DNA of 64,000 nucleotides from Maricaulis maris MCS10. Lineage in GTDB: Bacteria > Pseudomonadota > Alphaproteobacteria > Caulobacterales > Maricaulaceae. The stretch covers positions 1,373,501 to 1,437,500 of the forward strand of contig NC_008347.1 of the NCBI RefSeq assembly GCF_000014745.1. Reading direction: 5' to 3'. A program made the translations under genes and the position numbers. Within the stretch, counting starts at the first letter, position 1; every line of letters starts with the position of its first letter. Under the pieces are notes generated by a model that had not been told where the DNA came from, made no database searches, and was given only the letters and a program-made list of their open reading frames with translations. Shown here in pieces: positions 1-64,000 of the stretch.

Positions 1-562
1 CATCTCGTCCATGAACCTCGGCGAAATTGGCGCGGCGCAGCTCGGCACTCCGGAAATTGGTGTCATTCAGGTCGGCTCGAAGAAAATTGACCTGGCGCAG
101 CCGGGCGTCGGCAAACAGCGTGTCGTTCAGCGACGAGCCGATAAAGGTCACGAAGACCATCTGGGAGCCGGTGAAGTCGGTCTCGGAGAGGTCAGCCGAG
201 GAAAAGTTCACGCGCTCAATGATCGAGTTGGACAGCGTCGCGCCGGACAGGTTGGCCCGTGAAAAGGTGACCCCGGTCAAGCGTGAATTGACCATGATGG
301 TGTCGGTGAAATCGGTATCGTTGAACCGGCTCTCGATCATCGAGACTGAATGGAGTTCCGACCGGGAGAAGCTCGTCCCTTCGAAATTGGCGCCGATGAA
401 GACGGCATTGGCCATGTTCTTGTCGGAAAAGTCGCAACCTTCGCATTCGCCGCCGATGGCCAGGCCACGGCGCGGATGGTCGTCGCCCCCGGCGAAGGCA
501 GACGCGGCCACCACGGTCAGCAGCGCGGCAGCAGAGGCGAATGTCATCAAACTGTTTCGCAT
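1..562 (-). CDS. secreted pentapeptide-repeat protein (3' end beyond window)
   Basis: Reading the minus strand from an ATG at 560-562 gives an open frame that runs off the window edge, so the C-terminus is missing (187 residues visible). The N-terminus is a typical signal peptide, with a hydrophobic core followed by a small-residue AFA cleavage region near residue 24. The mature part opens with a CEGC motif near residue 40. It continues as tandem five-residue repeats of the A(D/N)LxX/A(D/N)FxX type, which form a right-handed quadrilateral beta-helix. The next gene upstream on this strand (671-1159) is a shorter paralogue with the same signal peptide/CxGC/repeat order. A periplasmic or cell-surface location is inferred from the signal peptide. 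No specific function can be assigned; pentapeptide proteins range from gyrase mimics to structural envelope proteins. Confidence 0.85.
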   Translation of the reverse strand, partial: MRNSLMTFASAAALLTVVAASAFAGGDDHPRRGLAIGGECEGCDFSDKNMANAVFIGANFEGTSFSRSELHSVSMIESRFNDTDFTDTIMVNSRLTGVTFSRANLSGATLSNSIIERVNFSSADLSETDFTGSQMVFVTFIGSSLNDTLFADARLRQVNFLRADLNDTNFRSAELRRANFAEVHGRD

Positions 563-670
563 GTCCCCACGGATAGGCCACAGTCCCCGGCAAAGCGACT
601 TAAATCACGGTAACCCGTAGGTATATCCTATGAGGTGACAGTCGGGCTGACCAGAGCGTCGTGCCGCGTG

Positions 671-1159
671 CTAGCGGCAGTCAGGGACACTCAGGCCGGC
701 GGGCAGGCGGGTCGAGCGATCGCCACAGGCGCTGGAAAGCTGGGTCTGGGTCAGCCCGCGCGCTTCGGCCAGTTCCGCTCCGGAAAGGGTGGCGCCGGTC
801 AGATTGGCCCCGGTCAGGTCCGCTCCACCGAAATGGGCGCCGACCAGGTTGGCGCGTTGCAGGTCTGCATTGCGAAAACTTGCGCCCGTAAAGCGGCCCC
901 CGAACAGATTGGCTATCGACAGGTCCGCCCCGTTGAAGTCGGCCCGGTTCATGGTGACCAGGGCGAGGTTGGCCTGGCGCAATCGCGCACCTGACACATC
1001 GATGCCGGGCAAGTCACGATAGGCAAGTTCAACTTGGAACAGGTTGCAACCGGCGCAGGACTGGCCAGCCTGGACGCGCGCAATCTGTCCGGCATCCTGG
1101 GCCAGAACATGGCCGGATGTTGATAACAGGGCGGTCAGGGCAAGAATGAGCCGTACCAT
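671..1159 (-). CDS. secreted pentapeptide-repeat protein, paralogue of the downstream gene
   Basis: This encodes 162 residues. The ATG at 1157-1159 was chosen because it starts directly on a signal peptide (MVRLILALTALL, ending near HVLAQDA) and has a GGAG about nine bases upstream; the longer frame upstream is Arg/Pro-rich and not protein-like. After cleavage come SCAGC (about residue 36) and roughly eighteen pentapeptide units such as ADFNG, ADLSI, ANLFG, ADLQR and ADLTG. The C-terminus has two further Cys (SSACGD, VPDC), so disulfides in the periplasm are plausible. It is co-directional with the partial paralogue 108 bp downstream, and the RNR-like gene ends 73 bp upstream, so all three may be co-transcribed. 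Function unknown. Confidence 0.85.
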   Translation of the reverse strand: MVRLILALTALLSTSGHVLAQDAGQIARVQAGQSCAGCNLFQVELAYRDLPGIDVSGARLRQANLALVTMNRADFNGADLSIANLFGGRFTGASFRNADLQRANLVGAHFGGADLTGANLTGATLSGAELAEARGLTQTQLSSACGDRSTRLPAGLSVPDCR

Positions 1160-1232
1160 TGTGGAGCACTCCAAGCGTTGTTGCGCCTTGTCGTGCAAGG
1201 CCTGCGCCGTCGCGCCAGCCAGCCGCAGAAGG

Positions 1233-4169
1233 TCAGCCACCGCTCCAGTTGCACGCGTCGCAGGTCTGCCCGCCATTGTCGTTCTCGACCACGGTAAAAT
1301 GTCCGCACTCGGGGCAGGGCGCGCCGGTATAGCCGGAGATGTCGCGCGAGCTTGATCCGCTGGCCGCCTGGTCCTCGATCTCATAGTGGCCGGTTGTGGC
1401 ATCGCCGCCGGTCGCCGCCTTCTTGGGCGCATTCGCGAACATCAGGATATTGTCAGGGACCTGGCCGCGCGAGAAGCCTCGGGAAATGAATTTGGCGGCA
1501 TCTTCCCGCGCCAGCTTTTCTTCCTCGACTCCGCGCCCCAGACCGCCGGGATCAGCCTTGTCCGGCGAAATTTCGGCCAGGTCGTCACGTCCCAGATAGG
1601 ACACGCCCAGTTCGCGGAACAGGTAATCGAGGATCGAGGTGGCGTGCTGGATCGAGTCATTGCCCTGGACCGCACCGGCCGGCTCGAACCGGGTATAGAC
1701 GAAGGCGTCGACAAATTCTTCGAGCGGCACGCCGTATTGCAGGCCGATCGAGATCGCGATGGCAAAATTGTTCATCAGCGAGCGAAAGGCCGCGCCTTCC
1801 TTGTGCATGTCGATGAAGATCTCGCCGAGCTCGCCATCGTCAAATTCGCCGGTATGCAGATAGACCTTGTGGCCACCGACGGTCGCTTTCTGGATATAGC
1901 CCTTGCGACGGTCCGGGAGCTTGCGGCGCGCGGCGGGCTTTTCGACCACCCGCTCGACCGTCCGCTCAACGATCCGCTCGACGGGCTCTGCTTCAGCCGC
2001 GTAGTCGCCCTTGTCGAAATCGATGGATGGGAGCAGGTCGAACAGTCCCGAGGCGGTGCGGCGGATCGAGAGGTCCCGCAGGCCCAGCTCGCCACCCAGG
2101 TCGATCAGCGCAGCGACATCGTCAATGGTGGCATTGCCGTCCAGCGACAACTCCATGCGGCAATAGCCGCTGATCTGGTTCTCGATGGCCGCCGCCATCA
2201 TCATCTGGTCCTGAAGGCTCGGGGTCTCGAACACTGCGCGGATCCGGGCCGGAAGGTCCGGTGCACCGGCCAGATCGCCGGTGCCATGCGCATGGGCATC
2301 TGCGGCGCGGATATCATCTTCGGTGTAGCCGATTGCGTTGCACAAGGCGTTGCCGTGACGTTCGATAACGTCGCTGGTCAGGCCGAGCGCATCGCGGCAG
2401 ACCCGGTCGCCCAGTGTCCAGCGATTGAGCGCGTGGCGGACCGACGCACCTTCGGCGATGGAGTCCTCGAGACGTTCCAGTGCGGCGACAGGGACGCCGC
2501 GTTCCATCAAGTCCTCGAGCGAGATTCCCGGAGCGCCGCGCAGGCTGCCATGGCCGGCAGCGTGGTCTTCGGCCCGCTCGACATCGGTCACGGAGCAGCC
2601 AAGCGTCAACAATCCGGTCCGGGCGCAGTCTCGCAAGCGTTGCCCACCCGCCATGCCGGCATCGGCGGTGACAGCTGAGCGGACCGGCAGGGCTCCCAGA
2701 CTGTCCGCGTCAAGCAAGCCAGCGATCTCCGACGCCGGCGTCTGGCAGATCAGGGTCGGGCCAGGCCGGGCGAGGGCCGCTTTCGGCAGGAAGGGGGGAG
2801 CGGCCTTGGACAGGTATTCGGCAAGCTGGCAGAAACTGTCCGGCAAGGCGTCCAGACGAGGCGTTTCGCCGAGACCGGGTGCCGCGGCACCTGTCTCCAT
2901 TGCCACGTCGCGCAAGGTGCGGGTTGCCAGCTGACCGAGAGCCGCGGCTGTTTCGCGGGCTTCTTGGCTGCCAAAGGCCTGTCCACCGGCCATCAGCAAG
3001 GCACCCAGCCCGGTCAGGGCTATGGAGCCGGCTGAACCGGCACCCTTCGGGGCGCTCAAGGTCAGCGCAATGGCCCAGTAGCGGACTGTGTCGCAGAAAA
3101 TCCCGGCCTGAAACTCCCGGTCGTCACCGAAAAAGGCGGGCAGGTTTAAATGGATGGTCGGGCCGGTTTCTTCCGGGCTGGCATTGAACGCAAGAGATGG
3201 CCCCCCGAAACTCCAGATGGTCCGCGCGATGCCGGTCCGGAAATCTCGGGCACGGACCACGCCGCCATCCTGTTCGAAGGTCCACGCCTCGTCGTCGGCC
3301 ACGGCCCGGGTAAAGGCGCGCGGTACATGCAGTACCGCAGGGCGGGGCTCAACAGGGTCAGGAATGAGTTCGGACAGGGCATCGTCATCGGTTCCCTGGC
3401 GGGCCAGCGCGAGAGCGCGTTCGACGGCCTCTTCGGGGACACCGTCTTTCAGGGCCCGGCGCATGGCACGCGAAAGCGCGGCATTGCGGCGCGGGTCGAA
3501 GCAATCCTCGATATCGCCGGAGCAACGGCGCACGGCTTCGCCGATAGCCTCCAGGCGGTCACGGGTGACCCGGGCACCGACATCAAGCACGGAGGCGCGC
3601 AGGGCGGTCTCGGCGACGCGTCGCAACTGGCCGGGCGCTTGCTGCGAATTGACCCGGATCGTCAACGGGGCTGACCGGGCGGAGGTGGACGTCGCCGGGT
3701 CACCATAGGCCCAATCAACGCCGCCATGGCGGATCAGTCCGGCATCGGGCATCACCAGCCGGCCGGTCAGGCTGGCGGACAATTCATCGGCAAACAGGTC
3801 AGCATCCGCGTCTGTTGTGAAAGCGCCCTGGCGGGCTGCTGACCAGGCGAGTGAGCCGGCGAGGCGACGGGCGACGGCAGGCATGCCGGTCTCCAGCGCG
3901 CGCTCTTCGCCAATGCCGCAGGACGGGGTCAGTGTGCCAATTGTCTTGGCACTCTTGCGCGGTTCCGTGGTTTGCGGGCGGGGTGTGTCGAGCAGATCGG
4001 CCAGGCCCTGAACCGCGGTATCGCTCCACCCGGGGGGGGCGACCAGTGCGCGATCTGATCCCGACAATGAGCCATCATCGGCATCAATGCTGCCCAGCTG
4101 CCGGGCTTCGGGGACACCGCCGAGATCGGAGTCGGCGATGAATTGGGCAATGCGACCGAAGACCTGCAT
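1233..4169 (-). CDS. class II (B12-type) ribonucleotide reductase paralogue lacking active-site motifs
   Basis: This encodes 978 residues. The ATG at 4167-4169 follows AGGAGAGGA; the longer frame would overlap the divergent gene at 4325. From memory of alphaproteobacterial NrdJ, the protein looks collinear with it. A GGVDWAYG block (about 149-156) matches the GLHWAYG region. FNASPEE (328-334) sits where the NPCSE thiyl-radical motif belongs, and [11 protein letters not shown] (386-396) matches LGYANLGALLM. TPASEI (477-482) replaces the PTGTIG phosphate loop. [11 protein letters not shown] (629-639) lines up with the GTMTVEGAPHL segment but lacks the following Cys pair. From about 748 to 865 the TSCPD-like C-terminal domain is strongly conserved ([42 protein letters not shown]). 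The protein ends in a CPEC/CDAC ribbon (about 952-975). I infer a non-catalytic RNR homologue, perhaps regulatory. A diverged enzyme of unknown activity is the alternative. Confidence 0.8.
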
Positions 4170-4324
4170 GCGGCTTTCCTCTCCTGACCCGAATCGCTCG
4201 AGCGCAGCGTCAGTGTATCGTGTCGACGAGTTGTCCTGAAACCCGCCGCGTTCAACACTGGACCCGCCCGTCGCGTAAGGGCATATAAGCCAAGCCTGCC
4301 TCGACCGACTCGGAGCCGCTGACA

Positions 4325-4741
4325 ATGTTCGGACTGATCGCAAAACTGTTTGTGTGGTGGAAAGACGCCACGCCGGGAACCTTCCTGACGCTGCGCATGC
4401 GCGGTGCCAAGCAGGTCGGCTCGGATGAGTACGGCAATCGCTATTTCGAGGAATCCGGCGTCACCGGTCCCGATGGCCAGGGCCAGAAACGCCGCTGGGT
4501 CATCTACAAGGGCTATGCCGATGCCTCGCGCGTGCCGTCCGATTGGCATGGCTGGCTGCATCACACCTTTGACGAATTGCCCACCGACACGCCGCTCGCC
4601 CGCCAGGCTTGGGAAAAGGATCACCATCCCAACCTGACCGGAACGGTGCATGCCTATCGTCCGACCGGATCCCTGGCTGTGGGCGATCGTCGCCAGTCCA
4701 CCACGGGCGACTATCAGGCTTGGTCCCCGGACGAGGCATAA
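4325..4741 (+). CDS. NADH:ubiquinone oxidoreductase accessory subunit, NDUFA12 family
   Basis: This 138-residue protein matches the NDUFA12 (17.2 kDa) accessory subunit of respiratory complex I, which alphaproteobacteria share with mitochondria. Family signs are the N-terminal [12 protein letters not shown], the core [10 protein letters not shown], the RRWVIYKG segment and WHGWLHHT followed by a Pro-rich, YQAW-containing C-terminus. It should sit on the membrane arm side of complex I at the cytoplasmic membrane. A GGAG lies nine bases before the ATG. The gene is divergent from the RNR paralogue (155 bp between them) and followed 42 bp later by the DUF2155 gene. The NDUFA12-DUF2155-aat order is, to my knowledge, common in alphaproteobacteria. 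Confidence 0.93.
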
Positions 4742-4783
4742 TTCGCCTTTACCGCGTCACAATCCCGCGACAGGGTATGCATC

Positions 4784-5260
4784 ATGAAAACCTGTGTTCT
4801 CGCTTCGATTGTCTCGCTTGTCCTTGCCGCGCCGTCATGGGCGCAAGACAATACCCAGCCAACCTCTGACAGCGCGACCGATGCCGCGGACCTTCTGCGG
4901 CGCGATGATCCCGACAACACTGTCCAGCGGGGTCCGCTATCGTCCGAGCCCGGCACGGTGGTCGTGCTGCGTGGCCTCGACAAGGTCACCGCGCGGACCC
5001 GGGATTTCGAAGTCGAGATCGGTGACACGGTGCAGTTCGGGGCGCTGTCGATTACCGCACAATATTGCCGGAAACGGCCGCCTGAAGAGACCCCGGAAAC
5101 CTATGCCTTCCTGCAGATCAATGATCGCCGCACCGATGGCTTTGGTGTCGATGTCGAGGGCGAGCAGGTGTTTTCCGGTTGGATGTTTGCATCGCGCCCG
5201 GCCCAGAACCCGCTCGAGCACCCGGTCTATGACGTCTGGGTGATTGATTGCAGGGCCTGA
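4784..5260 (+). CDS. DUF2155 periplasmic protein
   Basis: This 158-residue protein has a clear signal peptide ([20 protein letters not shown], cut before QDN). It has a short acidic linker and then a DUF2155 domain (about 55-158) with [11 protein letters not shown], the [13 protein letters not shown] segment and the closing [11 protein letters not shown] and [11 protein letters not shown]. Two Cys (in YCRK and DCRA) could form a disulfide. The family is conserved in alphaproteobacteria beside NDUFA12 and has no established function. The 3' end overlaps the convergent aat gene by 34 bp. Confidence 0.9.
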
Positions 5261-5877
5261 GCACCGGTAATTTCGTCCGGCAAGGCGCTGAAATCGGCTT
5301 CAAAAATCAAGGCTTCAGCCAGACGCTCGCGATAGTCGCTGCGCGAAATCGTGCGGGCGCCAAAACTCTCCAGATGTTCCGTCGTAAACTGGGTGTCGAG
5401 CAGGCTGTAGCCACCAGCCCTGAGGCGGGCAATCAGGTGGACCAGGGCGACCTTGGACGCGTCCCGGCGCAAGGAAAACATGCTCTCGCCGAAAAAGGCC
5501 GCGCCAAGTGAGACCCCGTAGAGGCCGCCAACCAGGTCCGCTCCCGACCAGCATTCCACTGAGTGGGCGTAACCGGCGTCATGGAGCTGGGAATAGAGAC
5601 GTATGATCGACTCGTTGATCCACGTCTCCTCGCGACCGGGTGCCGACTGGGCACACCCCGCAACAACGGCCTCGAAGTCCTGGTTGATGGTCACCTGGTA
5701 CACATCCTGGCGGACGGTCTTTCGCAGGCTGCGCGAGGCGTGAAACTGGTCCAGCGGGATGATGCCCCGCTCGTCCGGATCAAGGAGATAGATGCGCGGA
5801 TCGTCGCGGCCTTCCGCCATCGGGAAGACGCCACGCGCATAGCAGTTGAGCAATTCCTCGGCACCAAAGCCGCGCAT
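5227..5877 (-). CDS. aat: leucyl/phenylalanyl-tRNA--protein transferase
   Basis: This encodes 216 residues, typical for Aat. The enzyme transfers Leu or Phe from aminoacyl-tRNA to proteins with N-terminal Arg or Lys, creating degrons read by ClpS. Family signatures are [15 protein letters not shown] at the N-terminus, [10 protein letters not shown], the HSVECW and [11 protein letters not shown] core, [16 protein letters not shown], and [16 protein letters not shown]. The start at 5875-5877 gives the usual family N-terminus. It lies 30 bp downstream of accC on the same strand and overlaps the DUF2155 gene at its 3' end. Its pathway partners clpS and clpA lie elsewhere in this window (26.2-28.9 kb). 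Confidence 0.96.
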
Positions 5878-5907
5878 GATCTCTCCCGGACCTGTCGGCA
5901 GCGGAGA

Positions 5908-7254
5908 TCAGTTCTCCCGGCTTGCCAACCAGTCTTCCAGCCAGCGGATGTGGTAATTGCCACTCACGAAATCCGCTTCCTCGAGCAAGTCGAGGAAGAT
6001 CGGGATCGTGGTTTCCACTCCGCCGACAACCATTTCTTCCAGCGACCGGCGCAGACGCAATAGCGCTTCCTCGCGGGTGCGACCGTGCACGATCAGCTTG
6101 CCGATCAGGCTGTCATAATAAGGTGGGATGGAATAGCCGGCGTAAAGGGCGGAATCGAGGCGAACGCCCAGACCGCCCGGGGCGTGGAAATCGGTGACAA
6201 GGCCGGGCGACGGCGCGAAGGTGCGCGCGTTCTCGGCATTGATCCGGCATTCGATGGCCCAGCCTTCAAAGGTCACATCGCTCTGCTTGATGTCGAGCTT
6301 CTGGCCGTCGGCGACGCGGATCTGCTCGCGCACCAGGTCGATGCCGGTGATCATCTCGGTGACCGGATGCTCCACCTGCAGGCGGGTATTCATCTCGATG
6401 AAGTAGAACTCGCCGTTTTCCCACAGGAATTCGATCGTGCCGACGCCGCGATAGCCGATCGCCTCGATGGCCCTGCGGACGACATCACCGATCTTCTTGC
6501 GATCATCATCGTTGAGGGCCGGTGAGGGGGCTTCCTCGAGGATCTTCTGGTGGCGGCGCTGCAGCGAGCAGTCGCGCTCGCCCAGATGGACCACATTGCC
6601 ATGCGTGTCGGCGAGGATCTGGATCTCGATATGGCGCGGGCGGCCAAGGTATTTTTCAATATAGACCGTGCCGTCGCCAAAGGCTGCGAGGGCCTCGGTC
6701 GAGGCCGTGTCCATGGCTTCTTTCAGGTTGGCGGCTGTCTCGGCCACCTTCATGCCGCGGCCACCGCCGCCGGATGCCGCCTTGATCAGGACCGGATAGC
6801 CGATCTTCTCTGCGATCGGCACGGCGTCTTCATAGGTGTCGACGCCGCCTTCCGAGCCGGGGACGACCGGGATTCCGGCATCCATGACGGCCTGTTTGGC
6901 AGTGATCTTGTCACCCATCATGCGGATATGCGCCGCCGTCGGGCCGATGAAGGCGAGGCCGTGCGCTTCGACGATTTCGGCGAAGCGGGCATTCTCCGAC
7001 AGGAAGCCATAGCCCGGGTGGATCGCCTGGGCGCCGGTGACTTCGGCCGCGGTGATGATGGCCGGTATGTTGAGATAGGACTTGTTGGCCGGCGGCGGTC
7101 CGATGCACACGCTCTCGTCGGCGAGGCGGACATGCATGGCGTTGGCATCGGCCTCTGAGTGCACGGCCACAGTCCGGATGCCCATCTCGCGGCAGGCGCG
7201 ATGGACGCGAAGGGCAATTTCGCCGCGATTGGCGATCAGGATCTTGTCGAACAT
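5908..7254 (-). CDS. accC: acetyl-CoA carboxylase, biotin carboxylase subunit
   Basis: This encodes 448 residues. It carboxylates biotin on AccB with ATP and bicarbonate, the first half-reaction of acetyl-CoA carboxylase in fatty acid synthesis. It shows the N-terminal [16 protein letters not shown], the ATP-grasp Gly loop [13 protein letters not shown], the catalytic [14 protein letters not shown] block and the C-terminal biotin carboxylase domain ([11 protein letters not shown] onward). The start is 25 bp after the accB stop. Together with accB and aroQ upstream and aat downstream it forms one minus-strand unit. No frameshift or missing catalytic residue is visible. Confidence 0.98.
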
Positions 7255-7279
7255 GTCGTCGCTCGCCTTGCTGGTCGCG

Positions 7280-7765
7280 TCAGGACAGGACGAAGAGGGG
7301 TTCGCCGAATTCCACCGGCTGCCCGTCCTCGACGAGAATGGCGCTGACCGTGCCGGATTTTTCGGCCGTGATCGGGTTGAACGTTTTCATGGCCTCGACC
7401 AGCAGGATGGTATCGCCCTTCTTCACCTGGTCGCCGACGGTCACGAAATTGCCGGCATCCGGATTGGGACGCAGATAGGCCGTGCCCACCATCGGAGATT
7501 TGACCGCATTCGGGTCATCGGCGGAGGCCGCCGGAGCCGCTGCGGCAACGGGAGCTGCTGCGGGTGCGGCGATGGCAGCCGGTGCGGCGGCTGGCGCGGC
7601 CACGCTGTGGACGACCGGCGCTGCGGTAATCTGACGGGCGATCTTGAGGCGCAGATCGCCCCGCTCGACTTCGATTTCCGACAGGTCGGTTTCCCGGAGG
7701 ATGTCGGCGAGCTCGCGGACGAGTTTCGCGCTGATCGGGGAGCGGGGGCGGGAATCAGAACTCAT
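7280..7765 (-). CDS. accB: biotin carboxyl carrier protein of acetyl-CoA carboxylase
   Basis: This encodes 161 residues. It has an N-terminal helical segment ([18 protein letters not shown]), an Ala/Pro-rich flexible linker (about 49-82), and a biotinyl domain (about 88-161) with the biotinylation motif EAMK, in which K127 is the acceptor Lys. The carrier shuttles carboxybiotin between AccC and the carboxyltransferase. It sits between aroQ (21 bp upstream) and accC (25 bp downstream), the usual accB-accC order. Length and domain order are ordinary. Confidence 0.97.
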
Positions 7766-7786
7766 GATGTAAGGCCTTTGGTTCCG

Positions 7787-8227
7787 TCAGTTGCCAAGAG
7801 AGGTGATGGCAGCGTTGATGCCCAGAAGATAGCTTTGCAGACCCAAACCGGTGATCGATCCGCGTGCCGCCAGGGCGATGTAGGAGTGGTGCCGAAATGC
7901 TTCGCGTGCTGCCGTCTGACTCAAATGTACTTCGATGACCGGAGGTTCTATCGCGCGAACTGCGTCGTGCAAAGCGACGGATGTATGCGTAAATGCAGCC
8001 GGGTTGAAAACAACTGCACACGCATTGACGTTTGCGTCATGCAGCCAGTCAATCAGTTCGCCTTCATGATTGGACTGGCGAAAGAGGATCTCATACCCCA
8101 AGTCACGGGCATGCCTGGCACAGGCCTGTTCGATCTCTTTCAGGCTCAACGTGCCATAGACATCCGGCTCGCGGGTGCCGAGCAGGTTGAGGTTGGGACC
8201 GTTGAGTATGTGAATCGGTTGGGTCAT
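7787..8227 (-). CDS. aroQ: type II 3-dehydroquinate dehydratase
   Basis: This 146-residue protein catalyses the third shikimate-pathway step (3-dehydroquinate to 3-dehydroshikimate). The family N-terminus IHILNGPNLNLLGTREPDVYG carries the active-site Arg and Tyr. QSNHEGELIDWLH, NPAAFTHTSVAL and the EVHL...REAFRHHSY block contain the catalytic His and substrate-binding residues. The enzyme is normally a dodecamer. It heads the aroQ-accB-accC-aat unit and is divergent from thiS, with 73 bp between them. Confidence 0.97.
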   Translation of the reverse strand: MTQPIHILNGPNLNLLGTREPDVYGTLSLKEIEQACARHARDLGYEILFRQSNHEGELIDWLHDANVNACAVVFNPAAFTHTSVALHDAVRAIEPPVIEVHLSQTAAREAFRHHSYIALAARGSITGLGLQSYLLGINAAITSLGN

Positions 8228-8300
8228 GGCCTTGCTTTTCAGCGGTTACGGGATTTACCACGGGTCTAACGAGGGACTCAGAGAAAGGCCAGCGAAGACC

Positions 8301-8504
8301 ATGCTGCAGCTGACAGTCAATGGTGAAGGCCGCAAGGTCGCGCCCGATACCAGTGTGAGTGGCCTCGTCACGATCCTCGGCCTTGATGGCCGCAAGATCG
8401 CCGTCGAGCGCAATCTGGCCATCGTGCCGCGCTCGCAATATGAGCAGACCGCGCTCGCCGATGGCGACCGGATCGAGATAGTCGCATTTGTCGGAGGTGG
8501 ATGA
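8301..8504 (+). CDS. thiS: sulfur carrier protein ThiS
   Basis: This is a 67-residue ubiquitin-fold carrier. The start ATG at 8301 (MLQLTVNGE) was chosen because it begins the beta-grasp fold directly; an in-frame extension upstream is not family-like. The C-terminus ends in Gly-Gly-Gly, where ThiF/MoeB-type enzymes adenylate the tail and thiocarboxylate forms. Together with ThiG it delivers sulfur to the thiazole ring of thiamine. The stop overlaps the region just before the thiG start, indicating translational coupling. The 73-bp leader has no TPP riboswitch that I can recognise. Confidence 0.93.
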
Positions 8505-8505
8505 G

Positions 8506-9309
8506 ATGGAAGACGCAGTCACGATGGACACAGCCTTCGAGGACAAGCCGCTGGTTGTGGCCGGTCGCACCTTCACCTCGCGCCTGATCATTGGCACCGG
8601 CAAGTACAAGACCTATGCCCAGAATGCCCAGGCGCTGGAGGCCTCCGGCGCCGAAATGATCACCGTCGCCATCCGCCGGGTGAACCTGTCCAATCCGGAC
8701 GAGCCGCGCCTGGTCGATTTCATCTCGCCGGACGATTACACCTTCCTGCCCAACACCGCCGGCTGTTTCACCGGCGAAGATGCCGTGCGCACGCTGCGCC
8801 TGGCCCGCGAGGCCGGCGGCTGGAACCTGGTCAAGCTGGAAGTCCTGTCTGACCCCAAACACCTCTATCCCGACATGGCCGAGACGCTGCGCGCCGCCGA
8901 GCTTTTGATCAAGGACGGGTTCGACGTCATGGTCTATTGCTCGGACGACCCGGTCTACGCCAGGAAACTGGAAGAAATCGGCTGCTGCGCGATCATGCCG
9001 CTGGGCGCGCCGATCGGCTCCGGCCTCGGCATCCAGAACCCGGTCAATATCCGCCTCATCATCGAACAGACCAAGGTGCCGGTCATTGTCGATGCCGGTG
9101 TCGGTACGGCGTCAGATGCCACCGTGGCGATGGAGCTGGGCTGTGACGGTGTGTTGATGAACACCGCCATCGCCGAAGCGAAAGACCCGATCCGCATGGC
9201 GCGGGCGATGCGCCATGCGGTCATTGCCGGTCGTGAAAGCTATCTCGCCGGACGCATGCCGAAGAAGCGCTATGCCGATCCGTCGAGCCCGCTCTCCGGG
9301 CTGATCTAG
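8506..9309 (+). CDS. thiG: thiazole synthase
   Basis: This encodes 267 residues. I chose the ATG at 8506 because GGAGGTGG lies five bases upstream (8493-8500); an in-frame ATG at 8488 lies inside thiS. ThiG condenses deoxyxylulose phosphate, dehydroglycine/iminoglycine and ThiS thiocarboxylate to thiazole phosphate. It has a TIM-barrel fold, with the Schiff-base Lys in [10 protein letters not shown] (K110) and phosphate-binding glycines in [12 protein letters not shown] and [11 protein letters not shown]. Other thi genes are not in this window. The stop overlaps the convergent DsbA-like gene by 4 bp. Confidence 0.96.
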
Positions 9310-10052
9310 CCGCGCAGGGCTGCGGACAGCGCCTCGTTCAGGGCCATCTCGTTGGCGCCGGGCACGACCACACCGTCGACAATGAAGAAGGGCGTACCGG
9401 TCACATTCAGGGCCCGGCCCAGCGAGCGGACCTGGTTGATATGGGCGAGGATTTCCGGATCCTCCATGTCGGTCCGCATCTGCGCGACATCGACACCGGA
9501 GACGGCCGCGAGTTGGTCGATACGAGTGCCCGGCAGTGGTCCTGACGAGCGGATGAGTGCCATGTGGAAGGCGGCATAGACCTCGTCACCCTGGCGCAGG
9601 GCGGCGATCGCTGCGCGCGAGGCCTCCACCGATTCATCGCCCAGGATCGGGTATTCCTTGAACAGGATCTGGACCCGGTCGCCATATTCCTCGCGCACGC
9701 TTTCGACCCAGGAGGCGGCGACCCGGCAATAGGAGCACTTGTAGTCCATGAATTCGACGATCACGACTTCGGCGTCATCCGGGCCGAGGCGAGGGTCGCG
9801 CGGATCATTGTAGATGGCCGCCTCATTGGCGGAGAGAGCGTCGTAGACCGACTGCATCTCGCGGGCCCGGGCCCGGCGCTGCAGCTCGATCAGCGCTTCC
9901 TCGATGATTTCAGGGTTTTCCAGGATGTAGGAGCGGATCAGTTCGCGAACCTCGTCACGCTCCGGCTCGCTCAGCTGGGCGGAGGCGGCGGGTTGCTGGC
10001 AGCCCATCAAAAACACTATGGCGGCGAAGGCCCCGGCAAATCGCAACATCAT
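9306..10052 (-). CDS. DsbA-family thiol oxidoreductase, predicted lipoprotein
   Basis: This encodes 248 residues. The N-terminus is a lipoprotein signal with lipobox LMGC (C18 would be lipidated). A charged helical stretch (about 31-65) follows, then a thioredoxin/DsbA-like domain whose redox motif is CSYC (C106-C109). The cis-Pro loop is GTPFFIVDG near residue 215. It therefore likely forms or isomerises disulfides in the periplasm while membrane-anchored. The N-terminal helical region resembles that of ScsC/Com1-type proteins, which oligomerise, so an isomerase role is possible. It is convergent with thiG. Confidence 0.9.
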
Positions 10053-10214
10053 TGAAAACCCCTTGCATCAGTATCTCGCGATATCTAGCGGACCTGGTCG
10101 CGCGCGGCGAGCGCATCGTGTGTAAAATCATTGTGTGGTGCGATACGCAGTTGCGGTGTCCGGCGCAGCCACCATTCGCCCCTTGCGGGTCACATCATGG
10201 CCGGAAGAACAGCG

Positions 10215-10526
10215 TCACTCGCTGTTGATATCCTCGATCACGAGGATGCGCGCTTCGCCCACGGGATGGGCGACATGTTCCTCGCCATCGCCGATGGTCA
10301 AGGCGTCGCCGGCTTCGAGCTGCATGGATTTTTCTTCACCGTCCTCGCGATATTTCATCTCGACCCGGCCATCGAGCACCACGAAGACCTCGTCGCCGGT
10401 ATTGCGGTGCCAGCGATAGGGGCGATCGGTCCAGTGCAGGCTGACGCCGGTGGAGCCGAACAGGGCAAGGCGCTCGGCACCCCAGGCCCGGTCCGCAGTA
10501 AAGTCGCGGGCGCGGAGGCGTTTCAT
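10215..10526 (-). CDS. small cupin-domain protein
   Basis: This encodes 103 residues. The ATG at 10524-10526 overlaps the TGA of the upstream RidA gene, so the pair is translationally coupled. A single cupin barrel is visible: HWTDRPYRWHRNTGDEVFVVLDG carries the first motif (H40 and Glu), and EAGDALTIGDGEEHVAHPV the second (His near 84 and 87). The metal and substrate cannot be told from sequence. Coupling to a RidA protein suggests a small-molecule or detoxification role, which is inference only. Confidence 0.85.
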   Translation of the reverse strand: MKRLRARDFTADRAWGAERLALFGSTGVSLHWTDRPYRWHRNTGDEVFVVLDGRVEMKYREDGEEKSMQLEAGDALTIGDGEEHVAHPVGEARILVIEDINSE

Positions 10527-10987
10527 CAGGCGACTTCGAACACGCCATCGACCTCGACGGCCGCACCCAGCGGCAAGACCGGGCAGGAGACCGCAGATCG
10601 GGCGTGGCGACCGGCATCGCCGAAGACCTCGACCATCAGGTCGGAACAGCCATTGATGACTTGCGGTATCTCGGTGAAGCCCGGTACCGCCGCAACAAAG
10701 CCGCCAAGCTTCACAACGCACTTCACCCGCGACAGGTCGCCGCCGCAGGCCGCTTTGAGCTGGGCGATGAGGTTGATGGCACACAGGCGAGCTGCGGCCT
10801 GGCCGGCGGCAACGTCCATATCCTTGCCAAGCGTTCCTTTCACCAGCCCGTCCGGGCCGATCGAGACCTGGCCGGAAATGAAGACCTGGCTGCCGCTTTG
10901 CACGAAGGGCACATAATTGGCGACCGGCGCGACCGGTTCCGGCAGGGTGATTCCAAGCTCGGCGAGGCGGGTGTCGATGGCGGACAT
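10526..10987 (-). CDS. RidA/YjgF/UK114-family protein
   Basis: This encodes 153 residues, somewhat longer than the roughly 130 of canonical RidA. It shows the family features GSQVFISGQVSIGPDGLVKG, the helix QAAARLCAINLIAQLKAA, and the VKLGGFVAAVPGFTEIPQVINGCSDLMVEVFG region. It belongs to the longer YjgF subfamily (start SAIDTRLAELGITLPEP). The enamine-deaminase Arg of classical RidA is not at the usual place: in the GRHARSAVSCPVLPLGAAVEVD segment R130 could be its equivalent. The usual role is hydrolysis of reactive enamine/imine intermediates. It is coupled to the cupin gene. Confidence 0.9.
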   Translation of the reverse strand: MSAIDTRLAELGITLPEPVAPVANYVPFVQSGSQVFISGQVSIGPDGLVKGTLGKDMDVAAGQAAARLCAINLIAQLKAACGGDLSRVKCVVKLGGFVAAVPGFTEIPQVINGCSDLMVEVFGDAGRHARSAVSCPVLPLGAAVEVDGVFEVA

Positions 10988-11061
10988 GTCAGGCTCCAGT
11001 CAGTGACGTTTCGACGGGAGATTAGCGGCGTATCGGCCCCATGCAATCTGCACGCTTGACT

Positions 11062-11075
11062 TGACGCGCGCGTCA
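11062..11075. promoter_or_regulatory. 14-bp perfect palindrome upstream of the hydrolase gene
   Basis: TGACGCGCGCGTCA is a perfect palindrome lying 17 bp before the hydrolase ATG and about 75 bp before the divergent RidA start. Its position fits an operator for a dimeric repressor. No regulator is encoded next to it, so the assignment is inference. Confidence 0.4.
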
Positions 11076-11092
11076 TCCGGCATGGTGGAAGG

Positions 11093-11983
11093 ATGATGAC
11101 CCTGATCCATGAAGACGAGATCCGATTCGATGCCCGCGACGGCTATTCGTTGTCCGGTCGGATCATCGCACCGGACAATCCGCGTGCCGCGGTCCTGATC
11201 TCGTCCGGGACCGGCTTTCCCAAGGGGCTGTATCGTCGCTTCGCTGTTGCCGCCGCCGAACGCGGCTATGCCTGCCTGATCTATGATTATCGCGGCATCG
11301 CAGGCTCGGCTCCCAAGCAGATGCGGGGCTTCAAGGCGGATATCGTCGACTGGGGCCGGCTTGATTATTCCGCCGCGCTGGATCGCGCCGCAGCCCTGGT
11401 GCCGGACGGACCGCTCCTTGCGGTTGGCCACTCGGTGGGCGGGCATCTGGTCGGATTTGCCGACAATGCAGACCGGATCAGAGCCCACGCCTTCATCACG
11501 GTCGGGACGGGTTTTTGGGGCGCCCATGAGCTGTCCTATCGCCCCTCGGCGCTGATGTTCTGGCTCTTGTACGGCCCGGCATGCCTCGCTCTGACCGGGC
11601 ATATCCCGGCCGGCGGCATTTGGGGCGGGACGGCCCTGCCGCGCGATGTTTTCCTGCAATGGCGGCAATGGGCGGCGAAGCCGGACTATTTCGGCGCTTT
11701 TCTCGATCAACTGACCCCGCATGATTTTGACGCGGTGACAGCACCGATCCGCTCTTGGACGTTTTCCGATGACCGCCTCTGCGCCCGACGCTCGGCTGAA
11801 GACCTGCTGCAACTCTATCCGAATGCGCCGTCCGAGCATTTGCGGCTCGACCCGTCCGACATCGGGGCCGACCGCGTTGACCATCATGGTGCCTTCAAGA
11901 AGGAGTCCGCGGCATTCTGGCCAATGGTTTTCAACTGGTTTGACCAGGTTTCGGCTTCGAGCCCGGTTTCGGTTTCGAACTGA
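11093..11983 (+). CDS. alpha/beta hydrolase
   Basis: This encodes 296 residues. The nucleophile elbow is GHSVGG (S114), with an oxyanion segment SSGTGFPKGLY near 38-48, a strand/loop CLIYDYRGIAGS, and a candidate catalytic His in DHHGAFKKE near the C-terminus. It resembles the predicted hydrolases of the COG4757 type. There is no signal peptide or membrane anchor, so it is probably cytoplasmic. The substrate is unknown. A GGAAGG precedes the ATG closely, and a second ATG at 11096 is possible. The 3' end overlaps the convergent dinB by 53 bp. Confidence 0.88.
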   Translation: MMTLIHEDEIRFDARDGYSLSGRIIAPDNPRAAVLISSGTGFPKGLYRRFAVAAAERGYACLIYDYRGIAGSAPKQMRGFKADIVDWGRLDYSAALDRAAALVPDGPLLAVGHSVGGHLVGFADNADRIRAHAFITVGTGFWGAHELSYRPSALMFWLLYGPACLALTGHIPAGGIWGGTALPRDVFLQWRQWAAKPDYFGAFLDQLTPHDFDAVTAPIRSWTFSDDRLCARRSAEDLLQLYPNAPSEHLRLDPSDIGADRVDHHGAFKKESAAFWPMVFNWFDQVSASSPVSVSN

Positions 11984-13241
11984 GGCCCCGCCCTTTTACC
12001 ACCGCATCGCTGCCGAACTTGTCACGCGCCCTGTCCATCGCCCGTTCGGCGGTGGCGCGGCGGATGGCTTGCGGGTCGAGCAAATCACCCGCATCGCCGA
12101 CAGCGTCACGCAGTCCGGAAAATCCGATCCCGATCAAGCGGAAGCGTGTCCCGTCCAGTTCCGGCTCGAGCAATTGCTGGCCGACCCGGAACAGGGTGTC
12201 GGCCAGCTGGCTGGGCTCGTTCAGGGTGCGGCGGCGGGTTCGCGACCGGAAGTCCGACGTCTTCAACTTCAAGGTCACAACCTGCCCGGAAATCGCCTTG
12301 GCCTTCATCTGGTCAGCGACTTTCACGCACAGGCGCCAGAGGTGTTTTTCCAGAACCTCCCGATCACACAGATCGGCGTTGAAGGTGGTCTCCGAGGACA
12401 CGCTCTTGCGCTCGCGATCGGTCGAAACAGAGCGTCGGTCCTCGCCGCGTGACAGGCGGGAGAGATGGTAGCCCATATCGCCGTAGCGATCGGCCATGCG
12501 CTTGTCGCCCTGGCGGCGGATATCGGACAGGGTGCGGATCCCGTCACGCTCGAGCTTGGCGGCGAAGGCCGGGCCGACGCCATAGATCGAGCGCACGGAC
12601 CTGGGGGCGAGGAAGTCGAGCGCTTCAGCCTCACCGATCACCGCAAACCCGTTGGGCTTGTCCAGGTCTGAGGCGGTCTTGGCGAGGAATTTGTTGAAGG
12701 ACAGCCCGACCGAGACGGTGATGCCGACTTCCAGCTCGATCCGGCGTTGCAGCCGCAGCAGGGAGAGGGCGGGAGAGGCGCCGTGCAGTCGGGCGGTGCC
12801 GGTGAGGTCGAGGAAGGCTTCGTCGATCGACAGGGGTTCCACCAGCGGCGTGATGTCCTTCATCATGTCGCGGATGCGGTAACCCTCGCGGGTGTATTTG
12901 CCGTGCTCCGGGCGGATCACCACCGCATCCGGACAGACCTGCAACGCCTTGAACATCGGCATGGCCGAGTGGACGCCATACAGCCGGGCGACATAGCAAC
13001 AGGTCGACACCACGCCGCGTTTCTGGCCGCCAATGATGACAGGCTTGTCCTCGAGCGCCGGGTTGTCGCGCTTTTCGACGGCCGCGAAAAAGGCATCGCA
13101 ATCGACATGGGCGATGGACAGCGTGTCCAGCTCGGCATGGCGCAGCAGTTTGTGACTGCCGCAGGCCGGGCAGGCGTCGGCCGGGCCTGGCAGCGGCGCG
13201 AGACAGGCGCGGCAATAACCGGATTGGCCGGCCTCGCTCAC
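11931..13241 (-). CDS. dinB: DNA polymerase IV (Y family) with N-terminal zinc ribbon
   Basis: This encodes 436 residues. The first 30 residues carry CRAC and CPAC (C10, C13, C24, C27), a zinc ribbon common to alphaproteobacterial DinB. The catalytic core follows: HVDCDAFFAAVE with the first Asp (D47), the SIDEAFLDL motif with D140-E141, a helix-hairpin-helix thumb (IYGVGPAFAAKLERDGI), and the little-finger domain. The C-terminal tail is KPGSKPKPGQTS. It is a lesion-bypass polymerase. It overlaps the ROK kinase stop by four bases (ATGA), so the two are translated together. Its 3' end runs into the convergent hydrolase gene. Confidence 0.95.
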   Translation of the reverse strand: MSEAGQSGYCRACLAPLPGPADACPACGSHKLLRHAELDTLSIAHVDCDAFFAAVEKRDNPALEDKPVIIGGQKRGVVSTCCYVARLYGVHSAMPMFKALQVCPDAVVIRPEHGKYTREGYRIRDMMKDITPLVEPLSIDEAFLDLTGTARLHGASPALSLLRLQRRIELEVGITVSVGLSFNKFLAKTASDLDKPNGFAVIGEAEALDFLAPRSVRSIYGVGPAFAAKLERDGIRTLSDIRRQGDKRMADRYGDMGYHLSRLSRGEDRRSVSTDRERKSVSSETTFNADLCDREVLEKHLWRLCVKVADQMKAKAISGQVVTLKLKTSDFRSRTRRRTLNEPSQLADTLFRVGQQLLEPELDGTRFRLIGIGFSGLRDAVGDAGDLLDPQAIRRATAERAMDRARDKFGSDAVVKGRGLSSKPKPGSKPKPGQTS

Positions 13242-14146
13242 AGTGCCGCCCCATCGTCATCCCACAGCCAGGCCGCGCCGCGTACACCGGAGGCATCGCC
13301 GTGATGATGGCGGACGACCCGGGTGCGACATATGTCCGAGAACAGCCAGGCAGGCAGGGTGCGGTTGATCCGTTCGATCAGTCCATCTGCATTGGACACG
13401 CCGCCGCCCAAGACAATGACGTCGGGGTCGAGAATGTTGATGACCACCGCGAGGCCCCGAGCCATCCGCTCGCCGTGACGCTCCACACTCTCAATGGCCG
13501 CGGCATCACCATCCCGCGCGGCGAGGAAAACCTCGTTGGCGGTGAGGGCGCCGCCGTGCGCGCGGGCGTGGCAGGCCGCCAGGCCCGGTCCGGACAGCCA
13601 GGTCTCCAGACAGCCCGTCTTGCCGCACCAGCAGCCGGGTGGATCCAGCTCGTCCTTATGCGGCCAGGGCAGGGGAATGTGTCCCCATTCGCCGGCGATT
13701 GCCTGGGTGCCATTGATGAGCTGACCGCCGGCAACGATGCCGCCTCCGACTCCGGTGCCGACAATGACACCGAAAACGACCCCGGCGCCACGGCCCGCGC
13801 CGTCCCGCGCTTCCGACAGGGCAAAGCAATTGGCGTCATTCGCTGTTCGGACAGGGCGGTCGAGCCGGGCCGACAGGTCTTCGCGAAAGGGGCGCCCATT
13901 GAGCCAGACCGAATTGGCATTGCGCATCAGGCCGGTTTCGGGACTGATGGAGCCGGGATGTGCCAGGCCGACCCGCGCGGCTCCGTATTTGGCCTCCATG
14001 GCCATGACCAGGCGCTCGATCTCGGATATCGTGCCCGTATAGTTGCGCGGGGTCGCGACACGCTGTCGACACAGTTCCTCGCCGCCGGGTGCGAACAGGC
14101 GCGCTTCGATCTTGGTCCCGCCGAGGTCGATGCCGATCCGATTCAT
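13238..14146 (-). CDS. ROK-family sugar kinase, Mak-type fructokinase
   Basis: This encodes 302 residues. The N-terminal phosphate loop is IGIDLGGTKIEARLF. NDANCFALSEA carries the catalytic-base Asp, and VFGVIVGTGVGGGI is the second phosphate motif. The ROK zinc site is GEWGHIPLPWP plus GCWCGKTGCLETWLSGPG. The GEWGH-PLPW and LSGPG spacing resembles E. coli Mak (fructose/mannose kinase) more than glucokinase. It phosphorylates a hexose with ATP in the cytoplasm; the exact sugar is not certain. It is coupled to dinB by a 4-bp overlap, an odd partnership with no obvious functional link. Confidence 0.9.
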   Translation of the reverse strand: MNRIGIDLGGTKIEARLFAPGGEELCRQRVATPRNYTGTISEIERLVMAMEAKYGAARVGLAHPGSISPETGLMRNANSVWLNGRPFREDLSARLDRPVRTANDANCFALSEARDGAGRGAGVVFGVIVGTGVGGGIVAGGQLINGTQAIAGEWGHIPLPWPHKDELDPPGCWCGKTGCLETWLSGPGLAACHARAHGGALTANEVFLAARDGDAAAIESVERHGERMARGLAVVINILDPDVIVLGGGVSNADGLIERINRTLPAWLFSDICRTRVVRHHHGDASGVRGAAWLWDDDGAAL

Positions 14147-14338
14147 CCTGTCGTCCCTTGTCTTGCGGGCTATATTGGATTGGCCCCCTTTTGTTCTTAT
14201 CTTGTACCGGGCGACCCGAAAAGTGGCCTGTGACTCATGGTTGGTTAAGGAAAGTCGGGTTTAGTGCAGGTGGGGTTCAACAAGCACGATAAAATACGTG
14301 CAAACAACGGGAAGCGCGTCACCGACATGCTGCAGGTC

Positions 14339-14704
14339 ATGCCCAAAAAGGTCCTGATTGTCGAAGATAACGAGCTGAACATGAAGCTGTTCAACGATCT
14401 GCTGGAGGCTCATGGCTATGAGACCCTGCAGACCAAGGACGGCTTCAAGGCGCTCGAAATGGCGCGTGAACACACGCCCGATCTGATTCTCATGGACATC
14501 CAGCTTCCGGAAGTGTCCGGCCTTGAAGTCACCAAGTGGCTCAAGGACGATGACAGCTTGGCCGCGATTCCGGTTGTGGCAGTCACCGCGTTTGCAATGA
14601 AGGGGGATGAGGAGCGCATTCGTGAAGGCGGATGCGAGGCCTATCTGTCCAAGCCGATCACGGTTGCCACCTTCATTCAGACGGTTCGTCAATTTCTTGA
14701 CTAG
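14339..14704 (+). CDS. divK: single-domain response regulator DivK
   Basis: This encodes 121 residues and closely resembles Caulobacter DivK over its whole length ([53 protein letters not shown]). Phospho-acceptor D53, T83 and K105 are all present. In Caulobacter DivK is phosphorylated by DivJ/PleC kinases and controls polarity and the CtrA cell-cycle pathway. The start at 14339 follows family alignment; an in-frame ATG at 14327 is an alternative, and neither has a strong ribosome site. pleD follows 12 bp later, as in Caulobacter. Confidence 0.95.
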
Positions 14705-14716
14705 GGGTGGTCGTCG

Positions 14717-16081
14717 ATGAGTGCAAGAATTCTCGTCGTGGACGATCAGGCCGCCAATGTCCGGCTGCTTGAAGCCCGTCTCCAGGCTGAATATTTTGAG
14801 GTTTGCACAGCGACCAACGGCGCCGACGCGATCGCCGTGGCCAAGGCTGAACAACCTGACCTGATCCTGCTCGATGTCATGATGCCGGTGATGGACGGGT
14901 ATGACACCTGTTCGCGGATCAAGGATGACCCCGCAACCCGCCACATCCCGGTTGTGATGGTGACCGCGCTGGACCAGCGCGAAGACCGCATCCGAGGCCT
15001 TGAAGCCGGCGCCGATGATTTTCTGACCAAGCCGATCGATGATGTCAGCATGTTTGCCCGCATCCGCAGCCTGTTGCGGCTCAAGGAGGTGCTGGATGAG
15101 CTGCGCTACCGCGAGTCCAGTTCGGCGTTGGCGGGTATTTCCGGTGATGTGCAGGACGATATCGACGCACCGGCCCGCGTGGTCGTCGTCAGCGCCGACC
15201 CGCGTGCGACCTGCCGCTTTGCTGCGGCGCTTCCGTCGAAGGCCGAGATCCTGGAAACCCACGATCCTGCCGAGGCGATCATCGCTGCCCGCAATGACGC
15301 CGACCTGTTGATCGTCGACCTGACCTCACCGGGCTATGACGGGCTGCGCCTGTGCGCGCGGATCCGGTCAGATGCCGCGACGCGGCAGCTGCCGATCCTG
15401 GCTGTGGTTCGTCCGGCGGATGTCCAGCAGGCTGTGCGCGCGCTCGATCTGGGCGTGAATGACATTATCCAGCGGCCGGTTGATGCCGGCGAGCTGGCAG
15501 CGCGCTCTCGTACCCAGCTGCGCCGCAAGCGCTATGCCGACCAGTTGCGGTCGCATCTCGATGAAGGCATGGAGATGGCGGTCACTGACGCGCTGACCGG
15601 CCTGCACAATCGTCGTTACATCTCGTCGCGCCTGCGGCAGGCGATGGACAGCGCCAGCAATGGTGGCGCGCCGGTTTCCCTGCTTCTCGCCGATATCGAC
15701 CATTTCAAGCACATCAACGACACTTACGGCCATGATGCCGGTGACCGTGTCCTGCGCGATTTTTCATCCCGCTTGCAGACCGGCCTGCGGGCGCTCGATC
15801 TGGCGGCCCGCTATGGTGGCGAAGAATTTGTCGTTGTCATGCCCGGGGCGGGGCTGGCCGAGGCGCGCATAGCGGCCGAGCGGCTGCGGAGCAGTATCGA
15901 CGGTTCTGGCTTTGATCTGTCGGACGGCACAAGCGTGCCGGTGACGGTCAGTATCGGCATCGCCCAGGCCCATCGCGGCGAGGCGCTGGATGCCCTGCTG
16001 CGGCGTGCTGACGAGGCGCTCTATGCAGCCAAGACTGCCGGCCGGAATCAAGTTCAGGCCGCGGACAACGCCGCGGCCTGA
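14717..16081 (+). CDS. pleD: PleD diguanylate cyclase response regulator
   Basis: This encodes 454 residues with domains REC (1-120, D53 in LLDVMMPVMDG), a degenerate second REC (about 150-270) and GGDEF (about 285-454). The active motif is GGEEF (367-371). The product-inhibition I-site RxxD is intact (RALD, 358-361). It makes c-di-GMP from two GTP when the first REC is phosphorylated. In Caulobacter it drives the flagellum-to-stalk transition. It is in an operon with divK, followed by a convergent rpmG. The last codons and stop lie inside a hairpin. Confidence 0.96.
   Translation: MSARILVVDDQAANVRLLEARLQAEYFEVCTATNGADAIAVAKAEQPDLILLDVMMPVMDGYDTCSRIKDDPATRHIPVVMVTALDQREDRIRGLEAGADDFLTKPIDDVSMFARIRSLLRLKEVLDELRYRESSSALAGISGDVQDDIDAPARVVVVSADPRATCRFAAALPSKAEILETHDPAEAIIAARNDADLLIVDLTSPGYDGLRLCARIRSDAATRQLPILAVVRPADVQQAVRALDLGVNDIIQRPVDAGELAARSRTQLRRKRYADQLRSHLDEGMEMAVTDALTGLHNRRYISSRLRQAMDSASNGGAPVSLLLADIDHFKHINDTYGHDAGDRVLRDFSSRLQTGLRALDLAARYGGEEFVVVMPGAGLAEARIAAERLRSSIDGSGFDLSDGTSVPVTVSIGIAQAHRGEALDALLRRADEALYAAKTAGRNQVQAADNAAA
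16054..16081. terminator. 11-bp hairpin at the pleD stop codon
   Basis: TCAGGCCGCGG and CCGCGGCCTGA form a perfect stem with a 6-base loop (ACAACG), covering the last codons and stop of pleD. No T-tract follows on either strand. It sits between convergent pleD and rpmG, so a bidirectional transcript end is plausible. Confidence 0.5.
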
Positions 16082-16130
16082 CAAAACTTGATGGTCGAGC
16101 GGGGAAAACCGTTCGAACGGAAATTCCGTC

Positions 16131-16298
16131 CTACTTGATTTTCGCTTCCTTGAAATCGACGTGCTTGCGGGCGACCGGGTCGTACTTCTTGAGCACGAGC
16201 TTCTCGGTCATGGTGCGCGCATTTTTCTTCGTCACGTAGAAATAACCCGTACCAGCCGTGGAGTTCAGGCGGATCTTGATGGTTGTCGGCTTCGCCAT
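16131..16298 (-). CDS. rpmG: 50S ribosomal protein L33
   Basis: This encodes 55 residues, too short for many gene finders. It reads [20 protein letters not shown], then YVTKKNAR, and ends [11 protein letters not shown], the usual L33 sequence. It is the Cys-free (zinc-independent) form of L33, since the CxxC pairs are absent. It is a component of the large ribosomal subunit near the E site. The ATG lies at 16296-16298. It is convergent with pleD, as in Caulobacter. Confidence 0.95.
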
Positions 16299-16388
16299 GG
16301 CTCTAAATGTCCTGGTGCATAGTGTGTGCGCGCGATCGACCCCGTGCCGATGCGAGAGCGCGCGAACATACGCACGGCAGCGCCGCTG

Positions 16389-17567
16389 TCAACTGTTCCC
16401 GGCTGTTCGCGATGCACGCCGCCACACCAGCGCAGCATAGACTGCTGCGATGCCGGCCATGACGATCATCAGCCCCTGTGGTCCGACCATATCCATGGCG
16501 GTGCCCGATGCGGGCGGCCCGAAGAGCGAGCCGGCACCATAGGCGAAGATGAAAGCCGCATTGGCCGCCGCGATCCCGCCACCGGAGAAGCGCTCTCCGA
16601 GCAGGGCCAGGCCGACCGTGTAGAGCCCGGAAGCGACGCCGGCCTGGATGAAGAAAAGCAGCATCATGCCCGGCAGATAGTCACCGACAGCCCAGATGGC
16701 GAGCGGGGTGATGGCGGCCGTCGTCGCGATCCATTTCAGCGCTTCGCGGCGATCGGTGCGGTCGGCGATCCAGCCCAACGGGATCTGGAAGGCGAGGGCG
16801 CCCGCCGCGGCGGCCATCGCCACCAGGGAAATGCCATGCTCATCGAGGTCGAGGCGGTCGCCATAGACCGGTGCCAGGGAGAAAAGGACAGTCTCCAGTG
16901 CCCCGAAGGCGAGCGCCGCCCCGATGGCCGCCGGCGCCGCTTTCGCGGCGCCCAGAATGGCGCGTGGTGCGGCTTCATCCTTGTCCGGGGCCTGGGCGGC
17001 GGGGCCTTGCAGCAAAATGATGGGCAGCGCACCGATCATGAAGATCAAGCCGCCGGCAAAAAAGCCGGCATTGCTGACCGCACCCAGCTGTCCGAAGAGA
17101 AAAGCACCGATCCCGAAGCCGCCGGACAGCACGGTCCCGTAAATGCCAAGGATGGTCGCCCGACGCAGCGGCGTGGCGATCTGGTTGATCCAGGTCTCCG
17201 AGATCACGAAGATCACCGTCATGAAGCAACCCATGACAAAGCGAAGGACGAACCAGGCCGGGACATTGTCAAAGACGGGAAAGAGGGCGTGCAGCGTGCC
17301 GGCCAGAACGAGGCTGATCACGATCAGAACGCGTCCCGGCATCAGGGACAGCAAGCGTGGCACGATCGGGGCCATGACAAGCGTCGAGGCTGCCGCCGCC
17401 GCCCCGTTGAGACCGACAATCATACCCGATGAGGTCATGCCCTCCAGGCGCAGCGAGATCAGCGGCATGGAAAGCCCGAACACGATGCCACACACGGCTG
17501 CACAACAGATCGCCGCGATCAGCGAGCGGTTATTGGCAAAACGGGGATCGGTGAGCGGGTTGGTCAT
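16389..17567 (-). CDS. MFS transporter
   Basis: This encodes 392 residues with about twelve hydrophobic segments in two halves. A major-facilitator loop motif is present in GWIADRTDRREALKW (second half), and the first half contains PRLLSLMPGRVLI. It resembles the YcaD-like branch of the MFS_1 family. It lies in the cytoplasmic membrane, and substrate and direction cannot be read from the sequence. It is monocistronic by appearance: rpmG ends the other side and the next gene upstream begins 38 bp away. Confidence 0.9.
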   Translation of the reverse strand: MTNPLTDPRFANNRSLIAAICCAAVCGIVFGLSMPLISLRLEGMTSSGMIVGLNGAAAAASTLVMAPIVPRLLSLMPGRVLIVISLVLAGTLHALFPVFDNVPAWFVLRFVMGCFMTVIFVISETWINQIATPLRRATILGIYGTVLSGGFGIGAFLFGQLGAVSNAGFFAGGLIFMIGALPIILLQGPAAQAPDKDEAAPRAILGAAKAAPAAIGAALAFGALETVLFSLAPVYGDRLDLDEHGISLVAMAAAAGALAFQIPLGWIADRTDRREALKWIATTAAITPLAIWAVGDYLPGMMLLFFIQAGVASGLYTVGLALLGERFSGGGIAAANAAFIFAYGAGSLFGPPASGTAMDMVGPQGLMIVMAGIAAVYAALVWRRASRTAGNS

Positions 17568-17604
17568 GGCTCAGCTATAGCGCTGGCCGGTCCGGACGTC
17601 TTGT

Positions 17605-17880
17605 TCAGGCGGCAGGTGGGATGTCCTGATCCGAGTCGTTCCCGCCAATCTCATGGGCCTTGCGCAATTTGCGAAATGTCCACCAGTGCAGGGCGCTCCC
17701 GACGATCACACCACCAACGCCATGCTGGATAGCATGGCGGGGGAGATTGTCGGTGGAGAAACTGCCCTGGAACAGATCGAATACGTAGTAAGTGAGGGCC
17801 ATCATTGCCGCCCATATGCTGCCGACAATCCAGCCATAATACTTGTGCGGAGTTCGGCGGCGGGTCGGAAACCGGATCAT
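17605..17880 (-). CDS. small two-TM membrane protein of unknown function
   Basis: This encodes 91 residues. The ATG at 17878-17880 was chosen because it begins one base after the NUDIX stop, and the longer frame upstream is an antisense Arg/Ser-rich stretch. A basic N-terminus (RFPTRRRTPHKYYG) leads into two likely transmembrane helices (about 16-36 and 50-68) and a charged tail. I do not recognise a family. It is the last gene of the topA-rnr-NUDIX unit, which does not by itself suggest a role. Confidence 0.7.
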   Translation of the reverse strand: MIRFPTRRRTPHKYYGWIVGSIWAAMMALTYYVFDLFQGSFSTDNLPRHAIQHGVGGVIVGSALHWWTFRKLRKAHEIGGNDSDQDIPPAA

Positions 17881-17881
17881 C

Positions 17882-18562
17882 TCACAAGGCCTCGACAACC
17901 ATCTTGCCACGCACGGCCCGCATGCAGCGCGGAGGCTCGGGAGCCGGCGGCTGGACGCGCTTGAGTTCATCCAGCACGAAATGGGTCACGAAGGGCAGGT
18001 CCAGCTGGCGGGCATCGGCCAGTGTTACCCATTGGACATCCTCCAGCTCGTCACTCGGCTCGGGCGCCCGGTCGTCGAGCAGGGCCGAGGCGTCGGCAGT
18101 GAAGAACCAGGTATCGAAGCGGCGCGTGCGACCGGGCGGGGTGATGGCACGGGTGATGAGTTTGAGAGAGCCGAGATCGGGCGCGGCGCCGGCGTCACGG
18201 AAGGGCAGCCAATTGACGTGGCGGCTACGAATAGGCGCTTCGCGGGCGATCAGAAGGCCGGTTTCCTCGGCCGTTTCCCGGACCGCCGCTGCGGCCGCGG
18301 CGCGGGCCCGCGTGGCCGCCATGGTCCGTGACATCACATCCAGCACCCGCGCATCCAGGTCCCGGGCCAGCGGGGCCGAGCTGTCGGCCCGGTCGACCCG
18401 GCCGCCGGGAAAGACGTATTTATTGGGCATGAAGACATGCTTGGCCGAGCGCCGCCCCATCAGCACGTCAATCCGGTCGCCCTCGCGCCGGGTGAGGATC
18501 AGGGACGCCGCCAGGCGCGGGCGCATCGGCTTGATATCCTTGCGGTGATGCTCGTCACTCAC
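17882..18562 (-). CDS. NUDIX hydrolase with split Nudix box
   Basis: This encodes 226 residues from a GTG at 18560-18562 that overlaps the rnr stop as GTGA and has GAAGGGG about eight bases upstream; a GTG at 18583 and an ATG at 18526 are alternatives. The REUXEEXGU core is RETAEETGLLI. The preceding GG (VFPGGRVDRAD) is separated from it by an inserted helix rich in Ala and Arg, as in NUDT19/RP2-type hydrolases. That subfamily often acts on CoA derivatives. The C-terminus has DELEDVQWVTLADA. Coupling to RNase R suggests no clear substrate. Confidence 0.85.
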   Translation of the reverse strand: MSDEHHRKDIKPMRPRLAASLILTRREGDRIDVLMGRRSAKHVFMPNKYVFPGGRVDRADSSAPLARDLDARVLDVMSRTMAATRARAAAAAAVRETAEETGLLIAREAPIRSRHVNWLPFRDAGAAPDLGSLKLITRAITPPGRTRRFDTWFFTADASALLDDRAPEPSDELEDVQWVTLADARQLDLPFVTHFVLDELKRVQPPAPEPPRCMRAVRGKMVVEAL

Positions 18563-20823
18563 CGGCGTCGCCCCTTCTTCCACGGCTTGCCGGAGCGGCG
18601 ACCATTGGGTGGTCCGCCGGATTTGGGACGCCGGCGACCGCTCGGACGCTCGCCTTTTTCAGCCTCGGTCAGCATGTCGAGCAGAAGGCCGCCGGTGACC
18701 GGCTGGGCCTCATCAATGCGCACCATGACCGGCATGCCCAGCCGGTAGCGCGATCCGGTCTGCAGGCCGACCAGGGCGTGGAGTTTCTCGTCGTGCTCGA
18801 AACGCTCCTCGCCCAGCCGGGAGATCGGTACCAGCCCGTCAGCGCCGGTCTCGTCCAGCTTCACGAAGCAGCCAAACCGGGTCACCCCGGTGATCCGGCC
18901 GGCGAACTCGGCGCCGATCTTGTCGGCCAGATAGGCGGCAATGAAACGGTCGACCGCATCACGCTCGGCGGCCATGGCCCGTCGTTCCGCATGGGTAATT
19001 TCTTCCGCGATCACGGTCAGGCGGCTGCGTTCCTCATCGCTCTGGCCGTCATCGCCGAGTCCCAGCGCCCGGATCAGGGCCCGGTGCACGGTCAGGTCGG
19101 CATAGCGTCGGATCGGCGAGGTGAAATGGGCATAGCGCTGCAGGTTCAGGCCGAAATGCCCCTCGTTCTCGGTGTCATAGACCGCCTGTGACTGGCTGCG
19201 CAGGACCACCACATTGATGGTTTCATAGTGCTCGGAGCTCTTGGCCTGCTTGAGCAACTGATTGAAACGCCCGGTCTCGACCTTGTTGCCTTTCGCCCAT
19301 TTCATGCCGACGGTCGGCAGGAAGTCGGACAGCGCGTCGATCTTCTCGCGTGAGGGCGGCTCGTGGACGCGATAGATCAGCGGCGTGCGTTTCTGCTCCA
19401 GCGTTTCCGCGGCGCAGACATTGGCCTGGATCATGAACTCCTCGACCAGCTTGTGGGCGTCGAAGCGCTGGCGGGTTTCCACCCCGATCACCTGACCATC
19501 CTCGCCGACACGGACCCGGCGCTCCGGTGCGTCGATCTCCAGCGGTTCGCGGCGACCACGCGCTTCCCGGGCGGCGAAATAGGCGCCCCACAAGGGTTTG
19601 AGCACGTCGTCGAGCAGCGCATTCGCCGGACCGCCATCGCGGCCGTCAATGGCGTCCTGGGCTTGTGTGTAGGAGAGCTTGGCGGCCGAGCGCATCCAGC
19701 CACGCATGAAAGTGTGCGAGCGCTTGTTGCCGGACTTGTCGAACACCATCCGGACCGCCAGGCAGGGCCGGTCCTCCTTCTCGCGCAATGAGCAAAGATC
19801 GTTGGACAGGCGTTCGGGCAGCATCGGCACGACGCGGTCCGGCAGATAGACCGAATTGCCACGCTTGAAAGCGCCGCGATCGAGCGCGCTGCCGGGTGTC
19901 ACATAGGCCGCCACATCGGCAATGGCGACGATGACCTGCCAGCCGCCGGGGTTCTTGGGATCATCGTCAGGCGCGGCCCAGACGGCGTCGTCATGGTCCT
20001 TGGCGTCGTCAGGGTCGATGGTGATCAGGGGCAGGGCGCGCAGGTCTTCGCGCTTGCCCTGCCGTGCCGTCGGGGCCTCGTCGGCCTCACGCTGCTCGGT
20101 CTCGGAAAATCCCTGGGGAACCCCATGCGAATAAAGCGCGATCAGGCTGCCGGCGCCTGGCGCGCTGGCATCGCCGACGACCTCGACAATCCGGGCGGTC
20201 TTCAGGCCATGCCGGCGTTCCTTGGCGATCTCGCACAGGACCAGATCGCCATCGTGAGCCTTTTCAGCCTCGCCCTTCGCCGGCACCAGCTCATGGCGCG
20301 AGCGCCGGTCGACCGGCAGCAGACGGAAGGGTCCCGATTGCGGCTTGCGCAGCATGCACAACAGCTTGTGCGCGCTCTGGCCGAGCTTCTTGATCAGCCG
20401 CGCCTGGTAGCTGCCATCTTCCTGCAGGGCGAGACGGACCAGCGCCTTGTCGCCAATGCCGATGGCGGGCGTGCCCTTGCCGCCGGCGCCTTCGCCGGGG
20501 GCCAGGCGGATCATGGGCGCGTGGCGGTCCGGGCGGACTGGTTCGGCCAGCAGCTCGCCGTCATTGTCACGACCGATCAGCTGTACGACGCAAACCGCTG
20601 GCAGGGCGCCGGGAAGCGAGTAGGTCTTGCTGTTGGAGCGGGTCAGGGTGCCATCTTCGGTCAGGGCGGCGAGAGCGTCATTGAGCGCCCGCTTGGCATC
20701 GCTGCCTTTCAGGGACATCGCCCGTGCCAGTTCACGCTTTCCAAACTCGCCACCACCCTCGCGGACGGCATCAATGACCGCCTCGCGGGTCAGGCCGGCA
20801 TCAAACTCAGTCTTGCCGGCCAT
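18559..20823 (-). CDS. rnr: ribonuclease R
   Basis: This encodes 754 residues. The ATG at 20821-20823 (MAGKTEFD) starts five bases after the topA stop; the longer frame is the antisense-like continuation of the topA tail. The N-terminal winged-helix segment (about 10-65) and cold-shock domains are followed by the RNB catalytic domain with LPLITIDPDDAKDHDDAVWA (the four metal-binding Asp) and MLPERLSNDLCSL. A C-terminal S1 domain (GRITGVTRFGCFVKLDETG) and a basic tail (PSGRRRPKSGG onward) complete it. This 3'-5' exoribonuclease degrades structured RNA. The operon is topA-rnr-NUDIX-membrane protein. Confidence 0.96.
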   Translation of the reverse strand: MAGKTEFDAGLTREAVIDAVREGGGEFGKRELARAMSLKGSDAKRALNDALAALTEDGTLTRSNSKTYSLPGALPAVCVVQLIGRDNDGELLAEPVRPDRHAPMIRLAPGEGAGGKGTPAIGIGDKALVRLALQEDGSYQARLIKKLGQSAHKLLCMLRKPQSGPFRLLPVDRRSRHELVPAKGEAEKAHDGDLVLCEIAKERRHGLKTARIVEVVGDASAPGAGSLIALYSHGVPQGFSETEQREADEAPTARQGKREDLRALPLITIDPDDAKDHDDAVWAAPDDDPKNPGGWQVIVAIADVAAYVTPGSALDRGAFKRGNSVYLPDRVVPMLPERLSNDLCSLREKEDRPCLAVRMVFDKSGNKRSHTFMRGWMRSAAKLSYTQAQDAIDGRDGGPANALLDDVLKPLWGAYFAAREARGRREPLEIDAPERRVRVGEDGQVIGVETRQRFDAHKLVEEFMIQANVCAAETLEQKRTPLIYRVHEPPSREKIDALSDFLPTVGMKWAKGNKVETGRFNQLLKQAKSSEHYETINVVVLRSQSQAVYDTENEGHFGLNLQRYAHFTSPIRRYADLTVHRALIRALGLGDDGQSDEERSRLTVIAEEITHAERRAMAAERDAVDRFIAAYLADKIGAEFAGRITGVTRFGCFVKLDETGADGLVPISRLGEERFEHDEKLHALVGLQTGSRYRLGMPVMVRIDEAQPVTGGLLLDMLTEAEKGERPSGRRRPKSGGPPNGRRSGKPWKKGRRR

Positions 20824-20828
20824 CGGGT

Positions 20829-23432
20829 CTATTCCGCCTTGTCTTTGGCGGCGGCCGTTTTCTTGGCAGCGGGCTTCTTGGCGGTCGCCTTCTTCGCCGG
20901 CGCCTTCTTCTTGGCAGGGGCCTTTTTCTTGGCCGGGGCTTTCTTCTTGCCGCCCTTGGCAGCCTTCGCCTCGACCCATTCCATGGCCTGTTCCAGGGTC
21001 ACGCTTTCCGGATCGGTATCCTTGGGCAGGGTGGCGTTGATCTTCTCGTACTTCACATAGGGACCATAACGTCCCGACATGATCCGGACCGGCTTGCCGT
21101 CGTGCTCGCCCAGTTCCTTGAGAGCAGAGGCCGTCGCACCCCGGCGTCCGCCATTGGCCCGTTTGTCGGCGATCACCGAGACCGCGCGGTTGAGGCCGAT
21201 CTCGAAGACTTCCTCGACCGAGGGGATGTTGGCGTAGGTCTTGTCGTGGTGAACATAGGGACCGTAGCGGCCGATATTGGCCGTGATCGGCTGGCCGTCA
21301 TCGGGATGCTCGCCAACCGTCCGCGGCAGGTCGATCAGCTTGATCGCCTGTTCCTCGGTCAGGGTCGCCGCGTCCCAGCCCTTGGGGATGGAAGAGCGTT
21401 TCGGCTTATCTTCCCCATCCAGCTGCATCTGGAGATACCAGCCAAAGCGGCCATTCTTCAGTTCGACATCCTTGCCGGTTTCCGGATGCTGGACGATCAC
21501 GCGATCGCCCTGGGCATCATCCTCACCGGGAGGGCTCATCTGGCGCGTGAAGGAGCAGTCCGGATGGTTCGAGCAGCCCAGGAAAGCGCCGAACTTGCCC
21601 AGACGCAGGCTCAGCGTGCCTTCCTTGCACGAAGGACAAAGGCGGGGATCGGTACCGTCCTCCTTTTCCGGGAAGATATGCGGCGCCAGGGCCTCGTTGA
21701 GGGCATCGAGCACATTGGTGATGCGCAGCTCGCCGATCTCGTCGATGGCGGCTCGGAAATCGGTCCAGAAGTCGCGCAGCAACTGCTTCCAGTCGAGCTC
21801 TCCGGCCGAGACCTTGTCGAGCTGCGTTTCGAGCGAGGCCGTGAAATCATACTCGACATAGCGGGCGAAGAAGTTTTCCAGGAAGGCGATAACCACCCGG
21901 CCCTTGTCGAACGGATGGAAGCGGTTCTTTTCCATCTGCACATATTCGCGGTCGCGCAGCACCTGAAGGGTCGAGGCGTAGGTCGAGGGGCGACCAATGC
22001 CCAGCTCTTCCATGCGCTTGACCAGCGAGGCTTCGGTGAAGCGAGGCGGTGGCTGGGTGAAGTGCTGGTCGGCATGGGTCTTGGCGACCGTGGCCGCTGC
22101 GCCCTGGGTCAGCTTGGGCAGGCGGTTCTCGCCCTCATCCTCTTCATCATCACGGCCTTCCTGATAGAGCGCCAGGAAGCCATCGAAGAGCTGGACCGTG
22201 CCCACAGCACGCAGGGCCGTTTGGCCGTCCGGGCTGGCGATATCCACCGTGGTCCGCTCGAAGCGGGCGCTTTCCATCTGGCTGGCAACAGCCCGGCGCC
22301 AGATCAGCTGGTAGAGTCGCGCCATGTCGGCATCCAGCGACAGCTTTTCAGGCAGGCGCGAGAAGCTGGTCGGGCGGATTGCTTCGTGCGCTTCCTGGGC
22401 GTTCTTGGCCTTGGAGGCGTAGTGGCGTGGCGCTGATGGCACGTAGAGTGAGCCGTGCTCCTTGCCGATCACATCGCGGGCCTGGCTGACCGCTTCGGGC
22501 ACCATGGTGACGCCATCGGTCCGCATATATGTGATCAGGCCGGTGGTCTCACCGCCCAGCGTGACACCCTCATAGAGTTTCTGCGCGGTTTGCATGGTGC
22601 GCGTGGCCGAAAAGCCCAGCTTCCGCGCGGCTTCCTGCTGCAGCGTCGATGTGGTGAAGGGCGGCGGCGGATTGCGCTTGGCCGGCTTGGCCTCGACCCC
22701 GGTGATAGACAGGTTGGCACTGTTGACCGCCTCGACCGCCGCATTGGCGCTGGCGCGGTCCTTGATCGACAGTTTCTGCAGCTTCTTGCCGCCCAGGGTG
22801 ACCAGCTTGGCCCGGAAGGAATCCGAGTTGGCCGTCAGGTCGGCATCCACGGTCCAGTATTCCTCGGAGCGGAACTTCTCGATTTCCAGCTCGCGATCGC
22901 AGATCAGGCGCAAGGCAACGGACTGGACCCGTCCGGCCGAGCGAGATCCCGGCAATTTGCGCCACAGCACCGGCGACAGGGTGAATCCGACCAGATAGTC
23001 GAGCGCACGGCGGGCCAGATAGGCGTTGACCAGCTCCATGTCGACGGCCCGCGGATGGGCCATGGCTTCCAGGATGGCCGGTTTGGTGATGGCGTTGAAG
23101 GCCACGCGCTGGACCGTCACGTCTTTCAGGACGCGGCGCTTTTGCAGCGCTTCCAGCAAGTGCCAGGAAATGGCTTCACCTTCGCGATCCGGGTCAGTCG
23201 CGAGGATCAGTCGGTCCGACTCGCGCACCGCGTCGGCAATCGCCTTCACGCGCTTGGCGGAGGCGGTATCGATTTCCCAGGCCATCTCGAAGTCTTCGTC
23301 CGGTTTGACGGACCCATCCTTGGCGGGCAGGTCACGGACATGGCCGAAACTCGCCAGAACCGTGTAGTCCGCACCGAGATACTTGTTGATGGTTTTGGCT
23401 TTGGCCGGGGATTCTACGACGACAACATTCAT
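20829..23432 (-). CDS. topA: DNA topoisomerase I
   Basis: This encodes 867 residues, starting at the ATG at 23430-23432 (MNVVVVESPAKAKTI). The Toprim domain is N-terminal (ESPAKAK, LATDPDREGEAISWHL). The catalytic Tyr is Y302 in GLITYMRTDG. A Cys-containing zinc motif (CPSCKEGTL, CSNHPDC; about 590-615) and topoisomerase C-terminal repeats (FGWYLQM, GRYGPYV) follow. The last 45 residues are Lys/Ala/Pro repeats (KKAPAK units), an H1-like basic tail that likely aids DNA binding. It relaxes negative supercoils. It is followed after five bases by rnr. Confidence 0.97.
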   Translation of the reverse strand: MNVVVVESPAKAKTINKYLGADYTVLASFGHVRDLPAKDGSVKPDEDFEMAWEIDTASAKRVKAIADAVRESDRLILATDPDREGEAISWHLLEALQKRRVLKDVTVQRVAFNAITKPAILEAMAHPRAVDMELVNAYLARRALDYLVGFTLSPVLWRKLPGSRSAGRVQSVALRLICDRELEIEKFRSEEYWTVDADLTANSDSFRAKLVTLGGKKLQKLSIKDRASANAAVEAVNSANLSITGVEAKPAKRNPPPPFTTSTLQQEAARKLGFSATRTMQTAQKLYEGVTLGGETTGLITYMRTDGVTMVPEAVSQARDVIGKEHGSLYVPSAPRHYASKAKNAQEAHEAIRPTSFSRLPEKLSLDADMARLYQLIWRRAVASQMESARFERTTVDIASPDGQTALRAVGTVQLFDGFLALYQEGRDDEEDEGENRLPKLTQGAAATVAKTHADQHFTQPPPRFTEASLVKRMEELGIGRPSTYASTLQVLRDREYVQMEKNRFHPFDKGRVVIAFLENFFARYVEYDFTASLETQLDKVSAGELDWKQLLRDFWTDFRAAIDEIGELRITNVLDALNEALAPHIFPEKEDGTDPRLCPSCKEGTLSLRLGKFGAFLGCSNHPDCSFTRQMSPPGEDDAQGDRVIVQHPETGKDVELKNGRFGWYLQMQLDGEDKPKRSSIPKGWDAATLTEEQAIKLIDLPRTVGEHPDDGQPITANIGRYGPYVHHDKTYANIPSVEEVFEIGLNRAVSVIADKRANGGRRGATASALKELGEHDGKPVRIMSGRYGPYVKYEKINATLPKDTDPESVTLEQAMEWVEAKAAKGGKKKAPAKKKAPAKKKAPAKKATAKKPAAKKTAAAKDKAE

Positions 23433-23579
23433 CGGTACTTGGTTCCAGACATGTGGCAGGGACCGCCCAGCGGCGGCCAAGGCGCGCGAAAGTGTTCGAG
23501 CCGAAAGGTTGTGTCAACCGACCGGAGTATTCCAGTCCGACGCGCACATGTCAGGGCATTTCGGGCAAGGGAGCCTGTA

Positions 23580-24908
23580 TCAGCGACCGGGAGCGACCGC
23601 GAAGCAGGGGTGATCACGGGCTGACAGATCGCGGCAGGCGAGGCGGGCGCTGTCTTCAGTCAGGTCCTCAAATCGGGCCCGCCAAAGCCGGTCACCGCTG
23701 ATGGTGACGGCCCGGGCGGCGGGCTGGGCCGAGCCGAGGGCGCCGGAATAAATCGCCACTTCCGCCAAACGGTCGTGAGCAGCATCGGCCGTGTTGTAGG
23801 CCCCTACCTGGATCGCCCAGGCACCATGGATCAGGCTGGGCTCTGCCGTTGTCGATGCCGTTGTCGACGCTGTTGTCGCGGAGCGACTCGCGTTGGTGCG
23901 GGCTGGTGGCAGGGTATCGACCCGCATCTCATCCTCGTCGGCCAGCACGATCTGCAGGGCTGGAGGCTGATTGGCGGATCCCATCTCGATCGGCTCGCTG
24001 AGATGAAGTGCGGCGACATCGCGGGCGATCAGGTCCTGCTGCCGCACCGGGTTGATGCGCGGCGAGGAGAGGGCGGCGAACAGGCGGGTGTCCTGACGTT
24101 GCTCCAGGGTCGCGAAGGCAGCCTCGATCAATTCCTCGGCATGGGCATCCCGTGCCGCGGCGCTCGGCCCGCCCATGATGACGGTGATCAGCCGGTGGTC
24201 ATCGCGCTCGGCCGAGACAACCACATTAAAGCCTGAGGCGCGGATATATCCTGTCTTCAGGCCATCGACACCGCGGACGCGTCCAACCAGCGAATTGTGA
24301 TTGCGATAGGTGCGTCCATTGTAGCGGAAGGTCTCTTCGTTGAAGTAGTCGAAATATTGCGGAAAGTCGCGATGCAAGGCGATTGCCAGACGAGCCATGT
24401 CGCGGGCCGTCGTCGTCTGGCGGCTGTTGGGAAGGCCGGACGCATTGCGGAAAGTGGTGTTGGTCAGCCCGATCTCAGCGGCACGCGCGGTCATCAGTTC
24501 GCCGAAGCGGCTTTCGCCGCCACCGAGCCGTTCACCGACCGCGACGGCCACATCATTTGCGCTTTTGACCACCAGGGCGCGAATGGCGTTTTCGGCCGAG
24601 ATCGTCGAGCCCGGTGCCAGCCCGAGGCGCGAGGGGCTGGCATTGGCTGCGTTCGCCGAGATCCGGATCGGGTCATTCAGGCCGATCTCACCCGCCTCGA
24701 GCGCATCGAAGAGCATGTAGAGCGTCATCATCTTGGTCAGCGAGGCCGGGAATCGTTCGGCTTCGGACCGGCGTGAGTGGAGGACCACGCCTGTGTTCTC
24801 CTCGACAACGAATGCCGCATAGCGTGAATTGTTCGCATGGGCAGGCGTCGACAGACCCAAAAGGGCAAGGCTGCAGGACAGGATGAGGAGGCGGGCTGAC
24901 TTGATCAT
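23580..24908 (-). CDS. D-alanyl-D-alanine carboxypeptidase with C-terminal SPOR domain
   Basis: This encodes 442 residues. The start at 24906-24908 (MIKSARLLIL) gives a signal peptide that ends near HANNSRY. The peptidase S11 domain carries SLTK (S56-K59), SAND (the SxN motif) and KTGY (the KTG motif), so the active site is complete. A Ser/Thr/Ala linker leads to a SPOR domain (about 365-442; WAIQVGAYNTADAAHDRL), which binds denuded glycan at division sites. It trims D-Ala from pentapeptides in the periplasm. Divergent from the phasin; topA lies 147 bp downstream. Confidence 0.95.
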   Translation of the reverse strand: MIKSARLLILSCSLALLGLSTPAHANNSRYAAFVVEENTGVVLHSRRSEAERFPASLTKMMTLYMLFDALEAGEIGLNDPIRISANAANASPSRLGLAPGSTISAENAIRALVVKSANDVAVAVGERLGGGESRFGELMTARAAEIGLTNTTFRNASGLPNSRQTTTARDMARLAIALHRDFPQYFDYFNEETFRYNGRTYRNHNSLVGRVRGVDGLKTGYIRASGFNVVVSAERDDHRLITVIMGGPSAAARDAHAEELIEAAFATLEQRQDTRLFAALSSPRINPVRQQDLIARDVAALHLSEPIEMGSANQPPALQIVLADEDEMRVDTLPPARTNASRSATTASTTASTTAEPSLIHGAWAIQVGAYNTADAAHDRLAEVAIYSGALGSAQPAARAVTISGDRLWRARFEDLTEDSARLACRDLSARDHPCFAVAPGR

Positions 24909-24973
24909 TGGCGCAGCCTGCCCATCGCACATTGCCAGCCGGTTAAGGCTTGGACGAGGTCATCAGATATATT

Positions 24974-24988
24974 TTGTGCGGTGCACAA
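24974..24988. promoter_or_regulatory. TTGTGC-GGT-GCACAA inverted repeat, candidate operator
   Basis: A perfect 6-bp inverted repeat with a 3-base spacer sits 8 bp upstream of the -35 element of the phasin promoter. Its TGC-N3-GCA core resembles the CTGC-N3-GCAG sites reported for PhaR, the PHB-responsive repressor of phasin genes. That link is inference. Confidence 0.45.
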
Positions 24989-24996
24989 TATTTGGC

Positions 24997-25025
24997 TTGA
25001 CGGCGAGGGGGTGAGTTCGTATTTA
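24997..25025 (+). promoter_or_regulatory. sigma70-type promoter of the phasin gene
   Basis: TTGACG (24997-25002) and TATTTA (25020-25025) are 17 bp apart, predicting a transcript start near 25032 and a leader of about 50 bases before the phasin ATG. It is one of the better housekeeping-like promoters visible in the window. Confidence 0.6.
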
Positions 25026-25081
25026 TATTGCGATTGCGAAGAGCATTCGCAGCAAGCATAGCAACCAGACAGTGACCTGAG

Positions 25082-25789
25082 ATGAGTAACGTCGAAAAAA
25101 CTTCTACCGCAACGCAAGCGGACGCTGCCAAAGCGACTGCTCCGGGCGCCTCCAAGGGCGCATCGGTCCAGGCGAAAGCGGTGAAGGCGACTGCAAAGGC
25201 GAGCCCGGCCAAACCGAAGACGGCGACCAAGCCGAAATCGGTTCCGGCCAAAAAGGCCGCGCCGAAGAAGTCGACGGCGGCCGTGAAATCCTCGCCGTCT
25301 AACCCCGCCCCCAAGGCGACCGCCTCGGCTCAGACGCCCAAGCCGGCCGCCCGTGCATCAAAGAGCTTTGCCATGAACGATACCATTGAGAGCATGACCG
25401 CCTCGAGCAATGAAGCGCTCAAGGAAGGTTTCGAGAAGACGCTGAAATCGGTCACCGAGGCCAGCAACTTCCAGAAAGAAACCATCGACGCCCTGATCGC
25501 CTCGGCGACGGTCGCCGGCAAGGGTTTCGAGACCGCCAATGCCAACGCCGTGACCTATGCCAAATCGGCCGCTGAAGACGGCGTCGCCGTGGGCAAGAAG
25601 CTCGCGTCGGCCAAGTCTGTCCAGGAAGTCTTCGAGATCCAGTCCGAGTACACCAAGTCGGCGATGGATAACTATCTCGCCGAGATCAACAAGACCTCGG
25701 ATCTCTTCTCCGACCTGTTCAAGAATTCCGTGAAGCCGCTGAACGATCGCGTCGCGGCCGCCATGGAACTCGCACAAGTTCAGCGCTGA
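25082..25789 (+). CDS. phasin with histone-like N-terminal extension
   Basis: This encodes 235 residues. Residues 1-97 are a low-complexity Lys/Ala/Pro/Ser region (AKASPAKPKTATKPK, PAKKAAPKKS) resembling histone H1 tails. Residues 98-235 are an amphipathic helical phasin domain (EALKEGFEKTLKSVTEAS, AVTYAKSAAEDGVAVGKKLASAKS, VFEIQSEYTKSAMDNY). Phasins coat polyhydroxybutyrate granules. A basic AKP extension is also known in PhaF-type granule proteins that bind DNA, so a granule-nucleoid tether is possible (inference). The start codon lacks a strong ribosome site but fits the mapped promoter. A strong terminator follows. Confidence 0.88.
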   Translation: MSNVEKTSTATQADAAKATAPGASKGASVQAKAVKATAKASPAKPKTATKPKSVPAKKAAPKKSTAAVKSSPSNPAPKATASAQTPKPAARASKSFAMNDTIESMTASSNEALKEGFEKTLKSVTEASNFQKETIDALIASATVAGKGFETANANAVTYAKSAAEDGVAVGKKLASAKSVQEVFEIQSEYTKSAMDNYLAEINKTSDLFSDLFKNSVKPLNDRVAAAMELAQVQR

Positions 25790-25829
25790 TCACCGCGCGA
25801 CGACTGATTTTGAATTTTCCTCCCCGACT

Positions 25830-25863
25830 GGGCCCGGTGATCTGTCACCGGGCCCTTTTTTTT
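25830..25863 (+). terminator. strong Rho-independent terminator of the phasin gene
   Basis: An 11-bp perfect GC-rich stem (GGGCCCGGTGA / TCACCGGGCCC) with a TCTG loop is followed by eight T. It lies 41 bp after the phasin stop, as expected for a monocistronic, highly expressed gene. Confidence 0.92.
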
Positions 25864-26213
25864 GTCGGCGTCGCCCTGTTGCGGGCAGTCTTGCCTTGTC
25901 GGCGTGGCCTTGTCGGCCGTCTTGGGATGGCGGATGACGATCACCCGGCGTCCAGTGCGTCCCGGCGCCGGTTTTCCGGCTGCATGGCGAAACGCTGGTG
26001 TCCTCCCCGACCGGGCCCGTTGTGGTCCGGCGGCTCCCCGTCGAATGCAGGGAGCGCCTTTTTAGGCCCTTCGCGGCGAAACGGGAAGCACGAATTTGTC
26101 GGGCGTGTTATTCTGGGGGACGGGCGGTGCTGCGGACCGTCCCTTTCCAAGTCCGGCGCGGATTCCTATCTGTGCTGATGAGTAGCGAAGTAATATTCGA
26201 GCACGATTAAAAT
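25864..26213. other. 350-bp intergenic region between phasin terminator and clpS
   Basis: I see no convincing gene here. The frames are Arg/Pro/Cys-rich and not protein-like. A TAATAT at 26191-26196 is a candidate -10 element for clpS; with a start near 26203 the clpS leader would be only about 11 bases. The rest is GC-rich sequence with short repeated motifs (cttgtcggcgtggccttgtcgg) and no recognisable RNA. Confidence 0.4.
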
Positions 26214-26543
26214 ATGACCGAACGAAAACATGACGATACTGGCGTTGAAGAGGGAACCGGCCTCGCAACGAAGACGCGGCCAGCCACGAAGAAACCATCG
26301 CTTTACCGTGTTCTGCTACTCAATGATGACTACACGCCTATGGAGTTCGTGGTCGAGGTTCTGGCCCGGATTTTCCGCAAGTCGCCCGAGGATGCAGCGC
26401 GAATCATGCTGCATGTTCATCAGAACGGTGTCGGAATGTGCGGCGTGTACACATATGAGGTTGCCGAGACAAAGGTAGCCCAGGTCATGGACGCCGCACG
26501 GCGGGCACAACACCCGCTCCAGTGCACAATGGAAAAGGAATAG
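26214..26543 (+). CDS. clpS: ClpS adaptor protein
   Basis: This encodes 109 residues. After a flexible N-terminus (about 1-27) comes the ClpS core: [24 protein letters not shown], with the [10 protein letters not shown]-degron pocket, then [22 protein letters not shown]. It binds proteins with N-terminal Leu, Phe, Trp or Tyr and hands them to ClpAP. The upstream Aat enzyme at 5.2 kb supplies such N-termini. There is no obvious ribosome-binding site before the ATG. clpA begins four bases after the stop. Confidence 0.97.
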
Positions 26544-26547
26544 AGTG

Positions 26548-28857
26548 GTGCCTTCATTCTCTTCAGACTTGGAAGACAGCCTGCACCGCGCTCTGGGATA
26601 CGCCAATGAGCGTGGGCATGAATTTGCGACCCTGGAGCATCTCCTTCTTGCTCTTGTGGACGATCAGGACGGCGCAGCGGTGATGAAAGCCTGCGACGTT
26701 GATCTCGATGAACTTCGAGCGACCCTGACCGAGTATGTGGACAATGAACTCACCGAGCTTGTGGTCGACGATGATGAGGACGCAAAGCCGACCGCCGGTT
26801 TCCAGCGTGTCATCCAGCGCGCCGTGATCCATGTCCAGAATGCCGGGCGTGAAGAAGTCACTGGCGCCAACGTGCTGGTAGCCCTGTTTGCCGAGCGAGA
26901 GAGCCATGCGGCCTACTTCCTCGCCGAGCGGGACATGACTCGCTATGACGCGGTAAATTTCATCTCCCATGGCATCGGGCGCAAGCCGGGCGCGTCGGAA
27001 GAACGGGCCGTCCGCGGCACCGAACCGGCCGAAGAGCCTCAAAAGGATGGCGACGCGCTGACCGCCTATACGGTCAATCTGAACGAGAAGGCCCGCAATG
27101 GCGGTGTTGATCCGCTGATCGGCCGTGATTCAGAGGTCGAGCGTTGCGTTCAGGTCCTTTGCCGCCGTCGCAAGAATAATCCGCTTCTGGTTGGTGATCC
27201 GGGCGTTGGCAAGACCGCCATTGCCGAAGGGATTGCGCGCAAGATCGTCGAGAACCAGGTTCCCGATGTCCTCGAAGGCGCCACCATTTATTCGCTGGAC
27301 ATGGGATCGCTGCTGGCCGGGACCCGCTATCGCGGTGATTTCGAAGAGCGGGTGAAGCAGGTCGTCAAGGAACTCGAGGAAAAGGACAATGCCGTCCTCT
27401 TCATCGACGAGATTCACACCGTCATCGGTGCCGGCGCCACGTCGGGCGGTGCCATGGACGCGTCAAACCTGCTCAAGCCGGCGCTCCAGTCGGGCAATCT
27501 GCGCTGCATGGGGTCGACGACCTACAAGGAATATCGCCAGCATTTCGAAAAGGACCGGGCCCTGGTGCGCCGGTTCCAGAAGATCGATGTTGCCGAGCCG
27601 TCAGTGCCGGACGCGATCAAGATCCTGCAGGGTCTGAAGACGTATTTCGAGGACTTCCACGATGTCCGCTTCACCAATGACGCGCTGAAGTCGGCGGTCG
27701 AGCTTTCCTCGCGCTACATGGGTGATCGTAAACTGCCGGACAAGGCGATCGACGTCATCGACGAGGCCGGTGCGCAAATGCGCCTGCAGCCGGTGTCCAA
27801 GCGCAAGAAGACCATCGGTGTGAAAGAGGTCGAGGGCATTGTTGCCACGATGGCCCGCATCCCGCCGAAATCCGTGTCCAAGGATGACGAGCAGTCGCTG
27901 CGCAATCTGGAAACCGAGCTGAAGCATGTTGTCTTCGGCCAGGATGAGGCGATCAGCCAATTGTCCACGGCGATCAAACTGTCCCGTGCGGGGCTGCGCG
28001 AGCCGAACAAGCCGATTGGCTGTTATCTCTTCTCGGGACCGACCGGTGTCGGCAAGACCGAGGTGACAAAGCAGCTGGCGGATACGATGGGTGTGGAGCT
28101 GCAGCGGTTCGACATGTCTGAATACATGGAGCGCCATGCCGTTTCCCGCCTGATCGGCGCACCGCCCGGTTATGTCGGCTTCGACCAGGGCGGACTGTTG
28201 ACCGATGGCATCGACCAGCATCCGCATTGCGTGCTGCTGCTCGACGAGATCGAGAAGGCCCATCCGGACCTGTTCAACATCCTCCTGCAGGTGATGGACA
28301 ATGGCACGCTGACCGATACCAACGGCAAGAAGGTCGACTTCCGCAATGTCATCCTGGTGATGACGACCAATGCGGGCGCTTCGGATGCGCAAAAGGAGTC
28401 GATCGGTTTTGGACGGGGCAAGAAGACCGACGAAGCCGACAAGGCCGTCGAGCGCCTGTTCACGCCGGAATTCCGCAATCGCCTCGATGCGGTCATTCCG
28501 TTCGCGCCGCTGTCGCCGGACTCCATCGGTCGGGTGGTCGAGAAATTTGTCCTCCAGCTGGAAGCCCAGCTCATTGATCGCGGCGTGACCTTCGAACTGA
28601 CGCCGGATGCCACGGCCTGGCTCGCTGAGCGCGGCTATGACAGCCGCTTCGGTGCTCGTCCGCTGGCCCGGGTCATCCAGGAGCACATCAAGAAGCCCCT
28701 GGCCGACCAGATCCTGTTTGGCGAGCTCAAGAAGGGTGGTCTTGTGAAGGTAGATGTCGACGCGGCCGACAGCGAACGCCTCGACTTCCATGTCACACCC
28801 GGTGACCGGCTCCTGCCGCGCAATGCCAAGAAAAAGGACAAGAAGGAAGAGGTCTGA
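26548..28857 (+). CDS. clpA: ATP-dependent Clp protease ATP-binding subunit ClpA
   Basis: This encodes 769 residues. The GTG at 26548 was chosen because it gives the usual ClpA N-terminus ([17 protein letters not shown]) and sits about eight bases after AAGGAA; the GTG at 26545 is possible. It has the N-domain (1-150), AAA-1 with Walker A GDPGVGKT (216-223) and [15 protein letters not shown]-2 with GPTGVGKT (497-504), and a tail DKKEEV. It unfolds substrates for ClpP. It is coupled to clpS. Confidence 0.97.
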
Positions 28858-28880
28858 TTCTCACCTTTCTGTTCAATGAG

Positions 28881-28908
28881 AAACGGCGCCCCTCGGGGCG
28901 CCGTTTTT
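28881..28908 (+). terminator. Rho-independent terminator of clpS-clpA
   Basis: AAACGGCGCCCC pairs with GGGGCGCCGTTT around a tiny loop, ending in five T (28904-28908). It is 23 bp after the clpA stop. The stem is near-symmetric, so it may also end the convergent araC-like transcript. Confidence 0.85.
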
Positions 28909-28932
28909 CGTTTCGGGCCAATTGCAGAGGGC

Positions 28933-30039
28933 TCAGCGGGATGCAGGTTGCGGCAAATGCACTGGCCTGGCGGCCTGTCTGATCCGGCCATTCCTGTACT
29001 CACGCGGCGTCATGCCGACGCTCTCCTTGAAGGCGCGGTTGAACGGGCCGATCGAAGCGAAGCCGCTGTCCAGGGCGACATCGAGGATACTGCCCGTGCC
29101 TTGCGGATTGGCCCGCAGCAGGTCTTTGGCGTGATTGATCCGGTAGCGGTTGATGAAACGATTGAAATTGCGCTCGCCCAGGCCAGCCGTGATGGCGCGG
29201 CTGATCCGGTAGTCAGGCTCGCGCAAATGTCGGGCGAGGGAGGCGACCTTGAGGTCCGGATCCAGATAGAGAGCATCGGCTTCCACCCGAGCGCGGATAT
29301 ATTCTCCCAATTCTTGATCGGCGCGCTTGTCGGCTTCGGACGAAGTGTGAGGCTGCCGGCCGGCTGCCAGCAGTGGGTTCCGGCTGCGCCAGACCACGCC
29401 AAATCCGGTGACCAGGAAAATGGTTGCGGCACACCCCGCTTGCAGGAGCGCCATCAGGGCTGGGTCGAAACGGGTCGAGTCGCCGTGATCCAGCAACATC
29501 ACGCAAATCCCGACACCGAGCCCGAAACTGCCAAGGAAGGCGACGCGCAGACGACGCTCGGCGACCGGCGCCGATTGCGTCCAGCCGCGCAGACCTTCCC
29601 AAAAGGCCAGAACCAGCACGGTGGAAGACAACATCCCCTGGAAGCCATAAGTCGCCGCCGTGATCGCCTCCATGCCGGCAACCCCGAAGACGCGCTCCGC
29701 TGACGCCGCGGTCAGTAACTGGACCAGCACCGCGGGCAGGAAAATGCCGCTGACCACCAATGCTTGCGGCCAGCCGAACCTGACATCGGTGCGGAACAGG
29801 CCGCGGGCGACCAGCCAGATGCAGCTGCAGCTGGCACATCCAGCGACGATGAGGAGAGGGGTCAGTGCTGCGGGCGTGGATCCGAAAACTTCCCGGACCA
29901 TGACCGCTGCCAGGCCGGTGCAGAAGCAGGCCCAGGCAATCTGCAATCCGCTGCGCTGCCGACGGGAGACCACGATCAGGATGGAGGCGATTGCCGCGAT
30001 ACAAATGGCGAATTTGATGGCGTTGGCGACTTCGAGCAT
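28933..30039 (-). CDS. membrane-anchored AraC-family transcriptional regulator
   Basis: This encodes 368 residues. The ATG at 30037-30039 follows AAGGA by about ten bases; the longer open frame upstream is non-coding in composition. Residues 1-220 hold about seven hydrophobic helices (IKFAICIAAIASILIVV, LTPLLIVAGCASCSCIWLV, and others). A short cytoplasmic linker follows, and then an AraC HTH domain (about 255-360; YIRARVEADALYLDPDLKVASLA, GFASIGPFNRAFKESVGMTPREYR). The polytopic N-terminus suggests it senses a membrane or envelope signal directly. It is divergent from the DUF2306 gene and may regulate it. Confidence 0.9.
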   Translation of the reverse strand: MLEVANAIKFAICIAAIASILIVVSRRQRSGLQIAWACFCTGLAAVMVREVFGSTPAALTPLLIVAGCASCSCIWLVARGLFRTDVRFGWPQALVVSGIFLPAVLVQLLTAASAERVFGVAGMEAITAATYGFQGMLSSTVLVLAFWEGLRGWTQSAPVAERRLRVAFLGSFGLGVGICVMLLDHGDSTRFDPALMALLQAGCAATIFLVTGFGVVWRSRNPLLAAGRQPHTSSEADKRADQELGEYIRARVEADALYLDPDLKVASLARHLREPDYRISRAITAGLGERNFNRFINRYRINHAKDLLRANPQGTGSILDVALDSGFASIGPFNRAFKESVGMTPREYRNGRIRQAARPVHLPQPASR

Positions 30040-30131
30040 TGGCAGCGCGTCCTTGGTCTTCTCGCCCCCCGGCGCAGCCCATGGTGTCGCACATTCCGGG
30101 CCAGGATCAAGCTTTGCACGGGTGAGGGCAT

Positions 30132-30158
30132 AAAAAACCGGCCGATTTCCAAATCGGC
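30132..30158 (-). terminator. terminator-like hairpin with T-tract on the minus strand
   Basis: GCCGATTT (30141-30148) and AAATCGGC (30151-30158) form a perfect 8-bp stem. Read on the minus strand it is followed by CGG and then six T (plus-strand A at 30132-30137). It lies upstream of the araC-like start rather than after a gene, so it may be an attenuator or the end of an unannotated short transcript. Confidence 0.5.
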
Positions 30159-30193
30159 AAGACCGCTGGTGTTGGGACGTATTGGTTAGGGGC

Positions 30194-30215
30194 ACGGCCT
30201 CGGCTGGCCGTTTTT
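30194..30215 (+). terminator. terminator-like hairpin 26 bp before the DUF2306 gene
   Basis: ACGGCC and GGCCGT pair around a 6-base loop and are followed by TTTTT on the plus strand. Its position just before the ATG at 30241 suits an attenuator, or the end of a small RNA transcribed from 30040-30190. No tRNA fold is present. Confidence 0.5.
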
Positions 30216-30240
30216 GTTGAATTTTTGCAAGGGTTAGATC

Positions 30241-31068
30241 ATGTCCGACACCGCTGCCGTTCCGCCCCGGCTTCACCGTTTCACGCCGCAAGCCCTGTTG
30301 GGTGCCAGTGGTGTGCTCTGGTTCTCGATTGCCGCCGCCGGGCAATGGTTGTTCGCCTACTACATCATTGGCGCCTACGTCCCGCGCACGGCGACCGGTG
30401 AGTTCGAGCGCTGGAATGAGACCGGCCTGATTGACGGCTATGCCCAGGGCGACCTGATCGGCAATCTTGGCTTTATCTCCCACGTCCTGTTGGCGGCTTT
30501 TGTCAGCGTTTCTGGCGTGATGCAGCTTCTTCCCATTGTCCGGCGGCGTTTCCCGACCTTCCACCGCTGGAACGGCCGGGCGTACATGTCGGTCGCTGTT
30601 TTTCTGGCGGTCGGCGGCATCCTCCTGGTCTGGGTGCGTGGCACGCGCATGAATGATCTGGCCGCGTTGGGGACCACGATTGACGGCCTGTTGATCCTGG
30701 TGACCGCTGGTTTCACCTTGCGCCATGCAATCGCGCGCCGGATCGACCAGCATCGGCGCTGGGCCATGCGCCTGTTCGTTGTGGTCAATGGTGTGTGGTT
30801 TGTCCGGGTCGGCTATATGGCCTGGGCGATTGCCAGTGGCGGGGCCGGTATGAGCCGTTCCTTGAATGGCCCGGCGGATATCCTGATGCCCTATGCCGCC
30901 TTCCTCGTTCCGCTCGTCCTGCTCGAATTCTACATGCGGGCCCGCGACAGCCGGTCGTCGGGTTTCAAGCTGGCAGTAACCGGCGCCATCGCGCTTGGCG
31001 CGGGTATCACGGCGCTTGGCCTGTTCGGAGCCTGGATGATGATGTGGTCACCGAATATCGCGTATTGA
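30241..31068 (+). CDS. DUF2306 multi-pass membrane protein
   Basis: This encodes 275 residues with about seven hydrophobic segments. DUF2306 features are the FHRWNGRAYM and HRRWAMRLFVVVNGVWFVRVGYMAW segments, whose His and Arg lie at helix ends. The family is found in many bacteria and has no assigned function. Its conserved His residues resemble heme or quinone-handling membrane proteins, but I would not assign that. It is preceded by a terminator-like hairpin and is divergent from the membrane-anchored AraC regulator. The XRE/2TM gene converges 24 bp beyond its stop. Confidence 0.85.
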   Translation: MSDTAAVPPRLHRFTPQALLGASGVLWFSIAAAGQWLFAYYIIGAYVPRTATGEFERWNETGLIDGYAQGDLIGNLGFISHVLLAAFVSVSGVMQLLPIVRRRFPTFHRWNGRAYMSVAVFLAVGGILLVWVRGTRMNDLAALGTTIDGLLILVTAGFTLRHAIARRIDQHRRWAMRLFVVVNGVWFVRVGYMAWAIASGGAGMSRSLNGPADILMPYAAFLVPLVLLEFYMRARDSRSSGFKLAVTGAIALGAGITALGLFGAWMMMWSPNIAY

Positions 31069-31091
31069 GCAAGCAGCCGCGGTCGGTCTGC

Positions 31092-31502
31092 TCAGAGGGT
31101 CTGTTGGGCTCGGCGTTCCTGCCGGTGCAGATTGAACGCAAGATGCACCAGCAGCGCGCCAAGGCCGAGCAGGCCGACCCCGACGGCGATCCGCATATCG
31201 GAATCGAACCGATGGACCAGAGCGGTAACAAGCGACGCATAGATTGAAAAGGCGAGCGCGTGCCAGAGCCAGGCTTGCCAGCTGGACTGTCGACCAGGTG
31301 GTTCGGACCGGGCGCGGGTTGCAAGGTGGGCTTGGATCTCTTCCGCCGTCATGTCGAAACTGGCGGCCAGCGCCTTGACCGCTTCCAAGCTCGCCGTGCG
31401 TCCACTCTCGATCCGCTGGATCGTGCGTTCGCTGAGATCGCAAATCTGCGCCAGGTCCGCTTGTGACCAACCGCGCGAACGGCGGAGTGTTTTCAGGCTC
31501 AT
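31092..31502 (-). CDS. XRE-family helix-turn-helix protein with two TM helices
   Basis: This encodes 136 residues. The ATG at 31500-31502 (MSLKTLRRSRGW) starts the HTH directly, and the longer frame upstream is not protein-like. Residues 3-60 form an XRE HTH (WSQADLAQICDLSERTIQRIESGRTASLEAVKALAASF). After a polar linker, two likely transmembrane helices (about 80-98 and 105-125) with a basic end (HRQERRAQQ) follow. It is a predicted membrane-tethered DNA-binding regulator. It is divergent from recQ with 167 bp between them. Confidence 0.88.
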   Translation of the reverse strand: MSLKTLRRSRGWSQADLAQICDLSERTIQRIESGRTASLEAVKALAASFDMTAEEIQAHLATRARSEPPGRQSSWQAWLWHALAFSIYASLVTALVHRFDSDMRIAVGVGLLGLGALLVHLAFNLHRQERRAQQTL

Positions 31503-31669
31503 TTTGATCGTCGCTCCGATTTTGCGGGACCGTTTTAACCCATCAGGGTGGTGCCCGCCACGACACCAAGCCGACATCTGCCGCGCAGTTGTGGCGCTGG
31601 CGTGCGCCTGGCGGATTGAAGCCAATCGCAATGTCCCGCAAAACAGGGGCTCGTGATCGGATCGATGTC

Positions 31670-33481
31670 ATGCTCCAAACCCGCCCTGAAGACATGCTGC
31701 GTGAGACGTTCGGCTTTCCTGGGTTTCGTCCGGGACAGTCGGATATCGTCGACCACATCCTTGCCGGACGTCCGACACTGTGTGTGATGCCGACCGGGGC
31801 CGGCAAATCAATCTGCTACCAGCTTCCGGCGCTGATGCTGGACGGGATGACGGTCGTGATCTCGCCGCTGACAGCGCTGATGGATGACCAGGTCGCCGCG
31901 CTGCAGGCCAATGGTGTCGCCGCCGCCGCGATTCATTCCGGTCGTGATCGCGTCGACAATGTCGAGACCTGGCGCCAGGTCCAGTCGGGTGATGTGCAAT
32001 TGCTCTACCTGTCTCCGGAACGCTTGATGACGCCGCGCATGCTGGCTGCGCTGGAAGCGCTGGATCCGGCCATGTTTGTCGTCGACGAAGCGCATTGCAT
32101 TTCCAAATGGGGGGCGAGTTTCCGCCCGGAATATGAAGACTTGTCGAAATTGTGCGCCCGCTTCCCGTCGGCGCGGCTGGCGGCCTTTACCGCGACAGCC
32201 GATGAGGCGACGCGCCAGGACATTGCCGACAAGCTGTTCGGTCAGGGGGGCGAGATCGTGGTGCACGGTTTCGATCGCCCGAATCTCACTCTCGGCGTCG
32301 CCGCCAAGGCGTCGTGGAAATCCCAGCTGCTGGAATTCCTTGATGACCGCCGTTCCGAGTCCGGCATCATCTATTGCCTGTCACGCAAATCGACCGAAGA
32401 GGTTGCCGGCTTGTTGCGCGAGGAGGGGTTCAACGCCTTGCCTTACCATGCCGGCCTGTCTCCCGAGACCCGGCGCGAGAACCAGGAACGCTTCATGGCC
32501 GAGGAAGCGGTCGTGATGGTGGCGACCATCGCCTTCGGGATGGGCATCGACAAGCCGGACATCCGCTACGTCTTCCATCTTCACATGCCCGGTTCCATGG
32601 AGGCCTATTATCAGGAAATCGGTCGCGCTGGCCGGGATGGCCAACCTGCGGAAACCATGATGCTTTTCGGCTTGTCCGATGCCCGCATGCGGCGCCAGTT
32701 CATCGATCAGGATGGTGAGGATGGCGAGCACAAAAGGCGCGAGCACAAGCGGCTCGACAGCTTGCTGGCCTACTGCGAAGCGACCCGTTGTCGCCGCATC
32801 TCACTGCTTGCCTACTTCGGCGAAACCGGCCGGCAGGCCTGTGGAAATTGTGACCTGTGTCTCGACCCGCCGGTGCTGATTGACGGCAGTCTGGACGCAC
32901 AAAAACTGTTCTCGGCCATCCTCAGAACCGGGGAAATGTTCGGCGCCGCCCACGTCATCGACGTTCTGCGCGGTGCCGACACCGAGAAGGTTCGTGCCCG
33001 GGGCCATGATAGTCTTCCGACCTATGGGGTCGGCTCAGACCGTCCCAAACCGTTCTGGCAGGGTTTGATCCGACAGAGCGTGGCGGCGGGTCTGATTGAG
33101 ATAGATATTCAGGGGTTTGGTGCGCTCAAGCTGGCGGGTGAGGCCCGCGCGGTCCTGAAAGGCGAGCAGACTTTCAAGATCCGTGAGATCAGCACCAAAC
33201 CGCCCAAGTCGCGGCGCGCTCCCAAGTCGGCGAGCGTAGACCCGTCGACCGTGGATGCCACACTGCTTGCGGCGTTGAAGGCCAGGCGGCGCGAACTGGC
33301 CGCCGAGCGTAACGTGCCGGCCTATGTTGTCTTTTCCGATGCGACACTGATCGACATGGCGCAGCTCCGACCGACCAATCTGGAGCTCATGGCGTCAGTC
33401 AACGGGGTCGGGCCGAAGAAGCTTGAGACATTCGGACAGATTTTCCTCGACGTGCTGCAGGAGCATGGCGGACCCAATTGA
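31670..33481 (+). CDS. recQ: ATP-dependent DNA helicase RecQ
   Basis: This encodes 603 residues from the ATG at 31670 (MLQTRPEDMLRETFGF), which matches the family start; an in-frame ATG at 31631 is possible and neither has a clear ribosome site. Motif 0 is FGFPGFRPGQ. Walker A is TGAGKS (K46), and the DEAH box is VVDEAHCISKWGASFRPEY. The helicase C domain has GIDKPDIRYVFH and QEIGRAGRDGQ. The zinc-binding segment is CRRISLLAYFGE with CGNCDLC, followed by a winged helix and an HRDC domain (about 525-600). It acts in recombination and fork repair. Confidence 0.96.
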   Translation: MLQTRPEDMLRETFGFPGFRPGQSDIVDHILAGRPTLCVMPTGAGKSICYQLPALMLDGMTVVISPLTALMDDQVAALQANGVAAAAIHSGRDRVDNVETWRQVQSGDVQLLYLSPERLMTPRMLAALEALDPAMFVVDEAHCISKWGASFRPEYEDLSKLCARFPSARLAAFTATADEATRQDIADKLFGQGGEIVVHGFDRPNLTLGVAAKASWKSQLLEFLDDRRSESGIIYCLSRKSTEEVAGLLREEGFNALPYHAGLSPETRRENQERFMAEEAVVMVATIAFGMGIDKPDIRYVFHLHMPGSMEAYYQEIGRAGRDGQPAETMMLFGLSDARMRRQFIDQDGEDGEHKRREHKRLDSLLAYCEATRCRRISLLAYFGETGRQACGNCDLCLDPPVLIDGSLDAQKLFSAILRTGEMFGAAHVIDVLRGADTEKVRARGHDSLPTYGVGSDRPKPFWQGLIRQSVAAGLIEIDIQGFGALKLAGEARAVLKGEQTFKIREISTKPPKSRRAPKSASVDPSTVDATLLAALKARRRELAAERNVPAYVVFSDATLIDMAQLRPTNLELMASVNGVGPKKLETFGQIFLDVLQEHGGPN

Positions 33482-33559
33482 GCCTGTTCCGGAATGGTGA
33501 CTCTCGGCAGATTTCATGGAGAAATGTCGGCGGGTGACAGTCCGATGTCGGAGGCTTCG

Positions 33560-33973
33560 ATGAAACAGCGAGATACGCCTTTCTACATCCTGATCGGATT
33601 GTTGTCGGTTCAGGTCGCCTATGGGCTCTACTGGGCCGGATATGACGTTTCGGCTCGACTGGATCTCTGGGAAAATCAGGCCTTGGCCACCGCCTTTGTG
33701 CACAGCCTGACGATGACCCAGGAAGTGTTTTTCTTTTCGCATGTGGCCCTGAACATGGTGGCGCTCGGACTGACTCTCGCCGGACGGCACTGGGCGCTCC
33801 CCGTCTTTATCCTGTCTTTTGTCTGCGATCGTGCGGACTGGGTCATCATGGGCAGTAACAACCTGTTTTCAATCCTGGTTGATGTCGACACGTGGGCCCT
33901 GTTTTCCTTCACGCTACAGGGCGCGATCATCGCCCTGTTGGTCTTTCTGAGATTTGAAGGGCGATTGCGCTGA
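33560..33973 (+). CDS. small integral membrane protein, unknown
   Basis: This encodes 137 residues. The ATG at 33560 was preferred to three in-frame upstream starts because GGAGG lies five bases before it. Four hydrophobic segments are visible (FYILIGLLSVQVAYGLYW, VFFFSHVALNMVALGLTLA, ALPVFILSFVC, LFSFTLQGAIIALLVFL). I do not recognise a family. It lies 78 bp after recQ on the same strand and is convergent with the HIT gene, 6 bp apart. Confidence 0.75.
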   Translation: MKQRDTPFYILIGLLSVQVAYGLYWAGYDVSARLDLWENQALATAFVHSLTMTQEVFFFSHVALNMVALGLTLAGRHWALPVFILSFVCDRADWVIMGSNNLFSILVDVDTWALFSFTLQGAIIALLVFLRFEGRLR

Positions 33974-33979
33974 CCGCAA

Positions 33980-34417
33980 TCAGGGCATCGTGATCTCCGC
34001 GGCGATGCGCCTGGCTTGATCCTCGAGGACTGCCATGTCCGCCTGTCCGCCGCCATGAGCTCCCAGTGCGACACCATCCTGTCGTGGAATGATATGGAAA
34101 TGGACGTGAAAGACCGTCTGGCCCGCCGGTGCGCCGTTGAACTGGGTCAGGATGATGCCGTCCGGCCTGAGGGCTGACTTCACGGCATTTGCGATGCGCT
34201 TGACGCGTAGAATGGCGGCTTGCAGGGCGCCGTCTGTCATCTCCAGCGCGTTGCGGGCGGCCTCGCGCGGAACAACAAGTACATGTCCGGGCGCTTGGGG
34301 AAAAATGTCCATGAAGGCGAGGACGTGGGCATCTTCATACACTTTCACGCATGGCAGCTCGCCCCGGAGGATCTTGGCGAAAATATTGTCAGGATCGTAT
34401 TGACCGTCGAGGCTCAT
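33980..34417 (-). CDS. HIT-family hydrolase
   Basis: This encodes 145 residues. The histidine-triad motif HVHFHIIP (H104, H106, H108) is complete. The N-terminus DPDNIFAKILRGELPCVKVYED and GHVLVVPREAARN are typical of the HinT/Fhit-like clade. Such proteins hydrolyse nucleoside phosphoramidates or dinucleoside polyphosphates. It stands alone, convergent with the membrane protein gene. Confidence 0.93.
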   Translation of the reverse strand: MSLDGQYDPDNIFAKILRGELPCVKVYEDAHVLAFMDIFPQAPGHVLVVPREAARNALEMTDGALQAAILRVKRIANAVKSALRPDGIILTQFNGAPAGQTVFHVHFHIIPRQDGVALGAHGGGQADMAVLEDQARRIAAEITMP

Positions 34418-34498
34418 GGCTTCAGCTCCGCTAGTGATGGCATCGGAAATTGGGTAGCGCGTTCGTCATGACTGCGTCCAGCGTTCGCGCGGAGGCGG

Positions 34499-34999
34499 TC
34501 ATTCATCGGGGCGTCCATAGGCACCATTCATGCCGGCTGTTCGCAACCGTTCGAACCAGTTTGAGCCCGGCGTGGTGTCGGCGACCGGATATCCCAGTTC
34601 TTCTTCTGTGAATGGCGCGGGTGCGGCGGGCGCATGGCTGCGTTGACAGGCTTCGCACCATCGACGCGAAGAGAAAAACGGGTGAAAGGAGCCCAACAGG
34701 GTGATGATGGCCATGGCAAACCAGCGCCGGGTACGACGGGTCTCAGCGCCGCAGTCCGGGCAGGGGAACATCGGCTCCAGTGTTTGCTGCCGGACAAAGT
34801 CGAGCCAGTCCTGCGCGTCCGCCACATAGGCCGGCGGTATCAGGACACGTGGTCGGCTCGATCCGAATTCGAGCGATGGCTTGATCGAGATGAAGTGCCA
34901 GTCGGCCACAATTGCGGGAATGCCGGCCGCCTGCAGCGTACAGGCAACAACCACGGCTTCACCCTGCCAGGGGGAAAATGTCGACGACTTGGAGGTCAT
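34499..34999 (-). CDS. DUF2007-like domain protein with Cys ribbon and TM segment
   Basis: This encodes 166 residues. The N-terminal half resembles the DUF2007 signal-transducing domain (VVVACTLQAAGIPAIVADWHF, RVLIPPAYVADAQDWLDFV). The middle has CPDC (about 79-82), a hydrophobic stretch (WFAMAIITLLGSFHPFF) and a second Cys pair (WCEACQ), arranged like a zinc ribbon interrupted by a membrane segment. The ATGA overlap with the preceding FemAB-like gene indicates coupled translation. Function unknown. Confidence 0.75.
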   Translation of the reverse strand: MTSKSSTFSPWQGEAVVVACTLQAAGIPAIVADWHFISIKPSLEFGSSRPRVLIPPAYVADAQDWLDFVRQQTLEPMFPCPDCGAETRRTRRWFAMAIITLLGSFHPFFSSRRWCEACQRSHAPAAPAPFTEEELGYPVADTTPGSNWFERLRTAGMNGAYGRPDE

Positions 35000-36177
35000 A
35001 CAGGCAAGTCCTTGCGAAACGGGCTGTCGGCGTCCTGGGCACGAATATCGGCCCGGACGGCCGCTCGTTCTTGCTCAAGATACTGACCGACAGCCTGACC
35101 GAAACCTTCATTCTCGATGAAGTGGGCTGAATGGACCTCGGTTGGTTCATACCCTCTGGCAAGTTTGTGCTCGCCCTGGGCACCGGCTTCAACCCGGTGC
35201 AGGCCGCGCGCGATCGCGGCGTCGATGGCCTGATGGTAGCAAAGTTCGAAATGCAGGAAGGGATGGTCCTCCAGTTTTCCCCAATAGCGCCCATACAGTG
35301 CGTGGGAGCCGACCAGGTTCAGGGCCGCCGCGATGTATCGGCCGTCCTTCTTGGCCATCACCAGCAGCACACGATCTGCCATGCGCTGATGAAGGAGGTC
35401 AAAGAAGGTGCGGTTCAGATAGGGGAATCCCCATTTGCGCGAGCCGGTTTCCTGATAGCAGGCGTAAAACACGTCCCAGTGCTCCGGGCGCAATTCTTCA
35501 CCGCTCAAATGCTCGATCGTGATGCCCGATTGGGCTGCCGTCCTTTCCTTGCGCAAGGCTTTGCGCTTGCGCGAAGACAGGTCTGCCAGGAAGTCGTCAT
35601 AGCTATTATAGCTTCGGTTTCGCCAGACATACTGGCGATCAATGCGGGGCAATAGGCCTGCGGTTGCGAGCTCCGAGCGCTGTTCCCCGGCCGGAAAATT
35701 GACGTGCCAGCCCGACACGCCCCAACGCCGGGCCATGTCGCAGGTAGCCTGGATCAGGGCATGACGCAGATCCGCCGATGCAGCGAGGATGCGACGTCCG
35801 GTTACGGGAGAGAAGGGGACCGCGGTCAGGAGTTTCGGGTAATAGCGTCCGCCGGCGCGCTCATAGGCATCGGCCCAGGCCTGGTCGAACACATATTCTC
35901 CCATCGAATGGGATTTCACATAGAGAGGGACGCTACCCACAAGGTCGCCGCGGGCGTCCCTGGCTATCAGGTGGCGCGGGAGCCAGCCGGTGCCCTCGCC
36001 GATACAGCCGCTTTGTTCGAGGGCTTGCAGGAAATCCCAACTGATAAAGGGATCGTATTCGGCGCCTTGTGGATTGGCGAGTCGGTCCCAGTCCTCGCGC
36101 GCGACCTCGTCGAGCGAACCGACAGCCTGCACGGTTAGCGCCATGGGGTGGTCGCCATCATCCGCCGGAGGCGCCAT
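34996..36177 (-). CDS. FemAB-like GNAT N-acetyltransferase (PF04339 type)
   Basis: This encodes 393 residues; an in-frame ATG at 36144 (MALTVQAVGSLDEV) is an alternative start. Family signs are YDPFISWDFLQALEQSG, SVPLYVKSHSMGEYVFDQAWADAYERAGGRYYPKLLTAVPFSPVTG (double-GNAT region), WRNRSYNSYDDFLADLSSRKRKALRKER and GAQGEHKLARGYEP. This family is often labelled peptidogalycan biosynthesis/hemolysin-related and looks like an amino-acyl or acyl transferase, substrate unknown. The stop overlaps the next gene by 4 bp. The M48 gene ends 11 bp upstream. Confidence 0.88.
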   Translation of the reverse strand: MAPPADDGDHPMALTVQAVGSLDEVAREDWDRLANPQGAEYDPFISWDFLQALEQSGCIGEGTGWLPRHLIARDARGDLVGSVPLYVKSHSMGEYVFDQAWADAYERAGGRYYPKLLTAVPFSPVTGRRILAASADLRHALIQATCDMARRWGVSGWHVNFPAGEQRSELATAGLLPRIDRQYVWRNRSYNSYDDFLADLSSRKRKALRKERTAAQSGITIEHLSGEELRPEHWDVFYACYQETGSRKWGFPYLNRTFFDLLHQRMADRVLLVMAKKDGRYIAAALNLVGSHALYGRYWGKLEDHPFLHFELCYHQAIDAAIARGLHRVEAGAQGEHKLARGYEPTEVHSAHFIENEGFGQAVGQYLEQERAAVRADIRAQDADSPFRKDLPV

Positions 36178-36188
36178 TCGCGGTCCGA

Positions 36189-37550
36189 TCAGTTTCGTTG
36201 CTGGCGTCGGATCTGACGCATCTCGGCCTCGGTTGGCAGGGAAACCGATTCGATCTCTGTCGCCCGGACCCAGGCCGGAGTGCCGATCTCGAGTGCCGTT
36301 CTCGCCCGCGATGCAAACTGGTGCGCACGCTGGCGGTTGCCGGCGGCGTAGGATTGCTCGGCAATCGCCAATTGGGCGAGGGCCGTATCACCATTGCGTT
36401 CATGCACAATCGACAGCTGATACCAAGCGAATCCATTGTCCGGCTCGATATCCAGCGCGACGCGGAGGTTTTGCGAAGCCTCTTCGAGGTGATCCGGATC
36501 GTCAGTCGCGATCAAAGACGTGGCGAGATTGATCCGCAGCAGGGGCGCGGTCGGTTCGAGTTCGACCGAGCGCCGATTGGGCGCAATGGCTTGCCCCGGG
36601 CGGCCGCTTTCAAACAGCATCTGCGCATGAAGCTCATGGAAGTACGGGTTTTCCGGTTCCTCGGCCAACAGGCTGGCAATCTCTTCAAGGGCCCGCTCAA
36701 GTCGGGCGTCATGGTAATAGGCTACCGCCCGGGCATAGCGGGCGGGCAGGGACTGGTCGCTTTCGGGATAGCGGTAGAACACGAACTCGGGTTCGGCGAG
36801 AAAGCCATAGATCTTGCCCTGGATCCGCTGCAGGCGGGCAAGCTCCTCGGGACCGTCGAGTGTTTCATAGTAAGGCGACTCTGTGGCGCCACCCCGCAAA
36901 TTCGCGATGCGTTCCGATGAGAGCGGGTGGGAGCGGAAATACGGGTAACGCCGCGCATTCGACATCACTTCTTGATAGCGAAAACGCTCGAAAAACTGGA
37001 CCAGCCCTTGGGCAGACTGGCCGGTGGCCTCCATGAATTGAAGCCCGGCCTGGTCGGCGGAGGCTTCCTGGGCGCGGCTGTAGGTCATGAAGGAAAGGGC
37101 GCCGAATTGCTGCGATGAGGCGAGCAGGGCGCCAGCGGCACCGCCTTCGCCGGCAAGGGCCGCAAGGACGCCCAGGCCGAGGCTGACATACATCGGCGCC
37201 TGGGCAGCCGCGATGCCGTCATTGACGCGCGCCAGGTGGGCGCCGGCTATGTGTCCGGTTTCATGGGCAATCACGCCCTTCAGCTGGTTCGGCGTGCCCG
37301 ATTCCAGGATGATTCCGGTGTGAAGAAAAATGTTCTGGCCGCCGGTCACGAAGGCGTTCAGGGACGGGTCCGCGACGATATACATGTCGACATCGGCCGG
37401 CTGCAGACCCGCGGCGACGAGAATGGGGTCAGCATAATCGCGCAGCATATGCTCGATTTCGGTGTCCCGGATCAAGGACTGGCCGAAAGCCGGTGTGTAT
37501 GTGGCCACAGCGAAAACGCAGGCTGCGGCGACGGTTTTCAGGATCGACAT
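36189..37550 (-). CDS. periplasmic M48 metalloprotease with TPR repeats, BepA-like
   Basis: This encodes 453 residues. A signal peptide (MSILKTVAAACVFAVAT, cut near AFGQS) is followed by an M48 domain with HETGH (H96, E97, H100) and the downstream zinc-ligand Glu in the EASADQAG segment (about 157-164). From about 265 on there are TPR-like repeats (ARYARAVAYYHDARLERALEE, PENPYFHELHAQMLFESGRPGQAI, DNGFAWYQLSIVHERNGDTAL). BepA-like proteins chaperone and degrade outer-membrane proteins. Located in the periplasm, with 11 bp to the FemAB-like gene downstream. Confidence 0.94.
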   Translation of the reverse strand: MSILKTVAAACVFAVATYTPAFGQSLIRDTEIEHMLRDYADPILVAAGLQPADVDMYIVADPSLNAFVTGGQNIFLHTGIILESGTPNQLKGVIAHETGHIAGAHLARVNDGIAAAQAPMYVSLGLGVLAALAGEGGAAGALLASSQQFGALSFMTYSRAQEASADQAGLQFMEATGQSAQGLVQFFERFRYQEVMSNARRYPYFRSHPLSSERIANLRGGATESPYYETLDGPEELARLQRIQGKIYGFLAEPEFVFYRYPESDQSLPARYARAVAYYHDARLERALEEIASLLAEEPENPYFHELHAQMLFESGRPGQAIAPNRRSVELEPTAPLLRINLATSLIATDDPDHLEEASQNLRVALDIEPDNGFAWYQLSIVHERNGDTALAQLAIAEQSYAAGNRQRAHQFASRARTALEIGTPAWVRATEIESVSLPTEAEMRQIRRQQRN

Positions 37551-37627
37551 CCTGCCTCCACTGATCGGCCCCCGCTCGGTCCATCATAGCGACGTCACCC
37601 CAAGACGCCAGCCAATGCTACCAAGAT

Positions 37628-37654
37628 GGGTTGCCCGGCGATGCCGGGCAACCC
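37628..37654 (-). terminator. 12-bp perfect hairpin after rne
   Basis: GGGTTGCCCGGC and GCCGGGCAACCC pair around GAT, 9 bp past the rne stop. There is only a poor T-run (ATCTTGG on the minus strand), so it may act as a stability stem or Rho-assisted end. Confidence 0.6.
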
Positions 37655-37663
37655 TGATCCTGG

Positions 37664-40336
37664 TCAGTTTCCGAACAATCCGGTCCGGTTCCACCAACCG
37701 CGGCGCTTCGGCTTGCCATCATCTTCGGCAGCCTCGTCCGTCTTGTCGGCTTGGGTATCACGTGGCTCGGCCCCGGATTCCGTCGGGTCCGCCTGCGGGG
37801 CCGGCGCGGATGCTTCAGCCGCCGGCTCGTCCGTTGCGACAGGCTCTTCAACCTTCTTGCGTCGGGTACGACGCTTCGGCTTGGGAGTCTCTTCAGCCTT
37901 GGCCGGTTCTGCGGCCGGGCTGTCCGCTTCGGTCGCTGCTGCTTCGGTATCGGCAGCCTCAGGGGCCGGATCTGCAGCCTTTTTGCGCGGGCGGCGGGTC
38001 CGTTTCTTCGGCGCGTCCTCTGCCACAGCGTCGGCCGGGCCCGCATCTGCGGCTGGCTCGGTGCTGGTTTCCGCATCGGACGAAGCCGCAGCCTCGTCAT
38101 TTGTCGCTGCCTTTGTCGAACGCCGACGCGGCGCGCGTTTGCGCTTGGGGGCTTGCTCAGCCGCGTCCGCAGACGGTTCGGCTTCGGCCGACGCTTCGGT
38201 CGCTGAGCTGTCCGGATTGGCGGTGTCGGAAGCCGGCGCATCTGAGGCTGGCGCGTCGGCTGACGCTTCGCCGGCTACGGCTTCCTCGCCATTGGTCTCG
38301 CCTTCGGTCCGGCGACGACCACGGCCACCACGCCGGCCGCGACGGCGGCGACGACGGGGTTGGTCATCATCGTCCTCACCCGACCCATCACGACGGCTTT
38401 CTGCCTTGTCGGCATTGTCGCCCTCATCGCTGTCCTCGGCCTCGACATTGACCACTTCCATGGCGGCCGTGGTGTCATCGGAAGACGGCTTGCGACGGCG
38501 GCGACGACGGCGACGGCGCCCACCCGAGGCTTCGCGGCCTTCCTGTTCGTCGTCAGTGTCCGAGTCGTCCTCTTCCGGAACGTCCGGGATCTCGATCTCC
38601 TCGATCGATTCGACCGACAGCGGGGCCATGACAAGCTCTTCGCCCGGTTCGCGGTTTTCCAGCGCTTCGATCGAGAATTCCGGTGCCAGGATCGTGTCGT
38701 CCGCCGTGACGGCGATACTCATCGAAAAGCGTTGCTCGATCATCAGGAGGTGATCGCGCTTGTCGTTCAACAGATAGATCGCGACGGCGGTTGGCACCGA
38801 AATGCGAATCCGCTTGGCGCGGCCGCGTGTGCCTTCCTTTTCCAAGCCACGCAGGGCAACCAGTGCACTCGATTCAGTCGAACGCAGATGGCCGCTGCCC
38901 TTACAGGTCGGGCAGGTCGTCGTGGAGCCTTCGAGCAGGCTGGACCGGCGGCGTTGGCGGGAAATTTCCATCAGCCCGAATTGCGAGATCCGACCCACTT
39001 GCAGGCGGGCCCGGTCACGCTTGAGCATGTCCTTCATCTTCTTCTCGACGGCACGATTATTCTTGTTCTCGTCCATGTCGATGAAGTCGATGACGATCAG
39101 ACCGGCCAGGTCACGCAGGCGCATCTGGCGCGCAGCTTCCGCTGCGGCTTCCAGATTCGTTTTCAGCGCGGTGGCTTCAATATTCCGCTCGCGCGTCGAT
39201 TTGCCGGAGTTCACGTCGATCGAGACCAGGGCCTCGGTCGGATTGATCACCAGATAGCCGCCGGATTTGAGCGGGGCGACATCAGAATAAATCGCCTCGA
39301 GCTGGGCCTCACATTGATGGCGCAGATAGAGCGGGACGGCTTCCTTGTAGTGCTGAACCTTCTTGGCATGGCTCGGCATCAGCATCTTCATGAAGGCTTT
39401 CGCCTCCTTGTAGGCCTCTTCGCCTTCCACCAGGACCGAGTCGATTTCCTTGTCATACAGGTCACGGATGACGCGTTTGACCAGATTGCCTTCTTCATAG
39501 ATCAGCGACGGTGCCACCGAACTCAGCGTCAGCTCGCGGATATTCGTCCACAGGCGCAGCAGGTAGTCGGCATCCCGCTTGATCTCGGTCTTGGTGCGCG
39601 AGGCACCCGCCGTGCGGATGATCAAGCCGACGCCCTTGGGCAGTTCGAGCTCGGATACAACAGATTTCAGACGCTTGCGGTCAGAGGCATTGGAAATCTT
39701 GCGGGAAATGCCACCGCCGCGAGGCGTGTTCGGCATCAGCACGCAATAGCGACCGGCCAGCGACAGATAGGTCGTCAGGGCTGCGCCCTTGTTGCCGCGC
39801 TCTTCCTTGGCCACCTGGACCAGCAGGATCTGGCGCCGTTTGATGACTTCCTGGATCTTGTATTTGCGGAACATCTGGCGACGGCGGCGGGCAGCCTGCT
39901 GGTCGCTGATGTCGTCGTCTTCGCTGTCATCGCCAATGGTTTCAGGTGCCTCGGCCTCACCTTCGCCGTCCGCATCCTCGGAGGCATTGTCGGCAGACCG
40001 CACCGATTCGGACTTGGTCTCTTCGACCTCGTCGTCCTCGTCGTCAGCCGCAGAGGCTTCTTCCTCGGCGAGGGCCTGACGGTCCTCGAAGGGGATTTGA
40101 TAATAGTCCGGGTGGATTTCATTGAAGGCCAGGAAGCCGTGACGATTGCCACCATATTCCACGAAGGCCGCCTGCAGCGACGGCTCGACCCGCGTTACTT
40201 TCGCGAGATAGATGTTGCCGCGGATGGGGCGGCGAGCGGCCGCTTCAAAATCAAAATCCTCAACCTTCGAACCGTCGAGTACGACGACGCGGGTCTCCTC
40301 GGGATGACCTGCGTCGATCAGCATTTTCTTGGACAT
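37664..40336 (-). CDS. rne: ribonuclease E
   Basis: This encodes 890 residues. The N-terminal RNase H/S1 region (MSKKMLIDAGHPEETRVVV, RGNIYLAKVTRVEPSLQAAFVEYG) is interrupted by an acidic insert (about 88-147), a feature I associate with alphaproteobacterial enzymes. The catalytic core follows, with DYLLRLW, INPTEALVSIDVNSGKST and DLAGLIVIDFIDMDENKN. The Zn-link is CPTCKGSG. The last 300 residues are a disordered Ala/Glu/Lys scaffold with RRRRRR patches and a C-terminal KPKRRGWWNRTGLFGN that resembles a conserved terminal peptide. It is the endonuclease of the RNA degradosome and has a long 5' leader. Confidence 0.96.
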   Translation of the reverse strand: MSKKMLIDAGHPEETRVVVLDGSKVEDFDFEAAARRPIRGNIYLAKVTRVEPSLQAAFVEYGGNRHGFLAFNEIHPDYYQIPFEDRQALAEEEASAADDEDDEVEETKSESVRSADNASEDADGEGEAEAPETIGDDSEDDDISDQQAARRRRQMFRKYKIQEVIKRRQILLVQVAKEERGNKGAALTTYLSLAGRYCVLMPNTPRGGGISRKISNASDRKRLKSVVSELELPKGVGLIIRTAGASRTKTEIKRDADYLLRLWTNIRELTLSSVAPSLIYEEGNLVKRVIRDLYDKEIDSVLVEGEEAYKEAKAFMKMLMPSHAKKVQHYKEAVPLYLRHQCEAQLEAIYSDVAPLKSGGYLVINPTEALVSIDVNSGKSTRERNIEATALKTNLEAAAEAARQMRLRDLAGLIVIDFIDMDENKNNRAVEKKMKDMLKRDRARLQVGRISQFGLMEISRQRRRSSLLEGSTTTCPTCKGSGHLRSTESSALVALRGLEKEGTRGRAKRIRISVPTAVAIYLLNDKRDHLLMIEQRFSMSIAVTADDTILAPEFSIEALENREPGEELVMAPLSVESIEEIEIPDVPEEDDSDTDDEQEGREASGGRRRRRRRRRKPSSDDTTAAMEVVNVEAEDSDEGDNADKAESRRDGSGEDDDDQPRRRRRRGRRGGRGRRRTEGETNGEEAVAGEASADAPASDAPASDTANPDSSATEASAEAEPSADAAEQAPKRKRAPRRRSTKAATNDEAAASSDAETSTEPAADAGPADAVAEDAPKKRTRRPRKKAADPAPEAADTEAAATEADSPAAEPAKAEETPKPKRRTRRKKVEEPVATDEPAAEASAPAPQADPTESGAEPRDTQADKTDEAAEDDGKPKRRGWWNRTGLFGN

Positions 40337-40812
40337 TAAAGTCGTCTCCTGCGCCCGCGCACATTCGCCTGTTTCCTGCCGGAAGGCGGGACAGGGCGGA
40401 GAGTGACGGCGGGGGCGAGATGGACGGGGTGCGGCCTGTTTTCAGTGCTCTGGGCATCAGGCGCTCCCCCGCGCATCGGCAGTTACCATTAGCGTCCCGC
40501 TCCGATAAGGGAGGACGCGGCGGTCGGGGCCCCGGAAAATTCTTCGGTCGGACCGGGGCGACGATTAGCGTGTTGGCAGATGCGTATTGCTTTGCCGCTT
40601 CGCGCCTCGCAGACGCACTCGACCGGCAAATCCGGTGGTGCGACGCCAAGGCCTTGGCAACATGCAACATTCGAATGCGGAAGAAAAGGCTTTCGCGCGG
40701 TCGGCGAAAACAACGGGAAATTTCTGCCGGGCATCAACCAAACGTCAAGTTCCATGCGCTAGCGTTACGCAAAAGCCGTGGACAGAACCGCGGCATGTGC
40801 GATGGTGTAGTG
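40337..40812. other. 476-bp divergent leader region of rne and the amidase gene
   Basis: I see no gene here. Frames that read through it toward the amidase lack protein-like composition, and the amidase's signal peptide begins at 40813. The region probably holds the rne promoter and 5' leader; in other bacteria RNase E binds its own leader to autoregulate, so a structured leader is expected. I could not identify a specific promoter or stem with confidence. Confidence 0.5.
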
Positions 40813-42027
40813 ATGCGGGTTCAACAGTTATTTTTGGCTTTGTCAGCCGGTCTGGCGCTATGTGGCGCCGGCCTTGCGGACCAGGAAGTTCGGGACGTCC
40901 GCTTTGGTGTGGAGGTCGCGACAACCCGTGTGGTCATCGAGATGTCCGAGGCGACCGAGTTTCGCGCCTTTACTCTTGATGGCTTGTCCGACCGTCTCGT
41001 CGTCGATCTGCCGCAGGCGCGGTGGTCGGTCGCGAGTCTCGTTTCGGGCGAGGGCGTCGGTCATGGTCTGGTTGATGCTTTTCGCTTTTTCGACAACTCG
41101 ATGACGAGTTCCCGCGTCGTGTTTGAACTCGAACATCCCGCTGTCATCGTCAATCAGTTCGCACTCGACCCGGCAACACCCGGTGGCAATCATCGCCTCG
41201 TGATCGATGTCGAGCGAACCAGCGCAGACAGTTTCCAGACGGCCTCCGGATTCAACCACACCCGCGCCGACTCACTCGATTCGCTGATCGCAGAGCGTGT
41301 CGAGGCGGTGTATGTGCCGCCGCAGCGTGATCGCCGTGTGATCGTGATCGACCCTGGCCATGGCGGCCGCGACCCGGGCTCCATCGGCCGCAGTGGAACG
41401 CATGAAAGCCAGGTCAATCTTGAAGCCGCGCGCGAGCTGCGCCGGCAGTTGGAAGCGACCGGCCGGTATGAAGTCCTTATGACCCGGGATCGCGATATCT
41501 ACCCGTCCTGGGAAGAGCGCGTCGGCGTCATGGAAGACGCGCGTGCTGACCTGTTCCTGTCGATCCATGCCGACAGTTCAAGCAATGCCGATGTCCGTGG
41601 CGCCGCGGTCTACACACTGAATGACCGGGCCGAGAACCGGGCCCGGGCCCGGGCTCGCGAGGACTCCAGCCATACCCAACAGGCCGACGTGAACAACATC
41701 CTGGTCGAACTGGAATTGCGTGAGAAGCGCAACCAGTCCTCGGCCTTTGCCGAAGTCCTGCTGGAGCATCTCGATGATGCCGGCCCGCTTCTGGCCAACC
41801 CGCACCGTCAGGCCAATCTGTTTGTCCTTCTGGACCCGCGCGTGCCGGCTGTCCTGCTGGAAATGGGTTTCGTGACCAACCGGACCGATGAGAGCAATCT
41901 CAACTCCGCCTCGGCCCGTCGCCGCCAGATGGAAGCTGTGACAAGGGGCATCGACAGCTATTTTGCCCGGCGCGGGGATGATGGCGAGCTGCTGGAGCAG
42001 ACAGCGATTGCACTTCCGGCTCGCTGA
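40813..42027 (+). CDS. N-acetylmuramoyl-L-alanine amidase, AmiC type
   Basis: This encodes 404 residues. The ATG at 40813 gives a signal peptide (MRVQQLFLALSAG, cut near LADQ); an ATG at 40795 is in frame but less likely. Residues 25-130 look like an AMIN domain. The amidase_3 domain follows (about 175-395), with zinc-site DPGHGGRDPG (H183), the GTHES Glu (about 198) and SIHADSS, and the C-terminal ALLEMGFVTN containing the catalytic Glu. It cleaves septal peptidoglycan for daughter-cell separation. mrcA follows 96 bp later. Confidence 0.95.
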   Translation: MRVQQLFLALSAGLALCGAGLADQEVRDVRFGVEVATTRVVIEMSEATEFRAFTLDGLSDRLVVDLPQARWSVASLVSGEGVGHGLVDAFRFFDNSMTSSRVVFELEHPAVIVNQFALDPATPGGNHRLVIDVERTSADSFQTASGFNHTRADSLDSLIAERVEAVYVPPQRDRRVIVIDPGHGGRDPGSIGRSGTHESQVNLEAARELRRQLEATGRYEVLMTRDRDIYPSWEERVGVMEDARADLFLSIHADSSSNADVRGAAVYTLNDRAENRARARAREDSSHTQQADVNNILVELELREKRNQSSAFAEVLLEHLDDAGPLLANPHRQANLFVLLDPRVPAVLLEMGFVTNRTDESNLNSASARRRQMEAVTRGIDSYFARRGDDGELLEQTAIALPAR

Positions 42028-42123
42028 CTCCCTTTCAACTCCTGTCAAGCGCGGCCATAATGCCGACGTGTAGTCATGCTCGAATGACACCCTGACCAGC
42101 GGGTAGAGCGGCCAGAGGGCAAA

Positions 42124-44625
42124 ATGAAACTCTTCACCTTGCGTAATGTGTTGCGGGCGGCCCTTTGGGGCGGTGTCGCGGCGGCTGTTCTGGCCGTCAT
42201 CGGCTTCATCACCGTTGCGGTTTACGTCGTGCGTGTGACCGACGATCTGCCCGACTATCAGCAACTGGCCGAGTATGAACCGCCGATCATGAGCCGGGTC
42301 CATGCCGGCGACGGGTTGCTGATCGCTGAATATGCCCGCGAGCATCGCGTCTTCGTGCCGATTGCCAATATCCCGCAAAATGTCGTCCATGCCTTCATTT
42401 CGGCCGAGGACAAGAATTTCTACGAGCATGGTGGCCTGGACTTCCGCGGCATTATCCGCGCCGGCCTGTCAAATATCTCCAATATTCTGCAGGGCCGGCG
42501 CCTCGAAGGCGCCTCCACGATCACCCAGCAGGTCGCAAAGAATTTCCTGCTGTCGAGCGAGCAACGCCTCGAGCGCAAGGTTCGCGAGATGGTGTTGTCG
42601 CGCCGGATCGAGCGTGCCTTCACCAAGGACCAGATCCTCGAGCTCTATCTGAACGAGATCTATCTCGGCAATCGCGCCTATGGCGTGGCAGCGGCGGCAC
42701 TGAATTATTTCGGTCGCTCGCTGGATGAGCTGGAACTGCACGAGATCGCTTACCTGGCGGCCCTCCCGAAGGGCCCGGCCAATTATCATCCCGACCGCCA
42801 CCACCAGGCCGCGCTGGAACGCCGAAACTGGGTGCTCTCGCGCATGGCCGAGAATGGCTATGTCACCGAAGAGGCCGCTCGCGAGGCGATGGCGCGTCCG
42901 CTTGAGACCGTCGACCGCCTGTCCGGTGCGACCTATACGGCCGCAGAATATTTCGTCGAAAATGTCCGCCGCGAAGTCTTTTCTCTCTATGGCGAAGACG
43001 AACTCTATGATGGCGGACTGTCGATCCGGACCACACTCGATACCCGCATGCAGCTGGCGGCCCGCAGCGCCCTGCGCAACGGTCTCGAAACTTATGATCG
43101 CCGCCACGGATATCGCGGTGCGCTGGAAACCATCGAGCTGGGTGAGGGGTGGATGGAACGCCTCGCTGCCGCCGAGATCCCCCGTGATCTCGACGAAGGG
43201 TGGTTGCAAGCCGTCGTGCTGGAGACGACTTCTGACGCGGCCCGGATCGGCCTGCTCAATGGCGAGGAAGCCTCGATCCCGATGGCGGCGCTTGAATGGG
43301 CCCGCGAAACCCTGCCGGATGGCGAGATCGGTGAGCCGGTCTCCCGGCCGTCCGAGGTTTTGACCGCAGGCGACGTCGTCCTGGTGGAAAGCATTGCGGA
43401 TCAAGAAGGCTATTCAGACGGGCAGTACGGCCTGCGTCAGGTGCCCGCGATCAATGGCGGCATCATGGCGATGGACCCGCACACCGGTCGTGTGCTGGCG
43501 ATGATGGGGGGCTATTCCTTCCAGCACAGCCAGTTCAACCGCGCGACCCAGGCCCGCCGCCAACCCGGTTCCGCGTTCAAACCCTTCGTCTATGCCTCCG
43601 CGCTGGACAATGGCTATACGCCAGCCAGCCTGATCCTTGATGCGCCCTTTATCGCCTCCGGTGGCGGCGATGAGCGCTTCTACATGCCGTCCAATTATTC
43701 TGATCGCTATTACGGCATGTCGACCTTGCGGCTGGGCCTTGAGCTGTCGCGCAATGTGATGACGGTCCGCCTGGCCCAGGAAATGGGCATGGCGCCAGTC
43801 GTCGATTACGGCACCCGTTTTGGCATTTATGATGAGCTGGAGCCTGTCCTGGCCATGTCGCTGGGCGCAGGCGAGACAACGCTTTACCGACTGGTTTCGG
43901 CCTATGCGTCCATGGTCAATGGCGGCCGCCGTGTCGAGCCGACCATCATCGATCGGGTCCAGGACCGGAGCGGTTCGACGATTTTTGCTCATGAAGTCCT
44001 GCCTTGTGAAACCTGCGATGTTGACGCTTGGGATCAGCAGGAAGTCCTGGAACCGCTCTTCCCGGAAACCCGCGAGGAAGTGATCGATCCCGTCACCGCT
44101 TATCAGGTCGTGCACATGCTGGAAGGCGCCGTGCAGAGCGGTACAGGTACAGCTTTGCGGCCATTGCCATGGACCCTGGCTGGCAAGACAGGCACCACCA
44201 ATGATTTCCGCGATGCCTGGTTCATGGGTTTTGGTCCGGACCTCGTCGTCGGCGTCTATGTCGGCTTCGACACACCCTTCCAGCTTGGCTCCGGCGAGGC
44301 CGGCGGCCGGGTCGCGGCGCCGATCGCCCGTGACTTCCTGGAAGTCGCTCTTGAAGGCTATCCGGTTGCGCCATTCCGCGTGCCGCCGGGCGTGCGCCTT
44401 GTGCCGATTAACCGGGTCACCGGCGAACCGGGTGTGCTGGGGCAATCCGGCGTCATCCTGGAAGCTTTCCGCCCCGGTACCGAGCCGTCGCGTCAGACCG
44501 ATGAAGAAGAAAGCGGCCTGAGCTTTGCCCGATCCTCCGTCAGCGATGATCCGCTGGCTTTCCTGCTCAATGAGCAGGAAGAAGAAGAGGAAGAAGAAGA
44601 CGATGAACTGGGCGGGCTCTACTGA
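42124..44625 (+). CDS. mrcA: penicillin-binding protein 1A
   Basis: This encodes 833 residues. A single TM segment (about 15-37) is followed by the glycosyltransferase domain with EDKNFYEHGGLD (E95) and GASTITQQVAKNF. The transpeptidase domain has SAFK (S483-K486), an SxN-type motif after it, and KTGT (688-691). Between them lies a PBP1A-type insertion (about 300-440). The C-terminus is Glu-rich (EEEEEEDDELGGLY). It is the bifunctional synthase for peptidoglycan elongation, in the cytoplasmic membrane facing the periplasm. GAGGGCAAA precedes the ATG. It follows the amidase in the same direction. Confidence 0.97.
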   Translation: MKLFTLRNVLRAALWGGVAAAVLAVIGFITVAVYVVRVTDDLPDYQQLAEYEPPIMSRVHAGDGLLIAEYAREHRVFVPIANIPQNVVHAFISAEDKNFYEHGGLDFRGIIRAGLSNISNILQGRRLEGASTITQQVAKNFLLSSEQRLERKVREMVLSRRIERAFTKDQILELYLNEIYLGNRAYGVAAAALNYFGRSLDELELHEIAYLAALPKGPANYHPDRHHQAALERRNWVLSRMAENGYVTEEAAREAMARPLETVDRLSGATYTAAEYFVENVRREVFSLYGEDELYDGGLSIRTTLDTRMQLAARSALRNGLETYDRRHGYRGALETIELGEGWMERLAAAEIPRDLDEGWLQAVVLETTSDAARIGLLNGEEASIPMAALEWARETLPDGEIGEPVSRPSEVLTAGDVVLVESIADQEGYSDGQYGLRQVPAINGGIMAMDPHTGRVLAMMGGYSFQHSQFNRATQARRQPGSAFKPFVYASALDNGYTPASLILDAPFIASGGGDERFYMPSNYSDRYYGMSTLRLGLELSRNVMTVRLAQEMGMAPVVDYGTRFGIYDELEPVLAMSLGAGETTLYRLVSAYASMVNGGRRVEPTIIDRVQDRSGSTIFAHEVLPCETCDVDAWDQQEVLEPLFPETREEVIDPVTAYQVVHMLEGAVQSGTGTALRPLPWTLAGKTGTTNDFRDAWFMGFGPDLVVGVYVGFDTPFQLGSGEAGGRVAAPIARDFLEVALEGYPVAPFRVPPGVRLVPINRVTGEPGVLGQSGVILEAFRPGTEPSRQTDEEESGLSFARSSVSDDPLAFLLNEQEEEEEEEDDELGGLY

Positions 44626-44727
44626 GCGGCCCGGCTCTCGGCCTGTATCGAGCGGCTTGTCTAGGCAGGTCGCTCTGATTATCTCCTTGTGACTGATCTC
44701 TTTGCCGAATCGCAGGATTGATTGCCC

Positions 44728-45856
44728 ATGCGCGCAGACATCCAGACCCTGTCCGACGAAATCCAGCAGGCAGTTGGCCTGCTGAGGAGGCGTCTTTGAC
44801 TGGGATACCGCACAAAAACGTCTCGACGAGCTGAACGCCAAGTCGGAAGCGCCGGATTTCTGGAACCAGCCCCAGCAGGCCCAGGCGCTGATGCGCGAGC
44901 GCAACCGCCTCGAGGCAGCAATCACGACCGTGGTCGAGGCCGAGCAGGAATATTCCGACAGTCTCGAGATCATCGAACTGGCCGAGATGGAAGATGATGC
45001 CGAGATGGTCGAGGAGGCTGTCGCCGGTCTCAACGCCCTGGCAGAACGCATGCGCCGCGCCCAGCTGGAAACCCTGTTGTCCGGTGAGGCCGACGGCAAT
45101 GACGCATTCGTCGAGATCCACTCCGGTGCCGGCGGCACCGAGAGCCAGGACTGGGCTGCCATGCTGGCGCGGATGTATTCGCGCTGGGCCAACGCCCATG
45201 GCTACAAGGTGGAGACGATGGAAGAGCAGGCCGGTGAGGAAGCGGGCCTGAAGTCGACGACCATCCTGGTGAAGGGCGAGAATGCCTATGGCTGGCTGAA
45301 GACTGAAGCCGGCGTTCACCGGCTGGTGCGGATTTCACCGTTCGATTCAAGCGCCCGTCGGCATACGAGCTTTTCGTCGGTGGGTGTCTATCCGCAGATC
45401 GATGACGCCATCGACGTTGATATCGATGTGTCGAAGGTCCGCACCGACACCTATCGGGCGTCCGGTGCCGGCGGCCAGCACATCAACAAGACCGATTCCG
45501 CCGTGCGCCTGACCTACGACATGCCGGGTGAGGAAAAGCCTGTTGTGGTGCAGTGTCAGAATGACCGGTCGCAGCACAAAAACCGCTCCCAGGCCTGGGA
45601 CATGTTGCGGGCCCGGGTCTATGAGATCGAGCTGCAACGCCGCGAAGCGGCGGCGCAGGCCGAAGCTGACAGCAAGAGCGAGATCGGCTGGGGCCACCAG
45701 ATCCGGTCCTACGTTCTGCAGCCCTACCAGATGGTCAAGGATCTGCGCACCAATGTGGAAACGTCCAACACGGGCGGGGTCCTTGATGGTGATCTGGATG
45801 ACTTCATGGCGGCAGCGCTGGCGGCCCGTGTCGGTGGCGAAGAGGACGAGGCCTAG
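44728..45856 (+). CDS. prfB: peptide chain release factor 2, programmed +1 frameshift
   Basis: Two frames are read as one 375-residue protein. The zero frame (44728-44796, 23 codons) ends CTT TGA C. A shift of +1 at CTT (44794-44796), skipping T at 44797, resumes at GAC (44798). Domain signs are the SPF anticodon-like tripeptide at 203-205 and GGQ at 248-250 ([10 protein letters not shown]). RF2 recognises UGA and UAA. The shift is the classical prfB autoregulation: abundant RF2 terminates at the UGA, scarce RF2 allows shifting. This is not a pseudogene. It ends overlapping the convergent regulator by 4 bp. Confidence 0.96.
44785..44800 (+). promoter_or_regulatory. prfB recoding site
   Basis: AGGAGG (44785-44790) is an internal Shine-Dalgarno sequence 3 bases before CTT TGA C (44794-44800). 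This is the spacing of the E. coli prfB frameshift site, so it sets the level of RF2 by feedback. Confidence 0.95.
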
Positions 45857-46173
45857 TCCTCGTCGCCGTCATTGCGGCCTGCAGCCAGCAGGTCCGACAT
45901 CGCATTCACATATCGGGCAAATGCGGCACGGCCGGCTTTGGTGATGCGCACGCGGGTCAGCGGTTTGCGGCCGAGGAAGCTTTTCTCGATCGTCACGTAT
46001 CCGGCGTCCTCAAGCTTGCGCAGGTGAACCGACAGATTGCCCTGGGTCGCCTCGAGCGCAGCCTTGAGCTCATTGAAATCGGCGGCTTCTGCCTGAACGA
46101 GATACGTCATCACGCCCAGTCGGAGGCGTCCATGGATGACTTCGTCAATCTGGCCGATCGGGGGCGTGCTCAT
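45853..46173 (-). CDS. winged-helix transcriptional regulator (MarR/ArsR-like, HTH_34 type)
   Basis: This encodes 106 residues. A winged helix (about 10-90) is shown by [17 protein letters not shown], the recognition helix [22 protein letters not shown] and the wing [24 protein letters not shown]. There is no Cys pattern for metal sensing. It probably acts as a dimeric repressor. The membrane protein gene ends 9 bp upstream, so they are likely co-transcribed, and the acyltransferase gene may belong to the same unit. Confidence 0.88.
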
Positions 46174-46182
46174 CGGCTGCGC

Positions 46183-46800
46183 TCAGTCAGCCTTACGCGC
46201 AAGGCGCAGGAGCACGAAGCCGGGCAGTGCCATAAGCAGAAACAAGGCCAGGGCGACAACCAGATTGAACAGGGGCTGGCCCATGGTCAGGCCCAGCGCC
46301 GCCGCGGCGAGAAACCAGCCCAACGCGACCAGCCCGTACCACAGGCGTTTTTGCAGTCTGGCCGCGACAAACCAGGCCCCGCCCTGGATCGCGAAAACGA
46401 CCGGGACGTAGTAGAGCCAGAGCGAGAAGTCGTCCAAGCGGATGGCATTGAAGCCGAACACGAACACCATGGCGAGATTCATCAGGCCGGTCGCCTGGAA
46501 GGCCGCCTCATAGGCTTTGCGGGTTGTCGTCCCGGTGGGTTGATGCCTGTCATTCCACAAAACGATGACCAGAACGACCAGAAAACCGCCCGTTCCCCCG
46601 ATCGCCGCTGCCAGGTGCATCCAGCCGGGAACCGGAAATACGCCACTCGCCCCGGCCCAATGAACAAGGGTCTGAGCGCCATACAGCAGTCCCGCTGCCA
46701 AAAGCAGCTGACCGAAACCGGGTGACGGTCTCGGGTCGCCCTCGGCGAGCGTTCGCAGGAAAGCCAGGTCGGCGCGGGCACTATCCAGATCATCAGACAT
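46183..46800 (-). CDS. multi-pass membrane protein coupled to the winged-helix regulator
   Basis: This encodes 205 residues. A charged cytoplasmic N-terminus (SDDLDSARADLAFLRTLAEGDPRP) precedes about six hydrophobic helices. It has no signal peptide and no motif that I recognise. AGGGAATAGCG precedes the ATG. It sits 9 bp from the winged-helix gene, and a hairpin region separates it from the acyltransferase. A sensor or partner role for the regulator is inference. Confidence 0.78.
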   Translation of the reverse strand: MSDDLDSARADLAFLRTLAEGDPRPSPGFGQLLLAAGLLYGAQTLVHWAGASGVFPVPGWMHLAAAIGGTGGFLVVLVIVLWNDRHQPTGTTTRKAYEAAFQATGLMNLAMVFVFGFNAIRLDDFSLWLYYVPVVFAIQGGAWFVAARLQKRLWYGLVALGWFLAAAALGLTMGQPLFNLVVALALFLLMALPGFVLLRLARKAD

Positions 46801-46820
46801 CGCTATTCCCTCGGGTTGGG

Positions 46821-46861
46821 GCCGGCACGCCAGACGGGAGGCGTGCCGGCAGTCTGGCGTG
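46821..46861 (-). promoter_or_regulatory. two mutually exclusive stems between acyltransferase and membrane protein genes
   Basis: Stem A pairs GCCGGCACGCC (46821-46831) with GGCGTGCCGGC (46840-46850). Stem B pairs CACGCCAGAC (46826-46835) with GTCTGGCGTG (46852-46861). They share 46826-46835 and so cannot form together. Both are perfect. They lie in the 63-bp intercistronic gap, just before the ribosome site of the next gene, an arrangement typical of attenuators or differential mRNA processing. Confidence 0.6.
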
Positions 46862-46863
46862 AT

Positions 46864-48081
46864 TCAGGTGGCCCCGTCTGCGGGCATGGCTATCGCCATT
46901 TTGCGCGACGGTCCGTGGCGACGTCCATTCAGCCAGCCACCGACCCAGCTATTGCGGACCAGGAGTTGGTAGCTTGCCAGCAGGACTGAGAATGTCACCG
47001 TCAGGATTGCGGCGAATTTGACCATGGCGGGCAGTTCAAGGTCCGAGACGGCGACCTGGAGTGCCATGACGAGCGGCAGGTGAAGCAGATAGACCCAGTA
47101 GGACGCATCGGCGAGATAGCGCCAGACCCGGTTCTCCTTGGCGAAAACATGCAAGGCTGCACCGGTCAGTCCGAAGCCCCAGGTCCAGACCGCCAGAGCA
47201 TAGGCGATTGCGACCGGTGCGCGGTCCATCCCGGCCGCAACGGGCATGAAATTTGGCGTCATCCCGACTTCCATGACCAACCAGCTGGTCAGTCCGAGGG
47301 CCGCCAGAAGATTGATGTGCCACATGCTTTTCCAGGCCTTGAGGACGAGCTCGCTGCGTCGATGGATGGCCCAGCCCGCGGTGAACGCCGTGCCGTAGGC
47401 GATCAATGCGCCGGTGTTGGGCAGGAAGCCGGTGTCAGGCGTCGGGATCCCAAACCAGCTCATCCACATGGGAGTCGTGATGAACCACGCCGCCAGCGGG
47501 GTTGCCAAGACGAAAAGGCCGAGCGGCGAGCGCGCCAGGACAGCGGTGAGGCGGTCGATCAAGCGGCCGACATGATCCTGTCGGTCAACCAGCTTCATGA
47601 CAGCCGAAATCGGCGTCGCGACGGCATAGAAAATCAACAACAGATAGAGGAACCACAAATGGGTCAGCGGGAAGGTTTCCAGGGTGAGGGGCGGTGATTC
47701 CCCTTCAGGCATTTCTCCGCCATTGGCCTTGACCGCCCCCCAGATCAGCGCAGCCACAATGGCAGCGAAAACCGGGAGCCAGAAGGTCACCAGCGGGAGT
47801 GCGATACGTCGGCCCCGATCGGCGAGGAAACCGAGCAGGCCGCGGCGCTGCAGGGCAAGGCGCCCGAAATAACCTGCGATCAGGAAGAACAGGGCCATCC
47901 GGAAAATATGGGGAACATAGAAGGCAAGGCTGAATGGGGCCGCTGCCTGGCTGTCCTGAACGATCCAGATGGGGATGCCCGGGATAAAGGACATGGATGC
48001 ATGCAGGACAACGCCAAGAAAGAGTGCGATGGCCCGGACAGCATCAAGCGCGTGGATGCGAGGCGGTGAAGGGTAGGTCAT
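46864..48081 (-). CDS. acyltransferase 3-family membrane protein (MdoC/OPG-like)
   Basis: This encodes 405 residues. About ten transmembrane helices are visible. The family start is HALDAVRAIALFLGVVLHASMSFI, with the catalytic-type His in VVLHAS; FFLIAGYFGRLALQRRG and the LTHLWFLYLLLIFYAV segment follow. It is similar to acyltransferase_3 proteins such as MdoC, which acylate or succinylate periplasmic glucans and other sugars. GGAG lies about nine bases before the ATG. A perfect 15-bp inverted repeat occupies the upstream region. Confidence 0.9.
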   Translation of the reverse strand: MTYPSPPRIHALDAVRAIALFLGVVLHASMSFIPGIPIWIVQDSQAAAPFSLAFYVPHIFRMALFFLIAGYFGRLALQRRGLLGFLADRGRRIALPLVTFWLPVFAAIVAALIWGAVKANGGEMPEGESPPLTLETFPLTHLWFLYLLLIFYAVATPISAVMKLVDRQDHVGRLIDRLTAVLARSPLGLFVLATPLAAWFITTPMWMSWFGIPTPDTGFLPNTGALIAYGTAFTAGWAIHRRSELVLKAWKSMWHINLLAALGLTSWLVMEVGMTPNFMPVAAGMDRAPVAIAYALAVWTWGFGLTGAALHVFAKENRVWRYLADASYWVYLLHLPLVMALQVAVSDLELPAMVKFAAILTVTFSVLLASYQLLVRNSWVGGWLNGRRHGPSRKMAIAMPADGAT

Positions 48082-48113
48082 GGATGGCTCCGAATTATCG
48101 TCAGGAGCGGTTT

Positions 48114-48150
48114 ATCAAAAACAAGTTTATAAATCAAACTTGTTTTTGAT
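48114..48150. promoter_or_regulatory. perfect 15-bp inverted repeat upstream of the acyltransferase gene
   Basis: ATCAAAAACAAGTTT (48114-48128) and AAACTTGTTTTTGAT (48136-48150) are exact reverse complements, separated by ATAAATC. It is a strikingly AT-rich island in GC-rich DNA, 33 bp before the ATG on the minus strand, so it overlaps the expected promoter. It looks like an operator, with the wHTH protein at 45853 a candidate binder. Confidence 0.6.
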
Positions 48151-48235
48151 GCTCGAAACTGAGGCCGAACCATCCGGCCTTTGGTTGGCGGAATGCCTTT
48201 GAAACAGGTGATTGTTCAGAGGGATATAGGCGCAA

Positions 48236-48267
48236 AGAAAAAGCCGGCACCCGATGGGTGCCGGCTT
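48236..48267 (-). terminator. Rho-independent terminator of the bactofilin gene
   Basis: AAGCCGGCACCC and GGGTGCCGGCTT form a 12-bp stem with a GAT loop, followed on the minus strand by a run of T (plus-strand A at 48238-48242). It lies 24 bp after the bactofilin stop. Confidence 0.88.
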
Positions 48268-48290
48268 CTTTCACTTGCATGTCGCCGAGC

Positions 48291-48845
48291 CTAGAAGCCC
48301 GATTTCGATGCCACGGGCGGCTCAAGCGAGCCCAGCGGGTCCTGATCCTTGCCAGGTGCCGGCGGCTTGCTGTCGGCCTTGGCAGACGGTTCGGACTTGA
48401 CGCCATTGTCCTTGGCGGCGGGCTTGTTGGACGAGCCGCTGTCTTTCAACGGATCGGAAGAATGACGGCAATGGCCATCGAAGAAGGCGCCGCTCTCGAC
48501 GGAGAGGGCTGCGTGGACAATGTCGCCTTCGATGCGGGCGGTCGCCGCAAGCTGGACCTGGCGGGCGCGAACGCTGCCGGTCACTCGTCCGCGGATGACG
48601 ACGGTCTCAGCCTGGACTTCGCCAGAAACGGTGGCGTCTTCCCCGATGATCAATGAACCGGCACGCACATCTCCGTCCACAGTGCCATCCAGCTGGATTT
48701 CACCGTCGGAAACAATCGAACCGGTCATGACGAGGTCACCGGAGAGAATGGAGGGGGCTTTCGATTTCATGGCGGTCCTTTTCGGGGGCGCGCTGAACGC
48801 ACCGGTCTCGGGAGACGAAGAGTCTTTGTTACCCTTGTTGAACAT
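48291..48845 (-). CDS. bactofilin
   Basis: This encodes 184 residues. The beta-helical bactofilin core (about 30-125) shows the repeats SILSGDLVMTGSIVSDGEIQLDGTVDGDV and VSGEVQAETVVIRGRVTGSVRA. The C-terminus is a disordered Lys/Ser/Pro tail. Bactofilins polymerise into membrane-associated filaments that recruit peptidoglycan enzymes and shape cells. Its 5' end overlaps the upstream M23 peptidase by 17 bp, so the two are coupled and likely function together in localised wall remodelling. Confidence 0.95.
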   Translation of the reverse strand: MFNKGNKDSSSPETGAFSAPPKRTAMKSKAPSILSGDLVMTGSIVSDGEIQLDGTVDGDVRAGSLIIGEDATVSGEVQAETVVIRGRVTGSVRARQVQLAATARIEGDIVHAALSVESGAFFDGHCRHSSDPLKDSGSSNKPAAKDNGVKSEPSAKADSKPPAPGKDQDPLGSLEPPVASKSGF

Positions 48846-50070
48846 ATTGGCCAGCTCTCAATAAACGCTCAGGATCGATTGCCGATCCGTTATACCAGAC
48901 TTCATAGTGCAGGTGTGTGGCGGTACTGCGTCCTGTCGACCCCATGCCCCCGATACGCTGGCCGCGTTCGACAGTATCACCACGTCGCACGTCGATTTCA
49001 TGGAGATGAGCATAACGGGTCACAAACCCATAGCCATGGTCGATCTCCACAGTGCGACCATAGCCGCCCCGCCAGCCGGCGTAAATGACACGGCCCGGCC
49101 CGGTTGCTTCAATGGGTGCCCGGCGATAGGCAGCGAAATCCATTCCGCGGTGCGAAGTCGGCCGTCCATTGAACGGATCGATTCGGACCCCAAAGTCGCT
49201 GGTTTGCCGATAGTTGTCGCCGACAGGTTCGCCCAGCGGGCCGACTTCGACAAAATCTTCCAGTTCTTCGACTTCCAGGAGCCGCGATGCGATTCGGGCG
49301 ATTCGGCTCGAAAAGGCCTGATCCAGATTGACCGAGGATGTCGCGAAGGCGCCGGATTCAGAGATCGGAATGAACGGGCCACCGGTCTCGGTTGTATCGC
49401 GGTTCTCAGCAATGACGGTTTCCAGATCGAGCCCGGTCAAACGCAGCACTGCCCGCAGATTCTGGAGGCGGGCTTCGGTGGCATCTTCAGCCTGGGCGAG
49501 CACGCTGTCCTGTTCGCCCATGAGATAGGTGATCTGGTCCTCGGCTTCGCCTGATGAAGTTGCAGCAATTGCAATCAACGGGTCCCGCGCTTCGCGCGGG
49601 GTCGGATCAGCCGGTGTCGCGGCCATCAGGATGCGGCCATCAGCAAGGGCGGGAGAGGGCTCCATCTCCTGGCCGGTCAGCTGTTCGGCAAATTCGACCA
49701 GCTGACGAAGCGTCTCGTGGCGCATCTGAAATTCGTAGGCGGTCCGATCGAACTCTTCCATCCGCGATTCCATCAGCGAGATGGCAGTCGCTTCTGTGGC
49801 CCGCGCTTCGGCGACCAGGCGATGTGACTCGACCCGTTCGAGTTCGATCTCGTGTTCCTTGGCGGCCATGGCCTGGCCATGGAACGCGACAGATACGGTC
49901 GAAAAACACAGCCAGCCAGCCAGCACGGTCGCGCCGAGCAGGGCTGAAATCTGTACCGTTGTGGAGATCGCAAAATAGCGAACCTGACCATCGGAACGAT
50001 GGTAGATTTGCCGGTCCGGAAACCAGCGTTGAGCCGTTCCCCAAACAGCTTCTTTCACTCGTGTGAACAT
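48829..50070 (-). CDS. M23-family (LytM) peptidoglycan endopeptidase, membrane anchored
   Basis: This encodes 413 residues. The ATG at 50068-50070 was chosen because it starts MFTRVKEAVWG at the head of the cytoplasmic segment. A single TM helix (about 35-60) is followed by a coiled-coil/linker region (about 75-140). The LytM domain (about 290-400) has HRGMDF (the first His and Asp ligands) and HLHYEVW (the HxH motif), so the zinc site looks complete. It likely cleaves D-Ala-meso-Dap cross-links. It partners bactofilin, with which it overlaps. Confidence 0.93.
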   Translation of the reverse strand: MFTRVKEAVWGTAQRWFPDRQIYHRSDGQVRYFAISTTVQISALLGATVLAGWLCFSTVSVAFHGQAMAAKEHEIELERVESHRLVAEARATEATAISLMESRMEEFDRTAYEFQMRHETLRQLVEFAEQLTGQEMEPSPALADGRILMAATPADPTPREARDPLIAIAATSSGEAEDQITYLMGEQDSVLAQAEDATEARLQNLRAVLRLTGLDLETVIAENRDTTETGGPFIPISESGAFATSSVNLDQAFSSRIARIASRLLEVEELEDFVEVGPLGEPVGDNYRQTSDFGVRIDPFNGRPTSHRGMDFAAYRRAPIEATGPGRVIYAGWRGGYGRTVEIDHGYGFVTRYAHLHEIDVRRGDTVERGQRIGGMGSTGRSTATHLHYEVWYNGSAIDPERLLRAGQYVQQG

Positions 50071-50171
50071 GCAGTACGCCGCTCTGTTCCGATTGCCCCG
50101 GGCCCCAAGGCGAGCATGTGACACAAAATCAGCCCGAATATCAACAACTCCGATGCAAGAGATGCGCCGGA

Positions 50172-51020
50172 CTAGGTGAGAGATTGGTAAAATTCGGGGA
50201 GAAGTTCCGCCGAGGCGCGTGCGTCCACGTTGAAAGGTGGTTTCAACGCGCCACCATAATGTCGGCGTACAAGGGTTTTGAACCAGTCAGCCGGATCTTC
50301 ATCGGCGCGTTCGGCCAGATGCCGGAACCAGCGGACCCCAGCGGCAACATGTCCGACTTCTTCAGTGTAGATGACACGCAGGCAGTCGGCACTGTCGGTG
50401 TCTCCGACCGAAACGAGCCGGTTGATCATGCCCGGTGTGACGTCCAGGCCACGCGCTTCCAGCACCATCGGTGCTACGGCGAGGCGGGCGGCGAGCGAAT
50501 GCCGGGTCGCCATGGCGGCGTCCCAGAGGCCGTCATGCGCTGGCATGTCGCCATAGGCGCCGCCCAGCTCGGCCAACCGCACAGTGATGAGTTTGAAGTG
50601 ACGGGCTTCGTCATCACCGACCGTAATCCAGTCGGTGATGAAGTCATGGCGGCGTTCGTCAGCAATGGCCGGGTCGGTCGCGAAGCGCGCCAGGAGGTCA
50701 AAGGCCAGATCAATCGCATTCAATTCAATGTGGGCGACGGCGTGAAGCAGGGCGATCCGGCCGGCCGGCCCGTTCAGGCGCCGTCGCGGCACATCGCCCG
50801 GTGCGACCAGTTGCGGACGGGCGGGACGGGCCGGTCGGTCAGCCGGCGGTTCTGCGGTATCGGGAATCGTGCACCCGCCGCGGCGCCAGGCCCTGGCGAC
50901 AGCATGCGCCCGCTCGGCCTTCTCAATCGGGTCGGCGGTTTCCAGCACGGTCCGGGCGAGTGCCGTAATGTCGGTTGGATCAGCCAAGTTCGCGGACCGC
51001 CTCAAGCACTTCGTCGACAT
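50172..51020 (-). CDS. DUF455 ferritin-like protein
   Basis: This encodes 282 residues from the ATG at 51018-51020; the first dozen residues overlap the bcp frame, so a downstream TTG at 50987 may be the true start. DUF455 hallmarks are the ferritin-like helices AHIELNAIDLAFDLLARF, GDDEARHFKLI, MVLEARGLDVTPGMINRLVS and IYTEEVGHVAAGVRWF, giving Glu/His iron-ligand spacing. The C-terminus is KPPFNVDARASAELLPEFYQ. It may bind a diiron centre or act as a rubrerythrin-like oxidase; function is not established. It is coupled to bcp, a peroxiredoxin, which suggests oxidative stress. Confidence 0.87.
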   Translation of the reverse strand: MSTKCLRRSANLADPTDITALARTVLETADPIEKAERAHAVARAWRRGGCTIPDTAEPPADRPARPARPQLVAPGDVPRRRLNGPAGRIALLHAVAHIELNAIDLAFDLLARFATDPAIADERRHDFITDWITVGDDEARHFKLITVRLAELGGAYGDMPAHDGLWDAAMATRHSLAARLAVAPMVLEARGLDVTPGMINRLVSVGDTDSADCLRVIYTEEVGHVAAGVRWFRHLAERADEDPADWFKTLVRRHYGGALKPPFNVDARASAELLPEFYQSLT

Positions 51021-51450
51021 GCCCCTTCACTTTGACCTTGTGCCAGATGCGCGCGACGTGCCCATCGCGATCGATCAGGAAGGTCGAGCGATCAATGCCC
51101 ATATATTCACGTCCGTACAGCTTCTTGAGGACCCAGGACCCGTAGGCTTCGATCACCTCCGCCTCGGGGTCGGAGACCAGACTCACCTCAAGCCCATGTT
51201 TGGCCTTGAAATTGTCGTGTCTTTTGACGCTATCCTTCGACAGGCCGATGATAGTGGCGCCGGCCTCGCGGAAAGCTGCGCTGGCGGCAGTGAAATCGAG
51301 CGCCTGCGTGGTACAGCCGGGGGTGTCGTCCTTCGGATAGAGATAGAGGACGACGATCTGACCGCGCAGGTCCGCGAGGTCAATCGTGCCGCCACCGTCG
51401 GCGGGCAGTTTGAATGTCGGAGCAAGGTCGCCGGTTTTGAGTTCACTCAT
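50980..51450 (-). CDS. bcp: thioredoxin-dependent peroxiredoxin (Bcp/PrxQ)
   Basis: This encodes 156 residues from the ATG at 51448-51450, with GGGGAAATGAC as ribosome site. The peroxidatic Cys is in DDTPGCTTQALDF; the Thr that stabilises it is present. The typical resolving Cys five residues later is absent (ALDF follows), so the enzyme would be 1-Cys or use an external thiol. FLIDRDGHVARIWHKVKVKGH is typical of the C-terminal part. It detoxifies organic hydroperoxides. The 5' end is divergent from the AsmA-like gene. Confidence 0.93.
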   Translation of the reverse strand: MSELKTGDLAPTFKLPADGGGTIDLADLRGQIVVLYLYPKDDTPGCTTQALDFTAASAAFREAGATIIGLSKDSVKRHDNFKAKHGLEVSLVSDPEAEVIEAYGSWVLKKLYGREYMGIDRSTFLIDRDGHVARIWHKVKVKGHVDEVLEAVRELG

Positions 51451-51553
51451 GTCATTTCCCCGTCTGGTTTCGCCTGCAAGGCCGTCAATGGCGAGTAATG
51501 TGCGGTTCCAGGTCGCTGCGTCCAGTGCGCGGACTGCGGGAAGGCAGGTCTGA

Positions 51554-54500
51554 ATGCTGCGCAAGTCCGCCAAATGGACCCTGATCTATCTGCTCGAGGC
51601 CGTCGCTGCCCTGTTGGCGCTGACGATTTTCGCGATCGGCTTTGTGCTTTGGAGGTTGTCGTCAGGACCGGTGGAGCTGGAATTCCTGCGTGAGGACGCG
51701 CAGGCCATGCTGGCCACCGCCTTTGAGGGTGAGGTGGTTGCGCTCGGTTCGCTGCAGGCGCGCTTTGAACCGTCAACTCGTGCGATTGTGCTGGTCGCAA
51801 CCGATGTCACGGTCGCCGAGGCCTCCGGCGAGGTTGTGACCCGGGCACCGCGAATCGAAGCGGGTCTCGCTGCCGATGCCCTGATCTTCGGGCGAATCGA
51901 ACCGGTTGAGTTGACCATTGATGGCGGCTCGGTCTCGATTGTGCGGCGCGCTGACGGGGCTGTAGGCGCCGGCCTGGGCGGTGTTGACCGGATATCCTCG
52001 ACGGCCCGACTGCCGGAGCGGGGCGGCGATGACAGTGTATCCCTGTTCGAGATCCTGGCGTCGTCCGGTGCGCCGGCCCAACTGGATCGCCTGCGGCATG
52101 TACGGATTTCCAATGCGGCAGTGCGGGTCGTCGACGATGTGGCGGGTCTGGCCTGGTTCATTGATTCCGCAGGCGTGTCGCTGGACCGGGATGACGCGCG
52201 AATCCTGGCCGAAGTGGAGGGGCGACTGGCCACCCCATCCGGCTTTGCGCCTGTCGATCTGAGACTTCGGGCCGGCACAGGGCTGGAAAGTTTGTTGCTC
52301 GAGATGAGCTTCAGCGATCTTTCTCCGGCGGGCATTCTGCCAGATACCGGTCCGGCGTCTGCCTTGAGGGCGCTCGACGCCCCGATCGCGCTCGACTTCG
52401 TGGTCGATGCGACCCGCGAAAACGGCATCCGCACGGCCTCACTACAGCTCGATATCGGGGCCGGCCAGATTCTGGTCGATGGTGAGAATCACGCATTCGA
52501 AGGGGCCAATCTCTATGCCAGTTTTGACCCGGTCGAGCGGGTCATGACGCTGCATGGCGGTCAGGCCAATTCCGTCCTGTTCGCCGCATCGATCGAGGGG
52601 CGGCTGACCGAAATCGGCAATTATGACGGGGCGCTGCCGACCCGGGCGCGGTTCGATCTGGCGATCGGCCCCGGCTTCGTTGATGTGGGCCCGGTGTTCG
52701 AACGTGCGCCCGAATGGGGCCTGTTGGCGGCCTCCGGAGAGATACGGCTGGACGAGCTTGCGTTGACGCTGGACCGGCTGGACGTCGAGATCGATACGAT
52801 CCGGGCCGAGCTGACCGGCGGGCTGCAGCTGGAGCAGCGCCCGGACGGCAGCTGGCTGCCCAGCCTGCAGCTGGAAGGTCCGATCGCGGGAGACATCCAG
52901 CCGGAAACCGTGTTGGCCTATTGGCCGGTTGAACTCGCCGATGGTGGCCGGGAATGGGTTAGCGAAGGCATTCTGGGCGGGCGTTTCTACAATGCGCGGT
53001 TTTTTCTGGACCTGCCCGGCTCGGCCATTGAGGCGGGTGTGCTGGAAGATGATCGCATGCAGTTGAGCTTCGATTTTGAGGACGCGCATGTCCTGTACAT
53101 CTCGACCATGACCCCGCTGACGGCCGGGCGCGGCGCGGCGGTCCTGCGCGGCAATTCCTTTGAGGTAATGCTGGAGCATGGGTGGGTCGGCGAAGTTGAG
53201 CTGACCGAGGCCTTCGTCGACCTTCCCCGTTTGAACCCGAAAGGGGCGATGGCCCGCTATGGAGGCCTTGCCCGGGGCGCGGCCTCCGACCTCTTGGCGC
53301 TTATCGATGAGGAGCCGCTGTTTCTGGTGTCTGATTATGGCCTGGATCCAGCCCTGGTCGGGGGCCAGGGGGACATGCGATTTGAGATCCATCGGGCCAT
53401 GCTCACCGAGGTCGAGCCGGATGACATTCCCTTTTTTATCAGCGGCCGGCTCAACGGTGCTTCGCTTGACATACCGGGAACGGATTTTTCCCTGAGTGAA
53501 GGCGAGGTCGAGTTGGAGGCCAGCCAGGCCGGGCTTCAGGCCACGGGTACAGCGCGCCTCGTCGATGCTCCGGTGCGGATCGACTGGCGCGAGAGTTTCG
53601 GCCTTCCCGATGACGTCCCGTCGACCCGGATCGGCCTGCAAACGGTCATAAATGCTCGCACGCTCGACGGTTTCAACATGCCGGCCCGGCGTTTTCTTGA
53701 CGGATCAATCCGCATCGCTGCCGAGGCGGTTTCGGATGGTCTGGATTTCCGATCGGTGCAGATCGAGGCAGACCTTCTCGATGCCTTGGTGGAGCTGCCG
53801 GGAAATGTCTGGGCCAAGGAGGTGGGCGAGCCGGGCCTGGCGCTGCTCGATCTGGTCCAACGTGAGGACGGCGGGTTTGATCTTGGAACGATAAGGATGG
53901 AGGCAGACGGGGCGGGCTTGCTGGCGAGCGCCCGGTTGAGCGAAGTCGGGGCCCTGGAGGATCTGACGCTCGACCGCCTGTTTGTGGACGGGATGCTGGA
54001 TATCGCGGGCGAAATATCGCCCGCAATTGCGCCCGGCCAGCCGGTGCGGGTCCGGCTGGCGGGGCAGTATGCGGATGTCAGTGCCTTCATGCCCGACCTG
54101 GCGTCGATGGGCGGTGAGGGCGGCATCACGCTGCCCCTGTCACTGCAGGCGGATATCGGTCGGCTGACCCTGTCCGAGGAGAGCGTCCTCGACCAATTCA
54201 ATCTTATTTGGCGCAGCGAAGCGGCAGGCATCCGTGCCGTCTCGGTGTCCGGGAATGCGTTCGACGGCCCATTCCAGGCGTCGTTTGGCGCCAGCGAGAC
54301 CGGCGGGCAACGAGATTTCCGGATCGAGGCGCAGTCATTGCAACGCATTTCCGCCCTGCTCGGAATGGAGGGATATGCGCGTGGCGGGCAGGTGTCCGTC
54401 CTGGGCAGCGCGCCTCCGCTTGGCACGGATGGTCCGTTGACCGCCCGCGTTGAAATCCGCGATCTGACCCTGGTGCAGGTTCCTGTCCTGGCGCGGATCC

Positions 54501-55042
54501 TCGCTGCCGGCTCCTTCCAGGGGTTGGGTGCATTATTGAATGGCGAAGGGATCCGCTTTGACGCCGTTGACGCGGATATCGCCTATGAGGATGGCCTGCT
54601 GACCATTGGTGACGGGCGGGCCCAGGGAAGCGCCTTGGGCGTGACGGCTGCGGGTACTGTCGATTTCGCGGACAGGCGCGCGGCCATCGACGGAAATCTG
54701 GCGCCGTCCTACGTCATCAACTCGATGTTGGGCGGTCTGCCGGTAATTGGCGAGGTGCTCGTCTCCCGCCCGGGCGAGGGCGTGATCGGAATTACCTATT
54801 CGGTGGAGGGGCCCTTTGACAGTCTGACCGTCTTCGCCAATCCGCTCTCTGCGCTGGCACCGGGCGTCTTTCGGCGCATGTTCGAGGGAACTGCCGCCGA
54901 GCGGGCGGCTCGGGAGCGGGCCACTGACGTGGCTGACGATGGACAGTCAGTGGATGTCGAGCCCACTGAGCCTGAGCGGCCAAATCCGGATCAGGCCGTA
55001 ACCGACACCGGAGCCACCGACGGACCGCCGGACGACAATTGA
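51554..55042 (+). CDS. large AsmA/DUF3971-family membrane-anchored protein (YhdP-like)
   Basis: This encodes 1162 residues. A single N-terminal TM helix (about 8-36) is followed by a very long periplasmic region of beta-sheet repeats (DUF3971 and AsmA-like C-terminal domains). The C-terminal part contains ADGAGLLASARLSEV, LDLAGEI-like repeats and the AsmA_2 signature region (GLGALLNGEGIRF, SALGVTAAGTVDF, PSYVINSMLGGLPVIGEVLV). The final 60 residues are disordered. Such proteins bridge the inner and outer membranes and move phospholipids. It is divergent from bcp; tyrS converges directly at its stop. Confidence 0.92.
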   Translation: MLRKSAKWTLIYLLEAVAALLALTIFAIGFVLWRLSSGPVELEFLREDAQAMLATAFEGEVVALGSLQARFEPSTRAIVLVATDVTVAEASGEVVTRAPRIEAGLAADALIFGRIEPVELTIDGGSVSIVRRADGAVGAGLGGVDRISSTARLPERGGDDSVSLFEILASSGAPAQLDRLRHVRISNAAVRVVDDVAGLAWFIDSAGVSLDRDDARILAEVEGRLATPSGFAPVDLRLRAGTGLESLLLEMSFSDLSPAGILPDTGPASALRALDAPIALDFVVDATRENGIRTASLQLDIGAGQILVDGENHAFEGANLYASFDPVERVMTLHGGQANSVLFAASIEGRLTEIGNYDGALPTRARFDLAIGPGFVDVGPVFERAPEWGLLAASGEIRLDELALTLDRLDVEIDTIRAELTGGLQLEQRPDGSWLPSLQLEGPIAGDIQPETVLAYWPVELADGGREWVSEGILGGRFYNARFFLDLPGSAIEAGVLEDDRMQLSFDFEDAHVLYISTMTPLTAGRGAAVLRGNSFEVMLEHGWVGEVELTEAFVDLPRLNPKGAMARYGGLARGAASDLLALIDEEPLFLVSDYGLDPALVGGQGDMRFEIHRAMLTEVEPDDIPFFISGRLNGASLDIPGTDFSLSEGEVELEASQAGLQATGTARLVDAPVRIDWRESFGLPDDVPSTRIGLQTVINARTLDGFNMPARRFLDGSIRIAAEAVSDGLDFRSVQIEADLLDALVELPGNVWAKEVGEPGLALLDLVQREDGGFDLGTIRMEADGAGLLASARLSEVGALEDLTLDRLFVDGMLDIAGEISPAIAPGQPVRVRLAGQYADVSAFMPDLASMGGEGGITLPLSLQADIGRLTLSEESVLDQFNLIWRSEAAGIRAVSVSGNAFDGPFQASFGASETGGQRDFRIEAQSLQRISALLGMEGYARGGQVSVLGSAPPLGTDGPLTARVEIRDLTLVQVPVLARILAAGSFQGLGALLNGEGIRFDAVDADIAYEDGLLTIGDGRAQGSALGVTAAGTVDFADRRAAIDGNLAPSYVINSMLGGLPVIGEVLVSRPGEGVIGITYSVEGPFDSLTVFANPLSALAPGVFRRMFEGTAAERAARERATDVADDGQSVDVEPTEPERPNPDQAVTDTGATDGPPDDN

Positions 55043-56290
55043 TCAGACCGGTTTGGCCAGGGCGTGCCGCTTCTTGCCGATCGACAGCTTGATCGCACCA
55101 TCGACCACATCATCGGCGCTCGCCATGGCGAAGGGGTCGGTCAGGACCTGATCATTGACCTTGGCGGCACCCGCCTTGATGTGACGTCGCATCTCGCCGT
55201 TGGAGGCGGCCAGCTCGGCGGCGACAAAGAGGCTCATCAGAGTGACCTCTCCCGAATCCAGACCCTCGAACTCGACGGTTGGAAGGGCGGCTCCGCTGCC
55301 TCCCTGGGCAAAGGTCTGCCGCGCTGTGGCTTCTGCCGCACTGGCTGCTTCGGCGCCGTGCAAAAGGCCCGTTGCCTCATTGGCAAGCCGGATTTTGGCA
55401 TCGTTGATTTCGGCACCCTCAAGGGCTTCCAGTCGGGCGATTTCCGCCAGCGGGAGGTCGGTGAACAGGCGCAGGAATCGACCGACATCGGCGTCTTCGG
55501 TATTGCGCCAGAACTGCCAGTATTCATAAGCGCTTCGCATGTCGGCATTGAGCCAGACGGCGCCATCGGCGGTCTTGCCCATCTTGGCCCCGGACGACGT
55601 GGTGATCAGAGGTGTGGTGAAGCCATAGACTTCCTTCTGGTCGACACGCCGACACAGCTCGACACCATTGATGATATTGCCCCACTGGTCGCCACCACCC
55701 AGCTGCAGGGTACAGCCATAGCGTCGGTTGAGTTCGAGGAAATCGACCGCCTGCAGGAGCATGTAATTGAATTCCAGGAAGGTCAGCGGCTGTTCGCGAT
55801 CAAGGCGCAGCTTGACCGAATCGAACGTCATCATCCGGTTGATGGTGAAGTGGGGGCCGAATTTGCGCAGGAATTCGATATAGCCGAACTCGGACAGCCA
55901 CTCGTCATTGTTGACAAGAACGGCATCGGTCGGGCCGTCGCCGATCTGCACCAGCGGCCGGAAGGCTTGCAGGATGCCATCGATATTCGCGTCGATTGCT
56001 TCGTCGGTCAGCATGGAGCGCGACTTGTCCTTGCCGGACGGGTCACCGATCTTGGTCGTGCCGCCGCCCATCAGGATGATCGGCTTGTGGCCGGCCTGCT
56101 GGATTCGGCGCAGCATCATGATCTGAACCAGCGATCCGACATGCAGGCTGGTCGCCGTTGCGTCGAAGCCGATATAGCCCGTCACCACGCCATCCAAGGC
56201 GGCCTGGTCGAGGCCTTCAATGTCGGTGGCCTGGTTGAGGTAGCCGCGTTCAACGAGATCGCGCACCAGCTGGGACTTGTAATCGCTCAT
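55043..56290 (-). CDS. tyrS: tyrosyl-tRNA synthetase
   Basis: This encodes 415 residues. The ATG at 56288-56290 has AGGAGA nine bases upstream and gives [12 protein letters not shown]; the longer upstream frame is not protein-like. Class I motifs are HVGS (50-53, HIGH equivalent) and KMGKT (KMSKS equivalent), with GGGDQWGNI and YGFTTPLIT. The C-terminal S4 RNA-binding domain ([17 protein letters not shown]) ends the protein. It charges tRNA-Tyr. Its stop abuts the AsmA-like stop, and anmK is divergent from it. Confidence 0.97.
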
Positions 56291-56353
56291 GAAGATGTCT
56301 CCTGATAGGACGCTTCTAGGTCGACTGGCGCGCCGGGAAAAGAGGGGGCTTGC

Positions 56354-57460
56354 ATGAAGCGGATCATAGGTTTGATGAGCGGCACCTCGCTCGATGGCAT
56401 TGATGCCGTCCTGCTCGAGACCGATGGCGACCGGATTGGCCGTTTCGGCCCCGGTGACACGCAGGCTTACTCGGACACTGATCGTTCCATTTTGCAGGAC
56501 GCGGTGGACCGGGCCCTTGCCTGGGGATTTGCCGGGCCGCGGCCCGAATTTTCCGCAGCGGAGCAGGTCCTGACCTTGCGCCATGGCCTGGCGGTCCAGC
56601 GGGTGCTTGATGCTGCCGGCCTGGCGGCGTCGGACATTGATCTGATCGGCTTTCACGGCCAGACCGTGTTGCACAAGGCACCGTCCGCTGGCCGTCATGG
56701 TCAGACCCTGCAAATCGGCAATGGTACGGCGCTCGCCACAGCGACCGGCATCCCGGTCATCCATGATTTCCGATCGGCGGACATGGAGAAGGGTGGGCAG
56801 GGGGCGCCACTTGCCACGCTCTATCATGACGCCCTGGCCCGGCAATCCGGCCTCGAGCGACCTGTCGCGGTCCTCAATCTGGGCGGCGTCGCCAATGTTA
56901 CCTGGCTGGGGGCGGGATCGGGTGCCATTGCTTTCGACACCGGGCCCGCGAACGGGCTGATTGATGCCTGGTGCCAGCGGATGATCAGCGCGCCCTATGA
57001 TGCCGGTGGCGCGCTTGCGGCGACCGGGGCGGTCAATGAAGCGGCGCTCGAGGCGTTGCTGGCACATCCCTTCTTCAAGCTCGCGCCGCCCAAGTCCCTT
57101 GATCGCTGGGACTTCACGCTGGATCCCGTGTCAGGCCTGTCGGCAGGAGATGGTGCCGCGACGCTCACAGCCTTCACTGCCCGGACCGTGGCGGGCGCCA
57201 TCGCGGCCCTTGGGCATCCCTCCCGCGTCCTGGTGACCGGAGGCGGGCGGCACAATCCAAGCCTGATGTCGATGCTGGCTGCTTGCCTCGGCCTTGAACC
57301 GGAACCCGTTGAAGCGGTTGGCTGGCGGGGCGACCTGCTGGAGGCCGAGGCGTTTGCCTGGCTGGCGGCCCGCGTCGAAGCAGGGCTGCCTACGAGCCTG
57401 CCGTCCACGACCGGCGCCAGCGAGCCGGTGTCCGGCGGGACACTGTCGCAGCCGCAATAA
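56354..57460 (+). CDS. anmK: anhydro-N-acetylmuramic acid kinase
   Basis: This encodes 368 residues. Family features are the N-terminal [33 protein letters not shown] (with the catalytic Asp region), [14 protein letters not shown] and [14 protein letters not shown], and the C-terminal [16 protein letters not shown]. AnmK phosphorylates and hydrolyses anhydroMurNAc from peptidoglycan turnover, complementing the amidase and peptidases elsewhere in this window. It is divergent from tyrS, separated by 63 bp. Confidence 0.95.
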
Positions 57461-57478
57461 CGCCTGATCCTGACATGA

Positions 57479-57508
57479 AAAAGCCCCGGCCTTCCAGCCG
57501 GAGCTTTT
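57479..57508. terminator. bidirectional terminator between anmK and the hydrolase gene
   Basis: A stem AAAAGC(C)CCGGC / GCCGG(A)GCTTTT with one mismatch and a 6-base loop has T on the plus strand and A before it (T on the minus strand). It lies between two convergent genes. Confidence 0.8.
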
Positions 57509-57530
57509 GCTTGTTGTCCTGAGGTCGGCC

Positions 57531-58214
57531 TCAGCGCTTGCCGGTGATGGTTCGCTCGGAGCGCTCTTTCTCGACCAGAGGCAGGCGGGACTCCAGATAG
57601 GTCTCGATATGGCCTTCGAGCACATCGAGATGCTCGGAGAAAAGGTGGTTGGCATCCGGAACGACCTCAGTCGTGATCTCGATGCCCTTCTGGACGCGGA
57701 CCTTGGACATCACGCGTTCGACGTCTTCGGGCGGGACAATCTTGTCGGCCGATCCATGCACGATGATGCCTGAGGCCGGGCAGGGCGCCAGAAAGGTGAA
57801 GTCATACATGTTTGTGGGCGGTGCCACGGATATGAAGCCGGCAATCTCCGGGCGGCGCATCAGAAGCTGCATGCCGACCCAGGCGCCGAAAGAGTGGCCG
57901 GCGACCCAGCAAAAGCGCGCGCCTTGGTTATAGCCCTGAACCCAGTCCAGAACCGTCGCTGCGTCTGAGAGCTCGCCTAGGCCCTGGTCATAGCTGCCCT
58001 GGGAGCGTCCAACGCCGCGGAAATTGAACCTCAGGGTCGCAAAGCCGCGTTTGCGGAAGACGTCGTACATCATGTCGACGGACGGGTTTTCCATATGCCC
58101 GCCGCCGAGCGGATGGGCATGCAGGATCAAGGCGATCGGTGCAGTAGGGTCTTCACTCGGGCTGTAGCGCCCTTCAAGCCGGCCGGCTGGGCCGGGGATG
58201 ATCACGTCAGGCAT
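57531..58214 (-). CDS. alpha/beta hydrolase of the COG2945 type
   Basis: This encodes 227 residues. The family start ALILHAHPLGGGHMENP gives the oxyanion region. The nucleophile elbow is GHSFGA (S108). The catalytic Asp lies in IVHGSADKIVPPE and the His in PDANHLFSEH. It is a predicted cytoplasmic esterase/dienelactone-hydrolase-like enzyme with unknown substrate. It is divergent from the suf operon, with a 208-bp intergenic region. Confidence 0.9.
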   Translation of the reverse strand: MPDVIIPGPAGRLEGRYSPSEDPTAPIALILHAHPLGGGHMENPSVDMMYDVFRKRGFATLRFNFRGVGRSQGSYDQGLGELSDAATVLDWVQGYNQGARFCWVAGHSFGAWVGMQLLMRRPEIAGFISVAPPTNMYDFTFLAPCPASGIIVHGSADKIVPPEDVERVMSKVRVQKGIEITTEVVPDANHLFSEHLDVLEGHIETYLESRLPLVEKERSERTITGKR

Positions 58215-58299
58215 TCAAATCCGCCTTTTGGGTCGTTGCGTCTGGGTCCTGTGAATATGCGGCATTTCGTCCGTTGCAAGTGCGCAGAAGTGTGCCCAT

Positions 58300-58324
58300 A
58301 TTCTTGACTAATTGACTCGGATAT
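58300..58324 (+). promoter_or_regulatory. candidate IscR-type operator before the suf operon
   Basis: The 25 bases at 58300-58324 match the E. coli type 1 IscR consensus at 21 positions by my hand alignment, including the GACT arm (58306-58309) and GATAT end. Tandem TTGACT copies start at 58304 and 58312. It lies 98 bp before the Rrf2 gene, where cluster-bearing IscR would repress its own operon. Confidence 0.55.
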
Positions 58325-58422
58325 TGGACGAGCGTGCCTCTCAACGAGGCCCGTTCTCCTCCGGAAAGGCGGGTCTTAGCATGATCGACCGGCTCGATGC
58401 GAGTGTTTAAGGAGGTAAATGC

Positions 58423-58899
58423 ATGAAGCTGAGCACAAAAGGACGCTATGCGGTGATGGCCATGGCCGACCTGGCGGATGCCGCCGAGGCTGGCCCGGTT
58501 ACCTTGAGCGACATTGCCTCGCGCCAGTCGATTTCATTGTCCTACCTCGAACAATTGTTCGCAAAACTGCGCCGCGCCGACATCGTGTCGTCCGTGCGGG
58601 GGCCGGGCGGTGGTTACCGGCTCAGTCGAACGGCCAGCGAAATCCGGATTTCCGACATCATCCTGGCTGTGGACGAGCCTCTGCGCGCGACTCGCTGCTC
58701 CGAGGCCAAGGGGTGTCTGAGCGATGGCCGGCGCTGCATCACCCACGACCTGTGGGACGAGTTGGGGCGGCACATATATCTGTACCTGTCATCGGTCACC
58801 CTGGAGGACGTGCTGGAGCGGCGGCTGTTCGGGTCTGCCAATGGCGCGACCGGACGCCTTGCGCCGGCAGCGACCAGTTCGACCCGCGCGGCTGAATAG
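58423..58899 (+). CDS. Rrf2-family Fe-S cluster regulator (IscR-like)
   Basis: This encodes 158 residues, preceded by an ideal ribosome site AAGGAGGT (58409-58416). The winged helix has MKLSTKGRYAVMAMADLA and ISLSYLEQLFAKLRRADIVSSVRGPGGGYRL. The cluster ligands C92, C98, C105 and H108 (CSEAKGC, RCITH) are all present, as in IscR. With a [2Fe-2S] cluster bound it would repress the operon it starts; without it the operon is induced. The tail (about 135-158) is low complexity. Five bases separate it from the desulfurase. Confidence 0.94.
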   Translation: MKLSTKGRYAVMAMADLADAAEAGPVTLSDIASRQSISLSYLEQLFAKLRRADIVSSVRGPGGGYRLSRTASEIRISDIILAVDEPLRATRCSEAKGCLSDGRRCITHDLWDELGRHIYLYLSSVTLEDVLERRLFGSANGATGRLAPAATSSTRAAE

Positions 58900-58904
58900 A
58901 CCTC

Positions 58905-60068
58905 ATGCGCACTTATCTTGATCACAACGCGACCACCCCGGTCCGGCCAGCTGCGATGGCCGCCATGACCGAGGTTATGACGCAGGTTGGGAATCCGTCC
59001 TCCGTACACGCGGACGGACAGGCTGCCCTGGCGCGAGTCGAGGCGGCGCGACGGGTGGTCGGCAAGGCGCTGCGCGCACGGCCCGAAGATGTCATTTTCA
59101 CATCCGGTGGTACCGAAGCGTTGAACCTGGCGCTTCATGCCGCGATCACGGCCGGCGGCGCCGACCGGATCATTGTCACGGCTCTGGAGCATGAAGCCGT
59201 CGCTGCAACGGCACGGGCCAGCGGGCTTCCGGTAGAGACCTGGCCGGTCAATGCCGACGGTATTGTCGAAATCAGCTGGCTCGCGGACCGTCTGTCCGCA
59301 TGGTCAGATGATGATGGCCGCCCGGTTCTGGCGATGATGCTGGCGAGCAACGAAACCGGCACGATCCAGCCGGTCCGGGATGCTGCGGCGCTTGTTCGCG
59401 GAGCCGGTGGGCTGAGCGTGGTCGATGCGATCCAGGCGGTTGGCAAGGTCGACGTCGATTTCGCCGCACTGGGCTGTGACTATCTGGCGATCTCGGCGCA
59501 CAAGTTTGGCGGCCCCCAGGGCGTCGGCGCCCTGCTGGCGGCCTGCGGTTCGCCCATGTCCAGGCACCATCATGGTGGCGGGCAGGAGAAGGGGCGCCGT
59601 GCTGGCACCCTCAATGTCGCAGGCATTGTCGGGCTCGCAACGGCCCTCGACGAGGCTGTGGCCACACTTGATGAGTATTCGGCTTTGGCAGCTCAGCGTG
59701 ACCGCATGGCGACGGCAATTCGCGCCGTAGCGCCAGAGGTGATCGAAATCGGCGCGGGTGCACCCCGTCTGCCCAACACGCTTGGCATGAGCCTGCCCGG
59801 CTGGCCCGGTGCGACGCAGGTCATGGCGCTCGATCTGGATGGTGTGTCGATCAGTGCCGGTTCGGCCTGCTCGTCCGGAACCTCCAAAGGGTCAAAGGTC
59901 GGAACCGCGCTCGGCCTGCCCGAAGACGCGTCACAGGGCTTCGTGCGTGTAAGCCTGGGTTGGAATTCAAAACCGGATGATGCAGACGCCTTCATCAAGG
60001 CGTGGACGGCGGCGTATGCGCGCGCCGCATTGCCATCAAAGCAAATGCCTGAGGAGGCGGTAGGATAA
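58905..60068 (+). CDS. cysteine desulfurase, NifS/IscS type
   Basis: This encodes 387 residues of the class V aminotransferase fold. [27 protein letters not shown] and [11 protein letters not shown] are family motifs. The PLP Lys is K200 in [10 protein letters not shown]. The active Cys is C322 in AGSACSSG, on a loop typical of group I (NifS/IscS) enzymes rather than SufS. It supplies persulfide for SufBCD. A second, SufS-type enzyme may follow beyond the window. One base separates its stop from sufB. Confidence 0.96.
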
Positions 60069-60069
60069 C

Positions 60070-61545
60070 ATGGCCGCAGTCAAGGAAACCATCGAAGACG
60101 TCCGCAATCTGGAAGCCGACAAGTACAAGTACGGCTTCACGACGGACATCGAACAGGATCTCGCCCCCAAGGGGCTGAATGAAGAGATCGTACGCCTCAT
60201 CTCTGCCAAGAAGGGCGAGCCGGAGTGGATGCTGCAATGGCGCCTGGAGGCGCTTGAGCGCTTCAAGGCGATGAAGGAGCCTGAGTGGGCGAAGGTCAAT
60301 TATCCCAAGATCGACTATCAGGACATCCACTACTATGCCGAGCCCAAGGACGGTGCCAAGTATGACAGCATTGACGATGTCCCCGAGGAAATCCTCGCCG
60401 ACTTCGCCAAGCTGGGCATCTCGCTGAAGGAGCAGGAGGTCCTGCTGGGCGTGAAGGGATCTGAGAACCGGGTCGCTGTTGATGCGGTCTTTGACTCGGT
60501 GTCTGTGGTCACGACCTTCAAGGCCGAGCTGGCCAAGGCCGGGGTGATCTTCTGCTCGATCTCCGAAGCGCTGCGCGAGCACCCCGAGCTGGTGAGGAAG
60601 TATCTCGGCTCGGTCGTGCCAGCCTCGGACAATTTCTTTGCCACGCTGAACACGGCTGTCTTCTCGGACGGGTCCTTCGTCTATGTCCCGCCGGGCGTTC
60701 GCTGCCCGATGGAGCTATCCACCTATTTCCGGATGAATGCGCAAGGCACCGGCCAGTTCGAGCGCACGCTGATCATCGCCGACAAGGGCGCTTATGTGTC
60801 CTATCTGGAAGGCTGCACAGCGCCGATGCGCGATGAGAACCAGCTGCATGCCGCCGTGGTTGAGCTGGTCGCGCTGGACGATGCCGAGATCAAGTATTCC
60901 ACCGTCCAGAACTGGTGGCCGGGGGATGAGAACGGCAAGGGCGGGGTCTATAATTTCGTCACCAAGCGCGGCGACTGCCGGGGCAGGAACTCCAAGATCT
61001 CCTGGACCCAGGTCGAGACCGGCTCCGCCATCACCTGGAAATACCCGTCCTGCATCCTGCGCGGTGAAAACTCGCGCGGCGAGTTCTATTCGATCGCGGT
61101 GACCAATGGCCGTCAGCAGGCCGATACCGGCACCAAGATGATCCATCTCGGCAAGGGGTCTACCAGCCGCATCATCTCCAAGGGCATATCTGCCGGCCGC
61201 TCCGACCAGACCTATCGCGGCCTGGTCTCGGTGCATGCCAAGGCCGAGGGCGCGCGCAATTTCACCCAGTGCGACAGCCTTCTGATCGGTGATCAATGCG
61301 GCGCCCACACCGTGCCCTATGTCGAATGCAAGACGCCGAAGGCGGTACTCGAGCACGAGGCGACGACGACCAAGCTCTCCGAAGACCAGCTCTTCTACGC
61401 CCGCCAGCGCGGCCTCGGCGAAGAGGCGGCGACGGCTTTGCTGGTCAATGGCTTCGTCCGTGATGTGCTGCAGCAATTGCCGATGGAGTTTGCGGTTGAA
61501 GCGCAGGCTTTGCTCAAGGTCTCGCTTGAGGGGAGTGTGGGCTAG
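60070..61545 (+). CDS. sufB: Fe-S cluster assembly protein SufB
   Basis: This encodes 491 residues. The N-terminus [22 protein letters not shown] is typical. The core shows [30 protein letters not shown], the [21 protein letters not shown] segment, and [21 protein letters not shown], which contains the conserved Cys. It forms the scaffold with SufC and SufD. It ends with TAG sharing its last base with the GTG of the next gene, so the operon continues without a break. Confidence 0.97.
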
Positions 61546-62147
61546 TGAAGCGGCTCTTGCGCATTGTCTGGCAAGGATTGCTTCCGGTCTGGGGGCTTTT
61601 GGTGCTGTGCGCTCTGGCGGGCCAATGGCTGTACTTCGAAGTGCTCTGGCAGCCGAATTTCTCATTTGAACGCCGGGCCGATGAGCTTGGACAGGTCATG
61701 TCGCCGTCCGGTTTGCTTTCGTTGCGGGCACGCACAGTCACAAACGGGATTGTCAGAGATGGCGAAACGAGCTGGTCGGATCCTGTGTCGGTCCTGACGC
61801 TTGTCGCAGACGATACAGAACATCCCGTCGCTTACATGTCCGTCGCGGCGAACGACGAATTATTGCCACTTGAGCAGGATGAACGGCTTGATATCGCATG
61901 GCTGGATGAAGATCGAGCGATCGTGACGTATTGCGGTGTCCGGCTTGGTTCGATGATCAATGCGATCACATTGAGGACTGACCCGGAGTCCATATCAAGT
62001 CCGGTTAGATTGAATGTCGAAATCGAGTTCAATCGCCGTGATGGCTGTGAGCTAGCTCCGCCGCCAGGCTTGATGTATCCCGGCAGGAGTGGCGACGCGA
62101 TTTTGTACGGGCAAACGGGTACCACTTCGTCGGAAGAGGACGAGTAA
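61545..62147 (+). CDS. hypothetical membrane-anchored protein within the suf operon
   Basis: This encodes 200 residues, starting with GTG that overlaps the sufB stop (TAGTG). A TM helix (about 8-32) with a basic start (KRLLRIVWQG) is followed by a likely periplasmic domain. I see no family match. It contains SWSDPVSVLTLVADD, MSVAANDELLPLEQDERLD and a C-terminal GDAILYG, with two Cys (VTYCGVR, DGCELAP). Base composition looks lower in GC than its neighbours, hinting at later insertion. The role in Fe-S assembly is unknown. Confidence 0.7.
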   Translation: MKRLLRIVWQGLLPVWGLLVLCALAGQWLYFEVLWQPNFSFERRADELGQVMSPSGLLSLRARTVTNGIVRDGETSWSDPVSVLTLVADDTEHPVAYMSVAANDELLPLEQDERLDIAWLDEDRAIVTYCGVRLGSMINAITLRTDPESISSPVRLNVEIEFNRRDGCELAPPPGLMYPGRSGDAILYGQTGTTSSEEDE

Positions 62148-62152
62148 CACCA

Positions 62153-62644
62153 ATGGCCCGCTCTCCCATCACCCATATAGACGACGCGCCGCTGGAAAAC
62201 CTGGCCCATGGCGAGACCTTCTCGGCCGACCTGGCACCGCTCGGGCCGTTGATCGGCCTGCAGCAACTCGGCTGTTCGCTGGCCATTGTACCGCCGGGCA
62301 AGACGGCTTTTCCCTATCACAATCACCACGCCATCGAGGAGGCGATCATCATCCTTGAAGGCGAGGGCACCTATAGATTTGGCGAGGACCGCCACACCGT
62401 GCGCGCCGGCCATGTCCTGGCCGCGCCGACCGGTGGCCGCGACGTAGCGCATCAATTGCTCAATACCGGTGCAGCCGACCTCAAATACATCTGTGTTTCG
62501 ACCCAACAGCCGGTCGATGTGGTCGAGTATCCGGACTCAAACAAGGTCGGGGCCGTACATTGGTCGCCGACCGATGATGACGCCATTTTCCGGCACCGCG
62601 CCTTTGCGGCCGAGCCGGTGGATTACTGGGAAGGTGAGGACTGA
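62153..62644 (+). CDS. cupin-domain protein within the suf operon
   Basis: This encodes 163 residues. A single cupin barrel (about 45-125) has HNHHAIEEAIIILEGEGTYRFG (motif 1 with two or more His and Glu) and AGHVLAAPTGGRDVAHQLLN (motif 2 with His). The C-terminus has DYWEGED. It may bind a metal such as Fe(II) or Mn(II). It lies 5 bp from the hypothetical gene and 1 bp from the next, so it is part of the suf transcript. Function unknown. Confidence 0.82.
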   Translation: MARSPITHIDDAPLENLAHGETFSADLAPLGPLIGLQQLGCSLAIVPPGKTAFPYHNHHAIEEAIIILEGEGTYRFGEDRHTVRAGHVLAAPTGGRDVAHQLLNTGAADLKYICVSTQQPVDVVEYPDSNKVGAVHWSPTDDDAIFRHRAFAAEPVDYWEGED

Positions 62645-62645
62645 G

Positions 62646-63323
62646 ATGGGTGTGTTCATGCAAGCCGCTGCTGTTCTGATGCTGGGCGGTCTCGCCGCCG
62701 GGATTGCCGTGTCGCAGTCCGGGCGCGATGGCGCGTCGATTGTCGAGGAAACTGTCCCGGCCTGCGATCAGGCCGAGTATGACGGGGCGCATCAGGACTG
62801 TGTCCTGCAGCTCGCAAATGGCTTGCTCGTCGTGCGCGTGTCTGAAGGTGGAACTGATGAGTGGGGCGATCCGATCGAGCGCGCGGATCTCAGTTTCCAC
62901 CGGGCCGATGGCTTTACCCAGTCTTTCGACGGTACGCTCGGATCGAGCTTCATGCAGCCGACTGCAGAAGACGTTGATGGCGATGGCGATCTGGACCTCC
63001 TGCTGCCGCAGGCGACCGGCAATGTGAACACGACCTCCCAGGTCTGGCTGCAAGGCGAAACGGGCTTTGTCGCGGCCGGGAGCATCAACGGGATCGGTAT
63101 TGAACCAGTAGGCGGCGGCCTTATGTCCGTAGCGGCACGGTCCAGCGCGGCCGAGTGGGAGACGACCTACTACATCGCACGCGACAACCGATTGATTGGC
63201 CTTTTCAGCGTCTCCACCGACTTCTCCGACGGAAGTTGTGCGGTCAATGACTGGGATGGCGGACTGGCCGAGGCCGGGATGACACTCGACGACGCCACAG
63301 CGCGCTTTTGCGACGCCGACTGA
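62646..63323 (+). CDS. secreted protein with VCBS/FG-GAP-like calcium motif within the suf operon
   Basis: This encodes 225 residues. The ATG at 62646 lies 1 bp after the cupin stop. An N-terminal hydrophobic segment (MQAAAVLMLGGLAAGIAVS) suggests a signal peptide or anchor. A single FG-GAP/VCBS-type Ca-binding motif, DVDGDGDLDLLLP, lies near 110-125. Two to four Cys are present (PACDQ, QDCVL, GSCAV, RFCDAD), suggesting disulfides. I recognise no family beyond this motif. It is the last gene before sufC (37 bp). Confidence 0.7.
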   Translation: MGVFMQAAAVLMLGGLAAGIAVSQSGRDGASIVEETVPACDQAEYDGAHQDCVLQLANGLLVVRVSEGGTDEWGDPIERADLSFHRADGFTQSFDGTLGSSFMQPTAEDVDGDGDLDLLLPQATGNVNTTSQVWLQGETGFVAAGSINGIGIEPVGGGLMSVAARSSAAEWETTYYIARDNRLIGLFSVSTDFSDGSCAVNDWDGGLAEAGMTLDDATARFCDAD

Positions 63324-63360
63324 ACACACCTGACACGCCGACAAGAAGAACGAGACGAAG

Positions 63361-64000
63361 ATGCTGAAGATCAACGACCTCAAATGCAAAGTCGAAACCC
63401 AGGACGGCGAAGAGAAGGCGATCCTGAAAGGGTTGTCGCTCGAAGTGCCGGCTGGCGAGGTCCACGCGATCATGGGGCCGAACGGGTCTGGCAAGTCGAC
63501 CCTGTCCTATGTCCTGACGGGCCGCGACGGCTATGAGGTCACCGGCGGTGAGATGCGCTTTGCCGACGAAGACCTTGCAGAGCTGGCCCCGGAAGAACGT
63601 GCCGCCCTGGGCCTTTACCTGTCCTTCCAGTATCCGGTCGAGATCCCGGGCGTGCCGACCATCACCTTCCTCAAGGAAGCCCTCAATGCCCAGCGCGCCA
63701 CGCGCGGCGAGGAAGAGGTCACGGCGCCGGAATTCATGAAGCTGATCCGCGCGAAGGCGAAACAGCTCAATGTGTCGATGGACATGCTCAAGCGGGCGGT
63801 GAATGTCGGCTTTTCCGGTGGTGAGAAGAAGCGGATGGAAATCCTCCAGGCGCTGGTGCTGGAACCCAAATTCCTGATCCTCGACGAGACCGATAGTGGC
63901 CTCGATATTGATGCCCTCAAGATTGTGTCCGACGGCGTCAACGCCCTGCGCTCGCCTGAGCGCGGCATGTTGGTGATCACGCATTATCAGCGCCTGCTCG
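63361..64000 (+). CDS. sufC: Fe-S cluster assembly ATPase SufC (3' end beyond window)
   Basis: This is a partial gene, 213 codons. Walker A is GPNGSGKST (about 39-47), the ABC signature is FSGGEKKRMEI, and Walker B is FLILDETDSGLDID. Family marks are EVHAIMGPNG, LTGRDGYEVTGGEM, LYLSFQYPVEIPGVP and VITHYQRLL. It binds SufB and SufD as the ATPase of the SUF scaffold. Translation starts 37 bp after the upstream gene. sufD would follow. Confidence 0.96.
   Translation, partial: MLKINDLKCKVETQDGEEKAILKGLSLEVPAGEVHAIMGPNGSGKSTLSYVLTGRDGYEVTGGEMRFADEDLAELAPEERAALGLYLSFQYPVEIPGVPTITFLKEALNAQRATRGEEEVTAPEFMKLIRAKAKQLNVSMDMLKRAVNVGFSGGEKKRMEILQALVLEPKFLILDETDSGLDIDALKIVSDGVNALRSPERGMLVITHYQRLL

What the first reader, a model, noticed from the sequence alone, without database searches (positions are those of the whole stretch)
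1233..4169. Full-length class II ribonucleotide reductase paralogue with the active site erased
The gene aligns by eye with NrdJ along its whole length, but FNASPEE stands in for NPCSE (thiyl radical Cys) and TPASEI for the PTGTIG phosphate loop; the Cys pair after GAPHL is also missing. Loss of several independent motifs with an intact reading frame suggests selection for a non-catalytic role, such as dosage control, complex assembly or a decoy. I have no knowledge of a described function for such a paralogue.
Basis: partly seen in the sequence, partly recalled or inferred. Interest (0 to 1): 0.75.

Follow-up and report, generated by a model that had tools for sequence, protein, structure and literature searches.

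The report
Gutted B12 ribonucleotide reductase, still conserved
A marine bacterium keeps a DNA-precursor enzyme gene whose catalytic core has been cut away while its tail stays almost unchanged, and many related bacteria do the same, which suggests the tail has a separate and still unknown job.

Summary
Window 1233-4169 (-) is a full-length homologue of alphaproteobacterial class II NrdJ without its reductase chemistry: the NPCSE finger loop and about 100 residues of the barrel are deleted, the PTGT loop is changed and the core cysteines are gone. It is not a paralogue: it sits at the standard nrdJ site, the genome has no catalytic nrdJ, and class I NrdA/NrdB are present. Of 200 genomes sampled in the order, 139 carry this form by match pattern (53 read), 50 a catalytic NrdJ (16 read), 11 neither. 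It is under purifying selection. The C-terminal TSCPD domain is about 82% identical between gutted and catalytic proteins, against 19-30% for the core. The four zinc cysteines of the tail are kept in 51 of 51 aligned and the redox pair is lost in 51 of 51. Some other alphaproteobacterial families show the same erosion at the same site, two keeping only the TSCPD domain in 1.2-1.4 Mb genomes; others lost TSCPD instead. One genome kept catalysis and lost TSCPD. Best reading: NrdJ had a second, reductase-independent function in its C-terminal module that outlives catalysis; its nature is unknown. Caulobacter crescentus 'NrdJ' is very probably of this kind.

The parts
1233..4169 (-). gutted NrdJ orthologue, 978 aa, ATG start at 4169 (a TTG at 4343 is in frame but is not supported by relatives)
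3696..4169 (-). N-terminal NrdJ remnant (matches NrdJ about 1-173)
   Evidence: Pfam PF08471 weak, 24.3 bits against cut-off 27
3594..3695 (-). site where about 100 residues of the barrel are missing (NrdJ 184-265 and 287-306, with C206)
3162..3188 (-). FNASPEETG: site of the deleted finger loop (NrdJ 465-489) that carries NPCSE in catalytic NrdJ
   Evidence: radical Cys absent in 51 of 51 gutted proteins aligned, this one included
2724..2741 (-). TPASEI in place of the PTGTIG loop
2208..2234 (-). site of the missing C856/C860 pair (L039 NrdJ numbering)
1575..1934 (-). TSCPD (IscU-like) domain, near-invariant, no cysteine
   Evidence: PF12637 E 2.4e-11; 81.9% mean identity to catalytic NrdJ; AlphaFold2 pLDDT mostly 92-96
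1236..1322 (-). C-terminal zinc ribbon C-x2-C...C-x2-C with the redox pair missing
   Evidence: ligand and redox roles from PMC5704485 passages
671..1159 (-). neighbour: pentapeptide-repeat protein (signal-like N-terminus by eye), same strand, downstream; its cluster occurs in 34 of 64 loci examined
4325..4741 (+). neighbour: NDUFA12 (complex I accessory protein), divergent; landmark of the nrdJ site

Best explanation
The gene is the orthologue of nrdJ, not a copy of it. SHOWN: the radical-chemistry parts are deleted or changed, the gene is under purifying selection, it sits at the ancestral nrdJ site, no catalytic NrdJ exists beside it, and its TSCPD domain and zinc ribbon are kept while the ribbon's redox pair is lost. 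INFERRED: ancestral alphaproteobacterial NrdJ carried a second function in its C-terminal module (TSCPD domain plus structural zinc ribbon) that does not need ribonucleotide reduction. Once NrdAB supplied deoxynucleotides, catalysis was lost and the protein was kept for that function. MOST LIKELY MECHANISM (a guess, about 35%): the TSCPD domain is a binding and oligomerisation platform that engages a highly conserved partner or a purine deoxynucleotide, and the shrunken barrel serves as its scaffold. The guess leans on the published dATP/dGTP-induced oligomerisation that depends on the equivalent domain of Stackebrandtia NrdJ.
For: TSCPD locus single in 187 of 188 order genomes that have it. 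Of 200 order genomes, 50 match a catalytic NrdJ at E 0 (16 read, all with NPCSE), 139 have TSCPD without such a match (53 read), 11 have neither (tally). NrdA in 197 of 200. In 51 gutted proteins aligned: radical Cys kept in 0, the other six core Cys in 0-5 each, four zinc Cys in 51, redox pair in 0; six-Cys tail 28/28 catalytic and 42/43 viral, the odd one cut by a contig end. TSCPD identity 83.9% within catalytic, 88.3% within gutted, 81.9% between; core columns 26-40% within gutted, 19-30% between. dN/dS. The 51 form one clade, 100/100, inside the order's NrdJ. Same site in synteny. Stand-alone TSCPD proteins in two families of 1.2-1.4 Mb genomes, at that site in the three loci checked, and a reverse case (L079) that keeps catalytic motifs but lost TSCPD. 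Oligomerisation: PMC5704485 abstract and passages.
Against: In 8 genomes of 3 other families (f108, f119, f125) a gutted barrel persists without a TSCPD domain, or with only a remnant of it (one of them, G496, only in fragments), so the barrel may carry some function too. The gene is lost outright in 11 of 200 order genomes, so it is not indispensable everywhere. One genome (G142) has the gutted form but no NrdA match. No partner, ligand or phenotype is shown. The full-length structure prediction failed (pLDDT 37.7). The mechanism clause is a guess.
Confidence: 0.62

Rival explanations
1. It is a regulatory subunit of the class I enzyme NrdAB: the gutted NrdJ senses dATP or another deoxynucleotide and binds NrdA, which lacks its own ATP-cone.
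For: NrdA present in 197 of 200 order genomes; NrdA of this genome has no ATP-cone in Pfam; the corresponding CRD of Stackebrandtia NrdJ responds to dATP/dGTP (PMC5704485 passages).
Against: NrdR-like boxes lie near nrdA and nrdB but none in the window, so no sign of shared NrdR control. The TSCPD domain is about as conserved in catalytic NrdJ. The barrel stretch NrdJ 184-306 is largely deleted. Genus g4 (7 of 7 sampled) does without the gene while having NrdA.
Confidence: 0.15
2. The degenerate barrel, not the TSCPD domain, is the selected part, for example as a cobalamin- or nucleotide-binding sensor; TSCPD is kept as a folding or oligomer aid.
For: Gutted barrels without TSCPD occur in f108, f119 and f125; core dN/dS 0.05-0.24; residual PF02867 match over cut-off in L065.
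Against: The core is only 26-40% identical among gutted proteins while TSCPD is 88%; the stand-alone TSCPD proteins have no barrel.
Confidence: 0.15
3. It is a slowly decaying relic with no present function.
For: Reductase parts lost; gene lost altogether in 11 of 200 order genomes.
Against: Open frame, dN/dS well under 1, TSCPD near-invariant across the order, a TSCPD protein kept in 1.2 Mb genomes.
Confidence: 0.02
4. It is still a reductase with an unconventional active site, or the electron-shuttle half (NrdJb-like) of a split NrdJ.
For: Full-length homology; split NrdJ with a separate C-terminal gene is known (PMC5704485, PMC9669993 passages).
Against: No radical Cys and no redox pair in 51 of 51, the other core Cys gone in nearly all, and no catalytic NrdJ in this genome.
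Confidence: 0.03

Closest known systems
Alphaproteobacterial NrdJ (NCBIfam PRK07562, class II ribonucleotide reductase, about 1220 aa)
   Same: Common descent, same chromosomal site, same domain order, near-identical TSCPD domain, four zinc cysteines
   Different: Finger loop, PTGT loop, core Cys and the C-terminal redox pair are gone; scores 451 against a cut-off of 1737, where a catalytic relative scores 1887
Cysteine-rich C-terminal domain of Stackebrandtia nassauensis NrdJd (Loderer 2017, PMC5704485; abstract and passages seen)
   Same: Equivalent C-terminal module and zinc-ligand pattern
   Different: There the proposed redox pair (C933/C945) shuttles electrons to an active site; here the pair and the site are both missing
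NrdJb of split class II enzymes
   Same: C-terminal module on a protein without a working barrel
   Different: NrdJb goes with a catalytic NrdJa; none was found here and the redox pair is missing
Inactive R1 homologues of herpesviruses (recalled, no call)
   Same: RNR large-subunit homologues that lost catalysis and took or kept another role
   Different: Class I, viral, different functions; here class II, bacterial, chromosomal, with one C-terminal module preserved

Membership tests
class II ribonucleotide reductase (NrdJ) | common descent and position | tested here: met
   hhalign E 1e-175 over 987 columns; shared synteny with catalytic loci; nested in the order's NrdJ tree
class II ribonucleotide reductase (NrdJ) | finger loop with thiyl-radical Cys (NPCSE) | tested here: not met
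   deleted here; radical Cys in 0 of 51 gutted aligned, NPCSE in 28 of 28 catalytic read
class II ribonucleotide reductase (NrdJ) | phosphate loop PTGT | tested here: not met
   TPASEI here
class II ribonucleotide reductase (NrdJ) | C-terminal redox cysteine pair | tested here: not met
   six-Cys tail 0 of 51 gutted, 28 of 28 catalytic
class II ribonucleotide reductase (NrdJ) | NCBIfam PRK07562 curated cut-off | tested here: not met
   451 against 1737 bits
class II ribonucleotide reductase (NrdJ) | adenosylcobalamin binding and reductase activity | not testable with these tools
   needs biochemistry
TSCPD domain family (PF12637) | match over gathering score | tested here: met
   44.2 bits against 22.8
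IscU-type Fe-S scaffold | cluster-ligand cysteines | tested here: not met
   no Cys in residues 804-923
IscU-type Fe-S scaffold | IscU fold | tested here: inconclusive
   Foldseek gives no PDB match at E <= 0.001; IscU chains are 8 of the 50 listed weak matches
split NrdJb | catalytic NrdJa in the same genome | tested here: not met
   only NrdA matches PF02867 in the genome
pseudoenzyme | catalytic residues lost, gene under purifying selection | tested here: met

The most novel reading that the evidence does not exclude
NrdJ of Alphaproteobacteria is a two-function protein. Its TSCPD domain does something unrelated to ribonucleotide reduction that is under stronger selection than the reductase itself, outlives it in separate lineages at the same chromosomal site, and survives as a stand-alone protein in streamlined genomes. 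The annotated B12-dependent reductase of Caulobacter crescentus would then be this non-enzymatic protein.
Probability: 0.6. Interest if true: 0.85.

Novelty: new variant of a known kind. Interest (0 to 1): 0.77.

Why it matters
It points to an apparently undescribed, strongly conserved function hidden in the C-terminal domain of a textbook enzyme. [quoted passage not shown] Nature has separated that domain from catalysis in both directions, so its function can be tested without the confusion of reductase activity, in a genetically easy organism (Caulobacter crescentus). It would also correct annotation: CCNA_01966 is tabled as 'vitamin B12-dependent ribonucleotide reductase' (PMC5869019 passage) and a figure legend on B12 metabolism lists NrdJ (CCNA_01966) in the nucleotide-reduction pathway (PMC6538847 passages). 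NCBIfam matches such proteins best to 'vitamin B12-dependent ribonucleotide reductase', far under the cut-off.

Tried and rejected
Paralogue or decoy of a catalytic NrdJ: rejected, since there is no catalytic copy. Decaying pseudogene: rejected by dN/dS and conservation. Riboswitch control: no Rfam match at gathering score in the window; across 8 other loci the one match was a TPP element at one end of L065. NrdR control: no NrdR-like box with up to 3 mismatches in the window. Two boxes (3 and 1 mismatches) lie near nrdA and nrdB. Over loci, a box with at most 3 mismatches lies in the upstream stretch of 6 of 28 catalytic and 1 of 51 gutted genes (these 51 are the loci, out of 54 given, with enough upstream sequence; Fisher p 0.007). 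This is weak, because most catalytic genes of this order lack one too. The NrdR consensus was recalled. The full-length AlphaFold2 model is unusable (pLDDT 37.7, five sequences). The TSCPD model is good, but its PDB matches are all weak. PDB by sequence: only a match at E 1 for the TSCPD block. 'Not in print' rests in the open-licence PMC library only. In those listings and the passages I opened I found no account of an inactive NrdJ or of a function of this domain; subscription papers are not covered. PMC9531940 (passages) removed sequences over 1100 residues, which would leave out these long NrdJ. Tree of the wider class: 4 changes between catalytic and gutted on the best tree, only 2 forced by starred branches, so the number of independent losses is not settled.

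Full report
WHAT IS THERE. The ORF lies on the minus strand, 1233-4343 from a TTG or 1233-4169 from an ATG. The closest relatives align only from about residue 44-58 of the longer form, and the longer form would run into the divergent NDUFA12 gene at 4325, so the ATG start (978 aa) is preferred. Residue numbers below count from the TTG form (P0001). The genome is a 3.37 Mb single contig. The gene's named close relatives are Maricaulis (77-79% identity), so I take the host as a Maricaulis species.

THE ACTIVE SITE. NCBIfam PRK07562 (alphaproteobacterial NrdJ) matches at E 8e-135 with 451 bits against a cut-off of 1737. A catalytic relative from the same family, P0002 (L039, 1226 aa, NPCSE), scores 1887 in one stretch. 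Pfam finds TSCPD (818-912) and a sub-threshold class II N-terminal domain, but no barrel domain. A profile comparison of 8 gutted against 10 catalytic proteins aligns 987 columns at E 1e-175. In a MAFFT alignment of 51 gutted and 8 catalytic proteins (a 344-residue fragment cut by a contig end, L075, was left out of the counts), the radical cysteine is kept in 0 of 51 and its column is a gap in 50. The finger loop is gone wholly or in large part. The other invariant core cysteines (C206, C471, C494, C693, C856, C860) are kept in 1, 0, 2, 5, 1 and 0 of 51; in the window protein none is kept. L018 has an 'NPCPE' string elsewhere, but its finger loop is deleted too. Against L039 the window protein also lacks NrdJ 184-265, 287-306 and 609-638.

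WHAT IS KEPT. TSCPD (residues 804-923) is almost invariant. Mean pairwise identity over L039 columns 975-1094 is 83.9% within 27 catalytic proteins (L079 left out), 88.3% within 51 gutted and 81.9% between them; core columns are 26-40% within gutted proteins and 19-30% between, counting pairs with at least half of the columns filled. In the tail, the four cysteines that Loderer et al. propose as zinc ligands (C920, 923, 936, 939 in Stackebrandtia; passages of PMC5704485; their zinc measurements support three of the four directly) are kept in 51 of 51. The two they propose as the redox pair (C933, C945) are lost in 51 of 51. The full six-cysteine tail is present in 28 of 28 catalytic cellular proteins and 42 of 43 viral ones, the exception being cut by a contig end. 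So the structural and redox halves of one small motif have been separated along functional lines.

SELECTION. Nei-Gojobori dN/dS over 13 close pairs, one of them a pair of Caulobacter genomes: core 0.05-0.24, TSCPD 0-0.07, tail 0.04-0.24. Several pairs have high synonymous divergence (pS up to 0.71), so the values are approximate, but none is near 1.

NOT A PARALOGUE. PF02867 finds only NrdA in the genome, and PF00268 finds NrdB plus one weak match under its cut-off. Of 200 genomes sampled in the order, the TSCPD block matches 188, with one match per genome except G068, which has two pieces. A catalytic protein used as query finds a match at E 0 in 50 genomes (full-length or nearly so in most, with G068, G174, G184 and G193 partial or in pieces). 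I read 16 of these 50, and all 16 have NPCSE. One of the 50, G193, has no TSCPD match. 11 genomes have neither (all 7 sampled of genus g4; G002, G032, G052; G157). The remaining 139 have TSCPD but no such catalytic match. I read 53 of these 139 (50 in the alignment, plus L101, L102 and L104; the 51st aligned protein, L006, is from a named genome outside the sample); the other 86 are classed by match pattern only. NrdA is found in 197 of 200; the exceptions are G142 (gutted) and G169 and G189 (catalytic).

SAME SITE. Among 64 loci examined, NDUFA12 is found in 35, DUF2155 in 36, Aat in 38, AccC in 32, AspS in 27, a MlaD-like gene (name recalled) in 21 and the pentapeptide cluster in 34, in the same arrangement around catalytic and gutted genes where present, including catalytic loci from other families of the class such as L081 and L083-L085 (many flanks were short, L041 and L091 gave no target call there, and L056 and L094 were called only in part). 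The names of the window-side neighbours are borne out by Pfam. A tree of residues 594-1004 over 78 proteins puts all 51 gutted proteins in one clade (100/100) nested in the order's catalytic NrdJ. Convergent constraint could inflate that support.

CAULOBACTER. The PleD sequence from PDB entry 2wb4 (organism recalled as C. crescentus) is 100% identical in G116 and 99% in G161 and G666 among 199 genomes of family f3. G116 and G161 both carry the gutted form (L101 939 aa, L102 922 aa). In a separate check, the named control Caulobacter vibrioides rings for PRK07562 but none of the 14 controls exceeds its cut-off. The ring itself proves little, since NrdA also rings (E. coli rings too), and no control there is a known carrier of this NrdJ; a catalytic protein passes that cut-off in hmmscan. 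A published table places CCNA_01966, 'vitamin B12-dependent ribonucleotide reductase', at about 2.110 Mb (PMC5869019 passage); the gutted gene in G161 is at 2.121 Mb. That CCNA_01966 is this protein is therefore a strong inference, not a direct reading.

OTHER FAMILIES. In 385 genomes of the class (5 of them from this order), a catalytic query finds 267 at E <= 1e-20: 225 at E 0 and 42 weaker by my count. Outside the order 37 are weaker, and I followed 22 of them. 19 carry an NrdJ homologue without an intact NPCxE loop. TSCPD is kept in G239, G415, G504 and G579 (four families). A stand-alone TSCPD protein of about 270-290 aa occurs in f13 (3 genomes, 1.4 Mb; one ORF cut by a locus edge) and f102 (4 genomes, 1.2-1.3 Mb). 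The barrel is gutted and TSCPD absent or a remnant in f108 (3 genomes; G496 only in fragments, and it has another NrdJ-like gene with NPCGE, L133), f119 (2) and f125 (3). Two (G371, G396) are catalytic, and one (G262) is a fragment. In 14 of the 19 genomes I checked the neighbours: 13 sit beside NDUFA12 and/or AspS, and G415 showed neither. In the two f102 loci read the order is AroQ-AccB-AccC-DUF2155-NDUFA12-[TSCPD]-AspS, so the small protein is what remains of nrdJ. The tree with such rows needs 4 changes between catalytic and gutted, 2 of them forced by starred branches.

THE REVERSE CASE. L079 (G193) is a 902-residue NrdJ with NPCSE and the complete six-cysteine tail but no TSCPD domain. 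Together with the gutted proteins this is a natural double dissociation between catalytic motifs and TSCPD, resting on one genome on that side.

HOW IT MAY WORK. The TSCPD domain has no cysteine, so an Fe-S scaffold role is unlikely despite the published IscU-like fold (PMC9669993 passages). My model of the domain is confident (pLDDT mostly 92-96), and its weak PDB matches include IscU chains (8 of the 50 listed, none at E <= 0.001). Near-invariance over about 120 residues points to a large conserved interface or a ligand site. Loderer et al. report that the equivalent domain mediates dATP- or dGTP-induced oligomerisation (abstract). I therefore guess at a binding and oligomerising platform. 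Against a TSCPD-only account stand the eight genomes whose gutted barrel persists without an intact TSCPD, and the outright losses in 11 of 200.

VERDICT.

Noticed in passing
L079 (G193:C1:1102000-1113000): NrdJ of 902 aa with intact catalytic motifs and six-Cys tail but without the TSCPD domain.
   Followed up: partly
viral contigs L136-L141, L143-L145, L147-L149, L152-L154: 15 of 43 viral contigs carry a TSCPD-plus-tail ORF of 208-267 aa (L140 cut by the contig end); no NPCxE or PTGT ORF was found in the flank held. 14 of the 15 have the full six-Cys tail.
   Followed up: partly
window 671-1159 and the left edge of the window (L099 6705-8063): Two pentapeptide-repeat proteins (Pfam), with signal-like N-termini by eye, follow the gene on the same strand; the cluster recurs in 34 of 64 loci.
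   Followed up: no
L100 2288-2303 and 5538-5553: NrdR-like boxes just upstream of nrdA and nrdB of this genome (consensus recalled).
   Followed up: partly
L002 1129-3042: NrdA of this genome shows no ATP-cone in Pfam; how its overall activity is controlled is open.
   Followed up: no
G142 (L104): A 100%-complete-rated genome with the gutted NrdJ but no NrdA match at E <= 1e-60; its source of deoxynucleotides is unclear, or the assembly misses it.
   Followed up: no
L101 against L102: Synonymous divergence in the TSCPD block (pS 0.14) is far below that of the core (0.44) in two Caulobacter genomes. PMC5869019 lists an 11.3-fold GsrN co-purification window at CCNA_01966 (passage).
   Followed up: no
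G000:C1:1784803-1785321: Weak second NrdB-like match (21.5 bits, under cut-off).
   Followed up: no
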